Shown here: piece by piece, positions 1 to 64,000 of the stretch
Position numbering within the stretch: the first letter of the stretch is position 1
Layout of the letters: every line of letters starts with the position of its first letter
Source of the DNA: Arcobacter suis CECT 7833
Lineage (GTDB): Bacteria > Campylobacterota > Campylobacteria > Campylobacterales > Arcobacteraceae
Length of the DNA: 64,000 bases
Direction: 5' to 3'
Assembly: GCF_003544815.1 (NCBI RefSeq)
Contig: NZ_CP032100.1
Coordinates: forward strand, 992,001 to 1,056,000
Translations under genes and position numbers: made by a program
The notes under the pieces: generated by a model
Seen by the model: only the letters and a program-made list of their open reading frames with translations
Told to the model about the DNA's origin: nothing
The model's database searches: none

Positions 1-587
1 TTATAGTGATATTTTTTTGCAATGTCATTATCTAATATAGAATTTTTTGTGTTTATATCTGATATATCAGACATATTGTAATACATCAAAACTCCATAAT
101 CAACAGGAGGAATTCCTGTTTTTATATAATATTTTATTTGATGAAGTCGAATAGTTGCACTTAAAGTTTTGTTTAGTTTTACTTTTAAATCTTCAAGAAG
201 TTTAAAATAGTTTGACTGAGTACTACTTGACCAATCACAATCTATTTGTAACTCTTCAAAACTTAAATTAGTGGCTTTTAGGTTTCTGATAATTTGATTA
301 CTAATAATCGAATAATCTACATTTTTCATAGTATCGTTTGTGATATAAACAACAGGAACAAAAATATCATTTGGTTTTGTTTGAAAAATGGTGTTTATAA
401 CTTCAATTTTTGAAGAGTAAGAAATATCTAAAACTTTTATATAAATTTTTTGTTTTATCTCTTTTTGATTATAACTATTTTCCCAATGATAAAAAGATAT
501 GTTTATTGGTTCTTCTTTTTTATTTTGAATAAAAATAAAACTAACAATCAAAAATACAGCACTTAATAATAGTAAAACTATTTTCAT
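1..587 (-). CDS. Unknown exported or membrane-anchored protein, C-terminus cut by window edge
   Basis: About 195 residues are visible and the frame stays open to the window edge. The start at 587 follows AAGGATTTTT on the minus strand. Residues 3-21 are strongly hydrophobic, so this is a signal anchor or signal peptide and the rest should face the periplasm. Recognisable stretches are FYHWENSY near residue 32, IDCDWSSS, LSATIRLHQIKYY and GVLMYYNM. Together these resemble a TIM-barrel, glycosidase-like family of unknown function (DUF3142-like). That family match is from memory and tentative; no catalytic function is claimed. It lies 9 bases downstream of the helicase gene on the same strand and may be co-transcribed with it. 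Confidence 0.6.
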   Translation of the reverse strand, partial: MKIVLLLLSAVFLIVSFIFIQNKKEEPINISFYHWENSYNQKEIKQKIYIKVLDISYSSKIEVINTIFQTKPNDIFVPVVYITNDTMKNVDYSIISNQIIRNLKATNLSFEELQIDCDWSSSTQSNYFKLLEDLKVKLNKTLSATIRLHQIKYYIKTGIPPVDYGVLMYYNMSDISDINTKNSILDNDIAKKYHY

Positions 588-596
588 AAAAATCCT

Positions 597-2222
597 TTAA
601 AATGCGTTTATTTTATTTGCTCTATTATTTTTCAACCACTCTTCTTGCAGTTCTTTACTCTTTTTATTATCTGCTCGTTTGCTTATAAATCTTGATCTCA
701 CATGAGTCGTTGTTTCATCATTTTCATTGTAAGTATATGTTAGATTTAAATCTGCTAGTTGTATGGCATTTTTGGCTCTTGTAGCTGCTACATAATAGAT
801 ATTTAACTCTTCGTTTATTCTTAGATATGAGAGTTTATTTTTTGTATTTACTATCTCTTTTTTTGAGATAAAATCATCAGCCATTAATACTTGCTCATAT
901 TCTAAACCCTTTGATTTATGAGTAGTTGTAAAGATAATATCAGCTTGATTTTTATCAGTTACTAAAAACTCTTTTATTTTTTTATTTATCTCAAAAATAT
1001 TATCTCCATAAGTATTGATAAACTTGATAATATTTAAATAATCTTGATTTTTTGTATCTTTTGCAAACTGTTCAAGCTCACTTATTGTTTCAAAATCTTT
1101 TATTTCATCTATTGTGATTTTGTCATTTTTTTTCTGTTTTAGATAAAAAATAGAATAAACAGTTTGGTTCATAAATGAATAAGAGTTATAACCACCCTCA
1201 AAATAAACCTTTTTTTTATCGTGAATAAAATAGACTAATTGTTGAATCAGTCCAAAAGTACTTCGAGCAATCACACAAAACTGTTTAGAAAAATCTATAT
1301 GATTTTTCCCTATCAAAGTTGTTTTCTCTAAACCTGAAATTTTAAGAGGTTTTGAGGAGTTTATTTCATATAAACTATTTAGATTATTTTGTAAAACTTT
1401 GGCATAGTTATCTCCAAATCTAAAACTTTGTGTTAAGTCATACGAGGGTAAATCTATTTTATTTAAGGCATTTGTAGCAAATCTAAAGGTATAAATTTGT
1501 TGAAATGAATCCCCAACATAAATTCGTCTACAACTTTGATTTTCAACAATTCCAATCATTACATCACTTATATCTTGAGCTTCATCAACCAAAATTAAAT
1601 CATAAGGAAGATTTGCCGATACTTTTTTATTTAGATAAAACATTTTTAGATAAAAATCGTGAGTTGCATCAATGATTTTGTTTTTCATGGCACTTAAAAT
1701 TGTTTTTAGATGCTCAATCACTCGTTTTTCATTTTTGTTTATTAGTTCAAGTATTTTTGCACCTAGTTCTGATTGTTTTTTATATGATTCTATTAGTTTT
1801 GAATCAAGGGCGATTAAAGAAGAGTTACAATAAAAATTTACTAAATCTTTTATTAAAGCCACATATTCAGGAATTGGATAATAAGCCTTTTGATTTACTA
1901 TTAATTCATGGTTTATTATCACATTTTCTATAACTTGATTTTTTAAATCATGGGCAAGATTGTAGTTATATGCTTCAATTTTATTATAAGCCAATGAATG
2001 AATGGTGCTTATGTGCATAAAAGGTAAATTGTACTCTTTTAATTTTTCTTGCAGTGAAGTTTGCAAAGATTTATTATATGCTAGATATAAAATTTTTAGG
2101 TGAGAATTCTTTTTTGCATATTCAAGAAGTGTGGTTGTTTTTCCACTTCCAGCAACGGCATTAATTTTAAATGAGAATTTATCACTATTGATTATTTCTT
2201 CTTGCTCTTTGGTTAATATCAT
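597..2222 (-). CDS. UvrD/Rep-family superfamily 1 DNA helicase
   Basis: ATP-dependent 3'-5' DNA helicase of the UvrD/Rep type, probably cytoplasmic and involved in DNA repair or clearing replication obstacles. Visible motifs are Walker A AVAGSGKTT (Lys28), motif II VDEAQD near residue 212, motif III GDSFQQIYTFR near 236, motif V THKSKGLEYE near 430 and motif VI YVAATRAKNA near 475. At 541 residues it is shorter than UvrD or Rep (about 700), so the accessory 1B/2B insertions are reduced, as in small stand-alone UvrD-like helicases. The ATG at 2222 opens directly on MILTKEQEEII, the usual Q-motif region. Substrate and partners cannot be told from the sequence. Confidence 0.88.
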   Translation of the reverse strand: MILTKEQEEIINSDKFSFKINAVAGSGKTTTLLEYAKKNSHLKILYLAYNKSLQTSLQEKLKEYNLPFMHISTIHSLAYNKIEAYNYNLAHDLKNQVIENVIINHELIVNQKAYYPIPEYVALIKDLVNFYCNSSLIALDSKLIESYKKQSELGAKILELINKNEKRVIEHLKTILSAMKNKIIDATHDFYLKMFYLNKKVSANLPYDLILVDEAQDISDVMIGIVENQSCRRIYVGDSFQQIYTFRFATNALNKIDLPSYDLTQSFRFGDNYAKVLQNNLNSLYEINSSKPLKISGLEKTTLIGKNHIDFSKQFCVIARSTFGLIQQLVYFIHDKKKVYFEGGYNSYSFMNQTVYSIFYLKQKKNDKITIDEIKDFETISELEQFAKDTKNQDYLNIIKFINTYGDNIFEINKKIKEFLVTDKNQADIIFTTTHKSKGLEYEQVLMADDFISKKEIVNTKNKLSYLRINEELNIYYVAATRAKNAIQLADLNLTYTYNENDETTTHVRSRFISKRADNKKSKELQEEWLKNNRANKINAF

Positions 2223-2359
2223 ATTGGAATTGTAGCATTACAGACTAAATTATCAATAAAAAAATCTAAAATTATTTAAAACTCAGATTACTCAAATTTT
2301 AAGGATAATATCCTCAGATTCTTATGATAAAATAATTATAATTAAAATAGGAGAGAATT

Positions 2360-4387
2360 ATGAGTTTAAGAAATAAAATTTTTATGGCATTTACAATACT
2401 TGTACTAATATCGATTTCATCAAGTATTATTATTTCATACAATATATCAAGTATGAAATCAAATGTAAAAGAATTATCAGATGTTTATTTTGAAGGAATT
2501 ACATCTTTACTCGAAGGTGATAGGGATTCTTATCAATCAAATTTAGCATTAACTCAAATTATGAGTTTAAATGATAATGAGAAAATAAATAAGCTAATTA
2601 CAAAAGGTGTAAGTGATAATATAGCACAAGTAAAAGAGAGATTTGATGCCTTTAAATCAAATTTAGCAGATGATTTATCAAAAGATAAAAGTAAATTTGA
2701 TGAATTTGAAAAATATTATTCTTTAACAAAAGAGAATACTCAAAAAATAATTGAGTTTGTAAATGTACAAAATATCGTAGGTGCTAGAGATTTCTATTTT
2801 AATACTTATCTAAAAGATTATGCATCAATGAGAAATGTAATTGATTATTTCACAGATGAAACTTATAAAATTATTGATGAAAATAAAGCCCAAACTAATG
2901 ATTTAATAGAGTTATCTTTAAGTATATTTTTAATAATTTCTATATTAACAGTATTCATAACAGTTGTTTTTTCATATTTACTTGGAAAAAATATTAACAA
3001 CTCTATTAAAAAATTACAAGATGGTTTATTAGGATTTTTTGATTTCTTAAACAAACAAACAAAAGATGTTGCTTTGCTGGATACAAGTTCAAATGATGAA
3101 ATTAGTCAAATAGCACAAGTTGTAAATATAAATATTGAAAAAACTAGAAAACTAATAAATCAAGATGAACAGTTGATTACAGATGTTAAAAAAGTTGTTG
3201 AAGTTGTAAAAACTGGTAATTTAAGTATTAAAGTAAATGCTAATACTGAAAATGAGTCACTAGAAGAGTTAAAAATAATTTTTAATGAAATGTTGAAAGT
3301 TATAGCTGAAAAAGTTTCTACTGATATAAATAAAATAGAAAATGCTTTAAAACAGTTCCAAACTCTAAATTTTGCATATAGAATTCCAGAAGCGACAGGA
3401 CAAACAGCAATAGGTTTAAACTCTTTAGCAAAAGTTATAAGTGATATGTTGGTTTTAAATAAATCAAATGGATTATCACTTCAAGATAGTGCAGATTACC
3501 TTTTATCAAATGTAGATAAATTAAGTAGAGCTTCAACTCAAGCAGCAGCAAGTATTGAAGAAACAGCAGCAGCTTTAGAAGAAATCACAGGTAATATGTC
3601 AAGTAATACTCACAACGTAACGCAAATGGTTTCTTATGCAAATGAGCTTACAAATTCTGCAAATGAAGGTCAAAAACTAGCAAGTGAAACTACAGTTTCA
3701 ATGGATGAAATAAATATGCAAGTAAACGCTATAAATGAAGCAATTACAGTAATTGATCAAATAGCATTCCAAACAAATATTTTATCTTTAAATGCAGCTG
3801 TTGAAGCAGCAACTGCAGGAGAAGCAGGGCGAGGATTTGCAGTGGTTGCAGCAGAAGTGCGAAACCTAGCTTCAAGAAGTGCAGAGGCTGCACGTGAGAT
3901 AAAAACATTGGTTGAAAATGCTACAAATAAAGCAAATAATGGTAAAAATATAGCTGATAAAATGATTAGTGGATATGGTGGATTAACTGATAATATAACT
4001 AAAACTATGCAATTAATAAAAGGTGTAGAAATAGCTATAAAAGAGCAACAACAAGGAATAGAACAAATTAATAATGCAATTAATTCACTAGATCAACAAA
4101 CTCAAGCAAATGCAATGGTTGCCGCTCAAACTAAAGATATTGCAAATCAAACACAAAGCATTGCTTTGACTATTGTTGCTGATGCTGATGAAAAAGAGTT
4201 TGAAGGCAAACATAATGTAAAAGTAAAGAAATATGATGGAAATGTTGTTGTACAACAAACCACAATTTCAAAATCACAACCTAAAAAAGCTGAATCAAAT
4301 GTAAGTGTAAAAATTGACTCAAAAAAAGAAGTTAAAAAAGATATTACATCTAATACGAAAGACAATGACGAATGGGAGAGTTTTTAA
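2360..4387 (+). CDS. Methyl-accepting chemotaxis protein
   Basis: Transmembrane chemoreceptor of 675 residues. Membrane segments lie at about residues 7-29 and 185-210 and enclose a periplasmic helical sensor of about 155 residues. A HAMP-like linker follows, then a long cytoplasmic coiled coil with the conserved hairpin tip ([20 protein letters not shown], then [18 protein letters not shown]). The last five residues, EWESF, look like the C-terminal pentapeptide that docks CheR/CheB in other receptors. The ligand is unknown. RBS AGGAGAG precedes the ATG. It stands alone between the helicase and selB and is convergent with selB, with only 13 bases between the stop codons. Confidence 0.93.
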
Positions 4388-4400
4388 ACTCTGCCCAAAG

Positions 4401-6230
4401 TTAAACAAATAATCGTTTATCTTCAACTTTTTTTATATCTGAATAGTTATCTAAATAATCAAGATAAGTAATCAGATATTTTCTACTTAAATCAAATCTT
4501 TCTTTAAAGTTCGAAATACTAATAAATCCATCATTTTTTATTATTTCTCTCATAGTTTTTACTATTTTATTTAAACTTTCAAAATGAATAAATAAATTGT
4601 GTTGTAGTCTAATTACTTGTTTTTTTGAGGTTAATGATTTCAAAATATCATCACCTAATTTTCTATCAAGATCTAAATCATCATAGATATTATATGGAGC
4701 TGTTGGAGTTATATCTTCATCTTTTAATCTTTGTAAAACAATGATTTCTAAATCTTTTGCAAAATCTTCTTTGATATTAGCATTTTTATATAAAGATACA
4801 TCTCTAATTAAAAAATTCTCAATCTCTAATTCATCAAGTGCTAGTTGTATAAATGCACTACTTGCCCATTTTAATCGTAAGTTTATAGAAGCATTTGAAA
4901 GTAGGGCATAGTGATTTTTTGTGTAAATATCTTTTATAAAATCTTTTATAAAATCTTTTGTTGAAAATGGATAAATAATTAATTCTTTTTCATCTACAAA
5001 AACATTTTGTAGATTTTTTGCAAAGTTTATAGCTTCATCATGTGAAAGGGCAAATCTTTGAGTCGAAGAGATAATTCCTAAACCTTTTTTATGGGCTTCT
5101 AAAAGTTCTTCATATGCACTCCCAAAATCTTTTTTATCCAATGCTTCCAATAATTTTCTTTTTTGATTTTTTTTCATTGGATCAATAACAGGATTTAAAA
5201 TTTTCCCACCACAAATAGTTTCATTTGCATTTCTAAGTATTATTTTTTCGCCAAAAATTGTATATAGATTTTCATTGGCTTTTAAAGTTGCAAATCCTTC
5301 TTCAAGATTTGTTATACAATCAAAAAGTAAAACTTTTACTTCTACTTTTTTTGCTCCTACAAATAAAGTGTAGGTTTGATTGTGATTTAGTTTTTTCCCT
5401 TTTAGGCATTTAAAAGATATATCTATTCCATCAAATCCTCTAATATGACCTTTTTTTGTGATTAAATCACCTTTATTTATTTGAGATATATTCACACCTT
5501 GCAGATTTAAAGCAGCTCTTGAAGAGATATTTGCTTCAAGGGCATTTTGGTTGTGAACTTGAATATTTTTTATTTTTGTCTCTTTTTGATTTTGACAAAT
5601 AAAAACTTTTTCATCTAAATCACATTTTTTTCCAAGAACAGTTCCCGTTACAACAGTACCAATTCCTTTTGGAGAGAAAACTCTATCAACATAAAATCTA
5701 AAAAAGTTTTCTTCTTCTTTTGTACTATTATTTATAGAAAAAAGTTGATTTTTTAGTTTATTTATAGAATTTTCATCATAAATTGAAACTTCACTTATAA
5801 ACTTTATTTCAAAATCAAAATTTCCTAAAAATTCTAGAATTTCTTCTTTTTTTAATTCTAATTCTTCAATTGTTACTAAATCTTTTTTTGTTAGAACTAC
5901 AATAATTTCTTTTAATCCCAAAAGATTAATAATCTCAATATGTTCAACAGTTTGAGGTTTTATTCCCTCAGCAGCACTAATAACAAGCATCACATAATCA
6001 AATCCAAAAGCACCAGCAATCATGTATTTTACAAGTTTTTCATGTCCTGGAACATCAATAAAAGCAATATTTTGTTGACCTTTACTCATATTTGAAAAAG
6101 ATAAATCTATAGTTATTCCACGCTGTTTTTCTTCATTTGTAGTATCACCCTCAAAACCATTTAAAGCATGAATTAAAGCAGTTTTTCCATGGTCAATATG
6201 ACCTGCTGTTCCTATTATGATATTTGACAT
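4401..6230 (-). CDS. selB: Selenocysteine-specific elongation factor SelB
   Basis: GTPase that brings Sec-tRNA(Sec) to UGA codons followed by a SECIS hairpin. The G-domain motifs are clear: GHIDHGKTALI (residues 9-19), RGITIDLSF (about 38-46), DVPGHEK (about 59-65) and TKKDL (about 113). EF-Tu-like barrel domains follow, and the C-terminal third contains the winged-helix repeats that bind the SECIS RNA. At 609 residues it is full length for a bacterial SelB. Its ATG overlaps the selA stop by one base (TAATG), so selA and selB are translationally coupled. The nearby in-frame TGA codons in selD and fdhA are its expected targets. Confidence 0.97.
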   Translation of the reverse strand: MSNIIIGTAGHIDHGKTALIHALNGFEGDTTNEEKQRGITIDLSFSNMSKGQQNIAFIDVPGHEKLVKYMIAGAFGFDYVMLVISAAEGIKPQTVEHIEIINLLGLKEIIVVLTKKDLVTIEELELKKEEILEFLGNFDFEIKFISEVSIYDENSINKLKNQLFSINNSTKEEENFFRFYVDRVFSPKGIGTVVTGTVLGKKCDLDEKVFICQNQKETKIKNIQVHNQNALEANISSRAALNLQGVNISQINKGDLITKKGHIRGFDGIDISFKCLKGKKLNHNQTYTLFVGAKKVEVKVLLFDCITNLEEGFATLKANENLYTIFGEKIILRNANETICGGKILNPVIDPMKKNQKRKLLEALDKKDFGSAYEELLEAHKKGLGIISSTQRFALSHDEAINFAKNLQNVFVDEKELIIYPFSTKDFIKDFIKDIYTKNHYALLSNASINLRLKWASSAFIQLALDELEIENFLIRDVSLYKNANIKEDFAKDLEIIVLQRLKDEDITPTAPYNIYDDLDLDRKLGDDILKSLTSKKQVIRLQHNLFIHFESLNKIVKTMREIIKNDGFISISNFKERFDLSRKYLITYLDYLDNYSDIKKVEDKRLFV

Positions 6231-7585
6231 TAGTTTACACTTTCAAATATTTTTTTCAAGATATCAGCTATTTTTTCAATTTCATTTTCTTGTATAGTTC
6301 TAAAATCAAGAAGAATTTTTTCATTTTCTATTCTTGCTATTAGATTATTTTTTCTTAAAAGTTTTTCTATCTGATTTGGTTTGTACTTTTTATGTTCTAT
6401 TGTTAGTGCAATTGATGGAATTTTTTTATTTGGAGTAGTTCCTCCTCCAATTAAAGTTTGAGTTTTTATAACTTCACAAATACAAATATTTGCTACTTTT
6501 TCTAAAAGTTTAGAGGCTCTTTGTTCTAAAGTTTCTATTTTTGTATAAAGCATTTTTAAAGTAGGAATTTCATCAAGCTCATTTTTTAAATATGAATTTA
6601 GCGTATCTTCTAAAATACTAAGAGTTATTTTATCAACCCTTAACATTCTTAATAGTTGATTTTTTTTGATTTTTTCAATTAACTCTTTTTTTCCTATGAT
6701 AATTCCTGCTTGTACGCTTCCTAGAAGTTTATCTCCTGAAAAACTAAGAAGTGAAGGTTTATATTTCATGATTTCTAAAATAGAAGGTTCATTTGAAGAT
6801 AAATTAAAAGGTAAATCAATAATATGACCACTTCCCATATCATAGTAATCAATTATGTTGTTTTCTTTTGCCACTTTTACAATCTCTTCAAAATCAACTT
6901 CACTAGTAAATCCTTCAATTGAATAGTTTGATTTATGAACTTTCATAAGCATAGATGTTTTTTCATCTATAGCATTTTCATAATCTCTTAAATGAGTTTT
7001 ATTTGTAGTTCCAATCTCTTTTAATATAGCACCACTTTGGCTCATAACTTCAGGAACTCTAAAACTTCCACCAATTTCTACGAGTTCACCACGACTAACT
7101 ATTACTTCTTTATTTTTTGCAAAAGTATTTAAAATCAAAAAAACAGCACTTGCATTGTTATTTACTACAATAGCATCTTCGCAGTCTGTTAAATTTTGAA
7201 GAGTTTTTACAATGTGTGAGTATCTTTCTCCTCTTTTCCCTTCATTTAAGTCATATTCTAAGTTATTGTAAGAAGTTGCTATTTGAATAGCTTTTTCTAA
7301 ACTTTTTTTATTTATTAAACTTCTTCCAAAATTTGTATGCACAATAATTCCTGTTGCATTTATCAAAGTTTGTAAAGATGGAGTTGTGATTATTTCATAC
7401 TCTTTTAAAACATTTGAAACTAAGATATTTTCATCAATATTTTGAATTCTATTATTTAATATATCTTCTCGTAAATTTCCTATAATTTTTTTTGATATCT
7501 TAGTTATTAAACTTGTAGATAATCCTTCAAAAGCTTTGTGTGTGATAAACTTATCAACCTTTGGGATGGATTTTAGTAAAATCAT
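6230..7585 (-). CDS. selA: L-seryl-tRNA(Sec) selenium transferase SelA
   Basis: PLP enzyme that converts Ser-tRNA(Sec) to Sec-tRNA(Sec) using selenophosphate. The PLP-binding lysine lies in SFSGDKLLGSVQAG, and the N-terminal region has the typical INATGIIVHTNFGRS stretch. The frame is open further upstream to 7747, but those extra 54 codons are only the antisense of the tRNA-Sec gene. The ATG at 7585 is preceded by GAAAGGG at good spacing and gives 451 residues, the usual family length. It is followed by selB with a one-base overlap and is convergent with selC. Confidence 0.96.
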   Translation of the reverse strand: MILLKSIPKVDKFITHKAFEGLSTSLITKISKKIIGNLREDILNNRIQNIDENILVSNVLKEYEIITTPSLQTLINATGIIVHTNFGRSLINKKSLEKAIQIATSYNNLEYDLNEGKRGERYSHIVKTLQNLTDCEDAIVVNNNASAVFLILNTFAKNKEVIVSRGELVEIGGSFRVPEVMSQSGAILKEIGTTNKTHLRDYENAIDEKTSMLMKVHKSNYSIEGFTSEVDFEEIVKVAKENNIIDYYDMGSGHIIDLPFNLSSNEPSILEIMKYKPSLLSFSGDKLLGSVQAGIIIGKKELIEKIKKNQLLRMLRVDKITLSILEDTLNSYLKNELDEIPTLKMLYTKIETLEQRASKLLEKVANICICEVIKTQTLIGGGTTPNKKIPSIALTIEHKKYKPNQIEKLLRKNNLIARIENEKILLDFRTIQENEIEKIADILKKIFESVN

Positions 7586-7645
7586 TTTTACCCTTTCAGA
7601 TGTTTTTAAAATTGTTTGCTGTAGTATTTCTTTCTTACAAAAAAG

Positions 7646-7746
7646 TGGGAGACAAGTGTACCTGGTGGGCACCACAGGCTTCAACCCTGATTGACGGTTT
7701 ATGTGTAATACGCCGTGGGAGGTTCGATTCCTTCGTCTTCTCGCCA
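7646..7746 (+). tRNA. selC: tRNA-Sec (anticodon TCA)
   Basis: About 100 nt with the features of a bacterial selenocysteine tRNA. The anticodon loop CTTCAAC (7679-7685) carries TCA at 7681-7683 and is flanked by CAGG/CCTG. The T arm has stem GGAGG/CCTTC around TTCGATT (7718-7734). A long extra arm occupies about 7690-7716, and the 3' end is GCCA (7743-7746). The acceptor stem pairs 7647-7653 (GGGAGAC) with 7735-7741 (GTCTTCT), including two G-T wobbles. The outermost position (T7646 against C7742) does not pair, so the exact 5' end is uncertain by one base. This gene explains the false N-terminal extension of selA on the opposite strand. Confidence 0.93.
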
Positions 7747-7940
7747 CTTAAAAATCAAAAAATTATATCTTATTTCTAATACTACAAAGCTTAATTTAGG
7801 TAAAAAAGATTTTACTAAATTATCTTTTTGATTTAAAATAAATTATAAAAAATAATTTTGTTATAATAAGAAGTTTTTTAATGATTATATTTTGATAAAT
7901 AAAATAAATACAATTAAAGATTTAAATTTGAGGGAAAAAA

Positions 7941-8396
7941 ATGAAAAAAATAATTTTAACTTTAATAGTTATTGTCGGCTTATTTGGAGCTATAGTTTTA
8001 ATAAATAAATCTTCAATTCCAATAACTACTAATAATTCAAAACAAATTGTTCAAGAAATTGACAAAAAAGAACCTAAAACTGATTTTGAGACTTTAAAAG
8101 AGTCAGCTTCAAAAGGTGATGCAAAAGCTCAAAATGAATTAGGTAATATGTATGCAAATGGTTCTGCTGATGCTCAATCTGATAATGAAGCTTTAATATG
8201 GTTTGAAAAATCAGCAAATCAAGGCTATGCAGAAGCTCAATATAATCTTGGAACAATGTATCAAAATGCTATTGGAGTTGATCAAGATTTTAAAAAAGCG
8301 GTTAAATATTATAAATTAGCAGCAAACCAAGGACACCGTGAAGCCAAAGATAATCTTGAAGCTTTATGTCAAGAAGATTCATCTCTTTGTAAATAA
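7941..8396 (+). CDS. Sel1-like repeat protein with N-terminal membrane segment
   Basis: A 151-residue protein with an N-terminal hydrophobic segment (residues 3-22, a signal peptide or anchor). Two clear Sel1-like repeats follow: AKAQNELGNMYANG near residue 60, and AEAQYNLGTMYQNAIGV near 95 continuing into AVKYYKLAANQGHREAK. Such repeats form TPR-like helical pairs used for protein-protein contacts, so a periplasmic scaffold role is likely but the partner is unknown. The name Sel1 has nothing to do with selenium; its position between selC and selD appears incidental. RBS GAGGG precedes the ATG. Confidence 0.85.
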   Translation: MKKIILTLIVIVGLFGAIVLINKSSIPITTNNSKQIVQEIDKKEPKTDFETLKESASKGDAKAQNELGNMYANGSADAQSDNEALIWFEKSANQGYAEAQYNLGTMYQNAIGVDQDFKKAVKYYKLAANQGHREAKDNLEALCQEDSSLCK

Positions 8397-8400
8397 TATT

Positions 8401-8428
8401 AGGAAAAAGTTTTATCTTTTTCCTTTTT
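8401..8428. terminator. Bidirectional rho-independent terminator
   Basis: AGGAAAAAG (8401-8409), loop TTTTAT, CTTTTTCCT (8416-8424), then a T run. It sits four bases after the Sel1-repeat stop and touches the selD stop, so it can serve both convergent genes. Confidence 0.8.
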
Positions 8429-9464
8429 AATGAATGATTATTGGAGTTATACCTCTTGGAATTACATTTCCAATAATACTTGCATATCCAAATGATAATT
8501 CTTCTATTTCTTTTACATATTCAATAGCATCTTTTTCATCCATGGCAATTAGTAAACCACCTGATGTTTGTGCATCACAAAGTAGTGTTTTGCACTGCAT
8601 TGAAAGATTAGGCATATATGTGATTTTATCTTCCACATATTTGATATTTCTTTTTGTGCCACCAGGAACTATATCATTATTTGCTAATTCTATTGCTTCA
8701 TAAACTATTGGTACAGAACTACAATTTATACTAAAAGTTACAAGTTCATTTGTACACTCTAAAGCATGTCCCATAAGTCCAAACCCTGTGATATCTGTAC
8801 AAGAACTTACATCATATTTTCTCATTATTTTTGATGGTAAGTAGTTTAAACTTGCCATTATTTTTGCACAATCTTTGATGATATTTAAAGGCAATAAATC
8901 TCTTTTTATTGCCGTTGATAAAATTCCCATCCCAAGAGGTTTCGTCAAAACTAAAACATGCCCAATTTTTGGTCTATTATTTCTTATTATTTTATCTGGA
9001 TGAATCATTCCAGTTACTGATAATCCATAATACATTTCAGGAGATTCAATAGTATGACCACCTAATAAAACTCCACCACACTCTTTGATTTTTTCATTTC
9101 CACCATTTAAAATCAGACCTAAAGCCTCTTTTGATATATTTTTTTTATCAAAACCTAGTATATTCATGGCTGTTTTAACATCAGCTCCCATAGCAAAAAC
9201 ATCACTTAATGCATTTGCAGCAGCTATTTGTCCATAAACATACGGATCATCAACAACAGGTGTAATAAAATCAAGTGTTTGAACTATTGCTTGGTCTTCA
9301 TTTATTTGATAAACACTAGCATCTTCACTTGTATCAAAACCTACTAAAATTCTTTCATCGCTTGGAGTCAAACCGCAAATAGTTTGTTTAAGATCACCCG
9401 GACCCATTTTTGCAGCTCAACCAGCAGCTTGAACGAATTTTGTTAGTTTATATTCATTATTCAT
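8427..9464 (-). CDS. selD: Selenide, water dikinase SelD, itself a selenoprotein (Sec16)
   Basis: Makes selenophosphate, the selenium donor for SelA, from selenide and ATP. A plain stop-to-stop reading starts at 9407, but the real gene starts at ATG 9464 behind AAGGA. It reads MNNEYKLTKFVQAAG, then an in-frame TGA (9417-9419), then AAKMGPGDL. The TGA occupies the catalytic Cys/Sec position of the family, so residue 16 is selenocysteine. Full length is 345 residues, normal for SelD. Glycine- and aspartate-rich ATP motifs (GFDTSEDASVY, GHTIESPE, TDITGFGLMGH) are present. Decoding depends on selA, selB and selC just downstream, a self-dependent loop known from other SelD selenoproteins. Confidence 0.95.
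9391..9405 (-). promoter_or_regulatory. Candidate SECIS hairpin in selD
   Basis: On the selD strand, 11 bases after the TGA, GGGTC (9405-9401) and GATCT (9395-9391) pair (with two G-U pairs) around the 5-nt loop CGGGT. Bacterial SECIS elements lie at this distance and expose G and U residues in the loop for SelB. The stem is short, so this is plausible rather than proven. Confidence 0.6.
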
Positions 9465-9697
9465 AAAACTAATCCTTGCAATATTGCAATTTTTTGGATT
9501 TGATTATATCGATAATTTTATTAAAATAGAGTTTAAAATAAGTAAATTATTTTTTACTTTTTAAGCGTTTGTTTATAAATGATATATTAAGATTTGACAA
9601 ATTTAGTTCAAGACCATAGGTTATGGTTTGACATAAAGATAGCTAATACTTTCTTTATCTCTTAATAGAACAAAAAACTATTAGAGGTTTTATTCCC
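9465..9697. other. Intergenic region between divergent selD and the transglutaminase gene
   Basis: No gene is seen. It holds the selD RBS, an AT palindrome-like stretch GTAAATTATTTTTTAC (9542-9557) similar to sites near fdh, and a perfect 6-bp inverted repeat ACCATA-GGT-TATGGT (about 9612-9626). The latter is a candidate operator for the downstream operon. Confidence 0.4.
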
Positions 9698-10789
9698 ATG
9701 CAAAGAAGAACATTTTTAAAAACAACAGCTATATTCTCAAGTGCTGTTTTATTAACTCCTAATTTTGCTTTTGCAAAAGAAGAAAATCCATTTGGAATTA
9801 CAAGTAAGCCAAGAAAATTTTCAATTAAAAATAATTATGTAATTAATCCTAGTCCAGATTTAGCACAAGCATGGATTCCTCTTCCAAAAGATGAAAGTTA
9901 TCATAAGGTTATAGATTTTAGCTACAAAGGTAACTTTGATGAAGCAAAAGTTGTAAAAAATGAGTATGACACAAGAGTTTTATATGTAAAATGGAACAAA
10001 GGTGAAAAAAATAGAGAATTAGAGGTTTCTTTTGATGTTATTATGCAAGAAAGAACAACAGATTTTTCTAAAGCAACTTCAAATACAAACTATCCAAGTG
10101 ATATAAAAGTTTATTTAGAAGGAACAACTCACATTCCTGTAATCCCTAGTTTACAAGAATATGCAAAAAATATTACAAAAGATGCTAAAACTCCATTACA
10201 AAAAGCTCAAGCTATTTATGATTGGACAGTTACAACTATGTATAGAGATGAAAGTATAATTGGTTGTGGAATTGGTGATGCTAAAAAAACTATTGAAGAA
10301 AAAATATATGGTGGAAAATGTACAGATATTAGTTCTGTTTTTGTAGCACTCTTAAGAAATGTAGGAATTCCAGCTAGAGAAATATTTGGAAATCGTGCAG
10401 GACAATCTAAAATTTCAAATGCTTGTGGAAAAGCAGATGAAAAAGGTTTTGCAAATATAACTGGTGCACAACATTGTAGAGCAGAGTTTTATATAGATGG
10501 TTTAGGTTGGGTTCCAGCAGATCCTGCTGATGTAACAAAAGTAAGACTTGCAGAAAAATTAACAAATGAAGACCAAAAAATCAAAGATGTTAAAAAATAT
10601 TTCTTTGGTTCATGGGAAATGAATTGGGTTGCATTTAATAGTGCAAGGGATTTTATTTTAACTCCAAAACCAACTCAATATCCATTAAATATGTTAGGTT
10701 ATCCTTATGCTGAAATTGGTGAAGATGCTCTTGATTATTATAATGCAAAAGCATTTTCGTATACTTATTCTTCACAAGAGAGAGTATGA
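9698..10789 (+). CDS. Tat-exported transglutaminase-like (papain-fold) protein
   Basis: Begins with a twin-arginine signal, MQRRTFLKTTAIFSSAVLL, ending near FAFA, so it is folded in the cytoplasm and exported to the periplasm. The transglutaminase-core triad is visible: Cys in GGKCTDISSVFVALLRNVG (about residue 208), His in AQHCRAEFY (about 262), and Asp in GWVPADPADV. Such proteins act as cysteine proteases, amidases or cross-linking enzymes; the substrate here is unknown. The stop overlaps the start of the MerT-like gene (ATGA), so the two are co-translated. The link with a metal transporter pair is unusual and suggests a periplasmic thiol or metal-related role, which is inference only. Confidence 0.85.
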   Translation: MQRRTFLKTTAIFSSAVLLTPNFAFAKEENPFGITSKPRKFSIKNNYVINPSPDLAQAWIPLPKDESYHKVIDFSYKGNFDEAKVVKNEYDTRVLYVKWNKGEKNRELEVSFDVIMQERTTDFSKATSNTNYPSDIKVYLEGTTHIPVIPSLQEYAKNITKDAKTPLQKAQAIYDWTVTTMYRDESIIGCGIGDAKKTIEEKIYGGKCTDISSVFVALLRNVGIPAREIFGNRAGQSKISNACGKADEKGFANITGAQHCRAEFYIDGLGWVPADPADVTKVRLAEKLTNEDQKIKDVKKYFFGSWEMNWVAFNSARDFILTPKPTQYPLNMLGYPYAEIGEDALDYYNAKAFSYTYSSQERV

Positions 10790-11112
10790 GAAAAGAAGGA
10801 TTTATGATAATGGGTGCAGTTTTTACTGCACTATTATCAACACTTTGTTGTTTACCTGCTTTTTTATTTCTATTTTTTGGAATATCAAGTGGAGTTTTAA
10901 GTTACTTTACAACTTTAGAGTATTCAAGAATTCCCCTTGTTATTTTGACAGTTATTTTTCTTATTTTTGCTTTTAGAAATTTAAAACAAAAAATCTCTTG
11001 CAAATGTTCAAAAAAAGAAGTTTATAAACAATGTTTCTATTTTTTAATTTTCTTTTTTGTAATAGTTACTTTGCTTTTATATTCTGAATTTTTACCTTTA
11101 TTTATGGAGTAG
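10786..11112 (+). CDS. merT: MerT-like small integral membrane metal transporter
   Basis: 108 residues with about three membrane segments. The vicinal cysteine pair characteristic of MerT is in the first helix (LSTLCCLPAFLF, about residues 20-31), followed by GISSGVLSYF. A second cysteine pair, CKCSKK, lies in the loop after helix two. MerT carries Hg(II) across the inner membrane after MerP delivers it. No mercuric reductase gene is visible, so transport of another thiophilic metal is possible. It overlaps the transglutaminase stop by four bases and is followed after four bases by the MerP-like gene. Confidence 0.75.
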   Translation: MRKEGFMIMGAVFTALLSTLCCLPAFLFLFFGISSGVLSYFTTLEYSRIPLVILTVIFLIFAFRNLKQKISCKCSKKEVYKQCFYFLIFFFVIVTLLLYSEFLPLFME

Positions 11113-11116
11113 TTTT

Positions 11117-11389
11117 GTGAAAACTTTATTTCTTCTTTTTATATTTTGGTTATCTTTAAATGCAAGTAATATAAGTGTGATAAAAGTAGAAGGAATGCAT
11201 TGTCCTCTTTGTACAACAGCCGTTAAAAAAGCTGTAAATGACCTTGAGGGTATAGAAAAAGTAAGTGCTAGATTAAATACAAAAGAAGTAACTGTTACTT
11301 ATTCTGAAAAAGTTACTTTAAATCAAATTTTAGAAGCTATAAAAACCACCTCTTACACAGGTATTGAAATATCTACGATTAAAGAGTGA
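11117..11389 (+). CDS. merP: MerP-like periplasmic heavy-metal-binding protein
   Basis: A GTG start gives 90 residues: a signal peptide (residues 1-16) and one HMA ferredoxin-like domain with the metal motif GMHCPLCTTAVKKAV. The two cysteines (CPLC) bind a soft metal such as Hg(II) or Cu(I). The domain length (about 70 residues after cleavage) fits MerP. It follows the MerT-like gene by four bases, the canonical T-P order, though the canonical motif is CxxC with Ala-Ala or similar inside. The convergent response regulator ends three bases beyond. Confidence 0.8.
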   Translation: MKTLFLLFIFWLSLNASNISVIKVEGMHCPLCTTAVKKAVNDLEGIEKVSARLNTKEVTVTYSEKVTLNQILEAIKTTSYTGIEISTIKE

Positions 11390-11391
11390 TT

Positions 11392-12054
11392 TTATAAACT
11401 ATCTAAAGCTGATTCATTAAATCTATAAGTTTTATGTTGAACTTTTACTAAAATATTTTTTTCTGCTAAATCTTTAAAAAGTTTTATAAGTGTTGGTTTT
11501 GAAATAGAAAAATTTTCCATTATATCTGTATATGAAGCTGTAAAAAGATTTTCTTTATCCAAATTATTTAGTATATATTTTATAATTGCTACTTGTTTTC
11601 CATCTGTTATTGCTGAAATAGTTTTTATAACATTATTGTTTTTTAGAATCTCTTTTTGTTGAACAATAGGAAGTAAAATATCATGTAAACTATTTAATAA
11701 CTCTTTTATATTTATTGGTTTTACTATGTAGTTTTCAACTTTTAATTTTATAGCATCAAGTAAATATTGAGTATCTGTATGAGCTGTTGTAAGAATTGTA
11801 GGAGTATTTATATTTTTGTTTTTTATATGTTTTAAAAAATCAATTCCATTTTCGTCTTTTAATAAAATATCACAAATAATAACATCAACTTTTTTATGTA
11901 ATAAAATATCCAAAGCTTCGCTTGAAGTTTTAACCGCATAAATATTGTTTACAAAATCTTCTAATATATCTTTTGTATGTTTTAATAAATCTTCATCATC
12001 TTCAAGATATAAAACATTAAAATTATGTAATATATTTAAATCTTTATTTGTCAT
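11392..12054 (-). CDS. Response regulator with C-terminal winged-helix-like domain
   Basis: The receiver domain (residues 10-130) has the phospho-acceptor Asp in VIICDILLKD, the switch Thr in ILTTAHT and Lys in YIVKPI. The C-terminal 90 residues contain a helix-turn-helix (FSISKPTLIKLFKDLAEKN) unlike the OmpR or NarL types, closer to MarR/Rrf2-style winged helices. I chose ATG 12054, with GTGAG upstream, over the GTG at 12066. It overlaps the kinase gene by 11 bases, forming a translationally linked set of binding protein, kinase and regulator. The divergent fdh locus is a natural candidate target (inference). Confidence 0.88.
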   Translation of the reverse strand: MTNKDLNILHNFNVLYLEDDEDLLKHTKDILEDFVNNIYAVKTSSEALDILLHKKVDVIICDILLKDENGIDFLKHIKNKNINTPTILTTAHTDTQYLLDAIKLKVENYIVKPINIKELLNSLHDILLPIVQQKEILKNNNVIKTISAITDGKQVAIIKYILNNLDKENLFTASYTDIMENFSISKPTLIKLFKDLAEKNILVKVQHKTYRFNESALDSL

Positions 12055-13636
12055 TTTTATGCTCACTATTTTTATTTTCTAAAGGTATTTTTATTGTAAA
12101 TAATGAACAATTAAATACTTTTTCATTTTTCATCTTATGAATAATATTTTTGCAAAATATCTCACCATTCATATGTTTTTCAATTATTTGTTTTGACATA
12201 TAAAGTCCAATTCCCGTTCCAGCACTTTTATATTTTGTTGTGTAATATGGCTCGAAAATTTTTGGTAAAATATCTTGTGGAATACCTCCACCATTATCAA
12301 CCATATTTACTACAAGATGATTTTTAAATTTATTTACAATTATTTTTATAATTCTATCATTTTTGTCAACATTAGAACATAAAGCATCTTTTGAATTAGA
12401 AATAATATTTAAAAATACATGGGAAAGTTCATTGTAATAGCTGTTTATTTTTACATCTTTTCTAATTGTTAATTTAACGTCAATATTTTCTTGAATTAAT
12501 AAATATTTAGATAATTCAATAGAGTGTTCAATACAATTTTTTATACTAAATTCACTTTTTATCTTATTTGGAGAAAAAAAGTTTTTAAAATCATCAAGGG
12601 TTGTTGACATATTATTTGCCATTAGTAGGGCATCATTTACTTTTTCATCTACAAAATCAGGCGTTAATTTCCCTAAAGACATTTTTGTTTGAAAACTTTG
12701 AATAATCATTGTAATTGCACCTAAAGGTTGTCTCCATTGGTGAGCAATATTATTTAACATTTCACCCAAAGAGGCAAATCTTGCTTGTTGAAACATGATA
12801 ATATCTTTTTTCCTATTTTGTGCTACTTCTTTTGAAATTTTTGTTTCAAGATAGTTATTTAAATCTTGAAGTTCTTTTGTTTTTTCATTTACTTTTTGCT
12901 CTAGCGAGTTATGAAGTTTTCTAAAATTATCAATAATAAATAAAGATAAAATAACAGAAAATAAAAATACTATAAAAATTGAAATTATAGAAAAAATAAT
13001 GATAGTATTAAAAATCTTATCTGTATTTCTTTTTTCATTGATTGCAAGGGATAAATCATAATTTATTAAACTTGTTAAATATATTGAAATAGCATTTATC
13101 TCAAGATTTATGTTTGTAAAATAATCATCTTGTTTTGAAAAATTTATTTTATTTATTTCATTTTTTATTAGTTCTTTTTTCTTATTTATATTTTCTATGA
13201 TAGAACTTTTCAAAGATGTATTTTCATAATAATTTTCTTCTTTTATTATAAAAGTTTTTATAAAAGTAGTTAAAATTTCCCTATTTTGTAATTGAGTTTG
13301 ATTTTTGTATAAAATCCAGTTTTTATCTATTATTTCTTGGGCTAATTGTAAAACTTCAATTGTTTGAGCATAATTAATCTGTTTTTTTTCAAAATCAAAT
13401 AAAGTATCTTGAATATTTACTTTGTAAGAATCTTTTATATGTTCAAGTTGCATTAAACTTTTTGTTCTTTTATCAAACAAAATATCAAAGTCTTGTTTCA
13501 TAGTAAAAATAGAAATTTGAGATAAAATAATTATACAAATCATTCCACCAGCAATAATAAAAACCAAAAAAGCTGTTTTATAATTAAAATTTAAACTATC
13601 AAAATATAAAACTAATCTTTTTAATCTATTTTTCAT
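12044..13636 (-). CDS. Membrane sensor histidine kinase
   Basis: 530 residues. One membrane segment lies at about 20-42, then a periplasmic helical sensor of about 165 residues, a second membrane segment at about 207-230, a coiled coil, and the kinase core. The H-box is FASLGEMLNNIAHQWRQPLG, the HQWRQP variant frequent in Campylobacterota. The N-box is NIISNSKDAL, G1 DNGGGIP and G2 GTGIGLYMSK. The start overlaps the stop of the binding-protein gene (ATGA). The periplasmic region probably reads the state of the co-encoded binding protein, as in three-component systems. Confidence 0.92.
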   Translation of the reverse strand: MKNRLKRLVLYFDSLNFNYKTAFLVFIIAGGMICIIILSQISIFTMKQDFDILFDKRTKSLMQLEHIKDSYKVNIQDTLFDFEKKQINYAQTIEVLQLAQEIIDKNWILYKNQTQLQNREILTTFIKTFIIKEENYYENTSLKSSIIENINKKKELIKNEINKINFSKQDDYFTNINLEINAISIYLTSLINYDLSLAINEKRNTDKIFNTIIIFSIISIFIVFLFSVILSLFIIDNFRKLHNSLEQKVNEKTKELQDLNNYLETKISKEVAQNRKKDIIMFQQARFASLGEMLNNIAHQWRQPLGAITMIIQSFQTKMSLGKLTPDFVDEKVNDALLMANNMSTTLDDFKNFFSPNKIKSEFSIKNCIEHSIELSKYLLIQENIDVKLTIRKDVKINSYYNELSHVFLNIISNSKDALCSNVDKNDRIIKIIVNKFKNHLVVNMVDNGGGIPQDILPKIFEPYYTTKYKSAGTGIGLYMSKQIIEKHMNGEIFCKNIIHKMKNEKVFNCSLFTIKIPLENKNSEHKNDK

Positions 13637-14781
13637 CTTTTAATCTCTATAAATTCATTGTTTTTATATTCAAAAAGAAAAGTTTTATTAAGTAGTTGAG
13701 AATTTTTATACTCTAAAGGAATACCTTCTAATAAATTATTTGGAGTAGTTTTTAGGGTTAAAATAAGTTTTTCTCTTGTAATTTCCCCATTTATTCTTGA
13801 AATTGCATTTACTAAAATTTTTGAAGATAAAAATGCTTCAAGGGATATAAATCCTAACTCTTCTTTTGGATAATATTTTTTCATCAAATTTTGATATTCA
13901 TTTACTACTGGAATTGAAGTATTTGTATAACTTGGAACTACTTGAGAAAAAATTATATTTTCACTTGTTGTATTTAAATTTTCTAGTTCTTTTACCATCG
14001 AGTTAGCATCACCAAAAGAGATATTACAAAATATTACATTTTTTAGATTTTCATTCTCTTTTGCTTTTTTTATAAATAAAGAGTTTGTTTTATATGCTCC
14101 AATCATAAAAATAACTTCAGGTTTTGCATCTTTTATTTCATTAAAAGCATGATTTATAGATAAAGTATTTCTTTTGTATGAGCCCTCAGCTACTAATTTT
14201 AAGTTTTTGTTTTTTAATAAATTTAATAAAGAGATATAACCTTCTTCCCCATAATCATCATTTTGATAAAAAACAGCAATTTTATTTAACTTTTTTTCAT
14301 CGTTTAGGTAGTTAATTAAATTATCTATTTCTTGATCATAAGAACTTCTAAAATTTATAAAATTTTGATTTTTATTGTTTCTTAAAAATGAGGCCCCTGA
14401 AAATGCAGAAAAAAATGGGATGTTTTCATCATATAAAATAGGCAGAACTCTTTTTATTGTAGGAGTTCCAACAAAACCAAAAAGTGTAAATACTTTATCT
14501 TTATAAACTAATTTTTGAGTATTTTCAAGTGTAAGTTCTGGTTCATATTTATCATCATAAACTAAAAATTCTATTTTTTTATTTTTTATGAGATTATTAT
14601 CATTTGCATAAGAAAAGTAAGCGTTTACTCCATTTGATACAGATTCACCCCAAGATTTAATAATTCCTGAATTTGGTAAAGAAGCACCTACAATTAAAGT
14701 TTTTTCTTTAAAAACTTCATCTTTAAAGTAGATATAAAAAATAAAAAATATAAATATTACAAGTGATAATTTTTTTGACAT
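13633..14781 (-). CDS. Periplasmic branched-chain-amino-acid-type binding protein (sensor accessory)
   Basis: 382 residues with an N-terminal hydrophobic anchor or signal (residues 4-20). A type I periplasmic-binding-protein fold of the LivJ/amide-binding kind follows: LIVGASLPNSG at about 30, NGVNAYFSYAN, VFTLFGFVGTPT, INFRSSYDQE, KIAVFYQNDDYGEEGY. No ABC permease genes are nearby. It is instead fused by overlap to a kinase and regulator, so it is likely the ligand-sensing component of a three-component system. The ligand is unknown; the divergent fdh operon makes formate or an electron-acceptor-related compound worth testing, but the fold normally binds amino acids, amides or short acids. 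Confidence 0.87.
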   Translation of the reverse strand: MSKKLSLVIFIFFIFYIYFKDEVFKEKTLIVGASLPNSGIIKSWGESVSNGVNAYFSYANDNNLIKNKKIEFLVYDDKYEPELTLENTQKLVYKDKVFTLFGFVGTPTIKRVLPILYDENIPFFSAFSGASFLRNNKNQNFINFRSSYDQEIDNLINYLNDEKKLNKIAVFYQNDDYGEEGYISLLNLLKNKNLKLVAEGSYKRNTLSINHAFNEIKDAKPEVIFMIGAYKTNSLFIKKAKENENLKNVIFCNISFGDANSMVKELENLNTTSENIIFSQVVPSYTNTSIPVVNEYQNLMKKYYPKEELGFISLEAFLSSKILVNAISRINGEITREKLILTLKTTPNNLLEGIPLEYKNSQLLNKTFLFEYKNNEFIEIKR

Positions 14782-14842
14782 AAGATAGTGTACAAAAATA
14801 TTGCAAAAAATACTTTGAATAAAGTAACACTAAGAAGCTAAA

Positions 14843-14917
14843 TGGTAAAAAATATTTTAACTTTTAAGGTCTATTTAATTTCTAAACCTATAAAATAAAG
14901 TAAAATATTTTTTACCA
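14843..14917. repeat. 17-bp perfect inverted repeat in the binding-protein/fdh divergent promoter
   Basis: TGGTAAAAAATATTTTA at 14843-14859 and its exact complement TAAAATATTTTTTACCA at 14901-14917, separated by 41 bases. It lies between the divergent starts at 14781 and 14934. The arms are too far apart for a normal terminator hairpin, and each arm is itself near-palindromic. Two operator sites for one regulator, looped or cooperative, is the likely reading. The right arm ends 16 bases before the fdh-locus start codon. Confidence 0.7.
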
Positions 14918-14933
14918 AAAAAGGGCATAGTTT

Positions 14934-16610
14934 ATGCAAGAGTTTATTTATTATAATGCTTCGGGGCTTGATTTTCCCGTTAGTGAGCAAATATTTGTAA
15001 CAACAAATATTGAAGATACTAGAAACAAAAATTTTTTAATTTCTAATACAAATGAAATTGAATGTGAATTAACAGCACAAGAAATAGATTTTTATATTAA
15101 AAATTCACAAGATACTCTTTCAAATAAAATCAAAAACGTTTCTAAACTTTATGAAATCGCTGCAACAAAATATGATTCAGCATTAGATATTCCTTTTTCA
15201 GCTGAAATCTCAAATTATGTTTTATTAATCACTCAAAGTCAAGAAGAATACGATATCTTTGTATCAAAAACAGATGCAAAGGATTTTGAACTATTTTCGA
15301 TAAGTGAAGAAATTTTAAAATCTATTTCTGGAAATATTGGAAATTTAGAGGTTATTGTTACTGATGAGAATGAAGATATTACATTAAATGTTTCTCAAAT
15401 AGTTTGGTTTGGTGCAAAACAAATAGGAAAAGAAAGAAGTGGTATTTTTGATCCTAACTTATCAAATGTCGATGAAACAATAAAAGTGTTAAAAGAAAAT
15501 ATAAACTCTTATTCATATAAAAAATTTACAACTTATAATCAAAATATTTGTCAATATCATGGAAGAAGAGAAGAAATTTGTAGTAAATGTGAAGAGGTTT
15601 GTCCCACAGTTGCTATTACAAAAGATGATAAAACAAAAACATTAACTTTTTCTCAAATAGATTGTCATGGCTGTGGAGGTTGTGTTTCTGTTTGTCCAAG
15701 TGGTGCTTTAGATTATGCTTCTACAAATAGAGATTCTATTTTTGAAATGAGTAAATTTTACAAAGATACTCATCCTTTAATAATTCCTTTAAAAATGAAT
15801 ATACAAAATTTAGAAATTTCAATAAAAGAAAATGTTTTACCTTTTACTATTGAAGGTGAAAAGTTTTTAGATGAAGCTTCTTTTTTAACTTTACTTCAAA
15901 TGTCTGGTTCTCAAGTGATTTTTTATAGTGATTTTTTGTCAAAAGGGACAAAAGATGCAATTAGAATTTTAAATGATATTTATCAAAGAAAATATCAAAA
16001 AGATGCAATTTTAGTAGCTATGACTAAAGAAGAATTAGAAAATGCTCTTAAAGAAGTATCTTTTATAGAAGATTCTTATTTTAACTTCAATCAAAATGAA
16101 CTTAAAAAAAGAGAAGTTTTTTCTCAAAGATTACAAAAGATTGTTGGAAGTGAAGATTTAGGTGTTGTTAAAACGGGTGAACATATTCATTATGGAACTG
16201 TAAAAGTAAATCAAGATAATTGTACTTTGTGTTTATCATGTGTAGGAGCTTGTAATGTTGATGCATTATTTGCAAATGAAAGTGATTTTACATTAAGAGT
16301 TAATCCTTCTTTATGTACAGCCTGTGGTTATTGTGAAATTTCATGTCCAGAAAAAGATTGTTTAACTATACAAAGAGATGAAATTGAATTACAACCTTTA
16401 TGGTTTAAAGAAAATATTTTAGCTAAAGATAAACTTTTTGCCTGTGTTGAATGTGGAAAAGAGTTTGCTACTACAAAAGCTATTGAAAAAATAGCTTCAT
16501 TAATGGCTCCTATTTTTGCAAAATCAAGTGAAACTAAAAAAAGAACACTTTACTGTTGTGAAGATTGTAAAGCTAAATTAATGATAAAACAAGGATTACT
16601 AGATGCATAA
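14934..16610 (+). CDS. Polyferredoxin-like 4Fe-4S protein of the formate dehydrogenase locus
   Basis: 558 residues, cytoplasmic, with no signal peptide. The N-terminal 200 residues have no obvious motif. Cysteine clusters follow: CSKCEEVCP, CHGCGGCVSVCP (about 243-254), CTLCLSCVGACN (about 428-439) and CTACGYCEISCP (about 462-473). A C-terminal CxxC pair of knuckles (CVECGK and CCEDCK) suggests a zinc ribbon. Four iron-sulfur sites imply electron transfer. Similar genes head the fdh clusters of Campylobacter and Wolinella. Its stop overlaps the next gene, the TorD-like chaperone, by eight bases. Whether it is an assembly factor or an electron-transfer partner of FDH is not decided by the sequence. 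Confidence 0.82.
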   Translation: MQEFIYYNASGLDFPVSEQIFVTTNIEDTRNKNFLISNTNEIECELTAQEIDFYIKNSQDTLSNKIKNVSKLYEIAATKYDSALDIPFSAEISNYVLLITQSQEEYDIFVSKTDAKDFELFSISEEILKSISGNIGNLEVIVTDENEDITLNVSQIVWFGAKQIGKERSGIFDPNLSNVDETIKVLKENINSYSYKKFTTYNQNICQYHGRREEICSKCEEVCPTVAITKDDKTKTLTFSQIDCHGCGGCVSVCPSGALDYASTNRDSIFEMSKFYKDTHPLIIPLKMNIQNLEISIKENVLPFTIEGEKFLDEASFLTLLQMSGSQVIFYSDFLSKGTKDAIRILNDIYQRKYQKDAILVAMTKEELENALKEVSFIEDSYFNFNQNELKKREVFSQRLQKIVGSEDLGVVKTGEHIHYGTVKVNQDNCTLCLSCVGACNVDALFANESDFTLRVNPSLCTACGYCEISCPEKDCLTIQRDEIELQPLWFKENILAKDKLFACVECGKEFATTKAIEKIASLMAPIFAKSSETKKRTLYCCEDCKAKLMIKQGLLDA

Positions 16611-17214
16611 ATTAGAAATTGATAAAGCAAGATTATTTTTATATAACATCTTATCTCTTTTATTTGTAGAAGAGTATGTGAAAAATAATACTGAACAGCT
16701 TATTAGTGATTTAGAAATTCTTTCTAATAATTCTTTTGATGAAGATGTAGCAGTTGCAGCAAAAGAAATAGTTCTTTATTTAAAAGAAAATGGTAGTGAT
16801 AAACTTTATTTAGATTATCAAGAGCTTTTTATTGTTCCTTTTGGAGAATTTATATCTTTGAGTGCTTCTTGGTATCATGAACAAAGAGAAGGTGGCTTAA
16901 TGCAGTTAAAAGTAAGAGATATTTTAGCTAAAACAAAAATTAGAAAAGATGAAAAAGCTTTTTCTGCACCAGAAGATCATTATGGATTTATTTTTACTTT
17001 AAGTACATATTTAATTGATCAACAAATTAAAAATGAAATCAAAGAAGATTTACAAAAAGAGTTATTTAAAACAGTTATAAATCTTTATTGTGATGAATTA
17101 TTTTATAAATTAATTGGAAGTTCAAGTAAAATCTATTCTCATGTTGGATTGATTTTGGCGAATGTTTGTAATTTTGAAAGAGTTTATTTAGATATTTCTA
17201 AAATAAAAAATTAA
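16603..17214 (+). CDS. TorD/DmsD-family molybdoenzyme chaperone
   Basis: 203 residues, helical. The TorD-family features are the N-terminal ARLFLYNILSLLF and the central LDYQELFIVPFGEFISLSASWYHEQ, followed by EDHYGFIFTLSTYL. Such chaperones bind the Tat signal of a molybdo- or tungsto-enzyme and hold export until cofactor insertion. The client is almost certainly FdhA, encoded just downstream. It starts inside the end of the polyferredoxin gene and is followed by a terminator-like hairpin. Confidence 0.85.
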   Translation: MHKLEIDKARLFLYNILSLLFVEEYVKNNTEQLISDLEILSNNSFDEDVAVAAKEIVLYLKENGSDKLYLDYQELFIVPFGEFISLSASWYHEQREGGLMQLKVRDILAKTKIRKDEKAFSAPEDHYGFIFTLSTYLIDQQIKNEIKEDLQKELFKTVINLYCDELFYKLIGSSSKIYSHVGLILANVCNFERVYLDISKIKN

Positions 17215-17230
17215 ATATAAGGAAAGAAAG

Positions 17231-17270
17231 TCCCTCTAAAGATTCAAAGAATTTTTAAGGGGGCTTTTTT
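17231..17270 (+). terminator. Terminator-like hairpin inside the fdh locus
   Basis: AGTCCCTCTAAA (17229-17240) pairs with TTTAAGGGGGCT (17254-17265) with one mismatch and two G-U pairs, followed directly by TTTTTT. It lies 17 bases after the TorD-like stop and 26 bases before the small Tat protein. It therefore probably separates or attenuates transcription between the accessory genes and the catalytic genes. Confidence 0.75.
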
Positions 17271-17295
17271 GCCCAAATCTAATAAAGGAGTCATC

Positions 17296-17520
17296 ATGGC
17301 GGATGAGTTAAATCAAAGACGTAACTTTATCAAAAGAGCCGGTATTGCTGCTACTGTTGTTGTAGGTTCTGTTGTTGCTACTGCTGCAACAACTGAGAAT
17401 CAGCATAGGGGCGCTGGAAGTGACACAGGGAACGGTGTTGTAACTGGTAGATCAAAGAAAAAAGAGATTCTTTACAAAAAAACTACGGCATGGAGCGAAT
17501 TTTATAACGCTGCGAAATAA
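17296..17520 (+). CDS. Small twin-arginine protein of formate dehydrogenase loci
   Basis: 74 residues starting at ATG 17296 with AAAGGAG five bases upstream; the upstream ATG at 17269 lies in the terminator tail and is rejected. It has a twin-arginine-like signal (QRRNFIKRAGIAATVVVG) and a short basic tail. It matches the short Tat-signal proteins that precede fdhA in Campylobacterota and other proteobacteria (the formate dehydrogenase region TAT target family). Its function is unknown; a role in FDH assembly or membrane attachment is inferred from position only. fdhA follows 19 bases later. Confidence 0.8.
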   Translation: MADELNQRRNFIKRAGIAATVVVGSVVATAATTENQHRGAGSDTGNGVVTGRSKKKEILYKKTTAWSEFYNAAK

Positions 17521-17539
17521 AAAATAAAGGAGGATAAAA

Positions 17540-20347
17540 ATGGAAATGTTGAAAAGCTTTGGAAGAAGAAGTTTTGTTAAAATGGCTTCTCTTGCAACAG
17601 CTCTAACTGCAACATCAGCCTTTGCAAGTACAAGTAATAACGGTGTATTAAGAGATGCGAAAGAAGAAGAGATTAAAAATCCTTTTCCTGGATCAAAACT
17701 TATAAAAACTATTTGTACGCATTGTTCTGTTGGTTGTGGTGTGATAGCTGAAGTTCATAATGGTGTGTGGGTAAGACAAGAAGTTGCTCAAGACCACCCA
17801 ATTAGTCACGGAGGACATTGTTGTAAAGGTGCTGATATGATTGATAAAATCAGAGCAACTAATAGATTACAATATCCGATGGAAAAAGTAGCTGGAAAAT
17901 GGAATAGAGTTTCTTGGGATAATGCTATGGGCAAAATTTCTAAGCAATTAATGGATTTAAGAGAAAAATTCGGTCCAGATTCAGTAATGTTTTTAGGTTC
18001 TGCAAAAGTAAGTAATGAACAAGGGTATTATATTAGAAAATTTGTTTCAATGTTTGGAACAAATAATATAGATCACCAAGCTAGAATTTGACATAGTCCA
18101 ACAGTTGCCGGTGTGGCAAATACATTTGGGTATGGAGCTATGACAAATCATTTAGGTGATATGCAAAATTCTAAAGCAATTATAATTATTGGTTCAAATC
18201 CTGCTGATAATCATCCTGTAGCAATGCAACATATATTAAAAGGGAAAGAACAAAACGGGGCAAAAATTATAGTTGTTGATCCTAGATTTACTAAAACTGC
18301 TGCTAAAGCAGATTTATATTGTAGAATTAGAACAGGTACTGATATTGCTTTTTTATATGGGGTAATTAGACTTATAAGAGAAAATAAGTGGTATGATGAA
18401 AAATTCTTAAATGATAGAGTTTATGGAATAGAAGATATTTTCAAAGAGTGTGAAGAATATACTCCTGAGAATGTTGAAGATATTACTGGACTTCCAAAAG
18501 ATTTATTAATTCAAGCTGCTACTATGTTTGCTTCTGCCGATCCTGGATGTTTAATTTGGAATCAAGGTTGGACACAACACTCAATTGGTTCATCTAATAC
18601 AAGACTCGGTTCAATTATGCAACTAATTTTAGGAAATGTTGGAAAAGCAGGTGGTGGATGTAATATCTTAAGAGGACATGATAATGTTCAAGGTTCAACG
18701 GATATTGGATGTTTATCAGATACGTTACCAGGATATTATGGTTTAGCTGAGGGATCATGGAAATACTTTTCAAAACAGTGGAAAGTTGATTATGAATGGC
18801 TAAAAGGAAGATTCAAATCAAAAGAATTAATGGAAGCAAAAGGTAATACTTTATCTTTATGGGTTCATAATGTTCTTGAAGAAGAGAATAATAAACACAA
18901 TGGTGAAACTCCACTAAAAGCATTAGTTGTAATTGGGAATGGTATTTCAACAGTTACTCAAGTTCATAAAACAAAAGAAGCATTAGATAAACTTGATTTA
19001 GTTGTATTTATTGATCCTTATGTAAATGATGCTGCTGTTATTACTACAAGAAAAGATAATTTATTTATATTACCTGCTGCTTCTCAAGTTGAAACTTCAG
19101 GAACAGTTGTAAATACAGGAAGAAGTGCACAATGGAGAAGTAAAGTTGTAGAACCACTTTATGAATCAAGAACAGACCATGATATTTTATTTGATTTTGC
19201 AAAAAGAATGGGATTCTATAATGAATTAGTTGCAGGTATGGGTAAAGGAGATAATTTCCAATGGCCAGAAGATGCAACAAATGAAATTGCAAAAGCTTTA
19301 AAAACTATTGGAATGAAAGGTGTTACTGCTGAAAGATTGAAAAAACAGCAAGAAAATTGGCACTTATTTAATTCTTCATCTTTAAAAGGAAGAGGAATTG
19401 TTGAAAAAGAATATTATGGATTACCATGGCCTTGTTGGGATGAGACTCATCCAGGAAGTCCTGTTTTATATAATACAAGTTTACCTGTATCTCAAGGTGG
19501 TATGGGATTTAGAGCAAACTTTGGATTGGAAAAAAATGGTGTAAGTTTACTTGCTGTTGAAGGAAGTGCACCAAAAGGTTCAAAAATCAATGGTGGTTAT
19601 GCTGAAATTACAGGAGCTAATATTGAAGCGTTAGCTGGAATTACTTTAACTGCTGAAGAAAAAGCACTTGTTGAAGGTAAAAACTGGAAAAATGATGATA
19701 GTGGGATTTTAGTAAAATATGCACTTGCTGCTGGACTTTGTCCTTATGGAAATGCAAAAGCTATGACTGTTGTTCCATCATTTACAGATCCAATTCCAAA
19801 ACATAGAGAGCCATTACATTCATTTAGACCAGATTTAGTTGCAAAATATCCTGCTGTTAAAGATAAAGTTAATCACTTTAGAGTTAATGTTAGATATGAA
19901 ACTGAACAAAATGCACAAGATTGGACTAAAGATTATCCAATAAATATAATTTCTGGAAGAATCGTTGAACATATGGGAACTGGAACAGAAACAAGAGCAT
20001 CTAAATATTTATCTGAATTATCAGGTGAAATGTATGGAGAATTACATCCAACATTAGCTGGTAAACTTGGGCTTAAAGACAATGAAATGATGTGGGTTTA
20101 TGGAACTGGTGGTGGAAAAATCAAAATTAAATGTAAACATAGTTTAAGAGTAGATGAAAATTCAGTATTCTTACCTCAAAATTTCTCAGGAATTTGGAGT
20201 GGAGAGAGTTTAGTGGATAGATATCCAGCGGGAACAGCACCTTATGGACTTGGTGAAAACTCAACACAAGTTACAAGTTATGGATTTGATCAACAAACAG
20301 CTTGTCCTGAGACTAAATGTTCTCTTGTAAGAATTGAAAGAGCATAG
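17540..20347 (+). CDS. fdhA: Formate dehydrogenase catalytic subunit, selenocysteine at residue 184
   Basis: Molybdenum or tungsten bis-MGD enzyme that oxidises formate to CO2 in the periplasm. One gene of 935 codons is interrupted only by an in-frame TGA at 18089-18091, in the context QARI-Sec-HSPTVAG, the exact position of the catalytic Sec in FdhF/FdnG. The N-terminal Tat signal is RRSFVKMASLATALTA. The 4Fe-4S cluster ligands are in CTHCSVGCG and GHCCKG. Motifs around the cofactor include GSNPADNHPVAMQH and NQGWTQHS. RBS AAAGGAGG precedes the ATG. fdhB starts nine bases after the stop. It needs selA, selB, selC and selD, all present in this window. Confidence 0.97.
18105..18119 (+). promoter_or_regulatory. 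SECIS hairpin of fdhA
   Basis: A perfect 5-bp stem TTGCC (18105-18109)/GGCAA (18115-18119) with loop GGTGT, starting 13 bases after the TGA. The E. coli fdhF SECIS has a similar stem and a GGUCU-type loop, where the G and U contact SelB. Here the GGU is kept. Confidence 0.85.
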
Positions 20348-20356
20348 GAGAGCAAT

Positions 20357-20950
20357 ATGAATGAAACTACAGATTTTTCAAGAATTAAATTTTATTGCGA
20401 TGAAAATCTTTGTATTGATTGTAATAGTTGTGTTGTAGCTTGTAAAGAAGCTCACGAAGTTCCTGTTGGAGTTAATAGAAGAAAAGTAATTACAGTAAAT
20501 GAAGGAATAGTAGGGAAAGAAATCTCTCTTTCTATGGCTTGTATGCATTGTGCTGATGCACCTTGCCAACAAGTTTGTCCAACAGACTGTTTTTATATTA
20601 GAACAGATGGAATTGTTTTACATGATAAAGATAAATGTATAGGTTGTGGATATTGTTTATATGCTTGTCCTTTTGGTGCTCCACAATTTCCAAAAAATGG
20701 TGCATTTGGAACAAAAGGTAAAATGGATAAATGTACTATGTGTGCTGGTGGTCCTGAAGAGACTAATTCTCATGAAGAGTTTCATAAATATGGACAAAAT
20801 AGAATTTCAGAAGGTAAAGTTCCAATGTGTGCATCTATGTGCTCAACTAAAGCTTTACTTGTTGGTGATGCCAATGAGGTTGCTTTAATTAAAACATATA
20901 GAGCAACATCACAAGGTAAAGGAATCACTACTGATTCTTATGGATGGTAG
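20357..20950 (+). CDS. fdhB: Formate dehydrogenase iron-sulfur (beta) subunit
   Basis: 197 residues with four ferredoxin-type cysteine clusters: CIDCNSCVVACKEAH (about 16-30), CMHCADAPCQQVCPTDC (about 58-74), CIGCGYCLYACPFGAP (about 95-110) and CTMC (about 128) with partners near CASMCSTKAL. This is the four-cluster electron wire of membrane formate dehydrogenases, moving electrons from FdhA to the cytochrome subunit. It has no Tat signal of its own and probably travels with FdhA. It is tightly linked to fdhA and fdhC. Confidence 0.95.
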   Translation: MNETTDFSRIKFYCDENLCIDCNSCVVACKEAHEVPVGVNRRKVITVNEGIVGKEISLSMACMHCADAPCQQVCPTDCFYIRTDGIVLHDKDKCIGCGYCLYACPFGAPQFPKNGAFGTKGKMDKCTMCAGGPEETNSHEEFHKYGQNRISEGKVPMCASMCSTKALLVGDANEVALIKTYRATSQGKGITTDSYGW

Positions 20951-20958
20951 GAAAGAAT

Positions 20959-21918
20959 ATGGAAAATAGCTCATTTTTTCACAGAAATAAAGCGTATATT
21001 CTTACTCTTCTTGGGCTATCATTAGTAGGATTTGTATTTGTTAAATTTATGATGGTTATGGATTGGGAATATCTAATTAAATACACACTTCATGTTATAA
21101 CTGGTGGAAATTTGGATGGAGTTTTAGCTCCTCCAACTTCTAATTATCAAGGTATGGTAAATGCAGCATTTGGACCAAATTATGAGGCAATTGCACCTGA
21201 GATAATTAGAGCTAGTAATGAAAGACAACTTTATATTTGGTGGGTTTTTGTTGCCGAAATAGCTATATTTTGTGTAATGTACACTATAAGTGGGAGAAAA
21301 GAAGCTCTTATTACAAGACCAAACGATCAAGTTCAAGTATTTTCAATATTTCATAGAGCAGTTATTTGGTTAAATGTTATTATTATAATTACATTGATAA
21401 TCACTGGATTTAATATAACATGGAGTTTAAGAAGTGAAGGTGGATTTATACCTTTTATGCTTAGAGGAACACATGAAATTACAGGTTTAATTTGGTTTCC
21501 TATTTGGTTACTAATGACTATTATTGCCTTTAAAGATATTAAGCTATTATCAAAAAATAGTTTATTAGGAAAAATAATTTTACCTGGAAAATATAAACCT
21601 ATGAAAAGAATTATTTTTATAGTATTTGTTTTAATGGGTGCTGGATTATTAACAAGTGGTTTTATAATTTGGTATTTACATCCAGATTCACATACTCATG
21701 CTCAAGTTATTCAGTTTAAAAGAGCATTACTTTATGTTCATTTTGGATCTAGTGTATTAATTATGTTTTTTTTAATGGATTTCGTATATTCTGCTTTAGT
21801 TGCAGTAAAAGGTAATCTAAAAGGACTAATTACAGGTAAATATCCAAGGGAACATTTGGAACAATTAGCTCCTGATGTTTTAGCAGATATTGAAAATAAA
21901 AAAGGAAAAATGGCATGA
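20959..21918 (+). CDS. fdhC: Formate dehydrogenase cytochrome b (gamma) subunit
   Basis: Integral membrane cytochrome b556-type subunit of 319 residues that passes electrons from FdhB to menaquinone. Hydrophobic helices lie at about residues 12-32, 93-113, 135-158, 178-198, 220-243 and 260-282. Candidate haem histidines occur in FHRAVIWLN, GTHEITGLIW and LYVHFGSSVL. I chose ATG 20959 behind TAGGAAAG rather than the in-frame ATG at 20944, which overlaps the fdhB stop. The fdhD start overlaps its stop (ATGA). Residues 33-80 form a periplasmic loop. Confidence 0.93.
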   Translation: MENSSFFHRNKAYILTLLGLSLVGFVFVKFMMVMDWEYLIKYTLHVITGGNLDGVLAPPTSNYQGMVNAAFGPNYEAIAPEIIRASNERQLYIWWVFVAEIAIFCVMYTISGRKEALITRPNDQVQVFSIFHRAVIWLNVIIIITLIITGFNITWSLRSEGGFIPFMLRGTHEITGLIWFPIWLLMTIIAFKDIKLLSKNSLLGKIILPGKYKPMKRIIFIVFVLMGAGLLTSGFIIWYLHPDSHTHAQVIQFKRALLYVHFGSSVLIMFFLMDFVYSALVAVKGNLKGLITGKYPREHLEQLAPDVLADIENKKGKMA

Positions 21919-22745
21919 CTAAGCCTTTGAGAAGTGAAAACTTCTCCCTTTTTCATGATAATTTAGACGATTATACAAGAGAAATAATTGTTGAAAAGTT
22001 TTATGAAGACGGGATAGAAACAGTTGAAGATTATGTTATAAAAGAAGATAAAATTGAATTTTTCTTAAATGGAAAGAAGTTTTTATCAGTTATGAGTATA
22101 GCTCAACATCAAGATGCACATCTTGTTGGATTTTTATTAAGTGAAGCGGTAATAAATGATTTTACGGATATTGAATCTATAACTGTAAGTGAAGATGGAT
22201 TAAAAGTAGAAGTTATTGCAAATGTTAGTGATGAAGGATATTCAAATCTTTTTAAAGAAAAAACTTTAACTTCTGGTTGTTGTATTGGAGTTACTGGAAA
22301 TGCAGAAAAAGTTTTTGATTGTGCATTCATAAATACAGATTATAAAGTACATGCAAAAGATATTTTATCTAATATGAGATTATTTAATAACTCATCAAAA
22401 CTCTTTGATAATACAGGATGTGTTCATAAAGCAGAACTTATTTTAGAAGATGGTACAATTTTTATCGCTGAAGATATTGGTCGACATAATGCAATTGACA
22501 AGGTTATTGGACTTGCAAGTATGAATAAAAAAGATGTTAAAAAATCAGTTTTATATGCAACTGGAAGATTATCAATGGAAATGGTTGTAAAATGTGTAAT
22601 GCATAAAATACCAATAGTTGTTTCAAAAGCAGCAGTGACTTTTCAAGGTATTAAATCAGCAAATGAACATGGAGTTACACTTGTAGGATTTGCAAGGGGT
22701 AATAAAATGAATGTATATACTCACTCAGGAAGAATAAATGTCTAG
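21915..22745 (+). CDS. fdhD: FdhD, sulfurtransferase for formate dehydrogenase maturation
   Basis: 276 residues. FdhD carries sulfur from a cysteine desulfurase to the bis-MGD cofactor of FDH, an essential sulfuration step. Recognisable stretches are HLVGFLLSEAVI, EDIGRHNAIDKVIG, YATGRLSMEMVVKC and HGVTLVGFARG. The sulfur-carrying cysteines, CxxC in E. coli, appear here as an adjacent pair, TSGCCIGVTG (about residue 118), a variation worth noting. It overlaps the fdhC stop by four bases and its end overlaps the start of the ModE-like gene by eight bases. Confidence 0.93.
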   Translation: MTKPLRSENFSLFHDNLDDYTREIIVEKFYEDGIETVEDYVIKEDKIEFFLNGKKFLSVMSIAQHQDAHLVGFLLSEAVINDFTDIESITVSEDGLKVEVIANVSDEGYSNLFKEKTLTSGCCIGVTGNAEKVFDCAFINTDYKVHAKDILSNMRLFNNSSKLFDNTGCVHKAELILEDGTIFIAEDIGRHNAIDKVIGLASMNKKDVKKSVLYATGRLSMEMVVKCVMHKIPIVVSKAAVTFQGIKSANEHGVTLVGFARGNKMNVYTHSGRINV

Positions 22746-23157
22746 TATAGATGATAATGTCAGTATAAAATTAGATAATATCCAAAAAGAATTTTTGATG
22801 ACAAATTTAGATGAAGAGGGAAAACTATCTTGTCTAAAAGCCTTTAAAGTTGCAAGATTAATTGGTAAAGAACCAAAAGAAATGAGTGCAATTACAAAAA
22901 GTTTAGATATAAGAATTACAAATTGTGAACTTGGAGTTTTTGGAAAGTTAAAATTTCAAGATCCTAATATTCAAGTTTATAATAGATTAAAACAAAATTA
23001 TATGGGACATAAAACTTTAGAATGTAAAGTATTATGGGATGAAGCTAAAAAATCTACATTAAAAACAGTAGGTTCTACTGTTAAAAATTCTGATATTGAA
23101 GTTAGCCATTGTCAACTTGGTTGTTTTCGAGAGAAAAAAAATAAAAAGAATGATTAA
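22738..23157 (+). CDS. ModE-like/helix-turn-helix protein of the fdh operon
   Basis: 139 residues. It contains a helix-turn-helix-like stretch (LSCLKAFKVARLIGKEPKEM) followed by RITNCELGVFG, and ends with a second copy of the same type of motif, VSHCQLGCFREKK. Comparable small proteins in fdh loci of Campylobacter are annotated as ModE-like regulators; I cannot confirm molybdate binding and there is no clear MOP domain. The duplicated Cys-x-LG-x-F motif is the main visible feature. It overlaps fdhD by eight bases and the desulfurase-like gene by eight bases, so its role is tied to FDH. Confidence 0.6.
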   Translation: MSSIDDNVSIKLDNIQKEFLMTNLDEEGKLSCLKAFKVARLIGKEPKEMSAITKSLDIRITNCELGVFGKLKFQDPNIQVYNRLKQNYMGHKTLECKVLWDEAKKSTLKTVGSTVKNSDIEVSHCQLGCFREKKNKKND

Positions 23158-24127
23158 ACTAAATTATTTACAATATTCAAAACTAAAAAACATAGAAATA
23201 TCTAATGATTTTTCATTAAGTGCATTGACATCAAATGATGAATTTGAAGCTTTAAATTTAGAGTATAAAAATCTATTTGGATATAAAAAATTAAAAACAT
23301 TTTTTTTTTCTAAAGAAGGATTTTTAGGACTTTTTTTAGAACTAAAAGGAAAAATTGCAATAAGCTGCGGTGAAAGCGAAGCAATAATTGAAGCTGGACA
23401 ACTTTATGAAAGTTTAGGGTTTGAAATAATTTGGATAAAGTTAAACAAAGATGGAAAAGTAAATTTAAAGAAAATAGAAAATGAAAATATAGATTTTCTT
23501 TTTTTATCTTCTTATGTTATGGATACCTTTGTAAAAACTTCTATAGAAGATGTAAAAGAATTAACATCTGCAAAAATTATATCAAATGCAAGTGCCCATT
23601 TTGATAAAAATAGTGATGCTGTTTATTTTGATAATTATAAATTAATAGGATTTAACACTTCAGGAGTTCTGTTATTTAATGAAAATATTTTTTCTTTATT
23701 ATCTGTTGGGCAAATCGATAGTTTAGCTGTAAAACTATGTTTAGATGCTATTAAAAATCAAAAATTTAACTATAAATTAAAAGCAATTTTTTTAGAAAAA
23801 CTAAAAGAAAAGTTTCAAGAGAATATTTACTTTTTTGTAAATCCAGATGATACTTTGGAATATTCATTACATTTTGGATTAAAAGGTATAAAAGCTAGAG
23901 AATTAATACGAACTTTGTCTCTAAATAAAATCTTTATCTCAAATGGTGAAGGTTGTTCATTAGGATTATCAAAACCTTCAAGAATCATTCAAAATATGGG
24001 ATATGATGAATTAACAAGCCGAAATTCTATAAGCTTTTCTTTTGTAGATGATTTAAAAGATGAAGATATAGAAAAAGTTGTGAATACTGTTTATTTGAAG
24101 TATAAACAGATAAAGTCGTTTGCTTAA
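23150..24127 (+). CDS. Divergent cysteine desulfurase-like PLP protein
   Basis: 325 residues from ATG 23150; the longer frame from 23096 only overlaps the preceding gene. It resembles NifS/IscS class V aminotransferases but is much reduced. A likely PLP lysine lies in DNYKLIGFNTSGVLLFN, where IscS has HKxxGPKG. A candidate active-site cysteine lies in NGEGCSLGLSKPSRIIQNMG, like the GSACTS...PSYVL segment of IscS. The cofactor region before the lysine (usual SxDxxQ) is hard to recognise. As the last gene of the fdh operon it is a natural sulfur donor for FdhD, or a selenium donor for SelD; both are inference. It could also be catalytically inactive. Confidence 0.7.
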   Translation: MIKLNYLQYSKLKNIEISNDFSLSALTSNDEFEALNLEYKNLFGYKKLKTFFFSKEGFLGLFLELKGKIAISCGESEAIIEAGQLYESLGFEIIWIKLNKDGKVNLKKIENENIDFLFLSSYVMDTFVKTSIEDVKELTSAKIISNASAHFDKNSDAVYFDNYKLIGFNTSGVLLFNENIFSLLSVGQIDSLAVKLCLDAIKNQKFNYKLKAIFLEKLKEKFQENIYFFVNPDDTLEYSLHFGLKGIKARELIRTLSLNKIFISNGEGCSLGLSKPSRIIQNMGYDELTSRNSISFSFVDDLKDEDIEKVVNTVYLKYKQIKSFA

Positions 24128-24196
24128 TTAATTTAGATAAAATAATTTTAAAAATATTTCATTAATTAAATAATAAATATTTAATAGGAATTAAAC

Positions 24197-25561
24197 TTGA
24201 GTAAATTAATATATACTTTTTTGAAAAATAGCTTTTTATATGAAGATAAATTTTTAATTAATAATTATTCCAAATTTTCAGATAAAGAAATTGAAAAAGA
24301 ATTTGAAAGATATAGAAATTATATTTTAAAAAATATACATAATCTTTATGAAGAAATTACTATTTATTCAAATCAAATAAAAATATTTAATACAAATACT
24401 CTTATGAATTTTTCAAAAATAAAACAAATGTCAATTTATTTAGATCAGGTAATAATTACTGATCCATTATTTGAAATATCAACACCAACTAATACAACTC
24501 AGAATATTTTTAATGAATATCTAGGAGTTAAAAAAGATAATTTAATTAACAGAAAAAACTTAGTTGAAATTATACAAAAATTTAAAAATGCTGAAATTCT
24601 AGTGGAATCAACTTATTTGAAATTTTTTCCAACAAGTTATTTTTTTGAACCCAAAAGTGAAATCCCTTTTACTTATTCAGAAAATCAATATGGAAATATA
24701 TTACCCCGTAATATAATGAATTTATATTATGAAAATAAACTAGTAAGAAGTTTTAAGAAAAATGGACAATATTTAACTATAAATAAAAATTTTGAGATTG
24801 ACAGAACGATTGAAGTTTTATTTAAAAATGATGATACAGAGTTTATGAATATGTACAATTTATTTGAACGAGAAATAATAAGTATCAATGAAAAAGAAAG
24901 AAAGATTGAATTTGCAATGACTCTACCAAATACACCACCTTCAAAAGAAAGTTTTGATAGTTGGGTTACTCAATCAATTAATCTAAGTAGCATAGCTCAT
25001 TTTAGAAAAATTTCTATGGATATTAGTTTATCAACAAAATTAAAAGCTCAATATATTACAACATCTAGTTTTGTAAGTGAGTTATTAAAAAGTCAATTTA
25101 ATATACATCCTAATATTAAAAGTAATGTAACGGATTTAATGCTAAATTTTGATTTAAATTTTTTTGAGGATATTGACATAAGAGATTTGATGTCTATTCG
25201 AAAAGATGATGGGGAAGAATTTGAATTATTTAGACGGGAATTAGAAAAACAATTGAGAGATTTGAAGCTTGAAAGAGATGTTTCAAAAATAAAATCAAAA
25301 ATTGAAGATGTAAAACATGAACTCGAAGAAGTTCAAATTGCTGCAATTAATTCTAAAATAAAGAGTATAAAAAATAAATCTTCAATAGATATAGGAATAG
25401 GACTTGCTGGATTAGGTGCATCAGTTTTTACGAGTGGTATTTCAACTTTTGTAACTTTAGTTTCAATCTTTAATGGCTATAAAACTTATACTGAGTATCA
25501 AAACGAAATAAAAGAAAATCCCTCGTATTTTTTATGGAAAGTTAAAGGTATAAATAAATAA
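24197..25561 (+). CDS. Hypothetical protein with coiled coil and C-terminal hydrophobic hairpin
   Basis: 454 residues from a TTG start behind TAGGAATT. I do not recognise a family. A charged helical stretch at about residues 340-395 (repeated Lys/Glu, for example ELEKQLRDLKLERDVSKIK) predicts a coiled coil. It is followed by a glycine-rich hydrophobic segment (about 398-425, IGIGLAGLGASVFTSG) that could insert in a membrane. There is no signal peptide. It stands alone, 69 bases after the fdh operon, and ends at a strong bidirectional terminator. Long hydrophobic C-terminal tails of this sort occur in membrane-active or scaffold proteins, but no function is claimed. Confidence 0.7.
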   Translation: MSKLIYTFLKNSFLYEDKFLINNYSKFSDKEIEKEFERYRNYILKNIHNLYEEITIYSNQIKIFNTNTLMNFSKIKQMSIYLDQVIITDPLFEISTPTNTTQNIFNEYLGVKKDNLINRKNLVEIIQKFKNAEILVESTYLKFFPTSYFFEPKSEIPFTYSENQYGNILPRNIMNLYYENKLVRSFKKNGQYLTINKNFEIDRTIEVLFKNDDTEFMNMYNLFEREIISINEKERKIEFAMTLPNTPPSKESFDSWVTQSINLSSIAHFRKISMDISLSTKLKAQYITTSSFVSELLKSQFNIHPNIKSNVTDLMLNFDLNFFEDIDIRDLMSIRKDDGEEFELFRRELEKQLRDLKLERDVSKIKSKIEDVKHELEEVQIAAINSKIKSIKNKSSIDIGIGLAGLGASVFTSGISTFVTLVSIFNGYKTYTEYQNEIKENPSYFLWKVKGINK

Positions 25562-25592
25562 ATAAAATTATTTACATATATAGATGAGAATT

Positions 25593-25620
25593 AAAAAAGA
25601 CACTAAAAAGTGTCTTTTTT
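25593..25620. terminator. Bidirectional terminator
   Basis: AAAAAAGACACT, loop AAAA, AGTGTCTTTTTT: a perfect 12-bp stem with T runs on both strands. It separates the convergent hypothetical gene and fccB. Confidence 0.92.
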
Positions 25621-26895
25621 TTATTTAAAAATATCAGCCATTTGGTTTTTATACCAAGCAACTGCATATTGAGCTTCTTGAGCTCTGAAACTAGCTTCCG
25701 CATTTGCAGGACTTAATCCACCAGCATCTTTAAGTGCAACAATTTCATTATCATGGGCTTCATAAACAGCAGCTATTGAAATTGCATAAGTTGGAGAAAC
25801 CAAACTATAACAAGTATTTGCTAGTTTTGGAGGATTTATATTTGGCATATCTTTTAAACTTCTTGAAATTTGTAAAGCTACAATTTTTCCTTGAGAGTTT
25901 GCAGAAAAGCCTGATTTTGGCATTGGAGCTGCAACTGCTGCATCACCAATTACATAAATATCTTTTACAAGTTTTGACTCAAATGTTTTAGCGTTAATAG
26001 GACACCAGTCACCTTGTGTTAATCCTGAATCAAAAGCTAATTGTCCAGCTTTTTGGTCTGGAATATAGTTTAAAACATCTGCAATTACTTCTTCATCTTC
26101 TGTTGTTACAATTTTATCTTTTGGATTAACAGATACTACTTTTCCACCAAATTCAACATTTCTCCACTCTATCATATCACCATAAAGTTTTTCCCAACCT
26201 TCTTGAAATAACGCTTGTTTAGAAAATTTATTTTTTTGATCCAAAATGATAATTTTAGAATTAGGTTTATTTGTTTTCAAATAATGTGCAACTAAAGAAA
26301 CCCTTTCATAAGGTCCAGGAGGACATCTAAATGGATCTTTTGGTGCAACCATTACAAAAGTTCCACCATCTTTCATATTTTCAAGTTGTTCTCTTAAAAG
26401 TGAAGTTTGTGCTCCTGCTTTATAGGCATGAGGTGCATAAAGTTCAGAACCTTCAACATAACCATTTTCATATTTAAAATCAATTCCTGGGGCAACTATG
26501 GCTTTTGTATAAGGTATTATTTTCCCATTTTCTAAAATAACACTATTTATAGTTGCATCAACTTTTTTTACTTTTTCATGTATTACAATAATTTTGTATT
26601 TTTTCTCTAAAGTTTTATAATCGTGTTTTATATATTCTATTTTATTCATACCTGCAATTACCGTATTTCCAAATGGACAAGTATAATAATCCTTATTTTG
26701 TTCTATTAAAATGATTTCTGTCTCAGGGGTAAATTTTTTTAGATATTTAGCAGCTGTTGCTCCACCAAATCCTCCACCTACAATTACAACTCTTTTTTTA
26801 TTTTTTGGTATTGCCATATTTGCAAGACCTGTAGAAGCAGCAAGTGAAAGAGCCGTTGCTCCTAAAAGTATTTTGTTAAAATTTCTTCTATTCAT
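25621..26895 (-). CDS. fccB: Sulfide dehydrogenase flavoprotein subunit (flavocytochrome c type)
   Basis: Periplasmic FAD protein that oxidises sulfide to sulfur and passes electrons to a c-type cytochrome. 424 residues from ATG 26895 (RBS AAGGA). It has a Tat-like signal (MNRRNFNKILLGATALSLAA) and the FAD Rossmann motif VVIVGGGFGGATAAKYL. The family segment YTCPFGNTVIAG carries the redox cysteine, with CPPGPYER further on. The C-terminal region has YVIGDAAVAAPMPKSGFSAN, the second FAD motif. The cytochrome gene lies 10 bases upstream on the same strand, the usual FccA-FccB pair. Confidence 0.9.
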   Translation of the reverse strand: MNRRNFNKILLGATALSLAASTGLANMAIPKNKKRVVIVGGGFGGATAAKYLKKFTPETEIILIEQNKDYYTCPFGNTVIAGMNKIEYIKHDYKTLEKKYKIIVIHEKVKKVDATINSVILENGKIIPYTKAIVAPGIDFKYENGYVEGSELYAPHAYKAGAQTSLLREQLENMKDGGTFVMVAPKDPFRCPPGPYERVSLVAHYLKTNKPNSKIIILDQKNKFSKQALFQEGWEKLYGDMIEWRNVEFGGKVVSVNPKDKIVTTEDEEVIADVLNYIPDQKAGQLAFDSGLTQGDWCPINAKTFESKLVKDIYVIGDAAVAAPMPKSGFSANSQGKIVALQISRSLKDMPNINPPKLANTCYSLVSPTYAISIAAVYEAHDNEIVALKDAGGLSPANAEASFRAQEAQYAVAWYKNQMADIFK

Positions 26896-26905
26896 AATAG
26901 ATTCC

Positions 26906-27202
26906 TTATTTTTCAACATTTGAAAAATAATAAGCAATTTGTTCTAACTCTTCATCTGTAAAACCTTTTACATGTTTTTGCATCATTGTTCCAGTTTTTT
27001 TGCCATTTTTATAATCCAATAATATTTGATATAAACCAGCTTTGTCCATACCTGCAATATATGGAGTAAATGATTCAGATTTTCCTTCTGTTCCATGACA
27101 AGAGGTACATGATAATGATAACATTTCAGCTTCTATTGGATCATATTCTACTGCGTAAGAAAAGCCATATAGACATAATAAAACAAGTGCTATTTTTTTC
27201 AT
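26906..27202 (-). CDS. fccA: Cytochrome c subunit partner of the sulfide dehydrogenase
   Basis: 98 residues from ATG 27202 (RBS AAGGA). A signal peptide ends near FSYA, followed by a single c-haem site SCTSCHGTEG and a likely Met ligand in the GTMMQKH stretch. This is a class I c553-like monohaem cytochrome that would accept electrons from FccB in the periplasm. The ORF extends upstream to 27220, but the RBS supports the later start. Confidence 0.9.
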   Translation of the reverse strand: MKKIALVLLCLYGFSYAVEYDPIEAEMLSLSCTSCHGTEGKSESFTPYIAGMDKAGLYQILLDYKNGKKTGTMMQKHVKGFTDEELEQIAYYFSNVEK

Positions 27203-27308
27203 TTTTTTTCCTTGAATCATATTAAAATAGAGTATTTTATATGAGTTAAATGTTGAGTTTTTAAAACAAAGTTTAAGTGGAATATCATATTAATTTAAGC
27301 TTAATTTA

Positions 27309-27352
27309 ATATTAATATAATATTAATATTATATTAATATAATATTAATATT
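27309..27352. repeat. Two perfect tandem copies of a 22-bp pure A/T unit
   Basis: Positions 27309-27330 and 27331-27352 are identical and consist only of A and T, each starting ATATTAATAT and ending AATATT. The unit is nearly self-complementary. It sits in the divergent region between fccA (27202) and dinB (27430). It could be an operator, a curved upstream element or a replication-slippage product. Confidence 0.9.
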
Positions 27353-27429
27353 TTTTTTAGGAAAATTAAAAAATATTACAATATGATATATTTTTGAAAG
27401 ATATTTACAAAATGATGTAAAATGATTTT

Positions 27430-28701
27430 ATGTTTTTACACCTAGACCTAGATTGCTTTTTTGTTTCTGCTCACAGAACTATCGATGATAGTTTATTTCA
27501 CATTCCAGTTGCGGTTGGAGGGCGAAGTAATCTTAATATTTTTTCTTCTAAAAAAGAGATTAGACAAATCTCCTCAAATAGTGGAGCATTTGTAAGTAAT
27601 ATTCTTACAAATGAAGGAATGAAGAGTTTTAAGGAGTATTTTGTAGATGAAAATGGAAAAATAAGAGGAATAATCACAACATCATCTTATGAAGCCAGAG
27701 CTTTTGGAGTAAAAACTGCTATGAGTGTAAATGAAGCTTTGACTTTATGTCCACATTTAAAAATGCTTCCACCAAATTATCCTTTGTATCATGATTTATC
27801 AACAAAATTAAAAGAACTTTTGATAAAAGAGATTCCTTTAGTTGAACAATATTCAATAGATGAATTTTTTGGTGATGTATCAGGATATATTGAAGAAGAT
27901 GAAATTGTAGCTTTTGCATATTATTTGAAAAAAAAGATATTTGATGAACTAAAATTACCTATTTCAATAGGAATATCAAATACAAAATATCTTTCAAAAC
28001 TAATAACAGAATATGCAAAACCAGATGGTGTAAAATATGTAAGTGCTGATAATATAGGAAATTTTATAAAAGATATTCCAATTAAAGAGTTCCCTGGAAT
28101 TGGAAAAGCCTTTCAAGAAAAACTAAAAGGTTATGGCATAAAAACCCTAGGAGATATCAAAAAAAATCAAAAGCTTTTTTATTCATGGCAAAAATCAGGA
28201 ATTGATTTATACAATCGTGTTTGTGGAATACGAGATAATAAACTAACTTTTGATAGAGAAAAAAAATCAATAGGAATAGGGCGAAGTTTTGATGTTATTT
28301 TTGATAGAGAGGAACTCAAAAGAAGAGTAATGATACTTTGTAGATATTTATGTTTTTTAGTAAAAAAAGCAAATGTAAATCCTCTAACTTACGCCATACA
28401 AATAAGATATGAATATAGAAACAAATCAAAAGATTATATAAATGTAAATAGAATTTTTAATGAAATGGATTTTAAAACTGAAATGGTAAAACTTTTTGAG
28501 CAAACTGATAACCATAAAACACATGGAGTAATACATCTAAATATTACAGTTTTAAATTTTGCAAAAGTAAATGATTATACTTATAATCTTTTTGAATATG
28601 AAGCTGATATAAAAAAAAGAGCTTTGACAAATCAGATGCAAAAATTAAGAAATAAATATGGAATTGATATTGTTAAAAATGCTTTTGAACTTAAAGGGTA
28701 A
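27430..28701 (+). CDS. dinB: Y-family DNA polymerase IV (DinB)
   Basis: Translesion polymerase of 423 residues. The catalytic acidic motifs are FLHLDLDCFFVSAHR (residues 2-16) and YSIDEFFGDVSG (about 138). The palm/thumb helix-hairpin-helix segment is FPGIGKAFQEKLKGYGIKTLGD, with a little-finger domain behind it. Between VAVGGRSN and ITTSSYEARAFGVKTAM there is an insertion of about 45 residues (ISSNSGAFVSNILTNEGMKS and following) that is absent from E. coli DinB. No promoter motif such as a LexA box is evident. It is convergent with the Pit transporter gene. Confidence 0.93.
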   Translation: MFLHLDLDCFFVSAHRTIDDSLFHIPVAVGGRSNLNIFSSKKEIRQISSNSGAFVSNILTNEGMKSFKEYFVDENGKIRGIITTSSYEARAFGVKTAMSVNEALTLCPHLKMLPPNYPLYHDLSTKLKELLIKEIPLVEQYSIDEFFGDVSGYIEEDEIVAFAYYLKKKIFDELKLPISIGISNTKYLSKLITEYAKPDGVKYVSADNIGNFIKDIPIKEFPGIGKAFQEKLKGYGIKTLGDIKKNQKLFYSWQKSGIDLYNRVCGIRDNKLTFDREKKSIGIGRSFDVIFDREELKRRVMILCRYLCFLVKKANVNPLTYAIQIRYEYRNKSKDYINVNRIFNEMDFKTEMVKLFEQTDNHKTHGVIHLNITVLNFAKVNDYTYNLFEYEADIKKRALTNQMQKLRNKYGIDIVKNAFELKG

Positions 28702-28737
28702 AATATTTTGAAGGATAAAACCTTCCAAAATATTTTA
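28699..28737. terminator. Long hairpin terminator between dinB and the Pit transporter
   Basis: TAAAATATTTTGAAGG (28699-28714), loop ATAAAA, and CCTTCCAAAATATTTTA (28721-28737) pair with a single bulged C. The stem begins at the dinB stop codon. It works in both directions for convergent genes. Confidence 0.8.
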
Positions 28738-28744
28738 TTGTAGA

Positions 28745-30232
28745 TTAACCGATTTTTGTAATATAACTTAAAGATACATAAATACCAGCACCCATTAAAG
28801 CTGTAACTGGTAAAGTAAAAAGCCATGCAAGTAAAATTGTATTAATTGTTTTTTTCTGAACTCCACCATCTGGTTCTGCAACCATAGTTCCAGCAACAGA
28901 ACTTGAAACAATATGAGTTGTACTAACAGGTGCATGGGCAAAGTTTGCTAATAAAATAGTTACCATTGCCATTGCTTGAGAAACAGCACCTTGCATATGA
29001 TTGATTGGTTTAGAACCGATTTTTTCACCAATAGTATGAACAACTCTTTTATAACCTATCATTGTTCCAATACCTATCATTAAAGCAACAGCTATAATAA
29101 CCCAATAAGGTACATATTCAGTAGAAGTAATCATTTGTTTTCTTTGATCTGCAATATAGTCAGATTTGTCTTTATCTATTGATTTGTAAGCTCTTTCAAC
29201 TTGTCCAAAGAAGTTATCTGAACATAAAACAGCTGTATGAATTTTCCATCTATCATCTTCTGTAAGTTCAGAATATGATTTTAAACCATCAAGTTTTGTA
29301 GAAATTTCAAGTGTTGTATTATATACTTGATTAACATTACACTCTGTAATTGAATTTTGGATTTTTAATGCACTGATAAGTTGTTTTTCATTTAAAAGTT
29401 TTGTAAGAGTATCGTTATTATCTGCATAGAATTTTGCTAAATTTGCTGCACTATCTCTTGTTTGCATAATTTTATATTGATGAGCTTCCATATTTAAAGC
29501 ATAATAAGTTGGTAGAATTCCAATAAGAATAATCATAATAAGACCTATTCCTTTTTGCCCATCATTAGAACCATGTGCAAAACTAACTCCAGCCCCTGTT
29601 GCTATGATTCCTGTTCTCATCCAAAAATTAGGTTTCTTTTTTTTATCTCCAGTTGGTGTTTTGAAGAATTTTGGGTTTTTTACAACTTTTCGTGAGAGTT
29701 TCATAATCAAAAATGCTAATCCAAATCCCAAAATAGGAGAAACAGCTAATGCAGTTAAAATTCCATAAACAACTTTCCAGTTTAGACTTTGAGAAAAAGT
29801 AAATCCATGCATCATTCCAAAAGCTACACTAACTCCTACTAATGAACCTATTAGTGAATGTGAACTAGAAACTGGTAAACCAAAATACCATGTCCCAAAA
29901 TTCCAAACAAGAGCAGAAATTAATAGTGAAAAAATCATTACTAATGTAGCATTTTGGTCAGAAGATACCATAATATCAAGTGGTAATAAATGTACAATTA
30001 CATAAGCAACCCCAATTCCACCCAAAATAACACCAAAAAAGTTCATAATTCCAGCCATAATAACAGAGTATCCTGGTTTCATAGAATTAGTATATATAAT
30101 CATAGCAACAGCATTTGCTGTATCATGAAAACCGTTAATCATTTCATAAAATAATGCGATACCCAATGACAAAAGCAATAAGCCAATTGTAAAGTTATCG
30201 ATATTATTTAAAGCATCCCACAAAACAGACAT
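28745..30232 (-). CDS. pit: Inorganic phosphate transporter, PiT/PHO4 family
   Basis: 495 residues, about ten membrane segments in two repeats. The family signatures are GFHDTANAVAMIIYTNSMKP at the N-terminal repeat and SFAHGSNDGQKGIGLIM at the middle. The C-terminal repeat has FAHAPVSTTHIVSSSVAG. A hydrophilic insertion of about 130 residues separates the halves (ITECNVNQVYNTTLEIS and following). It exchanges metal-phosphate with protons in the inner membrane. There is no phoU-like gene next to it. The start at 30232 is followed at once by membrane sequence. Confidence 0.92.
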   Translation of the reverse strand: MSVLWDALNNIDNFTIGLLLLSLGIALFYEMINGFHDTANAVAMIIYTNSMKPGYSVIMAGIMNFFGVILGGIGVAYVIVHLLPLDIMVSSDQNATLVMIFSLLISALVWNFGTWYFGLPVSSSHSLIGSLVGVSVAFGMMHGFTFSQSLNWKVVYGILTALAVSPILGFGLAFLIMKLSRKVVKNPKFFKTPTGDKKKKPNFWMRTGIIATGAGVSFAHGSNDGQKGIGLIMIILIGILPTYYALNMEAHQYKIMQTRDSAANLAKFYADNNDTLTKLLNEKQLISALKIQNSITECNVNQVYNTTLEISTKLDGLKSYSELTEDDRWKIHTAVLCSDNFFGQVERAYKSIDKDKSDYIADQRKQMITSTEYVPYWVIIAVALMIGIGTMIGYKRVVHTIGEKIGSKPINHMQGAVSQAMAMVTILLANFAHAPVSTTHIVSSSVAGTMVAEPDGGVQKKTINTILLAWLFTLPVTALMGAGIYVSLSYITKIG

Positions 30233-30404
30233 TCATACATCCTCAAATAACAAAAATGTGTTTAGCTTTAATTAAAAAGCCAAAAAGTTTGGCATTATAC
30301 CCTAGTTTAACTTTTGAATCTTTCAGTTCTTGATTTTTGTTTCAACTATAACTAAATCTAAAGCCTATTAACTCTAAAATTGAAGAAAAATAAAAGGATA
30401 TTTT

Positions 30405-30713
30405 ATGGCATATATTTTACAAGTTGATTTTCCCCATGATAAAATCTTTGGTGAAGAGTTTTCAAAAGCTTTTGTGGATTTAGCAACTGATATATCAAGT
30501 GAAGATGGATTATTATGGAAAATCTGGACTGAAAATGAAACTACAAAAGAAGCAGGGGGAATTTATCTTTTTTCAAATGAAGCTGATGCAAAAAGATATT
30601 TGACTAAACATACAGCTAGACTTGAAAGTTTTGGATATAAAGATATAAGAGCAAAAATTTTTAGTGTAAATGAACCGTTAAGTTTAATAACAAATGCAGG
30701 TTTCTTAAAATAA
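30405..30713 (+). CDS. YdhR-type monooxygenase-like protein
   Basis: 102 residues with the ferredoxin-like dimeric alpha-beta barrel of YdhR-type putative monooxygenases. Visible features are AYILQVDFPHD at the start, DGLLWKIWTENETTKEAGGIYLF in the middle and AKIFSVNEPLSLITNAGFL at the end. E. coli YdhR is uncharacterised in substrate. The gene is single, with RBS AAAGGA, and ends inside a bidirectional terminator. Confidence 0.8.
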   Translation: MAYILQVDFPHDKIFGEEFSKAFVDLATDISSEDGLLWKIWTENETTKEAGGIYLFSNEADAKRYLTKHTARLESFGYKDIRAKIFSVNEPLSLITNAGFLK

Positions 30714-30737
30714 AAAAGGGCATTTAAGCCCTTTTTT
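30712..30737. terminator. Bidirectional terminator
   Basis: AAAAAAGGGC (30712-30721), loop ATTTAA, GCCCTTTTTT (30728-30737). It separates the convergent ydhR-like and aldolase genes. Confidence 0.92.
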
Positions 30738-31704
30738 AATCAACCAATAGATTTCTATAAAACTCTCTATATTTAGTATCTTTTTCATCTCTAGCTTTCA
30801 TTGCAGCTCTTGGATGTTCATTTAATTGACCAGTTAACATATATGGAATACTATATCCCCAGTCAAGTTCTTTTTCAAGTGGAACAATAAATTCTTCAAT
30901 AAATTTTAATACAGGCATTAGTTTATATTTTGGATTCTTTAAAAATCCAATCAATAATTCAAGTGGACAGTTTCCAGCACCACGTCCAAGACCTGAAATC
31001 GTAACATCTAAAAAGCTTGTTCCATAAATCATTGCTTCTAGCGTATTTGCATAAGCTAATTGAAGATTATTATGTGCATGAATTCCTATTTTTTTACCAG
31101 CTTTTTGAGCCACTTTTAAATATTTGTCTGTTAATTTTTTGATTTGTTCAGGATAAAAAGAACCAAAACTATCAGCAATATAAATTACATCAACAGGAGT
31201 TTTTGCTAATTGTGCTAAAACTTCATCTAACTCATCATCAAATGATTTTGAAATAGCCATAATATTTACAGTTGTTTCATAACCTTTTGCATGAGCATCT
31301 TCGATTAATTCGATTGCAGCTGGAATTTGATGAATATATGTTGCGATTCTTATCATATCAACAACACTTTCAGATTTTGGTCTAAGTTCTTCTTTTAAGC
31401 TTCTTCCAATATCAGCCATAACAGCAATTTTCATATTTGTATCATTGTTTCCAACAATTCTTCTAATATCTTCTTCTTTACAGAAATTCCAAGGACCATA
31501 TTCATCAACACTCATAATTGTAGGAGATACATTTTTCCCGATTTCCATATAATCAACACCAGCAGCTACGCAAGTTTCATAATGTGCTTTTACAAATTCA
31601 TCGCTAAAATGGTAGTTGTTTACTAATCCACCATCTCTTATTGTACAATCGAAAACTTTTATATCTTCTCTAACTGTTAGTATTGAACCCTTTTTTTCAA
31701 TCAT
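30736..31704 (-). CDS. DRE-TIM aldolase/lyase-like protein (HMGL family)
   Basis: 322 residues. The family motif DCTIRDGGLVNN near residue 19 is the DRE-like metal site, and GIHAHNNLQLAYAN near 200 supplies metal-binding histidines. GLGRGAGNCPLE is the C-terminal loop of aldolases such as 4-hydroxy-2-oxovalerate aldolase. No acetaldehyde dehydrogenase gene is next to it, so the classical MhpE role is unlikely. In some bacteria such stand-alone genes belong to polysaccharide or unknown pathways. RBS AAGGA precedes the ATG. The substrate cannot be assigned. Confidence 0.8.
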   Translation of the reverse strand: MIEKKGSILTVREDIKVFDCTIRDGGLVNNYHFSDEFVKAHYETCVAAGVDYMEIGKNVSPTIMSVDEYGPWNFCKEEDIRRIVGNNDTNMKIAVMADIGRSLKEELRPKSESVVDMIRIATYIHQIPAAIELIEDAHAKGYETTVNIMAISKSFDDELDEVLAQLAKTPVDVIYIADSFGSFYPEQIKKLTDKYLKVAQKAGKKIGIHAHNNLQLAYANTLEAMIYGTSFLDVTISGLGRGAGNCPLELLIGFLKNPKYKLMPVLKFIEEFIVPLEKELDWGYSIPYMLTGQLNEHPRAAMKARDEKDTKYREFYRNLLVD

Positions 31705-31771
31705 TATTGTTCCTTGTTCTTTCTTCTAAATAATTACTAATATCATACCTAAAAGGCTCTCAAATTCATCT

Positions 31772-32590
31772 TTAATAAGATTTCATACTTAAAACTTCTT
31801 CTATTTTATTGTAAGAATAAAATTCAAAATTTTTATTTTTTGCTTTTATTGTATAAACTGCCATTCTATCTGCTAGTTCATTTCCTTCAACTCCTGCATG
31901 ACCTTTTACATGATTTATTTCAATTTTATCTTTTAATTGTAAAAATAAATTATGAGACTCTTTTATTAGTTCAAGATTTTTTATTTCTCCGCCTTTTTTA
32001 CTCCAACCATTTTTTTTCCATGAATATGCCCAAGTTGTAATACAATCAATTGCATATTTTGAATCTGAAAAAATAGAGATAATATTATCACTGCTTGTTT
32101 GTTTTGCAATTACTAAAGCTTGATGAAGTGCATTTAATTCAGCGATATTATTTGTTCCTTCTTCTTCGTAAGCACCATAAAGTAAAACAGGATTTTTTTT
32201 ATTTGAATAAATTGCTAATCCACTTCCAGCGTTTCCAGGATTTCCTGAACATGCTCCATCACAATAGATTCGTATATGTTCTTCATCTTCGTTTATTTCA
32301 ACTTTTTTTTCAGTTTGGACTTTTGGTATTTCATAAACTGATTTTGGTTTTATGTTGTTAAATTCTAAAACCATATGATAGTTTTTTATAATTTGTTCCT
32401 GTGCTTTTAGTGATAAATCACCTTTTAAAAGCATAAGTAAGTTCATATCATTTTTTGAAACTTCTTTATCTAAAGCTTGATTTTTCCAGTTTTCTTCACT
32501 TGAATAATCTAAACCTAAAATTTTAAATTGTTCTTTGTTTAAAGTCTCTTTATGGGAAATTAATTGGATAAAATTATTGTCTATTTTCAT
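31772..32590 (-). CDS. rnhA: Ribonuclease HI with an N-terminal extension
   Basis: 272 residues; E. coli RnhA has 155. The RNase H core starts near residue 106: IRIYCDGACSGNPGNAGSG (catalytic Asp), ELNALHQALV (Glu), FSDSKYAI (Asp), HVKGHAGVEGNELADRMA (His/Asp). The first 105 residues are a helical, charged domain that is not the known dsRNA-hybrid-binding domain as far as I can tell. It degrades RNA in RNA-DNA hybrids. RBS AAAGAAAAT is weak. The region upstream is a 480-base stretch with only one small ORF. Confidence 0.88.
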   Translation of the reverse strand: MKIDNNFIQLISHKETLNKEQFKILGLDYSSEENWKNQALDKEVSKNDMNLLMLLKGDLSLKAQEQIIKNYHMVLEFNNIKPKSVYEIPKVQTEKKVEINEDEEHIRIYCDGACSGNPGNAGSGLAIYSNKKNPVLLYGAYEEEGTNNIAELNALHQALVIAKQTSSDNIISIFSDSKYAIDCITTWAYSWKKNGWSKKGGEIKNLELIKESHNLFLQLKDKIEINHVKGHAGVEGNELADRMAVYTIKAKNKNFEFYSYNKIEEVLSMKSY

Positions 32591-32821
32591 ATTTGATTTT
32601 CTTTATATTTTTTAGTTTGAAAAGAATTGTACTAAAATATACTAAAGCCCTTGCTTTTATTTTTTTATTCTGTTAGACTGTAGGCACTAAAGATGAATCG
32701 AGTTTCATCTGTTATTTGCCTTTTATTGATTCCCACACTGTTAATATTACTCATCTAGACAACAAGCTCATTTTATCTTTTTAATAACTTCATTGAAATG
32801 AAGAAAAAAAAGGAAAATCAT
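32591..32821. other. Intergenic region with possible structured leader
   Basis: Contains a hairpin GATGAA-TCGAGT-TTCATC (about 32692-32709) within a less AT-rich stretch (32670-32760), preceded by AT-rich possible promoter sequence. It could be a 5' leader of the small ORF at 32822 or a small RNA. Nothing else is recognised. Confidence 0.3.
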
Positions 32822-32965
32822 ATGTCAATTACACATATAAAAACAAACAAAAAAATCGAAGTTTTATTAAGACTTTTAGAAAATAATGAAAGTTTAGAGG
32901 ACGCTAGTTCTAAAGCTGGATTGAATATCGAAAAAACAAAGTTAATAATTAACAAAAAAAATTAA
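32822..32965 (+). CDS. Small hypothetical protein, 47 residues
   Basis: ATG at 32822 with AAGGAAAA seven bases upstream. It encodes MSITHIKTNKKIEVLLRLLE, then NNESLEDASSKAGLNIEKTK and a short tail. The middle resembles a helix-turn-helix (NNESLEDASSKAGLN), so a small DNA-binding or regulatory peptide is possible. The strong RBS and ordered composition argue for a real gene. It lies 108 bases upstream of the NIT-domain chemoreceptor gene on the same strand. Confidence 0.55.
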   Translation: MSITHIKTNKKIEVLLRLLENNESLEDASSKAGLNIEKTKLIINKKN

Positions 32966-33073
32966 GCTAAAAAAATTATTTATTTTATAAAAATCTAATT
33001 TTTCTTGATTATAATCATTACTAATCAAATATTATTTGGTTATGATTATAAAAAATAAAGATGGAGATGTTTT

Positions 33074-35311
33074 ATGCTTTCAAAATTATCAATTAAACAA
33101 AAATTGATTTTGATAATGTTGATACCCCTTTTTGTTGTTATTTTATTAGCAGCAAAACTGGCGGTAGATTCATTTAGTACTTCAAGAAATTTACAATCAT
33201 TAGATAAGGTTGTTGTTCTTTCTGTAAAAATTGGAGATTTAGTTCACGAAACACAAAAAGAAAGAGGTATGACCGCTGGATTTTTAGGGAGTAATGGAGA
33301 AAAATTCAAAATAGAACTTCCTGCTCAAAGATTAATAGTTGATGAAAAATTTAAAGAATTAAATAGCTTTTTAACTACATTTAATAAAGATATTTATAGT
33401 TTAGAGTTTTCGGAAAACTTAAATAACGGTCTTAAAAAACTTCAAGATTTAAGCACTACAAGAAATGGTGTTAATAGTTTATCTATAAATGCTAGTGTTG
33501 CAATTGCCTATTATACAGATGCCAATTCATTATTATTAAATGTAATTGGAACAATCACAAAATTATCAAATAGTTCAAAAGTATCTCAAGAATTAGTATC
33601 TTATATGAACTTTTTATTGTCAAAAGAGAGAGCTGGAATCGAAAGAGCAGTTGGAACTAATACTTTTGCTAAAAATAGTTTTGGTGAAGGAATGAAAGCT
33701 AAATTTTATACTTTAGTTGCTGAACAAAATGCATATATGGATTCATTTTTAAAAGTAAGTGATTTAGAAATAGTTGATTTTTATAAAAAAACTTTTCAAG
33801 GTGAATCAATAAATGAAGTTGAAAAAATGAGAAAAGTTGCTTTATATAGTAATCTTGATTCGAATTTTAGTATTGATGCTAATCATTGGTTCAAACAAAT
33901 TACTGATAAAATTAATATTCTAAAGAAAATTGAAGAACATATTTCACAAAATTTGATAAATACTATTGATAAAGAGATGACAAATGCTAGTCAAAATATG
34001 ATTATATTTGGATTTTTAAGTGCATTTGGTGTTGCTTTAACTATGATTTTAGCAAGAACTATTGCATTTACAATTTTAATTGATGTTGATTCTGTAAAAA
34101 GAGGTGTTGAAAACTTTTTTGCATTTATTAATTTTGAAAAAGATGATATTGAACTTATCAAAGTTAACTCAAATGATGAATTAGGAATGATGTCAAGAAT
34201 TATCAATAAAAATATTGAAGATACAAAAGCAAATATCCAAAAAGATAGAGCTTTAATAGCTGATACAATTAGAGTTACGAACCAAATAAATAAAGGTTAT
34301 TTAGATTCAAAAATTGAGTTAGGTTCAAACAATCCTTCTTTAAATGAACTAAAAAATATTATAAATGAAATGTTAGGAACTTTAAACAATAATATTTCAA
34401 ACATCTTAAAAGTTTTAACTTCATATTCAAAATTAGATTTTAGACCTAAATTAGCAGAAAACAATTTAGAAGGTATTATAAAAGAACTTGAAAAAGATGT
34501 AAATATTTTAGGTGAAGTTATAACACAAACTTTAATGGAAAACAAAAAAATTGGAGTGTTATTAAGTAAAAATGCAAATATTTTAACTCAAAATATGCAA
34601 GGAATTGCAAAAGCTGCAAATTCTCAAGCTGCTTCACTTGAAGAAACAGCGGCATCTTTAGAAGAAATTACATCAAATATTACAAATAATACTCAAACAA
34701 CTGCAAAAATGGCAGGTTTTGGAAATAAAGTAAAAGAATCAATCTCTTTAGGTCAAGATTTAGCAAATAAAACTGTTCTTTCAATGGAAGATATAAATTC
34801 TCAAACAACAGCTATTAGTGAAGCAATTACAATAATTGATCAAATCGCTTTTCAAACAAATATTCTTTCACTTAATGCAGCCGTTGAAGCAGCAACAGCA
34901 GGAGAAGCTGGAAAAGGTTTTGCAGTAGTTGCAGGAGAAGTAAGAACACTTGCAAGTAGAAGTGCAGAAGCGGCTAAACAAATAAAAGATTTAGTTGAAA
35001 ATGCCCAAAAGAAAACTAAAGAAGGAAAAGATATAGCTTCTAATATGATAAAAGGTTACGCAGAGTTAAATGAAAATATTACTGTAACTTTAGATTTAAT
35101 TCAAAATGTTACAACAGCAAGTAGAGAACAATCAACAGGTATGATTCAAATAAACGATGCTGTTAATAATTTGGATAAAATCACTCAAATAAATGCACAA
35201 AATGCCTCTGAAGCAAATGAAATTGCAGAACAAACACTTGAAATATCAAATACAATTATTGATCAAGCAGATGCAAAAGAGTTTAATGGAAAAGATTCAA
35301 TTAGAGTTTAA
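33074..35311 (+). CDS. Chemoreceptor with nitrate/nitrite-sensing (NIT-like) domain
   Basis: 745 residues. A membrane segment at about 11-30 is followed by a periplasmic sensor of about 280 residues. The sensor carries the NIT-domain hallmark HETQKERGMTAGFLGSNG (about 57-74) and a second helix with LLSKERAGIERAVGTNTFA (about 180-200). The second membrane segment is at about 308-335, then HAMP and the signalling hairpin ([20 protein letters not shown]). It probably mediates taxis to nitrate or nitrite; the domain name, not direct evidence, suggests this ligand. It has no CheR pentapeptide at the C-terminus. It shares organisation with the chemoreceptor at 2360. Confidence 0.9.
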   Translation: MLSKLSIKQKLILIMLIPLFVVILLAAKLAVDSFSTSRNLQSLDKVVVLSVKIGDLVHETQKERGMTAGFLGSNGEKFKIELPAQRLIVDEKFKELNSFLTTFNKDIYSLEFSENLNNGLKKLQDLSTTRNGVNSLSINASVAIAYYTDANSLLLNVIGTITKLSNSSKVSQELVSYMNFLLSKERAGIERAVGTNTFAKNSFGEGMKAKFYTLVAEQNAYMDSFLKVSDLEIVDFYKKTFQGESINEVEKMRKVALYSNLDSNFSIDANHWFKQITDKINILKKIEEHISQNLINTIDKEMTNASQNMIIFGFLSAFGVALTMILARTIAFTILIDVDSVKRGVENFFAFINFEKDDIELIKVNSNDELGMMSRIINKNIEDTKANIQKDRALIADTIRVTNQINKGYLDSKIELGSNNPSLNELKNIINEMLGTLNNNISNILKVLTSYSKLDFRPKLAENNLEGIIKELEKDVNILGEVITQTLMENKKIGVLLSKNANILTQNMQGIAKAANSQAASLEETAASLEEITSNITNNTQTTAKMAGFGNKVKESISLGQDLANKTVLSMEDINSQTTAISEAITIIDQIAFQTNILSLNAAVEAATAGEAGKGFAVVAGEVRTLASRSAEAAKQIKDLVENAQKKTKEGKDIASNMIKGYAELNENITVTLDLIQNVTTASREQSTGMIQINDAVNNLDKITQINAQNASEANEIAEQTLEISNTIIDQADAKEFNGKDSIRV

Positions 35312-35325
35312 AAATATAAAAAGAA

Positions 35326-35359
35326 AAAAGAAAAAAGAGCAAATAGTCTTTTTTCTTTT
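35326..35359. terminator. A/T-rich bidirectional terminator
   Basis: AAAAGAAAAAAGA (35326-35338), loop of eight, TCTTTTTTCTTTT (35347-35359): 13 perfect pairs. It serves the chemoreceptor and the convergent Rof-like gene. Confidence 0.7.
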
Positions 35360-35588
35360 ACTCTTCTTTATATCTTCTTCCATTAAAAGTTAAAACAGTA
35401 TCTAGTCTTATTTGCTCTTTTGAGTTAAAAATCACATATTCAATTCCGTTAATTACACTCATAGTTTCAATTAAACCTTTTAGAGTTTTTTTTTCGTCAT
35501 CTTCTAAATAAACAATAGTTGAGGGGATTTTTCTTTGCATTGCCACATTTAATTGGTCAAAAAATTCGCATGAGATTGGTGTATACAT
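35358..35588 (-). CDS. rof: Rof-like Rho-binding antiterminator
   Basis: 76 residues. It begins YTPISCEFFDQLNVAMQRKI, closely matching the E. coli Rof layout (YxPINCDDYDNLELACQ). The next segment has the short beta-barrel pattern (LKGLIETMSVINGIEYVIF), ending DTVLTFNGRRY. Rof is a Sm-like small protein that inhibits Rho-dependent termination. The call is from pattern comparison; a partner interaction is not shown. It is a single gene, convergent with the chemoreceptor. Confidence 0.75.
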   Translation of the reverse strand: MYTPISCEFFDQLNVAMQRKIPSTIVYLEDDEKKTLKGLIETMSVINGIEYVIFNSKEQIRLDTVLTFNGRRYKEE

Positions 35589-35669
35589 TTAAAGCCTTTT
35601 GTATTTTAAAAAGCCAATTATACTAAACTTTGTATATTTCTTATTAAAATATACAAAGTTGTAGATTTT

Positions 35670-36500
35670 TTAAATAGAGTTTTCTAATAAATTTTGATCT
35701 TTCATAGCTTTTGCTAGAACTTCATAACCTTCTAACTCTTTATTTGTAACTTTTACCCATTTATTAAGACCTTCCATAATCATCATTTTCTTGATAATAG
35801 GATTATTTGGGTCTTGTGATAACATCATGTTTGTAAAATTTTCACACATTTTTTCATCTGCATTTGGCATAACAGTAAAGTTACAATGGCAATATCCAGC
35901 ACTTGCATAAAAAGCTGTAATTTCACCTTCTGGAAATAATCCTTCTTCAATTATTCTAATCCACGTAGTACTTCCAATTGCTCCTGCGTCAATTTCATCT
36001 TTTAAGATAGCATCTAAAATATCAAATTCACTTTTTCCAGTATCTCCATGTTTACCCAAATCAGAATTAAATCTTACAAGTTTTAAATCTTTTAACGGAT
36101 TTAATCCTTCTTGTTTTAAAAATTCATAAGGTAAAATTGCGGCTTGGGCAGAATCTTTACTTCCTAAACCAAATCTTTTACCTTTTAAATCACTAATTGA
36201 ATTTATATTTTTATTTGTTTTTGCTATAAATATTGATTTAAAATCAATATCTGTATCTCTCATTAACAAAGCTTTCGCTTTATTTTGTGTTAAATGAAGC
36301 ATTCTAACCCAAGCAACATTTGTATTCCAAGCAACATCAATCATACCTTTATTTAAAGCTTCTACTTGAGCTTCATAGTTTGAAAAAAGAACATAGTCCA
36401 ATCTTAGATTGTTGTCGTTGTAATAATCTCTTATAATATCCCAAATAGGTACAACTTTCGCATCATATGCAACTGCACCTAACATAATAGTTTTTTTCAT
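35670..36500 (-). CDS. PhnD-like substrate-binding-fold protein without signal peptide
   Basis: 276 residues of the phosphate/phosphonate-binding PhnD type (type II binding-protein fold). Features are LGAVAYDAKVVPIWDIIRDYY, AQVEALNKGMIDVAWNTNVAW, SISDLKGKRFGLGSKDSAQA and DAGAIGSTTWIRIIEEG. Unlike transport proteins it has no signal peptide (MKKTIMLGAVAYD enters the fold directly), so it should be cytoplasmic and act as a carrier, enzyme accessory or sensor. It follows the flavoprotein gene by 15 bases in a three-gene operon and has no permease partner. The ligand is unknown. Confidence 0.8.
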   Translation of the reverse strand: MKKTIMLGAVAYDAKVVPIWDIIRDYYNDNNLRLDYVLFSNYEAQVEALNKGMIDVAWNTNVAWVRMLHLTQNKAKALLMRDTDIDFKSIFIAKTNKNINSISDLKGKRFGLGSKDSAQAAILPYEFLKQEGLNPLKDLKLVRFNSDLGKHGDTGKSEFDILDAILKDEIDAGAIGSTTWIRIIEEGLFPEGEITAFYASAGYCHCNFTVMPNADEKMCENFTNMMLSQDPNNPIIKKMMIMEGLNKWVKVTNKELEGYEVLAKAMKDQNLLENSI

Positions 36501-36515
36501 TTTTTTTCCTTGTTT

Positions 36516-37643
36516 TTATGGAATTTGTTGACCAGTTAAAGCTTTTCCTAACCAAATTGATAAAACATCAATACCTGGAGCCATAACTTGTGAAGCAAAA
36601 GAATCTCTTAATAATCTTTCAATTGGTAATCGTTTTGCATAAGCAGTTCCTCCACCAATTTTCATTGCTAAAGTACAAACTTCAATAGCTGCTATTGAGG
36701 CATTTATTCTTGCAGAAATAATTTGTGCTAAAGCATCTTCTTGCATATTTAACCCCGCATTTGCACCTGCTAGAGTAAAATGTTTTGCACTTTGAGCTTT
36801 GATATAAATTGTTGCTAAATCATTTTGTACCGTTGGAATTTCACTTAAACTTCCACTATTAGTATATTTTCTTCCCATAGAGTGATTTTTTATAATTTCA
36901 CAAGCATTAAGAGCAACTCCACTGTAAACAGCTGCAAGTCCAATTACAAAAAATGGAGCAACAACTGTAAATACTTGTTCTGCTCCACTTCCTTCAACTC
37001 CCACTCTATCACTTTCATTTACAACTACATTATTTAAATTCATAGGCATAGAAGCATTTCCTCTCATCCCTAATCCATCCCATGCTTGATTGTGAAATTC
37101 TAATCCTTGAGAATTTTTTGAAATTAACCAGTTGTTTAATCCATCTTTGTTGATTGTTTGAGATAAAACTAAATAATAATCCACAAAACCAGCAGAAGTT
37201 ACAAAACTTTTTTTACCGTTTAATACAAACTTTTCATCTTTTTGTGAAAAAGTAATTTCAGGTTGATAAAAGTGAGTTCCTGTTCCTGTTTCACTATAAG
37301 CTAAAGCAAGAGTTATTTCTCCCTTTGCAATTTTTGGTAATAATTTGTCTTTTAACTCTTTTGAACCATGGCTTACTATACACATAGTTGCTACATTATG
37401 CATCATATAACATAATGCTGTTGTAGCACAACTTTGAGCAAGGGCTAATATAGTTTGTGTATGTTCAAGTATAGTTAAACCTTTTCCTCCATATTCAATT
37501 GGAACTACTAATCCCATATAACCATTTTCTTTTAATGCATTAAAACTTTTTTCAGGAAATTGTGCATTTAAATCAGCATCCAAACTATTACATTCAATTT
37601 TTTCTTTAGCAAAAGAAAATGTATTTTCATATATATTTTTCAT
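36516..37643 (-). CDS. Acyl-CoA-dehydrogenase-like flavoprotein, possibly monooxygenase type
   Basis: 375 residues from ATG 37643, with GAGGA upstream. Typical acyl-CoA dehydrogenase segments are FPEKSFNALKENGYMGLVVP, ALAYSETGTGTHFY, KSFVTSAGFVDYYLV and LRDSFASQVMAPGIDVLSIW. In ordinary family members the last region reads YEGTSEIQ and holds a catalytic Glu; here it reads MAPGID, so that base is absent. This is the pattern of the family's oxygenase-like or non-CoA branches (SfnB/DszC-like), which is inference. It starts eight bases after the TusA-ferritin gene stop and precedes the PhnD-like gene. Confidence 0.82.
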   Translation of the reverse strand: MKNIYENTFSFAKEKIECNSLDADLNAQFPEKSFNALKENGYMGLVVPIEYGGKGLTILEHTQTILALAQSCATTALCYMMHNVATMCIVSHGSKELKDKLLPKIAKGEITLALAYSETGTGTHFYQPEITFSQKDEKFVLNGKKSFVTSAGFVDYYLVLSQTINKDGLNNWLISKNSQGLEFHNQAWDGLGMRGNASMPMNLNNVVVNESDRVGVEGSGAEQVFTVVAPFFVIGLAAVYSGVALNACEIIKNHSMGRKYTNSGSLSEIPTVQNDLATIYIKAQSAKHFTLAGANAGLNMQEDALAQIISARINASIAAIEVCTLAMKIGGGTAYAKRLPIERLLRDSFASQVMAPGIDVLSIWLGKALTGQQIP

Positions 37644-37650
37644 TAAGTCC

Positions 37651-38907
37651 TCACATAAAATTTGGTGTATGTACTTTAGAAATATCAATTGCTAAATCTT
37701 CATCTATTCCAATTTCTATTAATCTTTTTACTCTATTTTTATCCATTCTACTTTTTAAGTCAACAACAGCATCGTAACCTTTTTTATAACTTGAAATAGA
37801 ACAATCTCCTCCAGCTAATGTTGCAAGTGCTTCTAAAAGAAGAGTAGATTCACCATTTAGTTCATCCATAAATTCTTTTCTTTTAAAAGCAGTATCTTTT
37901 AGCATATTTATTTTTTTTGGATTTTGTTCTAAAACAGATTTTAAATGAGCCATTCCATAAGCCACATGCCTTGTTTCATCTTGTCTAACATATTTTAAAA
38001 TCTTTTTTGTAGCATTATCAGGCATATAATTTTCAAGAAATTTAAGTAAATCAATAAATGTTCCTTCTCCCATAACATGAAGTAAAAAAGAAGATTTTAC
38101 GTAGTCTTGTTCCATAAAAAGTGAATACAATGATCTTTGAGTTACATTTGAAGAGTATTGTATTCCTCCTGAATTTGCATTAACTCTTTTTGTAAAAACT
38201 TCTATATGTCTTGCTTCATCGTTCATTAAAGAACCTAAAAATAGGGGAATTTCCATATAATATGGATTCATTTGTGAAATAAATTTTCCAGGAATATATA
38301 ATGCTGAGAATTCATTTTCAATTAAATAAGTCATTATTTGACAAATAGCTTGTTCAAATTTTGGTTCAAAAGTAGGAATTTCATTCCATAAAATATCAGA
38401 AGTTGCATTCCATTGGGAATTTTTTGCATCTTCGTATAATTTAGCAACAGGTTGAGCCCATAATTGCTCTTTATGATTTAGTGAGAAATTATATTGAATA
38501 GTCCCATTCTCAATGACTGTATCTCTTCCCATTAAACCATGATTTATAGGAGCTTTTGTTTCTATTGAGTTTTCTTCAAAATTCCAGTTAGAAACTTTTG
38601 GATTATTTGTATTTATTCCATCCATAGTAAATCCAAAATTTGCTTCTTTATTGTAAGCAGATTTTTTACAATTTAATATTTTGTATGAAAATTGATTTTT
38701 TAAAACAAGTTTTTCTAAAAGTTTATATCCTTTTAGATTACACCAGCTTTGTAGTTCAAATTCAATCTTCTCATTTGTTGAAATAAGTTCAAGAATTTCA
38801 TTCTCTTTTACAAATAATAAGGCATTTTCAAGTTTCAGAAATAGAGCTTTGCCTATTGGTAAATTACCAATAAATAAAGAGTTAGAGTGAAGATTTGTAT
38901 TTTGCAT
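37651..38907 (-). CDS. TusA-like/ferritin-like diiron fusion protein
   Basis: 418 residues. The N-terminal 75 residues fit a TusA/SirA-like fold: LFIGNLPIGKALFLKLENAL, then IEFELQSWCNLKGYKLLEK. The CPxP sulfur-carrier cysteine is missing from NLPIGK, although a cysteine lies in SWCNLKG. The C-terminal part (about 190-370) has two diiron half-sites, NDEARHIEVF and RQDETRHVAYG, with upstream Glu candidates (YLIENEFSALY, MGEGTFIDLL), as in ferritin-like oxygenases. It is the first gene of an operon with a flavoprotein and a PhnD-like protein. The function is unknown; an oxygenase acting on an S- or N-containing compound is a reasonable guess. Confidence 0.72.
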   Translation of the reverse strand: MQNTNLHSNSLFIGNLPIGKALFLKLENALLFVKENEILELISTNEKIEFELQSWCNLKGYKLLEKLVLKNQFSYKILNCKKSAYNKEANFGFTMDGINTNNPKVSNWNFEENSIETKAPINHGLMGRDTVIENGTIQYNFSLNHKEQLWAQPVAKLYEDAKNSQWNATSDILWNEIPTFEPKFEQAICQIMTYLIENEFSALYIPGKFISQMNPYYMEIPLFLGSLMNDEARHIEVFTKRVNANSGGIQYSSNVTQRSLYSLFMEQDYVKSSFLLHVMGEGTFIDLLKFLENYMPDNATKKILKYVRQDETRHVAYGMAHLKSVLEQNPKKINMLKDTAFKRKEFMDELNGESTLLLEALATLAGGDCSISSYKKGYDAVVDLKSRMDKNRVKRLIEIGIDEDLAIDISKVHTPNFM

Positions 38908-39054
38908 ATACTATAATATTCCAAAGTATTTGAAATAACATCTTTTAAGCATTTTATACTTAAGATGAGTACCTATTCCATAGGTCTAAGAGTAAGATTC
39001 TAACTAAAACAAAATAAGTTTTGATTTAAAAGGTAAAATATATTTTACTTTTTA
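38908..39054. promoter_or_regulatory. Control region of the TusA-ferritin operon
   Basis: Contains a perfect inverted repeat ACCTAT-TCC-ATAGGT (38971-38985) and, further upstream, the 16-bp palindrome GTAAAATATATTTTAC (39033-39048). The palindrome resembles the arms of the repeat before the fdh locus. Both are candidate operators; no function is proven. Confidence 0.5.
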
Positions 39055-39528
39055 TCAAGGGATATAAGTTTTTTTACTTTTTATAAAAGTAGTTGTATAA
39101 AAAATTTCTCTTAAAAAGAGAATTAACGAGCTAATCAAACAAAGCATTGCAGCAATAAATAAAATAACAATCAATAACGAGTCTTTAAATTGAAATATTG
39201 CACTTAAAAACATAGTTACTATCACCATTGCAATTAATAAACCAGTGCATGTACCAAATAGTATAGCAAGGTTTGTATTTTTCATTCTTTTTGTAAGAAA
39301 TTTTCTTCGTTCTTTGACTTTTAAAAGAGTTTCTTCATCTTTTAAAAGTTTTTGATTTTCATCTTCATATTTATCTAATTTATCAACTTTGTCAATAATC
39401 CGTGAAAGTCTTCCTGTAAAAACATTTAATAATCCAGCAACACCTGCAAGTAAAAATACAGGTGCAACTGAGAGTTGAATTAGTTGAGAAACACTATTTA
39501 CACTACTTGCTTCTATCATTGTTAACAT
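39055..39528 (-). CDS. DUF2721-family membrane protein
   Basis: 157 residues. The family signature LIQLSVAPVFLLAGVAGLLNVFTGRLSRIIDK opens the protein, followed by a charged cytoplasmic loop (KVKERRKFLTKRMKN). Two further membrane helices (about 90-110 and 118-140) come next. The function of this family is unknown. It starts two bases after the DUF302 gene, which suggests an operon. The exact start (39528 or the Met three codons later) is not decided by an RBS. Confidence 0.75.
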   Translation of the reverse strand: MLTMIEASSVNSVSQLIQLSVAPVFLLAGVAGLLNVFTGRLSRIIDKVDKLDKYEDENQKLLKDEETLLKVKERRKFLTKRMKNTNLAILFGTCTGLLIAMVIVTMFLSAIFQFKDSLLIVILFIAAMLCLISSLILFLREIFYTTTFIKSKKTYIP

Positions 39529-39529
39529 T

Positions 39530-39907
39530 TTATTTTATTTCATCAATGATTTCTAATAATAGTTCTTGTGCTTCTTGCGCAATTTCTATTAAATCAGGGT
39601 TTATATCATCTACTAATTGAACTAAAGAATTCATAGCTATTATTGTTTCACCATCTTGGGTATAAACAGAGATTTTACAAGGCATGATAATTGAAAGTGA
39701 CATATCTTCACTTAAAAGTTTTTGTGCAATTATTGGATTACAAATATCAACAATTTGACACTCATTTCCTAATTCAATCCCTTTTGATTTTAAAGTTTCA
39801 GTTATATTATGAATATGTTGAATTCCAAATTTATACTTTGAAGATATTTCCTTTAAACAATCTATAACTTCTTGAACACTTTTGTTTGTAACTTCCATAT
39901 ATTGCAT
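39530..39907 (-). CDS. DUF302-family protein
   Basis: 125 residues without signal peptide. The DUF302 pattern is seen in SVQEVIDCLKEISSKYKFGI, CQIVDICNPIIAQKLLSED and MPCKISVYTQDGETIIAMNS. DUF302 proteins are small alpha-beta barrel-like folds of unknown role, often linked with sulfur or metal metabolism. RBS AAAGGA supports the ATG at 39907. Operonic with the DUF2721 gene. Confidence 0.8.
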   Translation of the reverse strand: MQYMEVTNKSVQEVIDCLKEISSKYKFGIQHIHNITETLKSKGIELGNECQIVDICNPIIAQKLLSEDMSLSIIMPCKISVYTQDGETIIAMNSLVQLVDDINPDLIEIAQEAQELLLEIIDEIK

Positions 39908-39952
39908 ATTATTTTCCTTTATATTTTGTAAAAATTGTTTGATTATAACTAA

Positions 39953-41578
39953 TTAATTTTTATAAAAAGCCAATTTTTTAACTTCAAGTTTATCAAACAT
40001 TGATAACATATTGTAATAATCTTTATGTAAAGTTCTATTTATTAAAAAGCCATTACCTTCAAGAACATCAACTGCTTTTTGGATTTTTTCTTTTCCATAA
40101 ACATTATTTAAAGCTGTTTCATACTCTTCCCATACAAGTTCATCATTTTGCATTCTGATTAATTGAGCTACTAAATGACCAAATTTATTATTTCCAAACT
40201 CTAAAATCTCTAAAGCATCATTATACTCTTCTAAAAGAAGTAACATTTGAGCTTTAAAATCTCCCATTGTGAAGTTTTCTTCAAAAATAACACCAATATA
40301 AAGTTGCATATTTAAAGAATCATCTAAACTATCAAGAGTGTCTAAAATTTCGTTTGTATCGTATTTTTCAAAGTTTAAAACCATATCTCGGATAAGTTTT
40401 CCATTGTTTTTGTTGTTGTAAACCATATCATCAAGTGGATAAACTTCTGAGAAATTTGGAACAATCATTTGACAAGAATAAAAGTCTAAATATGTATATT
40501 CTCTTACATACATTTCTCTATTTTGAGAGTTTAAAATATCAAGTAAAAATGCGTATTCATCATCACTTCCATTCCCTTCATATTTCCAAGGAGCATATTC
40601 AAAACTTTTTTTAGCACTTAAAAATGGGAAACCTAATTTTCCATTTGAATCAATAAAGTGAGCTTCTAAGTTAAAACTATCAGCTACTAAACTCATATCA
40701 AAAGTAGGAATTTCAAAGGCATCAAGATTTGTTAAATCTCTTCCTTGCATAAGTTCAGTCATAGTTCGCTCAAGACTTACTTCTAAAATAGGGTGCGCTC
40801 CAAAAGATACAAATAAAGTATTGTTTTTAGTGTTTATAAGTGAAATTGCAGTTACAGGGAAAACTCCACCTAAAGATGCATCTAAAATCTCGATTATGTA
40901 ACCTAAATCCCTTAAAGTTTGAGCATCTTTGTAAACTTTTGGAAATGATTTTACAACTTCTTCTGGAAACTGTGGAAGTGCATAACCTTCTTTGATAATT
41001 GCAATTTTTGCGTATCTTTCAAAGATTTCACTTAATGCTTGAACTTTTGCTTCATTTGCTGTGTTTCCAGTTGCAAGTCCGTTACTTACAAAAAGATTAC
41101 TTAAAATATTTATTGGGATATATGTTTTTTCTTTTGTTGATTCTTTGATGAATGGTAAAGCTACGATTTTGTCCATGTAATCGCTATTGAAATCTACTAA
41201 ATCTTTATCTTCAAGTTCACCATCTGCACTATAAATCTTTTTTAATTCAGGATTTAAATAATCTCCTCCAAAATCAAAAGCAACTTCATCTGGATAATAT
41301 TTTCTATTTGGTAAATGGAAATCTATAAAAAAGTTGTTAGTTTGTAATCTTTCGATGTATTCTCCATAAGCACTTGCTATTGAAGCGTCTGAGATTGTTC
41401 CTTTTCCATTTGAATAGATATGATTTGGTGCTTCATTTGAAGCTAAGTTTACTGAGAAGCAGTTTTCTAAAGGGTGTTTTTCTTGTGAAAATGAGGCTTC
41501 ACAACCAACATCTTTTAATACAGCTTTCATTTTATTAATTGATTGTTCTACGGGGCTATTTTTTGATAATAAATTCAT
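39953..41578 (-). CDS. ycaO: YcaO-family protein (E. coli YcaO type)
   Basis: 541 residues, the same general length as E. coli YcaO (586). YcaO enzymes activate amide oxygens with ATP. The genomic E. coli-type member supports the RimO-catalysed methylthiolation of ribosomal protein S12. ATP-binding residues are in ASIASAYGEYIERLQTNNFF and ALSEIFERYAKIA, and the middle has SFGAHPILEVSLERTMTELM. The C-terminal 180 residues form the TPR-like tail typical of this subgroup (LLEEYNDALEILEFGNNK). No azoline peptide precursor is seen nearby, so a bacteriocin role is unlikely. Confidence 0.85.
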   Translation of the reverse strand: MNLLSKNSPVEQSINKMKAVLKDVGCEASFSQEKHPLENCFSVNLASNEAPNHIYSNGKGTISDASIASAYGEYIERLQTNNFFIDFHLPNRKYYPDEVAFDFGGDYLNPELKKIYSADGELEDKDLVDFNSDYMDKIVALPFIKESTKEKTYIPINILSNLFVSNGLATGNTANEAKVQALSEIFERYAKIAIIKEGYALPQFPEEVVKSFPKVYKDAQTLRDLGYIIEILDASLGGVFPVTAISLINTKNNTLFVSFGAHPILEVSLERTMTELMQGRDLTNLDAFEIPTFDMSLVADSFNLEAHFIDSNGKLGFPFLSAKKSFEYAPWKYEGNGSDDEYAFLLDILNSQNREMYVREYTYLDFYSCQMIVPNFSEVYPLDDMVYNNKNNGKLIRDMVLNFEKYDTNEILDTLDSLDDSLNMQLYIGVIFEENFTMGDFKAQMLLLLEEYNDALEILEFGNNKFGHLVAQLIRMQNDELVWEEYETALNNVYGKEKIQKAVDVLEGNGFLINRTLHKDYYNMLSMFDKLEVKKLAFYKN

Positions 41579-41714
41579 TTTATTTTTGTTCTCGATTCGT
41601 ATTGATTTTTCTATAAAAGGCTTTCATTATAGCTGAAAAAATTATATTCCAAGAATTGGGCGGAAATATTAGCTACAATACGAAATCAATAGAAAAATAT
41701 ATAAAGGTTTATAA

Positions 41715-42143
41715 ATGGCAAAAGGTAAAAAAACAATAATCAAAGAGATTAAAAAATTAGATGATGAAATATTATTAATAAATGGAAAAGAGTATGTAAT
41801 TGTTGAAGATACAGAAAATATTGAAACAGCAACAACAATGAAAATTTCATCAAATGGAAATAGAATTTTAAGATTTGAAGATGAAAAGAAAAAAGCAACA
41901 ATCGATGTAAAAAGAGATATTGAAATAGTTAAATATTCATTCAAAGACGCAAGTGTTGCTAAAAAATTTGCAAAAGGTTACGACAAAACAGTAATCACAC
42001 CAGATGATAAAAGAGAAGAGATAGGAAATGCAAGTTCATTTAAAAAAGCTAGAAAAATCATAAATACATATATCTCAAAAGATGGTGTGAATTTTGACCC
42101 TAAAAATGGTAAAACTACATTTTATGTGACGGAAGAAGCGTAA
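41715..42143 (+). CDS. Conserved-looking hypothetical protein, 142 residues
   Basis: Starts at ATG 41715; a weak RBS (AAAGG) lies upstream. It is lysine-rich (about one residue in five) with alternating beta-type stretches (EYVIVEDTENIETATTMKIS and NGNRILRFEDEKKK), no membrane segment and no cysteine. I do not recognise it. It stands between ycaO (divergent) and the TerC gene. Confidence 0.6.
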   Translation: MAKGKKTIIKEIKKLDDEILLINGKEYVIVEDTENIETATTMKISSNGNRILRFEDEKKKATIDVKRDIEIVKYSFKDASVAKKFAKGYDKTVITPDDKREEIGNASSFKKARKIINTYISKDGVNFDPKNGKTTFYVTEEA

Positions 42144-42311
42144 AATAAAAACATTACAAAATGAAATAAAATAAGTTTTAGAGAATATCATCTCTTATTA
42201 TAAATCTGTAAATGATTTTCTATAAGAGAATAAAATTCAAGGCTTAATTAGAAAAATTTTATTTTTTTGATAAAATATATAACACATTATAATTTTAAAA
42301 AGGAAATTAAG

Positions 42312-43268
42312 ATGGAACTTCAAACAGTTGGTGAGCCATGGATGCTAGGAGTTTTTTTTATAGTAGTAATCGTAATGATATTTGTAGATATGTTTATGCT
42401 AGGTCGCAAAGGAGATACTAAAGTATCTACAAAAGAGGCGCTTATATGGTCTGTTGTTTGGATTACTATAGCGATGTTATTTAATTTGTGGCTCTATTTT
42501 TATTTAAGTGGCAAATATAATGAAGATATAGCAACCCAAAAAAGTCTTGAATTTTTGACAGGTTATATTTTAGAAAAGTCACTAGCTGTTGATAATCTTT
42601 TTGTATTTGTTATGTTATTTGCATACTTTAAAGTGCCCGAAATCTATCAAAAAAGAGTACTAGTATATGGTATTTTTGGTGCTTTGATTTTGAGATCTAT
42701 TATGATTGTTGTTGGTGCAACTTTAGTTAGCCAATTTCATTGGATTTTGTATATATTTGGTGCTTTCTTACTATTTTCTGGGATTAAGATGTTCACAGCT
42801 GGTGAGGATAGTGGTGATATAGAAAATAATTTTATTATAAAGTTTTTGAGAAAAAATTTTAAAATAACAGATAATTACCATGGTGAGAAATTCTTTGTAA
42901 AAATAGATGGTAAAACATGGATTACACCTCTTTTTGTTGTTTTGATATTCATAGAGGTTACAGATCTTATTTTTGCAGTAGATAGTATTCCAGCTATTTT
43001 CGCAGTGACTACAGATCCTTTTATAGTTTATACATCAAATATTTTTGCTATTTTGGGTCTAAGGGCATTATATTTTATTTTAGCTGATATGTCTGATAGG
43101 TTTGAACTACTTAAATATGGTTTGGCTGTTATACTTATATTTATAGGGATAAAACTTCTTATTCTGGAGTTTTACAAGATACCAATACTATTGTCACTTG
43201 GATTTGTAATAGGTGTTTTAGCAATATCTATTATAGCTAGCATCAAAAAAACAAGTAAAAAAATATAA
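42312..43268 (+). CDS. TerC-family membrane protein (Alx-like)
   Basis: 318 residues from ATG 42312, RBS AAGGAAATTAAG. About eight or nine membrane segments. TerC signatures are EKSLAVDNLFVFVMLFAYFK and VLIFIEVTDLIFAVDSIPAI, holding the acidic residues thought to bind metal. E. coli Alx is a manganese exporter of this family; tellurite resistance is the historical name. A hairpin terminator follows at 43284. Confidence 0.9.
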   Translation: MELQTVGEPWMLGVFFIVVIVMIFVDMFMLGRKGDTKVSTKEALIWSVVWITIAMLFNLWLYFYLSGKYNEDIATQKSLEFLTGYILEKSLAVDNLFVFVMLFAYFKVPEIYQKRVLVYGIFGALILRSIMIVVGATLVSQFHWILYIFGAFLLFSGIKMFTAGEDSGDIENNFIIKFLRKNFKITDNYHGEKFFVKIDGKTWITPLFVVLIFIEVTDLIFAVDSIPAIFAVTTDPFIVYTSNIFAILGLRALYFILADMSDRFELLKYGLAVILIFIGIKLLILEFYKIPILLSLGFVIGVLAISIIASIKKTSKKI

Positions 43269-43283
43269 ATTTTATCTATCATG

Positions 43284-43309
43284 GAATGCAAAATTTTTAT
43301 TTTGCATTC
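43284..43309. terminator. Hairpin between convergent terC and dgkA
   Basis: GAATGCAAAAT (43284-43294), loop TTTT, ATTTTGCATTC (43299-43309), a perfect 11-bp stem. The trailing T-run is short, so efficiency is uncertain. Confidence 0.7.
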
Positions 43310-43316
43310 TATATGA

Positions 43317-43700
43317 TTAAAATATTTTTACTATTTCTATTGCCTCTATACAGATAACAACTATCCATACAAAAATAGTAACCCCAGTAGCTGATGCTGC
43401 TATATCTTTTATAATTTTAATCTTTTCATTATGACGAGTTTCCATAAAATCACAAATTGCTTCTATGGCACTATTAAACATCTCTGCTGCAAGCATTACA
43501 CCAGTAGCTAAAATAATCAATGATGCATCAAGCCATTCTTTAAACATAACTACTGGTATAAATATCAAAATTGAGATGATAATTTTATACATAACACTAA
43601 AATCATATATAACGGCATATCTTAATCCTGAAAGTATAATTTTAAATTTTCGTAAAGGGTGGTATCCATTCTCCCCTGTATCTAGAAATTTATTTTTCAT
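43317..43700 (-). CDS. dgkA: Diacylglycerol kinase DgkA
   Basis: 127 residues, three membrane helices. The catalytic signature is in EMFNSAIEAICDFMETRHNE (Glu residues and AIE..D), followed by KIIKDIAASATGVTIF. It phosphorylates diacylglycerol in the inner membrane for phospholipid recycling. The adjacent PAP2 phosphatase gene, four bases away, performs the opposite reaction, a sensible pairing in lipid or undecaprenyl recycling. The N-terminal GLRYAVIYDF is usual for the family. Confidence 0.93.
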   Translation of the reverse strand: MKNKFLDTGENGYHPLRKFKIILSGLRYAVIYDFSVMYKIIISILIFIPVVMFKEWLDASLIILATGVMLAAEMFNSAIEAICDFMETRHNEKIKIIKDIAASATGVTIFVWIVVICIEAIEIVKIF

Positions 43701-43704
43701 ATAA

Positions 43705-44336
43705 TTACTTCTGATTTGATTTTATAGTTAATAAAGCAGTAAAACAGCATATAATTGCAACAAAAAATCCAGCTATTACATCGCTAGGAAAATGAACTTG
43801 TAAATAAATACGGGAAGAAGCTACAGTTGTAGCGATAAGTAATAATATGCTGCTTAATAAAATACTCTTTAATGAACCTTCTCTAAAAAAAAGTACCATA
43901 ATAAAAATGTAAATGCAGTTATTTGTGCTGTATGAGCACTTGGAAATGAAAAATCTAATGGCATATCGATTAATGCATCAAAAAAATTTGGTCTTTGTCG
44001 TTCAACAATATTTTTTATAGTATGAGTTATCACTATCGTACCCAAAAATCCAACTACAAAAACTATTTTAAAGTTTTTAAATCGGTATGGAAGAAAAATA
44101 AGTATAGCAATACCTAATGGTAACAATATCCAAAGAGAGCCAAGCCAAGTAATAGTTAAGAAAAAATGGTTTAGTATCGTACTTTTTGATTGATAAAATA
44201 ATTTAAGTACCATATAATCAAAATTTGTCATATAGCCATTGTATGTATAATAGATTAAAGATATAAGAGAAGCACTCGAGAAGATAATAAACACAATAAT
44301 ATATGACCTACACAGTTGTATCATTTTATCATCCAA
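43705..44336 (-). pseudogene. PAP2 phosphatase split by a frameshift in a T8 run
   Basis: Two overlapping frames make one PAP2 protein. The first (44336 to about 43869) holds the first two motifs: KNIVERQRP and FSFPSAHTAQ. The second (to 43705) holds the third: SRIYLQVHFPSDVIAG. The first frame ends WYFFLEKVH after the T8 run (minus strand; A8 at 43885-43892 on the plus strand), while the second continues REGSLKS. One extra T would restore a single protein of about 210 residues. Options are a sequencing error, a real null allele, or phase variation by homopolymer slippage. It acts on lipid phosphates at the membrane if intact. Confidence 0.8.
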
Positions 44337-44446
44337 AAAATTTAGTTTATCCCGAGATTATACCATGCAATATTGTAAAAATTACAGTATTACATCATAA
44401 TTTGGAAATTGATAAAATAGTATCAATTTAATTGGATTATTTATGA

Positions 44447-44593
44447 TATAATGTCGCAATTTCAGCATACATCGGTCTATGCCTGACTTCGTTTTTGTAG
44501 TCAATTTACAACTCAACTAAACTCAAATTATATAACCTAGATCGTAACTCAAGTTTACAACTTTTGATAGGTTCATAACAAAACAAGGTACTT
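44447..44593 (+). promoter_or_regulatory. Promoter and long leader of the DEAD-box helicase gene
   Basis: A TATAAT -10 box at 44447-44452 would place the start near 44459, giving a leader of about 135 bases. The leader is less AT-rich than its surroundings and has similar stretches (TTTACAACT twice). Long structured leaders are usual for cold-shock DEAD-box genes; this is inference. Confidence 0.45.
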
Positions 44594-45976
44594 ATGTCAT
44601 TTTCAAACTTAGGTTTATGCACAGAACTTCTTCGTGCAATTAAAGAAGAGGGTTATACAACGCCAACGCCAATTCAAGCAAAATCAATTCCAGTGATTTT
44701 ATCAAATAAAGATGTTCTAGCAGCTGCTCAAACGGGTACTGGAAAAACGGCTGGATTTACACTTCCACTGTTACAAAGATTAAAAACTGCTTATAATAAA
44801 GATAAAAAATCTCATGTTAGAGCTTTGATTTTAACTCCAACAAGAGAACTAGCAGCGCAAGTTGCACAAAGTGTTGAGACTTATGGGAAATATCTTCCTT
44901 TTAAATCAGCTGTTGTTTTTGGTGGAGTTGGAATCAACCCTCAAAAAGCACTTTTAAAAAAAGGTGTTGATATTGTAATTGCAACTCCTGGAAGATTACT
45001 TGATTTAATTTCTCAAGATTGTTTAGATTTATCAAAAATCGAATTTTTTGTTCTAGATGAAGCAGATAGAATGCTTGATATGGGATTTATAAACGATATT
45101 AAAAAAGTTCTAGCAATTATTCCAAAACAAAGACAAAATCTTCTTTTCTCAGCAACTTTCTCAGATGATATTAAAAAACTAGCAGATAGTTTACTAAATT
45201 CTCCTGTGTTAATAGAAGCAGCAACTGCAAATAGCACTTCTCACAAAGTTGAACAAACTGTTCATTTAGTTGATAGAGAGAGAAAAAAAGAGCTTTTATT
45301 ACATTTAGTAAATAAAAACAACTGGAAACAAGTTTTAGTATTTACTAGAACAAAACATGGTGCAAACAAACTTAGTGAAGCACTTGTAAAAGATGGTATT
45401 TCTTCATCTGCAATTCATGGAAATAAATCACAAGGTGCAAGAACAAAAGCCTTAGATGATTTTAAAGCTGGAAATGTAAGAGTTCTAGTTGCAACTGATA
45501 TAGCTGCACGTGGGATTGACATCGACAATCTTCCACATGTAATAAACTTTGAATTACCAAATATTGCAGAAGATTATGTACATAGAATCGGAAGAACTGG
45601 ACGAGCTGGAAACGAGGGTGAAGCTATATCTTTAGTTTGTGTAGATGAACATGATTATTTGTTTGGAATTGAAAAATTAATCAAACAAAAAATCAGAAAA
45701 ATCGAAACAATCGGATTTAAAGTTGACCCAAATATCAAAGCTGAGCCAATAGGAAATAGAGGAAACAGAGGTAATAGTTCAAACCAAAATAGAACAGCAA
45801 AACCAAAAGAAACAAACTCTAGTTCTAAAAGAAGTTTTGGTAAAAAAAGAGTTGAAGAGAACACATCTTCAAGTGCAAAACCAAGAGGAAATAACAATAA
45901 ATTTGCTTCTAAAAAAAGTGAAACATCAGCAACTTCAAAAAACAGAAGAACAAACTCAGGTTTTAAAAACAACTAA
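44594..45976 (+). CDS. rhlE: DEAD-box RNA helicase (RhlE-like)
   Basis: 460 residues. The standard motifs are present: [15 protein letters not shown] (I), PTRELAAQV (Ia), DEAD in [13 protein letters not shown] (II), SATFS (III), and [14 protein letters not shown] (VI). The C-terminal 90 residues are basic, Asn/Ser/Gly/Arg-rich and probably disordered, as in RhlE-type helicases. It unwinds structured RNA in cold adaptation, RNA decay or ribosome assembly. The start ATG is preceded by GTACTT with only a weak RBS, which could allow regulation by leader structure. Confidence 0.93.
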
Positions 45977-45994
45977 TTAGTTCAAAAAATATTT

Positions 45995-46027
45995 AAGTAA
46001 GGTATTGTTTTATAAAATACCTTACTT
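45995..46027 (+). terminator. Terminator-like hairpin after the DEAD-box gene
   Basis: AAGTAAGGTATT (45995-46006) and AATACCTTACTT (46016-46027), perfect 12 bp with a nine-base loop. It lies between rhlE and the beta-lactamase and explains why the upstream extension of the beta-lactamase frame (from 46005) is not real. Confidence 0.8.
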
Positions 46028-46046
46028 GAAATTTAGGAACTACACA

Positions 46047-46814
46047 ATGCACAAAAAAATCAAACTACTTATCACAATAATTTTTCTAACAAACTCTTTT
46101 TTGTTTGCTCAGGATTTGGAACTTGAAAATATATTCAAAAACAAACAAGTTGATGGAACTATTGTTATTGAATCTTTAAATACAAAAAAAATCTATATTT
46201 ATAATGACAAAAGGGCTGAAATGCTTTTTAGTCCTGCTTCAACTTTTAAAATTCCAAATACTTTGATAGCTTTAAATGAAGGTGTTGTAACAAAAGATTC
46301 TTTGATTATTTGGGATAAAAAAATCAGAGAATATGAATCTTGGAATAAAGACCAGACTTTACAAAGTGCTTTTAAAAGCTCTTGTGTTTGGTGTTATCAA
46401 GAGTTTGCTTCAAAAATAGGGGTTGAAAAATATGAAAAATATTTAAAAGAACTAAACTATGGAAATAAAAATATAGGAAATGATGTAACAAGATTTTGGT
46501 TAGATGAGAGTTTGAAAATCACAACATATGAGCAAATCAAATTTCTAAAACGATTATATACAAATGATTTACCTTTTAAAATTGAAGATATGAATACTTT
46601 AAAAGAAATAATGATTGATGAAAAAAATGAAGATTTTGTAATCCGAGCAAAAACAGGTTGGGAAGGGAAATATGGCTGGTATGTTGGTTTTGTAGAAACA
46701 AAAAATGATGTTTGGTTTTTTGCCACAAACATAGATACAAAATCAAAAGATGATTTAATAAAAAGAAAAGAGATAACTTTAGAGGCTTTAAAAATCAAAG
46801 GGATTATCAAATGA
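46047..46814 (+). CDS. blaOXA: Class D (OXA-type) beta-lactamase
   Basis: 255 residues with a signal peptide ending near FLFAQ. The class D motifs are complete: STFK (Ser nucleophile and the Lys that is carboxylated), SxV as SCV in KSSCVWCYQ, YGN in LNYGNKNIG, and KTG in AKTGWEG. It hydrolyses penicillins in the periplasm. An intrinsic OXA enzyme is common in Arcobacter-type bacteria and is a known basis of their ampicillin resistance. The cysteine pair three residues apart (CVWC) next to the SxV motif is unusual. It overlaps the epimerase gene by four bases, so they form an operon. Confidence 0.94.
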   Translation: MHKKIKLLITIIFLTNSFLFAQDLELENIFKNKQVDGTIVIESLNTKKIYIYNDKRAEMLFSPASTFKIPNTLIALNEGVVTKDSLIIWDKKIREYESWNKDQTLQSAFKSSCVWCYQEFASKIGVEKYEKYLKELNYGNKNIGNDVTRFWLDESLKITTYEQIKFLKRLYTNDLPFKIEDMNTLKEIMIDEKNEDFVIRAKTGWEGKYGWYVGFVETKNDVWFFATNIDTKSKDDLIKRKEITLEALKIKGIIK

Positions 46815-47692
46815 AGAAAGAGATGAATTACGAAATAAAAAATGAACATATCAAAGCAAAAATCAAATCTTTTGGAGCTGAATTAAATAGTTTACAAAAA
46901 TGTGCTGAAGAGTTGGAGTATATTTGGCAAGGTGATTCAAAATACTGGAATCGCCACTCTCCAATACTTTTTCCAATAGTTGGAAGACTAAAAAATGATA
47001 GTTATTTTTACCAAAATCAAAAATATAATATGACTCAACATGGATTTGCAAGAGACAAAGAGTTTGAAATTGTAAAAAATGAAGCTGATTTTATAGAGTT
47101 TAGATTAAAAAGTGATGAAAAAACTTTGGAAATATATCCTTTTTCTTTTGAGTTATATTTATTTTATAAACTCGAAAAAAATAGTTTGATAGTTTCATAT
47201 AAAGTGATAAATAAATCAGATGATAAAATGCTTTTTTCTATTGGTGCTCATCCTGCTTTTAACTGGACTTTAAAAGAAGATGAAAAAAAAGAAGATTATT
47301 TTTTGGAGTTCGAAAATATAAAAGAGACAAAAAGATATTTTTTAAATGATTTAGGTTTAGTTTATGATAGTGTTGATTTAAAAATAACAGATAATAAAAT
47401 AGCTTTAAATGAAGAATTATTTAAGAATGATGCTTTGGTTTTTGAAGATTTTAATATAAAAACACTTACTTTAAAAAACTCAAAAAATGAAAACTTTGTA
47501 AAACTAAATTTTGAAAACTTTCCATATTTAGGTATTTGGTCTAAACCAAGTGGCGCACCATTTATTTGTATTGAACCTTGGTTTGGAGTTGCTGATGATG
47601 AAAACTCAAATCAAAACTTTGAAGATAAAAAAGGAATGATTAATTTGGAAAGAGATGAAATTTTTTCTTGTTTTTATAGTATCGAAATTTAA
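46811..47692 (+). CDS. Aldose 1-epimerase-family protein
   Basis: 293 residues of the galactose mutarotase-like beta-sandwich family (YihR/LacX-like). Hallmarks are SKYWNRHSPILFPIVGRLKN near residue 45, MLFSIGAHPAFNW (catalytic His) near 145 and YLGIWSKPSGAPFICIEPW near the end. It is cytoplasmic, with the sugar or sugar-phosphate substrate unknown. The ATG overlaps the beta-lactamase stop (ATGA). A second ATG four codons in is an alternative start. Confidence 0.87.
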   Translation: MKKEMNYEIKNEHIKAKIKSFGAELNSLQKCAEELEYIWQGDSKYWNRHSPILFPIVGRLKNDSYFYQNQKYNMTQHGFARDKEFEIVKNEADFIEFRLKSDEKTLEIYPFSFELYLFYKLEKNSLIVSYKVINKSDDKMLFSIGAHPAFNWTLKEDEKKEDYFLEFENIKETKRYFLNDLGLVYDSVDLKITDNKIALNEELFKNDALVFEDFNIKTLTLKNSKNENFVKLNFENFPYLGIWSKPSGAPFICIEPWFGVADDENSNQNFEDKKGMINLERDEIFSCFYSIEI

Positions 47693-47766
47693 AATTAGCA
47701 ATTATTGGATTGTTATAAGTCTTTAATTACCTTATACTTTTATATTCTGTAAATATGGAGTATAAA

Positions 47767-48462
47767 ATGAAAATAGCAAATGTTTTATATGTAAAAGTAG
47801 GAGTTGTTACTTCGACTAAACTAGAAAATAGTAAAAGAACTGAATTAATTTCAGGAATTAAAAAATATCCTGTTTCAAAAGCATATCTTACAAAAACAGG
47901 TTTTAAAGAAGATTTTCAAGCTGATTTACTTCATCATGGCGGAGTTAATAAAGCTTTATTTCTTTTTTCAAGTTTAACTTATGAAAAAATCAACGCTTTT
48001 TATAACAATAATTTCGATATGGAAAATATGGCATTTTTTGGAGAAAATCTGATTTTGTCACAAGTTTGTGAAAAAGATATTTGTATTGGTGATGTTTTAA
48101 AAATAGGGCAAACAAAAATCCAAATAACACAACCAAGGCAACCTTGTTGGAAATTAAGTGCAAATACAAATCAAAAAAATATGACAAAATTTATTTTTGA
48201 TAGTGGTTTAACAGGGTGGTATGCAAAGGTTTTACAAGAGGGAAATATTAGCGTAGATGATGAAGTTATTTTGGAAAAAAGAACTTATCCAAATCTAAAT
48301 ATTGAAAAATTAAATCAGCTAATAATTAATCCAATGCTTGATGAAAAACTTACCTTAGAGGCTTTAAATTGTGCCCAATTAGGAAAAGCATTTATGGAGT
48401 CTTTATCTAAAAGATATAAATTAAAAGACAAAGATGAACAATTCTCATTTTATCATGAGTAA
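47767..48462 (+). CDS. MOSC-domain protein (YiiM-like)
   Basis: 231 residues from ATG 47767 with GGAG upstream. The family features are KYPVSKAYLTKTGFKEDFQAD, HHGGVNKALFLFSSLTYE (about 57) and FGENLILSQVCEKDI. The cysteine-containing TQPRQPCWKLSAN (about 120) is the MOSC sulfur-binding position. YiiM reduces N-hydroxylated compounds using a molybdenum cofactor; this gives the window another potential Mo enzyme besides FDH. Confidence 0.85.
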   Translation: MKIANVLYVKVGVVTSTKLENSKRTELISGIKKYPVSKAYLTKTGFKEDFQADLLHHGGVNKALFLFSSLTYEKINAFYNNNFDMENMAFFGENLILSQVCEKDICIGDVLKIGQTKIQITQPRQPCWKLSANTNQKNMTKFIFDSGLTGWYAKVLQEGNISVDDEVILEKRTYPNLNIEKLNQLIINPMLDEKLTLEALNCAQLGKAFMESLSKRYKLKDKDEQFSFYHE

Positions 48463-48472
48463 AAGGAAAAAT

Positions 48473-49648
48473 ATGAAATCAAATAGTTATTTATTGCCTT
48501 TATACAATAGATTGGATGTCTCTTTTGTAAAAGGAAAAAAATCAGTTTTATACGATGAAGAAGGAAAAGATTATATAGATTTTTCTTCAGGAGTTGGGGT
48601 TAATAGTTTAGGATATTGTAATAAAAAAGTTGTAAAAACAATAGAAAATCAAGCAAATAAAATCTTACATACTTCAAATATTTATCAAATAAAATCACAA
48701 GAAGAGTGCGCAAAAAAAATAGTTGAATTAAGCACTTATGATATGCAATGCTTTTTTTGTAATAGTGGAGCAGAAGCAAATGAAAGTGCTATAAAACTTG
48801 CAAGAAAATATGGAAATACAGCATTTTCTAAACCTAAATATAAAATCATAACAATAAAAAACTCTTTTCATGGAAGAACAATAGCAACACTAAAAGCAAC
48901 TGCCCAAGAGGATAAACATAAATATTTTGGACCTTATCCTGATGGATTTGTTTATGCAAATGATATAAAAGAAGCTATCTCTTTGATTGATGATTCAACG
49001 GTTGCTGTTATGCTTGAGTTGATTCAAGGTGAGGGTGGAATTTTTATGCAAGACATAAAAGAAGTAAAAGAGTTAAGTGAAATCTTAAAAAGTAAAAAAT
49101 TACTTCTAATAATAGATGAAGTTCAAACAGGAGTTTATAGAAGTGGAAAGTTTTTGATTTCTCACTACTTTAAAATCGAGCCAAATATCATAACTTTGGC
49201 AAAAGGATTAGCCACTGGAATTCCAATTGGTGTAATGATGACAAATTTAAAAGATGTTTTAAAAGCAGGTGATCATGGCTCAACTTTTGGTGGAAATCAT
49301 TTTTCAACTACGGTTTGTAAAGAAGTTTTGAATGTTTTAGAAGAGTATAAAAATAGTGGAAATTTGAAAAAAAATATAAGATATTTTAACAACTGTTTAA
49401 ACTATTTTGTTGATACTTACACAAATCTTTTTTCAAAAAAAACTGGTTTTGGTTTTATGCAAGGAATTGTATTAAAAGATGAAAAAAAATTAGAAGAAAT
49501 CATAAAAATAGCACTTAAAAATAGAATTTTAGTACTTAAATCTGGAAAAAATATAATTAGATTTTTACCTCCTTTAAATATCTCAAAAAAAGAGATGAAA
49601 CAAGGATTTAAAAGATTTGAGAATGCTTTAATTGAAATAAAAAAATAA
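48473..49648 (+). CDS. argD: Class III aminotransferase, acetylornithine/ArgD type
   Basis: 391 residues from ATG 48473 with AAAAGGAAA upstream. The PLP lysine is in TLAKGLATGIPIG (about 230), IIDEVQTGVYRSG lies before it, and the phosphate-binding area is NSGAEANESAIKLARK. Length and FHGRTIATLKATAQ fit acetylornithine aminotransferase, which makes N-acetylornithine in arginine synthesis. No other arg genes are adjacent, so a role in another transamination (for example succinylornithine or GABA) is possible. It starts shortly after the MOSC stop. Confidence 0.85.
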   Translation: MKSNSYLLPLYNRLDVSFVKGKKSVLYDEEGKDYIDFSSGVGVNSLGYCNKKVVKTIENQANKILHTSNIYQIKSQEECAKKIVELSTYDMQCFFCNSGAEANESAIKLARKYGNTAFSKPKYKIITIKNSFHGRTIATLKATAQEDKHKYFGPYPDGFVYANDIKEAISLIDDSTVAVMLELIQGEGGIFMQDIKEVKELSEILKSKKLLLIIDEVQTGVYRSGKFLISHYFKIEPNIITLAKGLATGIPIGVMMTNLKDVLKAGDHGSTFGGNHFSTTVCKEVLNVLEEYKNSGNLKKNIRYFNNCLNYFVDTYTNLFSKKTGFGFMQGIVLKDEKKLEEIIKIALKNRILVLKSGKNIIRFLPPLNISKKEMKQGFKRFENALIEIKK

Positions 49649-49721
49649 GCAATTTTCAGCTTGTTTTATGTTGTGTATTCTTTTATACTAAGTTTACATT
49701 TACATCAAAAAAGGCGAAAAT

Positions 49722-50195
49722 ATGAGACATAGAACAAAAACACATTTATTAACACAAGAACAAATTGAAGAGTTGTTTTTACGAGCAGAAGTTGGAAGAT
49801 TAGGAACTTTTTCACAAGATGGTTTTCCTTATGTTTTACCAATGCATTTTGTATATTTTGACAATAAAATATACTTACATGGATTAGCAAAAGGAAAAAA
49901 AATTGATAATATCAAGTTTAATTCAAATGTATGTTTTGAAATAGATGAGATGTTGTCTTTATTGTATGAAGGAGTTGAAAATCCTTGTGATGTTAATACA
50001 GAATTTAACAGTATTATTTTACAAGGTAAAGCTTTGTTAGTTGATGATTTTGATGAGAAAAAAATAGCATTATCTAAGATTGTAGAAAAATTTGCCCCAC
50101 ATTTATCAAATAAAGAATTACCTGCTAAGATGATAAAAGCAACAGCTGTAATTAGAATTGATATTTTAAACTATGTTGGAAGATATTATAAATAA
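49722..50195 (+). CDS. Pyridoxamine-phosphate-oxidase-fold flavin protein (NimA-like)
   Basis: 157 residues. The split-barrel FMN fold is visible in LRAEVGRLGTFSQDGFPYVL at the start, LHGLAKGKKIDNIKFNSNVC in the middle and FNSIILQGKALLVDDFDE later. Related proteins bind FMN or heme and include 5-nitroimidazole reductases; the role here is unknown. RBS AAGGCGA precedes the ATG. The gene is single, with a strong hairpin downstream. Confidence 0.8.
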   Translation: MRHRTKTHLLTQEQIEELFLRAEVGRLGTFSQDGFPYVLPMHFVYFDNKIYLHGLAKGKKIDNIKFNSNVCFEIDEMLSLLYEGVENPCDVNTEFNSIILQGKALLVDDFDEKKIALSKIVEKFAPHLSNKELPAKMIKATAVIRIDILNYVGRYYK

Positions 50196-50247
50196 GATTG
50201 AAAAAAGGATAAAGTTTTATAATAAGTAGTTATTCTTTTTATACATA

Positions 50248-50274
50248 AATTCCCAAGCTTATAGCTTGGGAATT
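50248..50274. terminator. Hairpin between convergent genes
   Basis: AATTCCCAAGCT (50248-50259), loop TAT, AGCTTGGGAATT (50263-50274), perfect 12-bp stem, followed by weak T-rich sequence. Confidence 0.8.
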
Positions 50275-50281
50275 ATTATAA

Positions 50282-51544
50282 TTATTTTATTTTGAATTTT
50301 CCATTTAAAACAAAATAAGAAATTAACCCTAACACAAGTCCCCAAAATGCTCCACCAATTCCAAATAAATTGATATTTGCAGCTGTTGCTAAAAATGTAA
50401 TCATTGCAGCTTCACGAGTATTATTATCACTTATTGCATTAGCAAGACTTCCTGCAATTGTACTTAACAATGCAAGACCTGCTAGTGTACTAATAAATGT
50501 TGCTGGGAAAGCTGCAAATAAAGCAGCAAGTGTAACTCCAAAAATACCAACTAAAATATAAAATATTCCTGCTGCAACACCAGCAATCCATCGTTTTGAT
50601 GGATCTTCATGGGATTCTTTTCCTGTACAAATAGCAGCTGTGATTGCTGCTAGATTAAAAGCATGTGAACCAAAAGGCGCCATCAATAATGAACCTAAAC
50701 CAGTAATTGCTAGAATTGGTTTTGCATTTGTTTTAAATCCATCATTTTTTAATATCAATAAACCTGGCATATATTGCCCAGTTAATGTGATTAAAAATAA
50801 AGGTAACGCAACACTTAATAAGGCATTTATTGAAAAAGTAGGTTCAGTAAAAATTGGTGTTGCCAATTTAAGTTCTAAACCAGAAAAATTAATTTGCGAT
50901 TGTAATAACAACAAGATAAATCCAAAACTTAAAACACATACAATAGCGTATCTTGCAGAAAATCGTTTTGCAATAATATAAATAAAAAACATAAAAATAG
51001 CCAAAATTGGGTCAATAGTCATATTTGAAAAAGCAGAAATACCAAATTGTAATAAAATACCTGCTAATAAACCAGAAGCAATACTAACTGGAATTAAACG
51101 AATTAATTTTCCAAAATAACCTGTAATTCCTAAAATAATAAATGCTAATGCAGAAATTAAATAAGCACCTATTGCTTCACTATATGGAACCGCTATAAGT
51201 GCAGTTATCAAAAATGCTGCTGCTGGTGTAGACCAAGCAGTAATAATTGGCTCTTTCGTGTACCAACTTAATAATATTCCTGTAATTCCAACACCTATAG
51301 AAATAGACCAAACCCATGAAGCAGTAAGTTCTGGACTTAATCCAGCCATTTGTGCAGCTTGAAAGATTAAAATAAAAGTACCACCATAATTAACAATAAC
51401 TGATATTAAACCAGCTATTATTGGTGGCAAAATATTAAAATAAGATTTAACAGTTTTTACCTTTTTAGGATTGACTGTATCCATATCTAAAACTAACTTT
51501 TCAATTACTTGATTTTGCGTAATTGTCGATGTTTCTTTATGCAT
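50282..51544 (-). CDS. benE: BenE-family benzoate/H+ symporter-like transporter
   Basis: 420 residues with about twelve membrane helices. The family signature GSHAFNLAAITAAICTGKE lies near residue 285, and the N-terminal segment has GGTFILIFQAAQMAGLSPEL. BenE transports benzoate or related aromatic acids, but no aromatic catabolic genes are seen near it, so the substrate is uncertain. I chose ATG 51544 behind GGAG; the ATG four codons upstream lies in the RBS zone. Confidence 0.85.
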   Translation of the reverse strand: MHKETSTITQNQVIEKLVLDMDTVNPKKVKTVKSYFNILPPIIAGLISVIVNYGGTFILIFQAAQMAGLSPELTASWVWSISIGVGITGILLSWYTKEPIITAWSTPAAAFLITALIAVPYSEAIGAYLISALAFIILGITGYFGKLIRLIPVSIASGLLAGILLQFGISAFSNMTIDPILAIFMFFIYIIAKRFSARYAIVCVLSFGFILLLLQSQINFSGLELKLATPIFTEPTFSINALLSVALPLFLITLTGQYMPGLLILKNDGFKTNAKPILAITGLGSLLMAPFGSHAFNLAAITAAICTGKESHEDPSKRWIAGVAAGIFYILVGIFGVTLAALFAAFPATFISTLAGLALLSTIAGSLANAISDNNTREAAMITFLATAANINLFGIGGAFWGLVLGLISYFVLNGKFKIK

Positions 51545-51671
51545 TTTATACTCCAAAGTTAAGATAATAAGAGTATAAAAGAATAAAAAAGTTTTTACAA
51601 TCCGTTAGTTGCTAATATTTTATTTTGATGTTTTTATTGATAATTTAAATATAAAAAAGATACTTGATATA

Positions 51672-52508
51672 TTATTCGTTTTGATTGTTGTCTTTTACTG
51701 ATTCATAAGCAATAAGTATTTTTTTTCTTTCAATGCCCCATCTATAACCGCTCATTGCTCCACTTTTTGCGATAACTCTGTGACAAGGAATCAAATAACC
51801 AATATGATTTCTTCCAATAGCACTAGCAACTGCTCTAACGGCTTTGGGTTTATCTAAATAATTTGCAATGTCAGAATAAGTGGCAACGATGCCATTTGGT
51901 AAGTTTAATAGGGCTTTCCAAACATTTACTTGAAGATTTGTTCCCTTTACAAAAAGGGAATATTTTTTGTTTTTAACGAAGATATTTTCTAAATATTCAT
52001 TGGCAGCTTTTTCATCGTGATGAAGATTGGCATTTTCCCAAAGTTCATTGAATCTACTAAAAATCTCATTTTTATTATCATCAATAAATCCTAGATAACA
52101 AACACCCTTATCTGTAAATCCAATTAAGGCTTCCCCAAAAGGAGTTTGTCCAAATCCATAAGTGATTTGTACATCTTTTCCTTTTTCTTTCCACTCTTTT
52201 GGAGTTACTCCAATTAGGTTTACAAAAAGTTCATGAAGACGACTACTGCTAGATAATCCAATATCCAAACTACTATCTAGAATGGATTTGGATTCTTTGA
52301 TATGCTCTTTTGCATAATTTAAAGTAACGCTGTGTAAAAATTGTTTGGGAGTTACACCTACATATTCTTTAAATACTCTTATAAAATGGTATTTACTCAT
52401 ACCGATATTTTTTGCAACTTCATCAACTGATGGATGTTCTTTGAAATTCTCATCAATATATTTTATTGCTTTTTCAATTTGTTTATAGTTGTTATTTAAA
52501 GTAGACAT
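51672..52508 (-). CDS. ada: Ada-like AraC regulator fused to O6-methylguanine-DNA methyltransferase
   Basis: 278 residues in two domains. The first 105 are an AraC-type double helix-turn-helix (VAKNIGMSKYHFIRVFKEYVG, SSSRLHELFVNLIGVTPKEW). From about 110 it is the MGMT domain, with the acceptor cysteine in IPCHRVIAKSGAMSGYRWG and the DNA-reading region VRAVASAIGRN. The zinc-binding N-terminal sensor of E. coli Ada is absent. It repairs O6-methylguanine by suicidal transfer and may regulate genes. It sits 27 bases downstream of glyA on the same strand. Confidence 0.92.
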   Translation of the reverse strand: MSTLNNNYKQIEKAIKYIDENFKEHPSVDEVAKNIGMSKYHFIRVFKEYVGVTPKQFLHSVTLNYAKEHIKESKSILDSSLDIGLSSSSRLHELFVNLIGVTPKEWKEKGKDVQITYGFGQTPFGEALIGFTDKGVCYLGFIDDNKNEIFSRFNELWENANLHHDEKAANEYLENIFVKNKKYSLFVKGTNLQVNVWKALLNLPNGIVATYSDIANYLDKPKAVRAVASAIGRNHIGYLIPCHRVIAKSGAMSGYRWGIERKKILIAYESVKDNNQNE

Positions 52509-52535
52509 GTTTCTTCTCCAAACGTTTAAAACTCT

Positions 52536-53798
52536 TTAAAAAGTCGATTTATTGTAAATCACAAAATTACTAGCAAGATTTTCTAATTCTTTATTAATTT
52601 TAGCATGAAGAGCTGTATCTTCAATATTATCTAAAACATCACAAATTTTGTTTGCAATTATTTCAAACTCTTTCTCTTTCATTCCTCGTGCTGTTAATGC
52701 AGGAGATCCAATTCTAATACCTGAAGTAACAAATGGACTTCTTGTCTCACCTGGAACTGTATTTTTATTTACTGTAATCCCTGCATTCCCTAAAGCTGCA
52801 TCTGCATCTTTACCTGAAAATGGTTTATTTAAAAAACTTACTAATACTAAGTGATTATCTGTTCCACCTGAAACTAAATCATATCCTCTTTTTATTAATA
52901 CATCTGCTAATACTTTTATATTTGCTTTTACTTGTTTTGCGTAATCTTTCCATTTTGGATCTAAGATTTCTTTAAATGCAACTGCTTTTGCAGCTATTAC
53001 ATGTACAAGTGGTCCACCTTGGATTCCTGGAAAAATAGCACTATTGATTTTTTTAGCTATCTCTTCATCATTTGTAAGAATCATCCCACCTCTTGGACCT
53101 CTTAAAGTCTTATGAGTAGTTGTTGTTACAACATGTGCGTATGGGAATGGACTCATATGTTCACCAGCTGCAACAAGACCTGCAATATGAGCAATATCAG
53201 CAAATAAAATTGCTCCAACAGCATCAGCTATTTCTCTGAATTTTTTGAAGTCAATTTCTCTAGCATATGCAGATGCACCACAAACTATAATTTTTGGTTG
53301 AGCTGTTTTTGCAATTTCCATAACTTTATCATAATTGATTCTTCCATCAAGTTCAACACCATAATAAAATGCAGAATAGTTTTTACCAGAAAAAGATGGT
53401 TTAGATCCATGAGTTAAATGTCCACCATGAGATAAATCCATACCAAGGATTCTATCACCTGCATTTATTAATGCAGCATAAACAGCACCATTAGCTTGCG
53501 AACCCGAATGAGGTTGAACATTTGCATAAGAGCAACCAAAGATTTTACAAGCTCTGTCAATTGCAAGTTGCTCAACAGCATCAGCAAATTCACAACCACC
53601 ATAATATCTTTTATAAGGATACCCCTCAGCATATTTGTTAGTAAAAACAGAACCCATAGCTTCCATAACAGCAGGACTTGTAAAGTTCTCACTTGCAATC
53701 ATCTCTAAGTGATTAGTTTGTCTTTTTAATTCATTCTCTATTATTTCGAATACTTCTTTATCTGCTTGTTCTAATTTTGCGTTTGTGATATAGTTCAT
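52536..53798 (-). CDS. glyA: Serine hydroxymethyltransferase
   Basis: 420 residues from ATG 53798 (RBS GGAGG). The PLP lysine is in [17 protein letters not shown] (about 225), the tetrahydrofolate side includes [17 protein letters not shown] near the start, and [15 protein letters not shown] is conserved. It interconverts serine and glycine with folate, supplying one-carbon units, and is housekeeping. The reading frame extends to 53825, but the RBS supports the later ATG. Confidence 0.97.
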
Positions 53799-53954
53799 TG
53801 TAAAGCCTCCATTTTTTATTTCCAAAACAATAACTTAATTAAAAATATTAAACAATCCAAAAATTGCTATTTTAAACAGATATTTCATTTTTGAGATTTT
53901 ATTTTTATTTGTAGGTGATTTAAGAGTGATTTTTAGAAAAAGCAGAAGAAAAAA

Positions 53955-54284
53955 TTAATCTTCTAACTCTTCATCTTCTTCGTTATTTTCTTGATTTTTT
54001 TCTTTAGGTTTTCTAAATTCTGCTCGAGCTACTAACTCTAAATAGAAACTTTCAAGATTTTTACTTGCAGCTATATCAATAGATTTTGTAATATCTACAA
54101 ATCTAATTTCAGTAGCTTCTTCTTGTGTTTTACCAAATTTACAATCAAAATTCCAGTAATTACAATTTTCTGGTAATCTTTTTGTTCTTTCTCTTTTGAT
54201 ATATTTTCTTACATCATTTTTGATAGATTCAACTTGTCTATCTTTATTTTTGTTTGCAACTATTAGTTGGAATGTTTTTTTCAT
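53955..54284 (-). CDS. DUF6172-like small conserved protein
   Basis: 109 residues from ATG 54284 with AAAGGAT upstream. The features are KNDVRKYIKRERTKRLPENC, then NYWNFDCKFGKTQEEATEI and SKNLESFYLELVARAEFRKP, and an acidic tail. This layout matches a widespread family of unknown function (DUF6172) as I remember it. It is cytoplasmic and basic in the first half. The operon partner is unclear. Confidence 0.72.
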   Translation of the reverse strand: MKKTFQLIVANKNKDRQVESIKNDVRKYIKRERTKRLPENCNYWNFDCKFGKTQEEATEIRFVDITKSIDIAASKNLESFYLELVARAEFRKPKEKNQENNEEDEELED

Positions 54285-54413
54285 ATAAATCCTTTGGTGC
54301 AATTATAGCAAAAAATCCTAATTTATTTAATGAATAAATTCTATACAATCAATCATAAAATAAACAAACATAATTTGATATAATATTTATACATATAAAA
54401 AGAAAGAAGGTCG

Positions 54414-56024
54414 ATGGAAAACATTTTATTTACATTATTTTTGACTATTTCAATAGCAACTATTTTAAATATTATTCTCAAAAAATTTGGAGTTTCACAT
54501 ATTATTGGATATATAATCACTGGAACTTTAATTAGTTATATTTTCAATTTTAATGGGCTTGATATTGGTTCACTAGAACTCATTGCTGAGTTTGGAATAG
54601 TATTTTTGATGTTTACAATTGGTCTTGAAATGAGTTTTGATAAAATCAAAAAAATGAAAGAAATACTTTTATTAAATGGTTTTTTACAAGTAAGTATTAG
54701 TGCGGTTTTGATTTATTTAGTAGCTTTTTTTGTTTTTAACTTAAGCATAGAAGTTTCACTTATCGTTTCATTGGCTTTTTCTTTATCTTCAACAGCTATT
54801 GTTTTAACATATTTAAAACACTCAAAAGATATTCACACTCCTTATGGAGAAAAATCAACTGCTATTTTAATATTTCAAGATTTAGCTGTTATTCCTATTT
54901 TATTACTTATTACTTTTTTGACAAATGATACTTTATCTATTGGTGAAGTTTTAACTAAAACTTTTATTTCAGCGATTATTATTGTGTTTTTTATGTTTAC
55001 AATTGGAAAAAAACTTATCTCTTGGCTTTTAAAATTCGCTTCAAATACTAGAATTGAAGAACTATTTTTAGGTTCTGTTTTATCAATTGTAATAGGAACT
55101 TCACTTTTAGCTCATGAAATGGGTTTTACATACTCTTTGGGGGCATTTATAGCAGGTATGATTATTTCTGATACAAATTTTAGTGTAAAAGTTGAATCTG
55201 ATATTGCAAGTTATAAAGATTTACTTTTAGGAGCATTTTTCTTTTCAGTTGGAACAAAAATTGATGCTTTATATTTTTTAAATAATGTACATATTATCTT
55301 AGGTATATTTGTAGCAATCATGCTTATAAAAGCTTTGGTTATTTATGTAATTATTAGAAGAAAAGCCGATAAAAGTACAGCTGTAAAATCAGCACTTGCC
55401 CTTTGTCAAGTTGGGGAATTTTCATTTGCAATATTTGCACTTGCTTCAAGTAATAATCTAATTTCCCATGAAACAGCTAGTTTTTTAATATTAATTTCTG
55501 TTTTATCTATGATTTTAACACCATTTATAGTTAATAATATCTATAAATTAGCTTCATATTTTGTAGTTGAGTTTTATGAGTCGGATAAAATCACACCTAT
55601 TGAAGTAAAAAACCATGTGGTTATTTGTGGTTTTTCAATTTTAGGAAGAGTAATTGCAAATGATTTAAAAGAGAGAAAAATTCCTTTTGTAATAATTTCA
55701 GATGATTTAAGACACGTTCTTTTAGGAAGAAAGTTAGGTTATATGGCATACTTTGGTCACTTAGATAAACTTCCTGTTTTAGAGTCACTAAAAGTAGATG
55801 AAGCTTCAAGTGTTATTATAACTGTTAGTGATACTCATATAAAAAGATTGATTTGTGAGGCGGTTTTAAAATTTCATAGTGAAGCAAATATTTTATTAAA
55901 AATTGAATCATTAGATGAAAAGTCTCAATTAAAAGATTTAAATATTAAAAAGTTTGTTCATGCTCATTTTGAAGTAGGGCGATTGTTAGTTCAAGAAGCT
56001 TTAGTAAATTTGGAAAACAAGTAG
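54414..56024 (+). CDS. Cation:proton antiporter, CPA2/KefB type with TrkA-N domain
   Basis: 536 residues. About 12-13 membrane helices occupy residues 1-380, with the CPA2 features FGIVFLMFTIGLEMSFDKIK and the acidic core near SSTAIVLTYLKHS. The C-terminal cytosolic TrkA-N domain has the nucleotide-binding motif HVVICGFSILGRVIANDLKE (about 402-421). It probably exchanges K+ or Na+ for protons, gated by nucleotide or redox state. It is the last chromosomal gene before the integrase. Confidence 0.9.
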   Translation: MENILFTLFLTISIATILNIILKKFGVSHIIGYIITGTLISYIFNFNGLDIGSLELIAEFGIVFLMFTIGLEMSFDKIKKMKEILLLNGFLQVSISAVLIYLVAFFVFNLSIEVSLIVSLAFSLSSTAIVLTYLKHSKDIHTPYGEKSTAILIFQDLAVIPILLLITFLTNDTLSIGEVLTKTFISAIIIVFFMFTIGKKLISWLLKFASNTRIEELFLGSVLSIVIGTSLLAHEMGFTYSLGAFIAGMIISDTNFSVKVESDIASYKDLLLGAFFFSVGTKIDALYFLNNVHIILGIFVAIMLIKALVIYVIIRRKADKSTAVKSALALCQVGEFSFAIFALASSNNLISHETASFLILISVLSMILTPFIVNNIYKLASYFVVEFYESDKITPIEVKNHVVICGFSILGRVIANDLKERKIPFVIISDDLRHVLLGRKLGYMAYFGHLDKLPVLESLKVDEASSVIITVSDTHIKRLICEAVLKFHSEANILLKIESLDEKSQLKDLNIKKFVHAHFEVGRLLVQEALVNLENK

Positions 56025-56196
56025 ATTTTTAATCGGATATATTAGTTTTATTAAACTACTGATATAGTCTTATAAACTCCATATAATCAGGACTTCTAAG
56101 AAAAACAAGATTGTTGTTTTATGTATTTTGTGGTATTGTTTTATATTGTATTGTATATAACTTGTATGACACTTTATGAAATAGTGGAGGAACTAA
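56025..56196. other. Junction region before the integrase, possible attachment site
   Basis: No gene is recognised and no tRNA is visible. A small hairpin TAGTTT-TATT-AAACTA lies at 56043-56058 (a possible terminator of the antiporter gene). The attachment core cannot be located without the right end of the element. The integrase RBS is GGAGG. Confidence 0.4.
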
Positions 56197-57402
56197 ATGT
56201 CTAGAAAAAATGAACTTGAACCAACTAAAAAAACTGGAATATACACAAGTATAAATTCAAAAGGACAAAGAGAGTTTTTTGGAAAAATTAGAGTAAATTA
56301 TAAACTTAAACAAATTAATTTAACAAAAAAATATAATTGTAAGACTTTAACAGAAAGTGTAAATAAACTTGAAGTTTGGAGAGACCAATTAATAAATGGT
56401 TATAGTGAAAATTATAATAGTTTTAATAAAACACTTGACAACTATTTTATGAATAATTTTGAGAAAATTAATAAAAATACAAAACATTCAGAAAATATGT
56501 TATCTGTATATAAGAATTATATATCAGGAGAAATTGGACATATGAAAATTGATAAAATTCAAAATCAAGATGTTCAAAAAATTATTAATAAACTTGAAAG
56601 ATTAGACAATTTATCAAATAGAAGTGTAAGAAGAGTTCAAGAAACTTTACGACCTTGTTTTAATCAAATGATAAAAGAAAGAATTATAAATCATAATCCT
56701 TCAACTTTTTTAGTTTATGGTGAAAAACTTAGTAATGAAAGAGAACTTCAATATATAATTAAATCTAACTTATTAGATACTTTAAAATATATACTTGAAG
56801 AAGTTGAAAAGATTGAAAATAAACAATATAAACTTATGTTTTATCTAAGTATTTATTGTGTTAGAAGATTAGGGGAAATTTTAAGTTTAGAATGGGATCA
56901 AGTTGATTTAAAAGAACAGTCAATTGTTGTTTTTAAAAATAAATCTAAAAATAAAACAAACACTAAATATTATATTGTTGATAAAATTGTAAAACTTATG
57001 GAACAAATAAGAGAAGAAAAACCAACAGATATTTATGTATTTCAAACTCCTCTTCAAAGAAAAGATAAAAAAGACCCTTTTTATTCAGATTCAATAATAA
57101 GAAATTTACATAAAAAAATAGTAAATAAACTTGAAAAAGAGAGAAAAATTATATTTTATGATGAACATAAATATTCAAATGAAGAAAAGAAAACTTTAAA
57201 TTTAAGAACACATGATTATAGACATTTCTTTGGAAATATTTTCAGACCAATTAGTAGAGATTTGTTAATGATTAAATCAATTTTATCACATACTGATAAA
57301 GAAATTACAACAAGATATAGTCAATACACCTTTGATTTTATAAAAAAAGGTTTAATTGATTATTATAATCTTTTAAATGATATTAAAGTAGATAATAAAT
57401 AA
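56197..57402 (+). CDS. int: Tyrosine recombinase/integrase
   Basis: 401 residues. An N-terminal core-binding region (about 70-180, NYISGEIGHMKIDKIQNQDV) is followed by the catalytic domain. The Arg is in CVRRLGEILSLEWDQV (about 231), HxxR in RTHDYRHFFGNI (about 348), and the second His and the Tyr in LSHTDKEITTRYSQYTFD (about 370-385). It integrates and excises the element at an attachment site, probably the region just upstream. It is followed by a perfect hairpin (57383-57415). Confidence 0.93.
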   Translation: MSRKNELEPTKKTGIYTSINSKGQREFFGKIRVNYKLKQINLTKKYNCKTLTESVNKLEVWRDQLINGYSENYNSFNKTLDNYFMNNFEKINKNTKHSENMLSVYKNYISGEIGHMKIDKIQNQDVQKIINKLERLDNLSNRSVRRVQETLRPCFNQMIKERIINHNPSTFLVYGEKLSNERELQYIIKSNLLDTLKYILEEVEKIENKQYKLMFYLSIYCVRRLGEILSLEWDQVDLKEQSIVVFKNKSKNKTNTKYYIVDKIVKLMEQIREEKPTDIYVFQTPLQRKDKKDPFYSDSIIRNLHKKIVNKLEKERKIIFYDEHKYSNEEKKTLNLRTHDYRHFFGNIFRPISRDLLMIKSILSHTDKEITTRYSQYTFDFIKKGLIDYYNLLNDIKVDNK

Positions 57403-57415
57403 TTATCTACTTTAA
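57383..57415 (+). terminator. Hairpin terminator of the integrase gene
   Basis: TTAAAGTAGATAA (57383-57395), loop TAAATAA, TTATCTACTTTAA (57403-57415), perfect 13 bp with the stop codon in the loop. Confidence 0.8.
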
Positions 57416-57782
57416 TAAAGGTATTGACATAAAGTCAATTTATAAAAAATCTTCTTAACTTTTTAATTTTTGTTATCACACCTAAAATAAAACACACTAT
57501 AAAATCTTTTTAAAATCCTTTCATTAGTTTCAGTTTTTTTCTCTCATTTCACTTTATTAAATTATTTACTGATACTAAAATAAAAATATTTTATTTTATA
57601 TTTTATTCTAAGTCAAAATTAAATCATTACATTCCACTACAAAAACCCGAAGAAACTAACGAAAGGGGTAAAACCTTAAAAAGATTAAGAGGGTTGTTTT
57701 TATTTTCTAAAATTAAAAAAGAAGATAAAAAAATCCCCTCAAAAATCTTCAAAAAAGGTAAAACTATTTTAAGGAAGAGAAA
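57416..57782. other. Noncoding region between integrase and J-domain gene
   Basis: About 370 bases with no ORF that I can support. It is AT-rich with a purine-rich patch at about 57650-57700 (GAAACTAACGAAAGGGG), and TTAGTTTC near 57524 is complementary to GAAACTAA near 57652. It could hold the promoter of the downstream genes, an origin or an element-specific RNA. Nothing more definite is seen. Confidence 0.3.
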
Positions 57783-58244
57783 ATGACATATTCACAAATT
57801 GAGGAAGAGTTTAAAGGTATAGAGGGAGTAAATGAGTTAAAAAGAGTATATAAAAAACTTTGTAAAAAATTACACCCTGATGTTGGAGGAACAGATGAAC
57901 TTTTTAAAATGTTGAATGAAATATATAACAATTTTTTAGAACACAAAATATATTTTTCAAATGAAAGTAAATTTGATTTAGAACTTGAAAAAATAATTTC
58001 AAAAATACTACATTTTGAAAATATTGTTATTGAAGTAATAGGGAGTTGGGTTTGGGTTAGTGGTGATACAAAATCTATAAAAGAGACTTTAAAATCATTA
58101 AACTTTAAATATGGGATAAAAAAGAAAATGTGGTATTATGGAGAAATAAAAGGGAGAAATCCTAATCAAAAAAGTATTGAAGAAATAAAAAATAAATATG
58201 GTTGTGAAACTGTAAAAACAAAACAAAAAAAGATATCTATGTAA
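57783..58244 (+). CDS. J-domain (DnaJ-like) protein of the element
   Basis: 153 residues. The first 60 form a J domain with the HPD motif in KKLCKKLHPDVGGTDELFKM (about residues 24-43), which would stimulate a Hsp70 ATPase. The rest has the stretch IEVIGSWVWVSGDTKSIKET and a basic tail, not a standard DnaJ zinc or C-terminal domain. Similar J-plus-unknown proteins occur in plasmids and phages. The role in replication or cargo is inferred from location only. RBS AAGGAAGAG is good. Confidence 0.75.
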   Translation: MTYSQIEEEFKGIEGVNELKRVYKKLCKKLHPDVGGTDELFKMLNEIYNNFLEHKIYFSNESKFDLELEKIISKILHFENIVIEVIGSWVWVSGDTKSIKETLKSLNFKYGIKKKMWYYGEIKGRNPNQKSIEEIKNKYGCETVKTKQKKISM

Positions 58245-58264
58245 AAATAGATATTTTTCTTTTA
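58229..58264 (+). terminator. Terminator after the J-domain gene
   Basis: AAAGATATCTAT (58229-58240), loop GTAAAA, ATAGATATTTTT (58247-58258) then CTTTT. All 12 positions pair, one of them as G-U. Confidence 0.75.
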
Positions 58265-58324
58265 TTATCTGTTTATATGTTATTTTTTAGTAATATAATA
58301 TTATCTAAATTAGGAGTTAATTAG

Positions 58325-58480
58325 ATGGGATTAAAACCAAGAAATAAAACTGTTTCAAATGTTTTTGAACAAATTGATTATGATATTGATTTTTATCAAA
58401 GAGAACCAAGTGAAATTGGTTTTTTAGGATTGTCATATAGTAAATATGTAAATAGAATTTTAGATAGAACAAATTTATGA
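58325..58480 (+). CDS. Small hypothetical protein, 51 residues
   Basis: ATG at 58325 behind AATTAGGAGTTAATTAG. It encodes MGLKPRNKTVSNVFEQIDYD, then an acidic/aromatic stretch (IDFYQREPSEIGFLGLSYSK). The stop overlaps the start of the next gene (ATGA). I do not recognise it; the overlap and RBS support a real gene. It probably belongs with the next two genes. Confidence 0.6.
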   Translation: MGLKPRNKTVSNVFEQIDYDIDFYQREPSEIGFLGLSYSKYVNRILDRTNL

Positions 58481-58992
58481 TAAAAAACGATAATGAATTA
58501 GATTTTTTTTCAACTATATGGAGTTATTTTGTATCTGAACCTGAATATTGGTTTAGTAATCTTTCTTCTATATCTTCAATCATAGGATTGGGTATAAGTG
58601 TATATTTATTAATTCAAGTTAGAAAAATTAGAAAATCTTTTATTAAAAAAATAAGGTTTCCTGAATTAGAAAGTGAATTAAATACTTATAGAACTAAATT
58701 ATCAAATAATATTTCTGATTGGAATAGTAGTAAACAAAGTGTTATTGAAGTTTTAAGTGAGATAAAAGGATTATTGAAAAATATCAAAAGAAGAAATGAT
58801 AACAAAGAAATAAAAGAATGTCTATTAAAAGTTTTAAATGAACTTGAAGGAAAAAAGAATAAGGTTTTCTCAACTAAAAAACTTACAAACCTAAGTCAAG
58901 ATGAAGTATGGGATATATATAGTGATATAGTTGAATTACAAACAATTTTGAAACAAACAATAAAAGATATGAAATGGGAAGAAAATGAGTAA
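58477..58992 (+). CDS. Hypothetical membrane-anchored protein with coiled coil
   Basis: 171 residues. A membrane segment at about residues 28-49 (SIIGLGISVYLLIQV) is followed by a mostly helical, charged region with coiled-coil character (ESELNTYRTKLSNNISDWNS). It has no recognised domain. It overlaps the preceding small gene by four bases and the following gene by eight bases, so three genes form a compact unit, likely element cargo. Confidence 0.6.
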   Translation: MIKNDNELDFFSTIWSYFVSEPEYWFSNLSSISSIIGLGISVYLLIQVRKIRKSFIKKIRFPELESELNTYRTKLSNNISDWNSSKQSVIEVLSEIKGLLKNIKRRNDNKEIKECLLKVLNELEGKKNKVFSTKKLTNLSQDEVWDIYSDIVELQTILKQTIKDMKWEENE

Positions 58993-59359
58993 AGAAAAAC
59001 AACTTATTAAATTTATAACGGAATTAATTAAAAACACAATAAGTGGAGATATAGTTTGGAGAGAAATTACTCCACCAACTTCACTTATAGAAGGAACAAG
59101 TAATAAAGTTCCTATATGTTTTATGACAACTTTTAAAGAGAAGACATTTATCCTATATAAAAAAAGGTATAAACATTTTACTGACTATAATGAATTTGAG
59201 TGGGGAGAAACAATAATGATATCAAATATTGATTATTTTACAACTAATACTCCAATTCTATGGGAAAATAAAGAAACAATACCAAATATTAGAGATTTAT
59301 TTAATCATGTGGAAGAGAAAGTTTCAGGAATGGATAAATTCTTAGAAGATTTAATATAA
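58985..59359 (+). CDS. Hypothetical protein, 124 residues
   Basis: Starts inside the end of the preceding gene. It has a mixed alpha-beta composition with FMTTFKEKTFILYKKRYKHF and GETIMISNIDYFTTNTPILW, and no signal peptide or membrane segment. I do not recognise a family. Position and overlap tie it to the membrane protein before it. Confidence 0.6.
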   Translation: MSKEKQLIKFITELIKNTISGDIVWREITPPTSLIEGTSNKVPICFMTTFKEKTFILYKKRYKHFTDYNEFEWGETIMISNIDYFTTNTPILWENKETIPNIRDLFNHVEEKVSGMDKFLEDLI

Positions 59360-59431
59360 ACTGAAATAATTTGACAAACTAAAAAAGACCATATATCATT
59401 CCTTAATTAAATCTTAAATTAAGGAAAGAGT

Positions 59432-59875
59432 ATGAACCTCACAGACATTCAAAAATCAACAATAAAAAGAGTTATAGAGTTTAATAGTAATAAAGAAACA
59501 AACTATTTATATTTAAAACATTCACTAATAGATTATATTTTTAAACTTGATATTACTTCAAGTTCAAAACTTTTTTTGATTTATTTAATTAAAAATATTT
59601 CATTAGATTTTAGACATTTATTTATTATTACACCCTATGAAAAAGTAGTTAAAGACTTGAAAATCTCAAAACCAACTATTGTAAAATCAATAAAAGAGTT
59701 AAATAGTAAAGAAATTATAAAACTACATAGTGGAACAAATAAAGAAGAAAACACAAAAATAAAAGAATTTATTTTTGAAAGAGAACAATTTAAACTTTAT
59801 ACACCCAACCAACACAACATAATTGATTTAACAATTTTTTTTAAAAACTTTTTAAATCAAAGTAAAGAAAATTAA
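59432..59875 (+). CDS. Winged-helix DNA-binding protein, possibly plasmid replication or regulation
   Basis: 147 residues. The central segment KDLKISKPTIVKSIKELNSKEI (about 75-97) is a helix-turn-helix, and the N-terminal part is helical. The arrangement resembles the wing-helix domains of plasmid replication proteins, but only half the usual length. RBS AAGGAAAG precedes the ATG. It sits upstream of the RepB-like primase gene. It may control replication or its own operon. Confidence 0.6.
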   Translation: MNLTDIQKSTIKRVIEFNSNKETNYLYLKHSLIDYIFKLDITSSSKLFLIYLIKNISLDFRHLFIITPYEKVVKDLKISKPTIVKSIKELNSKEIIKLHSGTNKEENTKIKEFIFEREQFKLYTPNQHNIIDLTIFFKNFLNQSKEN

Positions 59876-60066
59876 CAAAGTATATCTAGTTTTTTTAACC
59901 TTGAATGGTAAATATTTTTTACTATACATAGTTAAAAACATTGTCGTAATTTAATATATAACTAATCTATTATTTAAACAATTTAGTAAAGAACTAATAT
60001 ATTAAATATAAACTCATAAAAAGAGAAATTTTAGAAAAAATAAACTCATAAAAAGAGGAAATTAAC
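59876..60066. promoter_or_regulatory. Region upstream of the primase gene, with direct repeats
   Basis: ATAAACTCATAAAAAGAG occurs twice (60008-60025 and 60040-60057), 32 bases apart, the second copy including the primase RBS. The palindrome-like GTAAATATTTTTTAC is at 59908-59922. No ORF is seen. The repeats may be operator sites for autoregulation of the TTG-started primase gene. Confidence 0.55.
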
Positions 60067-60996
60067 TTGAAAATTATAGACTTTTTAGAAAAATATTTTA
60101 GAAAAGAAGAGACATTTTTTATCTTTTCATTAGATAGAAAAAATAAAAAAGGTTTCCAAAAATCATTTACTTTAAATGATAATGGACTTATTAAATACTT
60201 AAATAAAATGGAATGGTTTAATAAAAATGGAAGTGATATTTATTATTCTCTCAATACATTTAAACCTATTGAGGGAAAAGTTAGAAGAAGAGAAGAAAAT
60301 ATTGAAAACATAAAATCATTTTATTTTGACATAGACAAAGACACAGAAATTATTTATCCCAAAATTATTGAATATTTTGGAACACCAACTTTTGATATAA
60401 ATACTTCACCAAATAAAAAACAATTGATATATCAATTTGAAAAACCTTTTAAAGGTGATACAAAATATTTTTCTCAACTTTTACAAGGTTGTTGTTATCA
60501 CTTTGAAACTGATAAAACATTTGACACTCCAAGAATATTTAAACTATGTGGGGGAGATTTAATCAACAATAAAAATGGGTATAAAATTAATTTTGAATAT
60601 AGTGAAAAATATTTCAAGTTTGAAGATTTTGAAAAGTTATCAAAACCTTTTTTATCTTTAACAATAAAAGAAGTTAAAACACCTTCTAAAAACTCTAAAA
60701 TGGTATCAAATACTAAAAAAGATAAGAGAGTTGATACAAACTTCACAGAGTATGAAAAATATAAAGGAATGTATAAAATCAATAAAAAATATAATGAACT
60801 TTTAAAAAGGTTTGACAATGATTATTCAAAAACTGATATCTCATTTGTTAAATGGTTGAGAACTTCAAAACAAATCTCTAATGAAGAGATTTTAATTGAA
60901 AAACTTTTTTTAAGTAGAGGGTATGAAAATTTAATGGAAAAACATGGGTATCAAATTGAATATTATTTAGAAAATATTTTAGAAAAAACTTTATAG
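60067..60996 (+). CDS. RepB-like primase/archaeo-eukaryotic-primase-family replication protein
   Basis: 309 residues from a TTG start, RBS AGAGGAAAT. The primase-type motifs are FYFDIDKDTE (two Asp, about residue 85), INTSPNKKQLIYQFEKPF (about 117) and DTPRIFKLCGGDLINNKNGY (about 160). This order matches the RepB/primase family of plasmids, where the DxD and the DxxRxxxxPG.N.K segment form the catalytic site. The C-terminal 100 residues are helical. Priming of element replication is the expected role. The start, TTG, and its operator-like repeats suggest low, controlled expression. Confidence 0.72.
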   Translation: MKIIDFLEKYFRKEETFFIFSLDRKNKKGFQKSFTLNDNGLIKYLNKMEWFNKNGSDIYYSLNTFKPIEGKVRRREENIENIKSFYFDIDKDTEIIYPKIIEYFGTPTFDINTSPNKKQLIYQFEKPFKGDTKYFSQLLQGCCYHFETDKTFDTPRIFKLCGGDLINNKNGYKINFEYSEKYFKFEDFEKLSKPFLSLTIKEVKTPSKNSKMVSNTKKDKRVDTNFTEYEKYKGMYKINKKYNELLKRFDNDYSKTDISFVKWLRTSKQISNEEILIEKLFLSRGYENLMEKHGYQIEYYLENILEKTL

Positions 60997-60998
60997 TT

Positions 60999-61027
60999 TA
61001 AACCCCTTAAATCCCTTTGGGGGTTTA
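60999..61027. terminator. Hairpin terminator after the primase gene
   Basis: TAAACCCC (60999-61006), loop TTAAATCCCTTTG, GGGGTTTA (61020-61027), followed by a T-rich tail. Confidence 0.6.
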
Positions 61028-61135
61028 GGTTTTAAAGAAATAGAATTAGAACTTTCACCTTTCTTTTTTTCAAATTGTGAAAATATTTCCAAAATATCTG
61101 TTGTATCCATTAAAAATTGTAAAAGTAAAAACATT

Positions 61136-61342
61136 TTAAAAGTCCAACCCTTGAGATAATTTATATTTATCCATAATATGAATAATATATTTTAGTGAAA
61201 ATTCTAAAAGTTCTTTTTCTTCTTGGTCTAATAATTTACTTCTATTCAAACAGTTAATTACTAAATCTAATTTTGGTTTATGTTCTTCAAATTTTTCAAT
61301 TTGTTTTTTTTGTCTATTTGATATTGTGTGAAAAGAGTCCAT
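61136..61342 (-). CDS. Small hypothetical protein, possible mobilization accessory
   Basis: 68 residues. It is helical and charged (SNRQKKQIEKFEEHKPKLDL), ending KYIIHIMDKYKLSQG. It follows the candidate relaxase gene by three bases on the same strand, which is typical for a mobilization accessory. I do not recognise a family. It has no membrane segment. Confidence 0.5.
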   Translation of the reverse strand: MDSFHTISNRQKKQIEKFEEHKPKLDLVINCLNRSKLLDQEEKELLEFSLKYIIHIMDKYKLSQGLDF

Positions 61343-61345
61343 TTT

Positions 61346-62353
61346 TTACCTTATTAATCCTGATTTTGTATTAGTATAAGATTTATTTTCAAGTTCTATT
61401 TTTATCTTATCAAACATTGACAAGTCAGGTTTTATTTCTTGTTTTGAATAATCTTTTTGAAGTTCTTCTTTTATTTTTTGAAGATTCTTTAAAACTAAAT
61501 CTCTATTTTTTTCAAATTTATCTTGGTCTTTTTCTAAAATTGAGGTATCCATTCTGTTTAAATAAATATCTACTCTTTTTTGAAGTTTTAAAATATTTTC
61601 ATTTGTAATATCAAATAAAGATTTCATATTTTTTATTTGATAATTTAAATCCTCTTTTTTCTCTTCAACTTCTTTTAGTTTATTTGTATATAGAGAGTTT
61701 AATTTCTTGGTTTCTTTATGTGATTTTATTTCATACTCTAAATAATTTTGATTAAAATAATTTAACATTATGTAATTAAACGATTTTTTTATGAAATATG
61801 AGACCCTTCTTTTTCCTAAATCAACCCTCAAAAGTTTATTATTGTTATTGTAATCAATCATAACATTTGGAACTAATATATTCAAATGGTCGTTATTATT
61901 TTGAATGTGAACAGAAGAGAGTATATAATTGTTTATATATCTGTCTCTTTGTTCTTTTGAATAATTTAATTTATACTCATTACTTAAAAAAGTAATAAGT
62001 TTAATTAAAATTAGGTCTCTGATTCTTTTATAATTCTCTTGACTTAATTTTATTTCAGTAGGAAGAGACAAAAGAATACTTTTACCATAACTTGATTTTC
62101 TTCCACAAGATTTTTTACCTTGTAAAAAACTTTTTTCTAAATCTATTTTCATTTGTAGATTTACAAAGTTTTTAGATATTAAAGTATCTCTATCTTCAAA
62201 ACCTATTACCTTGTGATTATCTTTCAAATTATGGTTAGGGTGTTGATTTTTAATATCATAAATGTAGTGATACAAGTTCAAAAAACCTTTTAGGTTGTCT
62301 TTTTTCCCTTGTATTGACTTCATTATGACAGTCCAGTTTTTCAATTTTCTCAT
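61346..62353 (-). CDS. mob: Candidate relaxase/mobilization protein
   Basis: 335 residues. The N-terminal half contains SSYGKSILLSLPTEIKLSQE and INNYILSSVHIQNNNDHLNI. The latter resembles the histidine-rich relaxase motif (H-x6-H-x-N, the H-U-H layout of MobV/MobP-like enzymes) with a weakened third ligand. The C-terminal half is a long coiled coil (about 225-310). If correct, it nicks at the adjacent origin of transfer. It is divergent from the gene at 62546 across a palindrome-rich region. Confidence 0.55.
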   Translation of the reverse strand: MRKLKNWTVIMKSIQGKKDNLKGFLNLYHYIYDIKNQHPNHNLKDNHKVIGFEDRDTLISKNFVNLQMKIDLEKSFLQGKKSCGRKSSYGKSILLSLPTEIKLSQENYKRIRDLILIKLITFLSNEYKLNYSKEQRDRYINNYILSSVHIQNNNDHLNILVPNVMIDYNNNNKLLRVDLGKRRVSYFIKKSFNYIMLNYFNQNYLEYEIKSHKETKKLNSLYTNKLKEVEEKKEDLNYQIKNMKSLFDITNENILKLQKRVDIYLNRMDTSILEKDQDKFEKNRDLVLKNLQKIKEELQKDYSKQEIKPDLSMFDKIKIELENKSYTNTKSGLIR

Positions 62354-62361
62354 ATATAACC

Positions 62362-62407
62362 TTTGTAAATTTACAAAAATTATATAGAACCAAAAATACT
62401 TTTGGTT
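62362..62407. repeat. Inverted repeats near the candidate relaxase, possible oriT
   Basis: A 16-bp palindrome TTTGTAAATTTACAAA (62362-62377) and an inverted repeat AACCAAAA-ATAC-TTTTGGTT (62388-62407), both perfect, directly upstream of the candidate relaxase start. A further T/A-rich inverted stretch follows at about 62450-62475. Origins of transfer lie next to relaxase genes and carry such repeats. Confidence 0.55.
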
Positions 62408-62545
62408 AAATGGAAAAAAGGACTTAAAACCCTCACCCTTTTTAAAATAGGAAATAAAAACTTAAAAGTTTTTTTCCTTATTTTATGAAGAGATTAAAAT
62501 CCCTTTCAAAACCCTAATAAAGTATTTTTTTTGTAAAATATTTCT

Positions 62546-63115
62546 ATGAATGAAATATCAAAATATAACTACATAAAAATTGAAGAACTAACATTAAATG
62601 AGGATATAAAATATATCACATTTAATACTAATTCAAAAGAAATCAAACCATATAAAAATAAACCTGATATAACAAATAATGAAGTAATTTTTATTATATT
62701 TGATAGAGAACAATTTTTACAAAATTCTAAAAGTAAAGGTTCAATATTATTATCAATTAAAAATAGTAGTTTTATTTGTAGTCAAAAGATTAAAACAGAA
62801 CTTAAATCACATATAAGTAATTCATTTATGATAGACTTTTTGGAAAAAGATAAAATATTAAAAAATATAAATCTTTATATGAATAATGAAACTCAATCAA
62901 AAAAATTTTATAACAATATTTTAAAAAGATTAAAATATCAAAATTTAGAATTATTTGAAAAAACAAATGAAGAACGAGAAATAAATTTAAAAAATGGTAT
63001 TAAACAAAGAGATAAAGATATTCTAAATAAGAAAATAAAGAATAAAGAAGATAAAGAAAAAGAAGGAATAGTTCCTAATATTAAAAAATCAAGTAAAATT
63101 GACCTTAATTTTTAA
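62546..63115 (+). CDS. Hypothetical element protein, 189 residues
   Basis: Starts after the repeat-rich region on the plus strand. It is lysine- and asparagine-rich, with FIIFDREQFLQNSKSKG and a basic, probably disordered C-terminus (NKKIKNKEDKEKEGIVPNIK). No family is recognised. It could be an accessory protein of replication or mobilization, judged by location alone. Confidence 0.5.
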   Translation: MNEISKYNYIKIEELTLNEDIKYITFNTNSKEIKPYKNKPDITNNEVIFIIFDREQFLQNSKSKGSILLSIKNSSFICSQKIKTELKSHISNSFMIDFLEKDKILKNINLYMNNETQSKKFYNNILKRLKYQNLELFEKTNEEREINLKNGIKQRDKDILNKKIKNKEDKEKEGIVPNIKKSSKIDLNF

Positions 63116-63252
63116 TTTTTTAATTTATTTTAATATAATTCTTTACCCCATAGATAATTAACAATAAATTTACAAAATAGTAAATACTCCATAATCTTTT
63201 ATATAAAAAATCATTATATCACTACAAAAAAACAGATAAAAACAGATAAAAA

Positions 63253-63354
63253 TTAAATCAAAATAATTACCTCATAACTATTTAATAATTAACTTAAATC
63301 AAAATAATAACCCCATAACTAAAACTCTATAAAAAATCATTAACCCCATAACTA
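63253..63354. repeat. Iteron-like direct repeats
   Basis: Copies of TTAAATCAAAATAATNACC-type sequence followed by TCATAACTA or CCATAACTA: copy 1 at 63253-63280, copy 2 at 63294-63321 (41 bases later), and a shorter third copy ending CCCCATAACTA at about 63335-63354. The 63116-63435 region has no gene. Repeats of this kind next to replication genes resemble plasmid iterons. Confidence 0.65.
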
Positions 63355-63371
63355 TATCCATCAAATTGGAC

Positions 63372-63399
63372 TTGTAGTCATTTTTAATTTTGATATGAT
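63372..63399 (+). promoter_or_regulatory. Candidate promoter of the gene at 63436
   Basis: TTGTAG (63372-63377) and TATGAT (63394-63399) are 16 bases apart, a sigma-70-like arrangement. It lies 36 bases before the start codon. Confidence 0.4.
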
Positions 63400-63435
63400 T
63401 AGAACATGAAACATCAAGTTTCTAAAGTTTAGAAA

Positions 63436-63879
63436 ATGAAAAGGATTAAAATGTATCTACATACAGACAACAAAATTAAATCTTCTTTTGTAATAAGAAG
63501 AGAGGAATTATCAAGATTAGGTTTTGAGAAATTATCAAATAATGTATATCAAAAAGACAATTTAACAATCATACTTAAAAGTATGGTTCATACTACTAAT
63601 ATTTATGAAATCAATAGTGTTAGTATCAAAGAAAACATATATCAGAAAATTAAAAATACAAATATTGTATTAGAAGTTTTTGAAAGAAACTGTTATAGAA
63701 GTAAAGATTTTCTTGAAATATATGAAATTCCAGTTTTTCAACTAATACCTACAAATACTTATAGAAATAAAAAAACAAAAACTATGAGATATAAAGTTCA
63801 AAATCTTTTAGAAGTAGGTTTAGTTCTTGAGTGTATGGTTAGTGTAAATAATATCATTTTAAATGAATTGGTATCTTAA
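63436..63879 (+). CDS. Hypothetical element protein, 147 residues
   Basis: Basic protein with VIRREELSRLGFEKLSNNVY and a C-terminal hydrophobic patch. No family is recognised. It has no signal peptide or membrane segment. It is downstream of the iteron-like repeats and followed by a hairpin. Confidence 0.5.
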   Translation: MKRIKMYLHTDNKIKSSFVIRREELSRLGFEKLSNNVYQKDNLTIILKSMVHTTNIYEINSVSIKENIYQKIKNTNIVLEVFERNCYRSKDFLEIYEIPVFQLIPTNTYRNKKTKTMRYKVQNLLEVGLVLECMVSVNNIILNELVS

Positions 63880-63892
63880 TCTAAACAAAAAT

Positions 63893-63912
63893 AGAGACTT
63901 CTTTAAGTCTCT
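63893..63912 (+). terminator. Hairpin after the gene at 63436
   Basis: AGAGACTT (63893-63900), loop CTTT, AAGTCTCT (63905-63912), perfect 8-bp stem without a strong T run. Confidence 0.5.
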
Positions 63913-63936
63913 AAATTATAAATAAAGGAAAATAAA

Positions 63937-64000
63937 ATGGAATATACATTAATTCAAAAAATTGAAATATTAAGAGATATTTATAATAATATTAAACAAA
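63937..64000 (+). CDS. Start of an unidentified gene, cut by window end
   Basis: ATG at 63937 with AAAGGAAA upstream; 21 codons are visible (MEYTLIQKIEILRDIYNNIK). It is too short to identify. Confidence 0.5.
   Translation, partial: MEYTLIQKIEILRDIYNNIKQ

Follow-up and report, generated by a model that had tools for sequence, protein, structure and literature searches.

A conserved three-gene cassette of Arcobacter suis with a SECIS-like leader hairpin and a possible connection to selenium

The cassette and its conservation

The window, that is, the whole stretch of 64,000 nucleotides of Arcobacter suis DNA that was analysed, carries on its minus strand (35670-38907) three same-strand open reading frames separated by intergenic gaps of 7 and 15 bases. 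The first (38907-37651, minus strand) encodes a protein of 418 aa, called TUSF here, in which a TusA-like part without the CPxP cysteine is joined to an R2lox-like diiron protein. The second (37643-36516, minus strand) encodes a 375-aa flavoprotein of the acyl-CoA dehydrogenase (ACAD) fold without the usual Glu, a relative of Rv1679/FadE16. The third (36500-35670, minus strand) encodes a cytosolic PhnD-fold protein of 276 aa (SBP), a relative of Rv1680 with RDTD, GSxDSAQA, GKHGDTGxSE and CHCNF motifs. The mechanical reading frame would start the ACAD gene at an upstream TTG (37688), a start for which the homologues give no support.

The trio is contiguous, with order and strand kept, in 31 of 32 further loci, and this arrangement is therefore more than chance; SBP was found in all 35 TUSF genomes among the 298 Campylobacterota surveyed. 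Clustering of the trio neighbours yielded no fourth constant gene, and the YcaO, DUF302, DUF2721 and ROF-like neighbours in the window have no match near the trio in the 32 loci. The neighbourhood check proposed in the earlier note thus bears out the co-conserved three-gene set that it had described. Like that note, we could match the trio to no known pathway, and among the open-licence PMC papers listed neither a functional study of the cassette nor a tested enzyme function for any member was apparent; an assigned enzyme was, beside a lack of co-conservation, one of the two grounds on which the note would have given up its proposal.

Residue patterns of the three proteins

The Pfam scores of TUSF are below the cut-offs both for TusA (22.7 vs 28.6 bits) and for DUF455 (30.6 vs 34.3 bits), and among 25 family members the profiles matched DUF455 in 25, AurF in 18 and TusA in 8. 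Since the CPxP active-site cysteine is missing in all 31 aligned rows with letters at the site, the N-terminal part is TusA-like in sequence only, and a TusA-type sulfur carrier working in the usual way is ruled out. TUSF has the two DExRH half-sites expected from the earlier note and shows the diiron ligand pattern of R2lox (E, ExxH, E, ExxH): E197, E199, H234, E281, E311 and H314 occur in 32/32 sequences and E231 in 31/32, with one K, the first ligand being either E197 or E199, both invariant.

The likeness to R2lox (PDB 4hr0, deposited as a ribonucleotide reductase small subunit, which we take to be Geobacillus R2lox, and its relatives) extends over LYE.AK..WN and DEA(K/R)H(V/I)E.F, with the carboxylate and His positions kept. 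TUSF differs from R2lox in its extra TusA-like N-terminus and an invariant HTxNFM C-terminus, and the profile match is weak (E 1e-4); with the R2lox NCBIfam model it scores 40.7 bits (E 1.6e-10), below the curated cut-off of 194. The cross-link residues are not evident either: under the R2lox numbering that we assume for the Tyr-Val pair, the Val stands opposite S201, and L276 is found five residues ahead of E281, in an alignment that is possibly one residue off. We know of no reaction for the R2lox-type family. The “TusA-ferritin fusion” of the earlier note thus keeps its TusA-like part as a matter of sequence only, and its diiron part is closest to R2lox rather than to a simple ferritin. The TUSF matches in 35 genomes are free of internal stop codons, so TUSF has no Sec codon.

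In the ACAD-fold protein, A355 aligns with the Glu of the YEGTSE motif in 5ol2, and M354-A355-P356 is invariant in 20/20 rows; the usual catalytic Glu is thus missing, as had been claimed.

The third protein is PhnD-like (Pfam E 2.3e-26); its sequence enters the fold at once, and inspection by eye showed nothing resembling a signal peptide, in agreement with the proposed substrate-binding fold without export signal. Its scores are all under cut-off: 93 bits for TIGR04553 (putative selenate-binding), 63 for TIGR01098 and 49 for the PhnD family TIGR03431. It shares the fold and the RDxD motif with the PhnD-type and putative selenate-binding proteins but, besides lacking a signal peptide, belongs to an operon without ABC transporter genes and has a CHC or DHC motif. 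Its anion loop reads xDSAQ or xDSPQ in most rows in place of the S-T-S of PhnD proteins, which makes a phosphonate or sulfonate carrier role doubtful. Of the earlier suggestion, a route for a small S-, N- or P-containing compound with a dedicated carrier, this part is therefore weakened, and the evidence from the leader and the sel genes given below points to selenium without proving it.

Relatives of ACAD and SBP also lie side by side, with their order kept, on plasmids from Rhodococcus, Mycolicibacterium and Miltoncostaea. A sister cassette combines ACAD-SBP with OsmC and a core MetE that keeps the zinc motifs HxC and NPDC, the diiron gene being absent. Two AlphaFold models, each built on an alignment of three sequences, were uninformative (mean pLDDT 39.6 in both cases).

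The leader hairpin and the selenium genes

Upstream of the trio lies a hairpin, ACCTA-TGGAA-TAGGT (38971..38985, minus strand), with a 5-bp stem and a 5-nt NGKNN loop, which is SECIS-like by pattern and shape comparison. It is preceded at 11 bases by a probable -10 element, TTAGAAT (38997..39003, minus strand), read from the sequence, and a similar -10-like element stands before many homologous leaders. The arrangement is best explained by a single operon in which the hairpin would be part of the mRNA.

A 5-bp hairpin with an NGKNH loop occurs in 34/37 leaders, compared with 37/411 control upstreams and, after shuffling, an average of 2.8/37, the NGK pattern having been written post hoc, after the leaders were seen; two leaders (L034 and L069) have no clear element, and the stem of L057 is 4 bp. 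Loops AGGNT or CGTGN were counted by eye in 28/37 leaders, vs 9/411 controls. The stems differ between leader families, but the searches required pairing and 5-nt loops, so that the loop length was fixed by the search and the stem changes are not independent proof of the hairpin. In a nine-leader alignment (the best-sampled set, chosen by exact pattern) no pair had changed on both sides. The leader is specific to the cassette, as 17/17 exact-pattern matches and 20/21 model matches precede TUSF; the model R1 matches leaders of 4 of the 21 sources tried and leaves the window's own leader unmatched. In Rfam, 6 sources had no match at the gathering threshold, the window leader had just two unrelated ones (E 0.78 and 2.8), and two other leaders had nothing up to an E value of 2.

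A leader match before a formate dehydrogenase operon in one genome (G187) was considered as a sign of a regulon and is read instead as a deletion scar, because TUSF is absent there and the bases downstream of the leader resemble the TUSF start. A permissive search added eight weaker matches (E 0.003 to 0.48), of which the one inspected (G187, E 0.003), lying inside an ORF, was dropped.

The window also contains the selenocysteine genes. selD, in its selenoprotein form, occupies 8427..9464 on the minus strand (start read by eye) with an in-frame UGA at 9419-9417 and a SECIS hairpin GGGTC-CGGGT-GATCT at 9391..9405, minus strand (coordinates counted by eye). On the same strand lie selA (Sec synthase, 6230..7585, first Met at 7585; TIGR00474 E 1e-168 on 6230-7747), whose mechanical frame extends to 7747 and overlaps tRNA-Sec (7647..7742, plus strand, ARAGORN), and selB (the Sec-specific elongation factor, 4401..6230, TIGR00475 E 9.8e-81). 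A weak, possibly SECIS-like hairpin with two G-U pairs, TTTTT-TGTAA-GAAAG (7630..7644, minus strand), begins 59 bases before selA; about 9% of control upstreams carry such a hairpin.

In all 35 fetched selD genes, the SECIS has a 4-7 bp stem and a 5-nt NGKNN loop at the same place, the selD loops being also shaped by coding. The leader hairpins share this shape with the selD SECIS of the same clades (34/37 leaders, 35/35 selD), and hairpins of this kind begin 35-36 bases before the start in 3/4 sister-cassette leaders. The agreement is one of shape only, since in a test set beforehand, which failed, the loop letters of leader and selD were identical in 0/20 genomes; the loop CGTGT was seen in a single selD, from a genome without the cassette (G134). 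Genome content does not discriminate: selD is present in 40/40 cassette genomes and also in 17/19 relatives without the cassette. In one genome (locus L047) the gene immediately upstream of the trio is selD, and in Miltoncostaea a distance of about 6 kb separates selA-selD from the ACAD-SBP pair; sel genes are near only 2/40 loci.

Possible functions and known systems

We suggest, with a probability of about 0.36, that the trio is an oxygenase cassette for the scavenging or handling of selenium, under the control of a SECIS-like leader that responds to SelB. SelB with GTP and Sec-tRNA(Sec) would bind the leader hairpin and, by analogy with the E. coli selAB leader, lower translation of the trio at plentiful selenium, so that the trio would be made when selenium is short. 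SBP may hold a small selenium compound, probably methylated or organic, which the flavoprotein and the diiron protein would oxidise or demethylate, the released selenium passing to SelD. Removal of a methyl group would fit the sister cassette, which has a core-MetE zinc methyltransferase and OsmC where the diiron protein is missing. The trio products are known from their sequences only. What the data show is the gene set, its co-conservation, the residue patterns and a leader hairpin shaped like the selD SECIS; SelB binding, the direction of control and the substrate are proposals.

A competing explanation, close to that of the earlier note and in our view just as probable, is that the trio oxidises a small S, N or C compound unrelated to selenium and that the leader is bound by another RNA- or DNA-binding regulator. 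An ACAD fold without Glu beside a diiron protein agrees with this, as do the OsmC and MetE of the sister cassette, which fit thiol chemistry, the Rv1678-like and Rv1681-like radical SAM context on a mycobacterial plasmid, and the failed loop-letter test; the shape shared by leader and selD hairpins and the adjoining selD in L047 speak against it.

Two further explanations are improbable. The SECIS-like leader and the absence of a Sec codon from TUSF would also suit an O2/metal/flavin system that, controlled by that leader, takes the place of a selenoprotein at Sec-tRNA shortage, but SBP is easier to understand as a part that handles a substrate. Nor are we aware of any selenoprotein in these bacteria whose function matches the trio, which counts against such a substitute. 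With similarly low odds, ACAD-SBP could provide a core methionine synthase with methyl groups in an oxygen-dependent manner, in the way that MesX serves MesD, with the diiron protein replacing the methyltransferase in the trio; MesD depends on MesX and oxygen (PMC7857596). The ACAD-SBP-coreMetE-OsmC operon with its HxC and NPDC motifs, and a genome (G141) without other MetE and without MetH, favour this; full-length MetE in 9/9 trio and 4/5 sister genomes tested and the lack of a methyltransferase in the trio oppose it.

That SBP is a THI5-like thiamin-pyrimidine synthase, as the NMT1/THI5-like Pfam match (E 5e-8) and the conserved CHCNF, with a CHC that presumably sits near the position of THI5 CCCFC, might hint, is hardly credible and was dropped because ThiC is present in 35/35 TUSF genomes. 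The residues Lys62 and His66, which THI5 uses (PMC10848271), also seem not to be kept in SBP, as judged from an approximate alignment, which counts against it.

Returning to selenium, a bolder proposal, which we regard as rather unlikely, is that of a new acquisition system: the diiron oxygenase, the base-less ACAD-fold flavoprotein and the cytosolic SBP, a binding protein put to a new use, would free selenium from an organic (methylated) compound for SelD, switched through the leader by SelB under shortage, and the Rv1679-Rv1680 pair would be the core of a wider family with an exchangeable third component. If this holds, control by SelB would extend beyond the selenocysteine genes to a metabolic operon, and bacteria would possess an oxygen-dependent route to selenium, a kind of route that we have not seen described. 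The Rv1679-Rv1680 pair and an R2lox-type protein would then also gain a first clue to function.

The ACAD and SBP proteins of the trio are fold relatives of Rv1679 (FadE16) and Rv1680 of M. tuberculosis (NF049984, NF049985), for which we know of no function; they are relatives and not members, scoring below the NCBIfam cut-offs (267 vs 600 and 315 vs 400 bits). The plasmid loci of this type differ in carrying Rv1678-like genes (in Mycolicibacterium also Rv1681-like ones) in place of the TusA/R2lox fusion. M. tuberculosis, which we take to be without selD, nevertheless keeps the pair, which rules out a general dependence of the pair on SelD.

The E. coli selAB leader contains a SECIS-like element through which SelB lowers translation when selenium is plentiful. 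Both it and the trio leader have a short hairpin in the 5' leader, but the putative element here precedes a non-sel operon, and before the selA of the window there is only the weak candidate. SelB autoregulation in E. coli is mentioned in the accessible part of PMC8124441. The sister cassette, for its part, resembles the folate-independent methionine synthase MesD/MesX (PMC7857596) in that a core MetE without the folate domain is accompanied by partners that are uncharacterised and may be redox proteins, and differs from it in that these partners are ACAD and SBP, not DUF1852, with OsmC added.

Conservation and composition of the trio

The three genes lie on the minus strand of the window in the order TUSF (a TusA-like domain joined to an R2lox-like diiron protein; 38907-37651, 418 residues), ACAD (a flavoprotein of the acyl-CoA-dehydrogenase fold; 37643-36516, 375 residues) and SBP (a cytosolic PhnD-fold protein; 36500-35670, 276 residues); 7 bases separate the first two genes and 15 the last two. 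No second TUSF copy was found in this 2.64-Mb genome. A YcaO gene (S12 methylthiotransferase accessory-like) is located upstream on the same strand (39953-41578); in none of the 32 other loci does the trio have a YcaO match nearby.

TUSF matches were obtained in 36 of 298 Campylobacterota genomes; that of G028 (84 residues at 24% identity, with two stops) was taken as spurious, leaving 35. Wide regions from 30 of these, together with two further records (L026, and L027, the start of which is missing), were compared in addition to the window. The earlier note was right in treating the three genes as a unit. Of these 32 loci, 31 have them consecutively and in the same orientation; the exception, L055, is a decayed remnant from G242, which retains a TUSF fragment only. 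In four genomes represented by no wide region (G106, G127, G014 and G181), the spacing between the TUSF and SBP matches has space for ACAD. SBP was found in all 35 TUSF genomes and in five more devoid of TUSF. The neighbours beyond the trio vary between genomes. Pairwise distances of the trio proteins correlate (r 0.89, 0.85 and 0.65; 32 sequences), for which common descent alone could suffice.

The N-terminus of TUSF is TusA-like (Pfam TusA match in 8 of 25 members). A role as sulfur carrier is not supported, because CPxP is absent from all 31 rows having letters at the site. The remainder aligns (E 1e-4) to chains listed in the PDB as ribonucleotide reductase small subunit, which we take to be R2lox of Geobacillus; the NCBIfam R2lox model matches under its cut-off, DUF455 matches 25/25 members and AurF 18/25. 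Metal ligand positions are conserved, except for one K at E231, and the C-terminal HTxNFM is invariant (P in 32/33), a pattern suggesting that the tail may dock on a partner.

In ACAD, Ala occurs in 20/20 sequences opposite the catalytic Glu preceding GTSE in 5ol2. The nearest relatives of SBP are PhnD-type and putative selenate-binding proteins. Its anion loop is replaced by xDSAQ or xDSPQ in most rows, so that a phosphonate carrier role is not supported, and an H-C pair is invariant within CHCNF or DHCxF. SBP may thus be a repurposed, perhaps catalytic, protein.

The leader hairpin

Within the 147-base gap 5' of the TUSF gene, a hairpin is located at 38985-38971, preceded by a promoter-like TTAGAAT at 39003-38997, both on the minus strand. 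Searching for 5-bp stems with 5-nt loops in 37 leaders, the regions upstream of the first gene (33 from trios and four from the sister cassette described below, some near-identical), we found a hairpin with an NGKNH loop, a pattern defined only once the leaders had been inspected, in 34. In 200 single-base shuffles of the leaders the mean was 2.8 and the maximum 9, and 37 of 411 upstreams of other ORFs in the same loci had such a hairpin. The leaders failing the search were L034, L057 (a CGTGT loop on a 4-bp stem) and L069; L053 passed through a probably accidental hairpin, its expected place holding CTTTCA-GGAT-TGAAAG. The Arcobacteraceae-type leaders L070-L081 have two more predicted hairpins after the first, the last touching a Shine-Dalgarno-like GGAG; no covariation was found for these two.

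In the window's family, exact leader patterns were detected in 12 of 104 genomes, and in a second family in 5 of 121; all 17 sites are upstream of TUSF. A covariance model of nine leaders, an alignment with no double changes, gave matches at E 0.001 or better in 21/104 genomes, with TUSF downstream in 20; it recovers leaders in 4 of 21 sources tried and misses that of the window. The remaining match precedes a formate dehydrogenase operon in G187, a genome lacking TUSF. In this genome (L092/L104) the well-kept trio leader (L092, 7001-7110) is followed by Fe-S protein, TorD-like and formate dehydrogenase genes; it is probably a deletion scar, or possibly a new control of the latter genes.

The loop of the bacterial SECIS (selenocysteine insertion signal) has a conserved G, according to PMC1794560. 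We compared the leaders with 35 selD genes that contain a UGA in frame, of which 26 are from cassette genomes and nine from relatives without a cassette. All 35 carry a hairpin with a 4-7 bp stem and a 5-nt NGKNN loop (the search fixed the loop at five) that begins 19 bases past the first base of the UGA. The two kinds of hairpin agree in shape and not in loop letters: none of the 20 genomes having both shows identical loops, and the first three letters are common in one. Since genome-by-genome agreement was the preset test, the SECIS-like reading is weakened, although not removed.

Selenium context and possible function

The window includes selB, selA, selD (a selenoprotein gene) and tRNA-Sec. 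A weak hairpin with a TGTAA loop, which also occurs in some trio leaders, is located on the minus strand at 7630-7644, where it overlaps neither selA nor tRNA-Sec; it begins 59 bases upstream of the probable start of selA (7585). It could represent another SECIS-like leader, or could be fortuitous, as about 9% of control upstreams have this hairpin class. The presence of selD has no discriminating value, being found in 40/40 cassette genomes vs 17/19 relatives without a cassette. Searches for SelA, SelB and SelD in 40 cassette loci gave matches only in L061, a plasmid considered below, and L047 (G133), where selD adjoins the trio on its upstream side.

In E. coli, selAB is controlled through its leader by SelB and Sec-tRNA, and by analogy the same pair would control the trio operon. 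SelB autoregulation in E. coli is mentioned in PMC8124441. The trio products would oxidatively handle a small molecule held by SBP; one plausible step is demethylation, given that cassettes missing the diiron protein have a zinc methyltransferase in its place. Combining the leader, for SelB control, with the gene content, for oxidative handling, we tentatively propose a role in selenium scavenging, with a probability of about 0.36. The trio could equally well be an oxygenase system unrelated to selenium, a reading that the disagreement in loop letters favours and the hairpin shape does not. The selenium link is new and testable, as yet unproven.

Sister cassette and actinobacterial relatives

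The sister cassette (ACAD, SBP, core MetE and OsmC-like genes, without the diiron gene) was found in five Campylobacterota genomes (L065-L069), the L067 copy being broken; HxC and NPDC are kept in core MetE of all four intact copies. Full-length MetE is additionally present in G063, G257, G290 and G167 and absent from G141, and of the five only G167 has MetH; all nine trio genomes tested have full-length MetE. Hairpins with AGGTT or GGGTC loops, beginning 35-36 bases before the start, were seen in three of four sister leaders examined.

The ACAD-SBP pair was also seen on three actinobacterial plasmids: in Rhodococcus with an Rv1678-like gene, in Mycolicibacterium with Rv1678-like and Rv1681-like genes, and in Miltoncostaea with selA-selD at a distance of about 6 kb. 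The Mycolicibacterium region (L060, 3336-12261) encodes a deiodinase-like protein, glutaredoxin, MFS, Rv1678- to Rv1681-like proteins, CcdA and a disulfide oxidoreductase. The Miltoncostaea plasmid (L061, 1-18747), with a pair of the sister (WNSP/DHC) type, carries, besides selA and selD, genes for a DoxX protein, for two radical SAM proteins and for relatives of arsenosugar-type glycosyltransferases. Among NCBIfam models, the nearest to ACAD and SBP are Rv1679 and Rv1680 of M. tuberculosis, respectively, with scores under their cut-offs.
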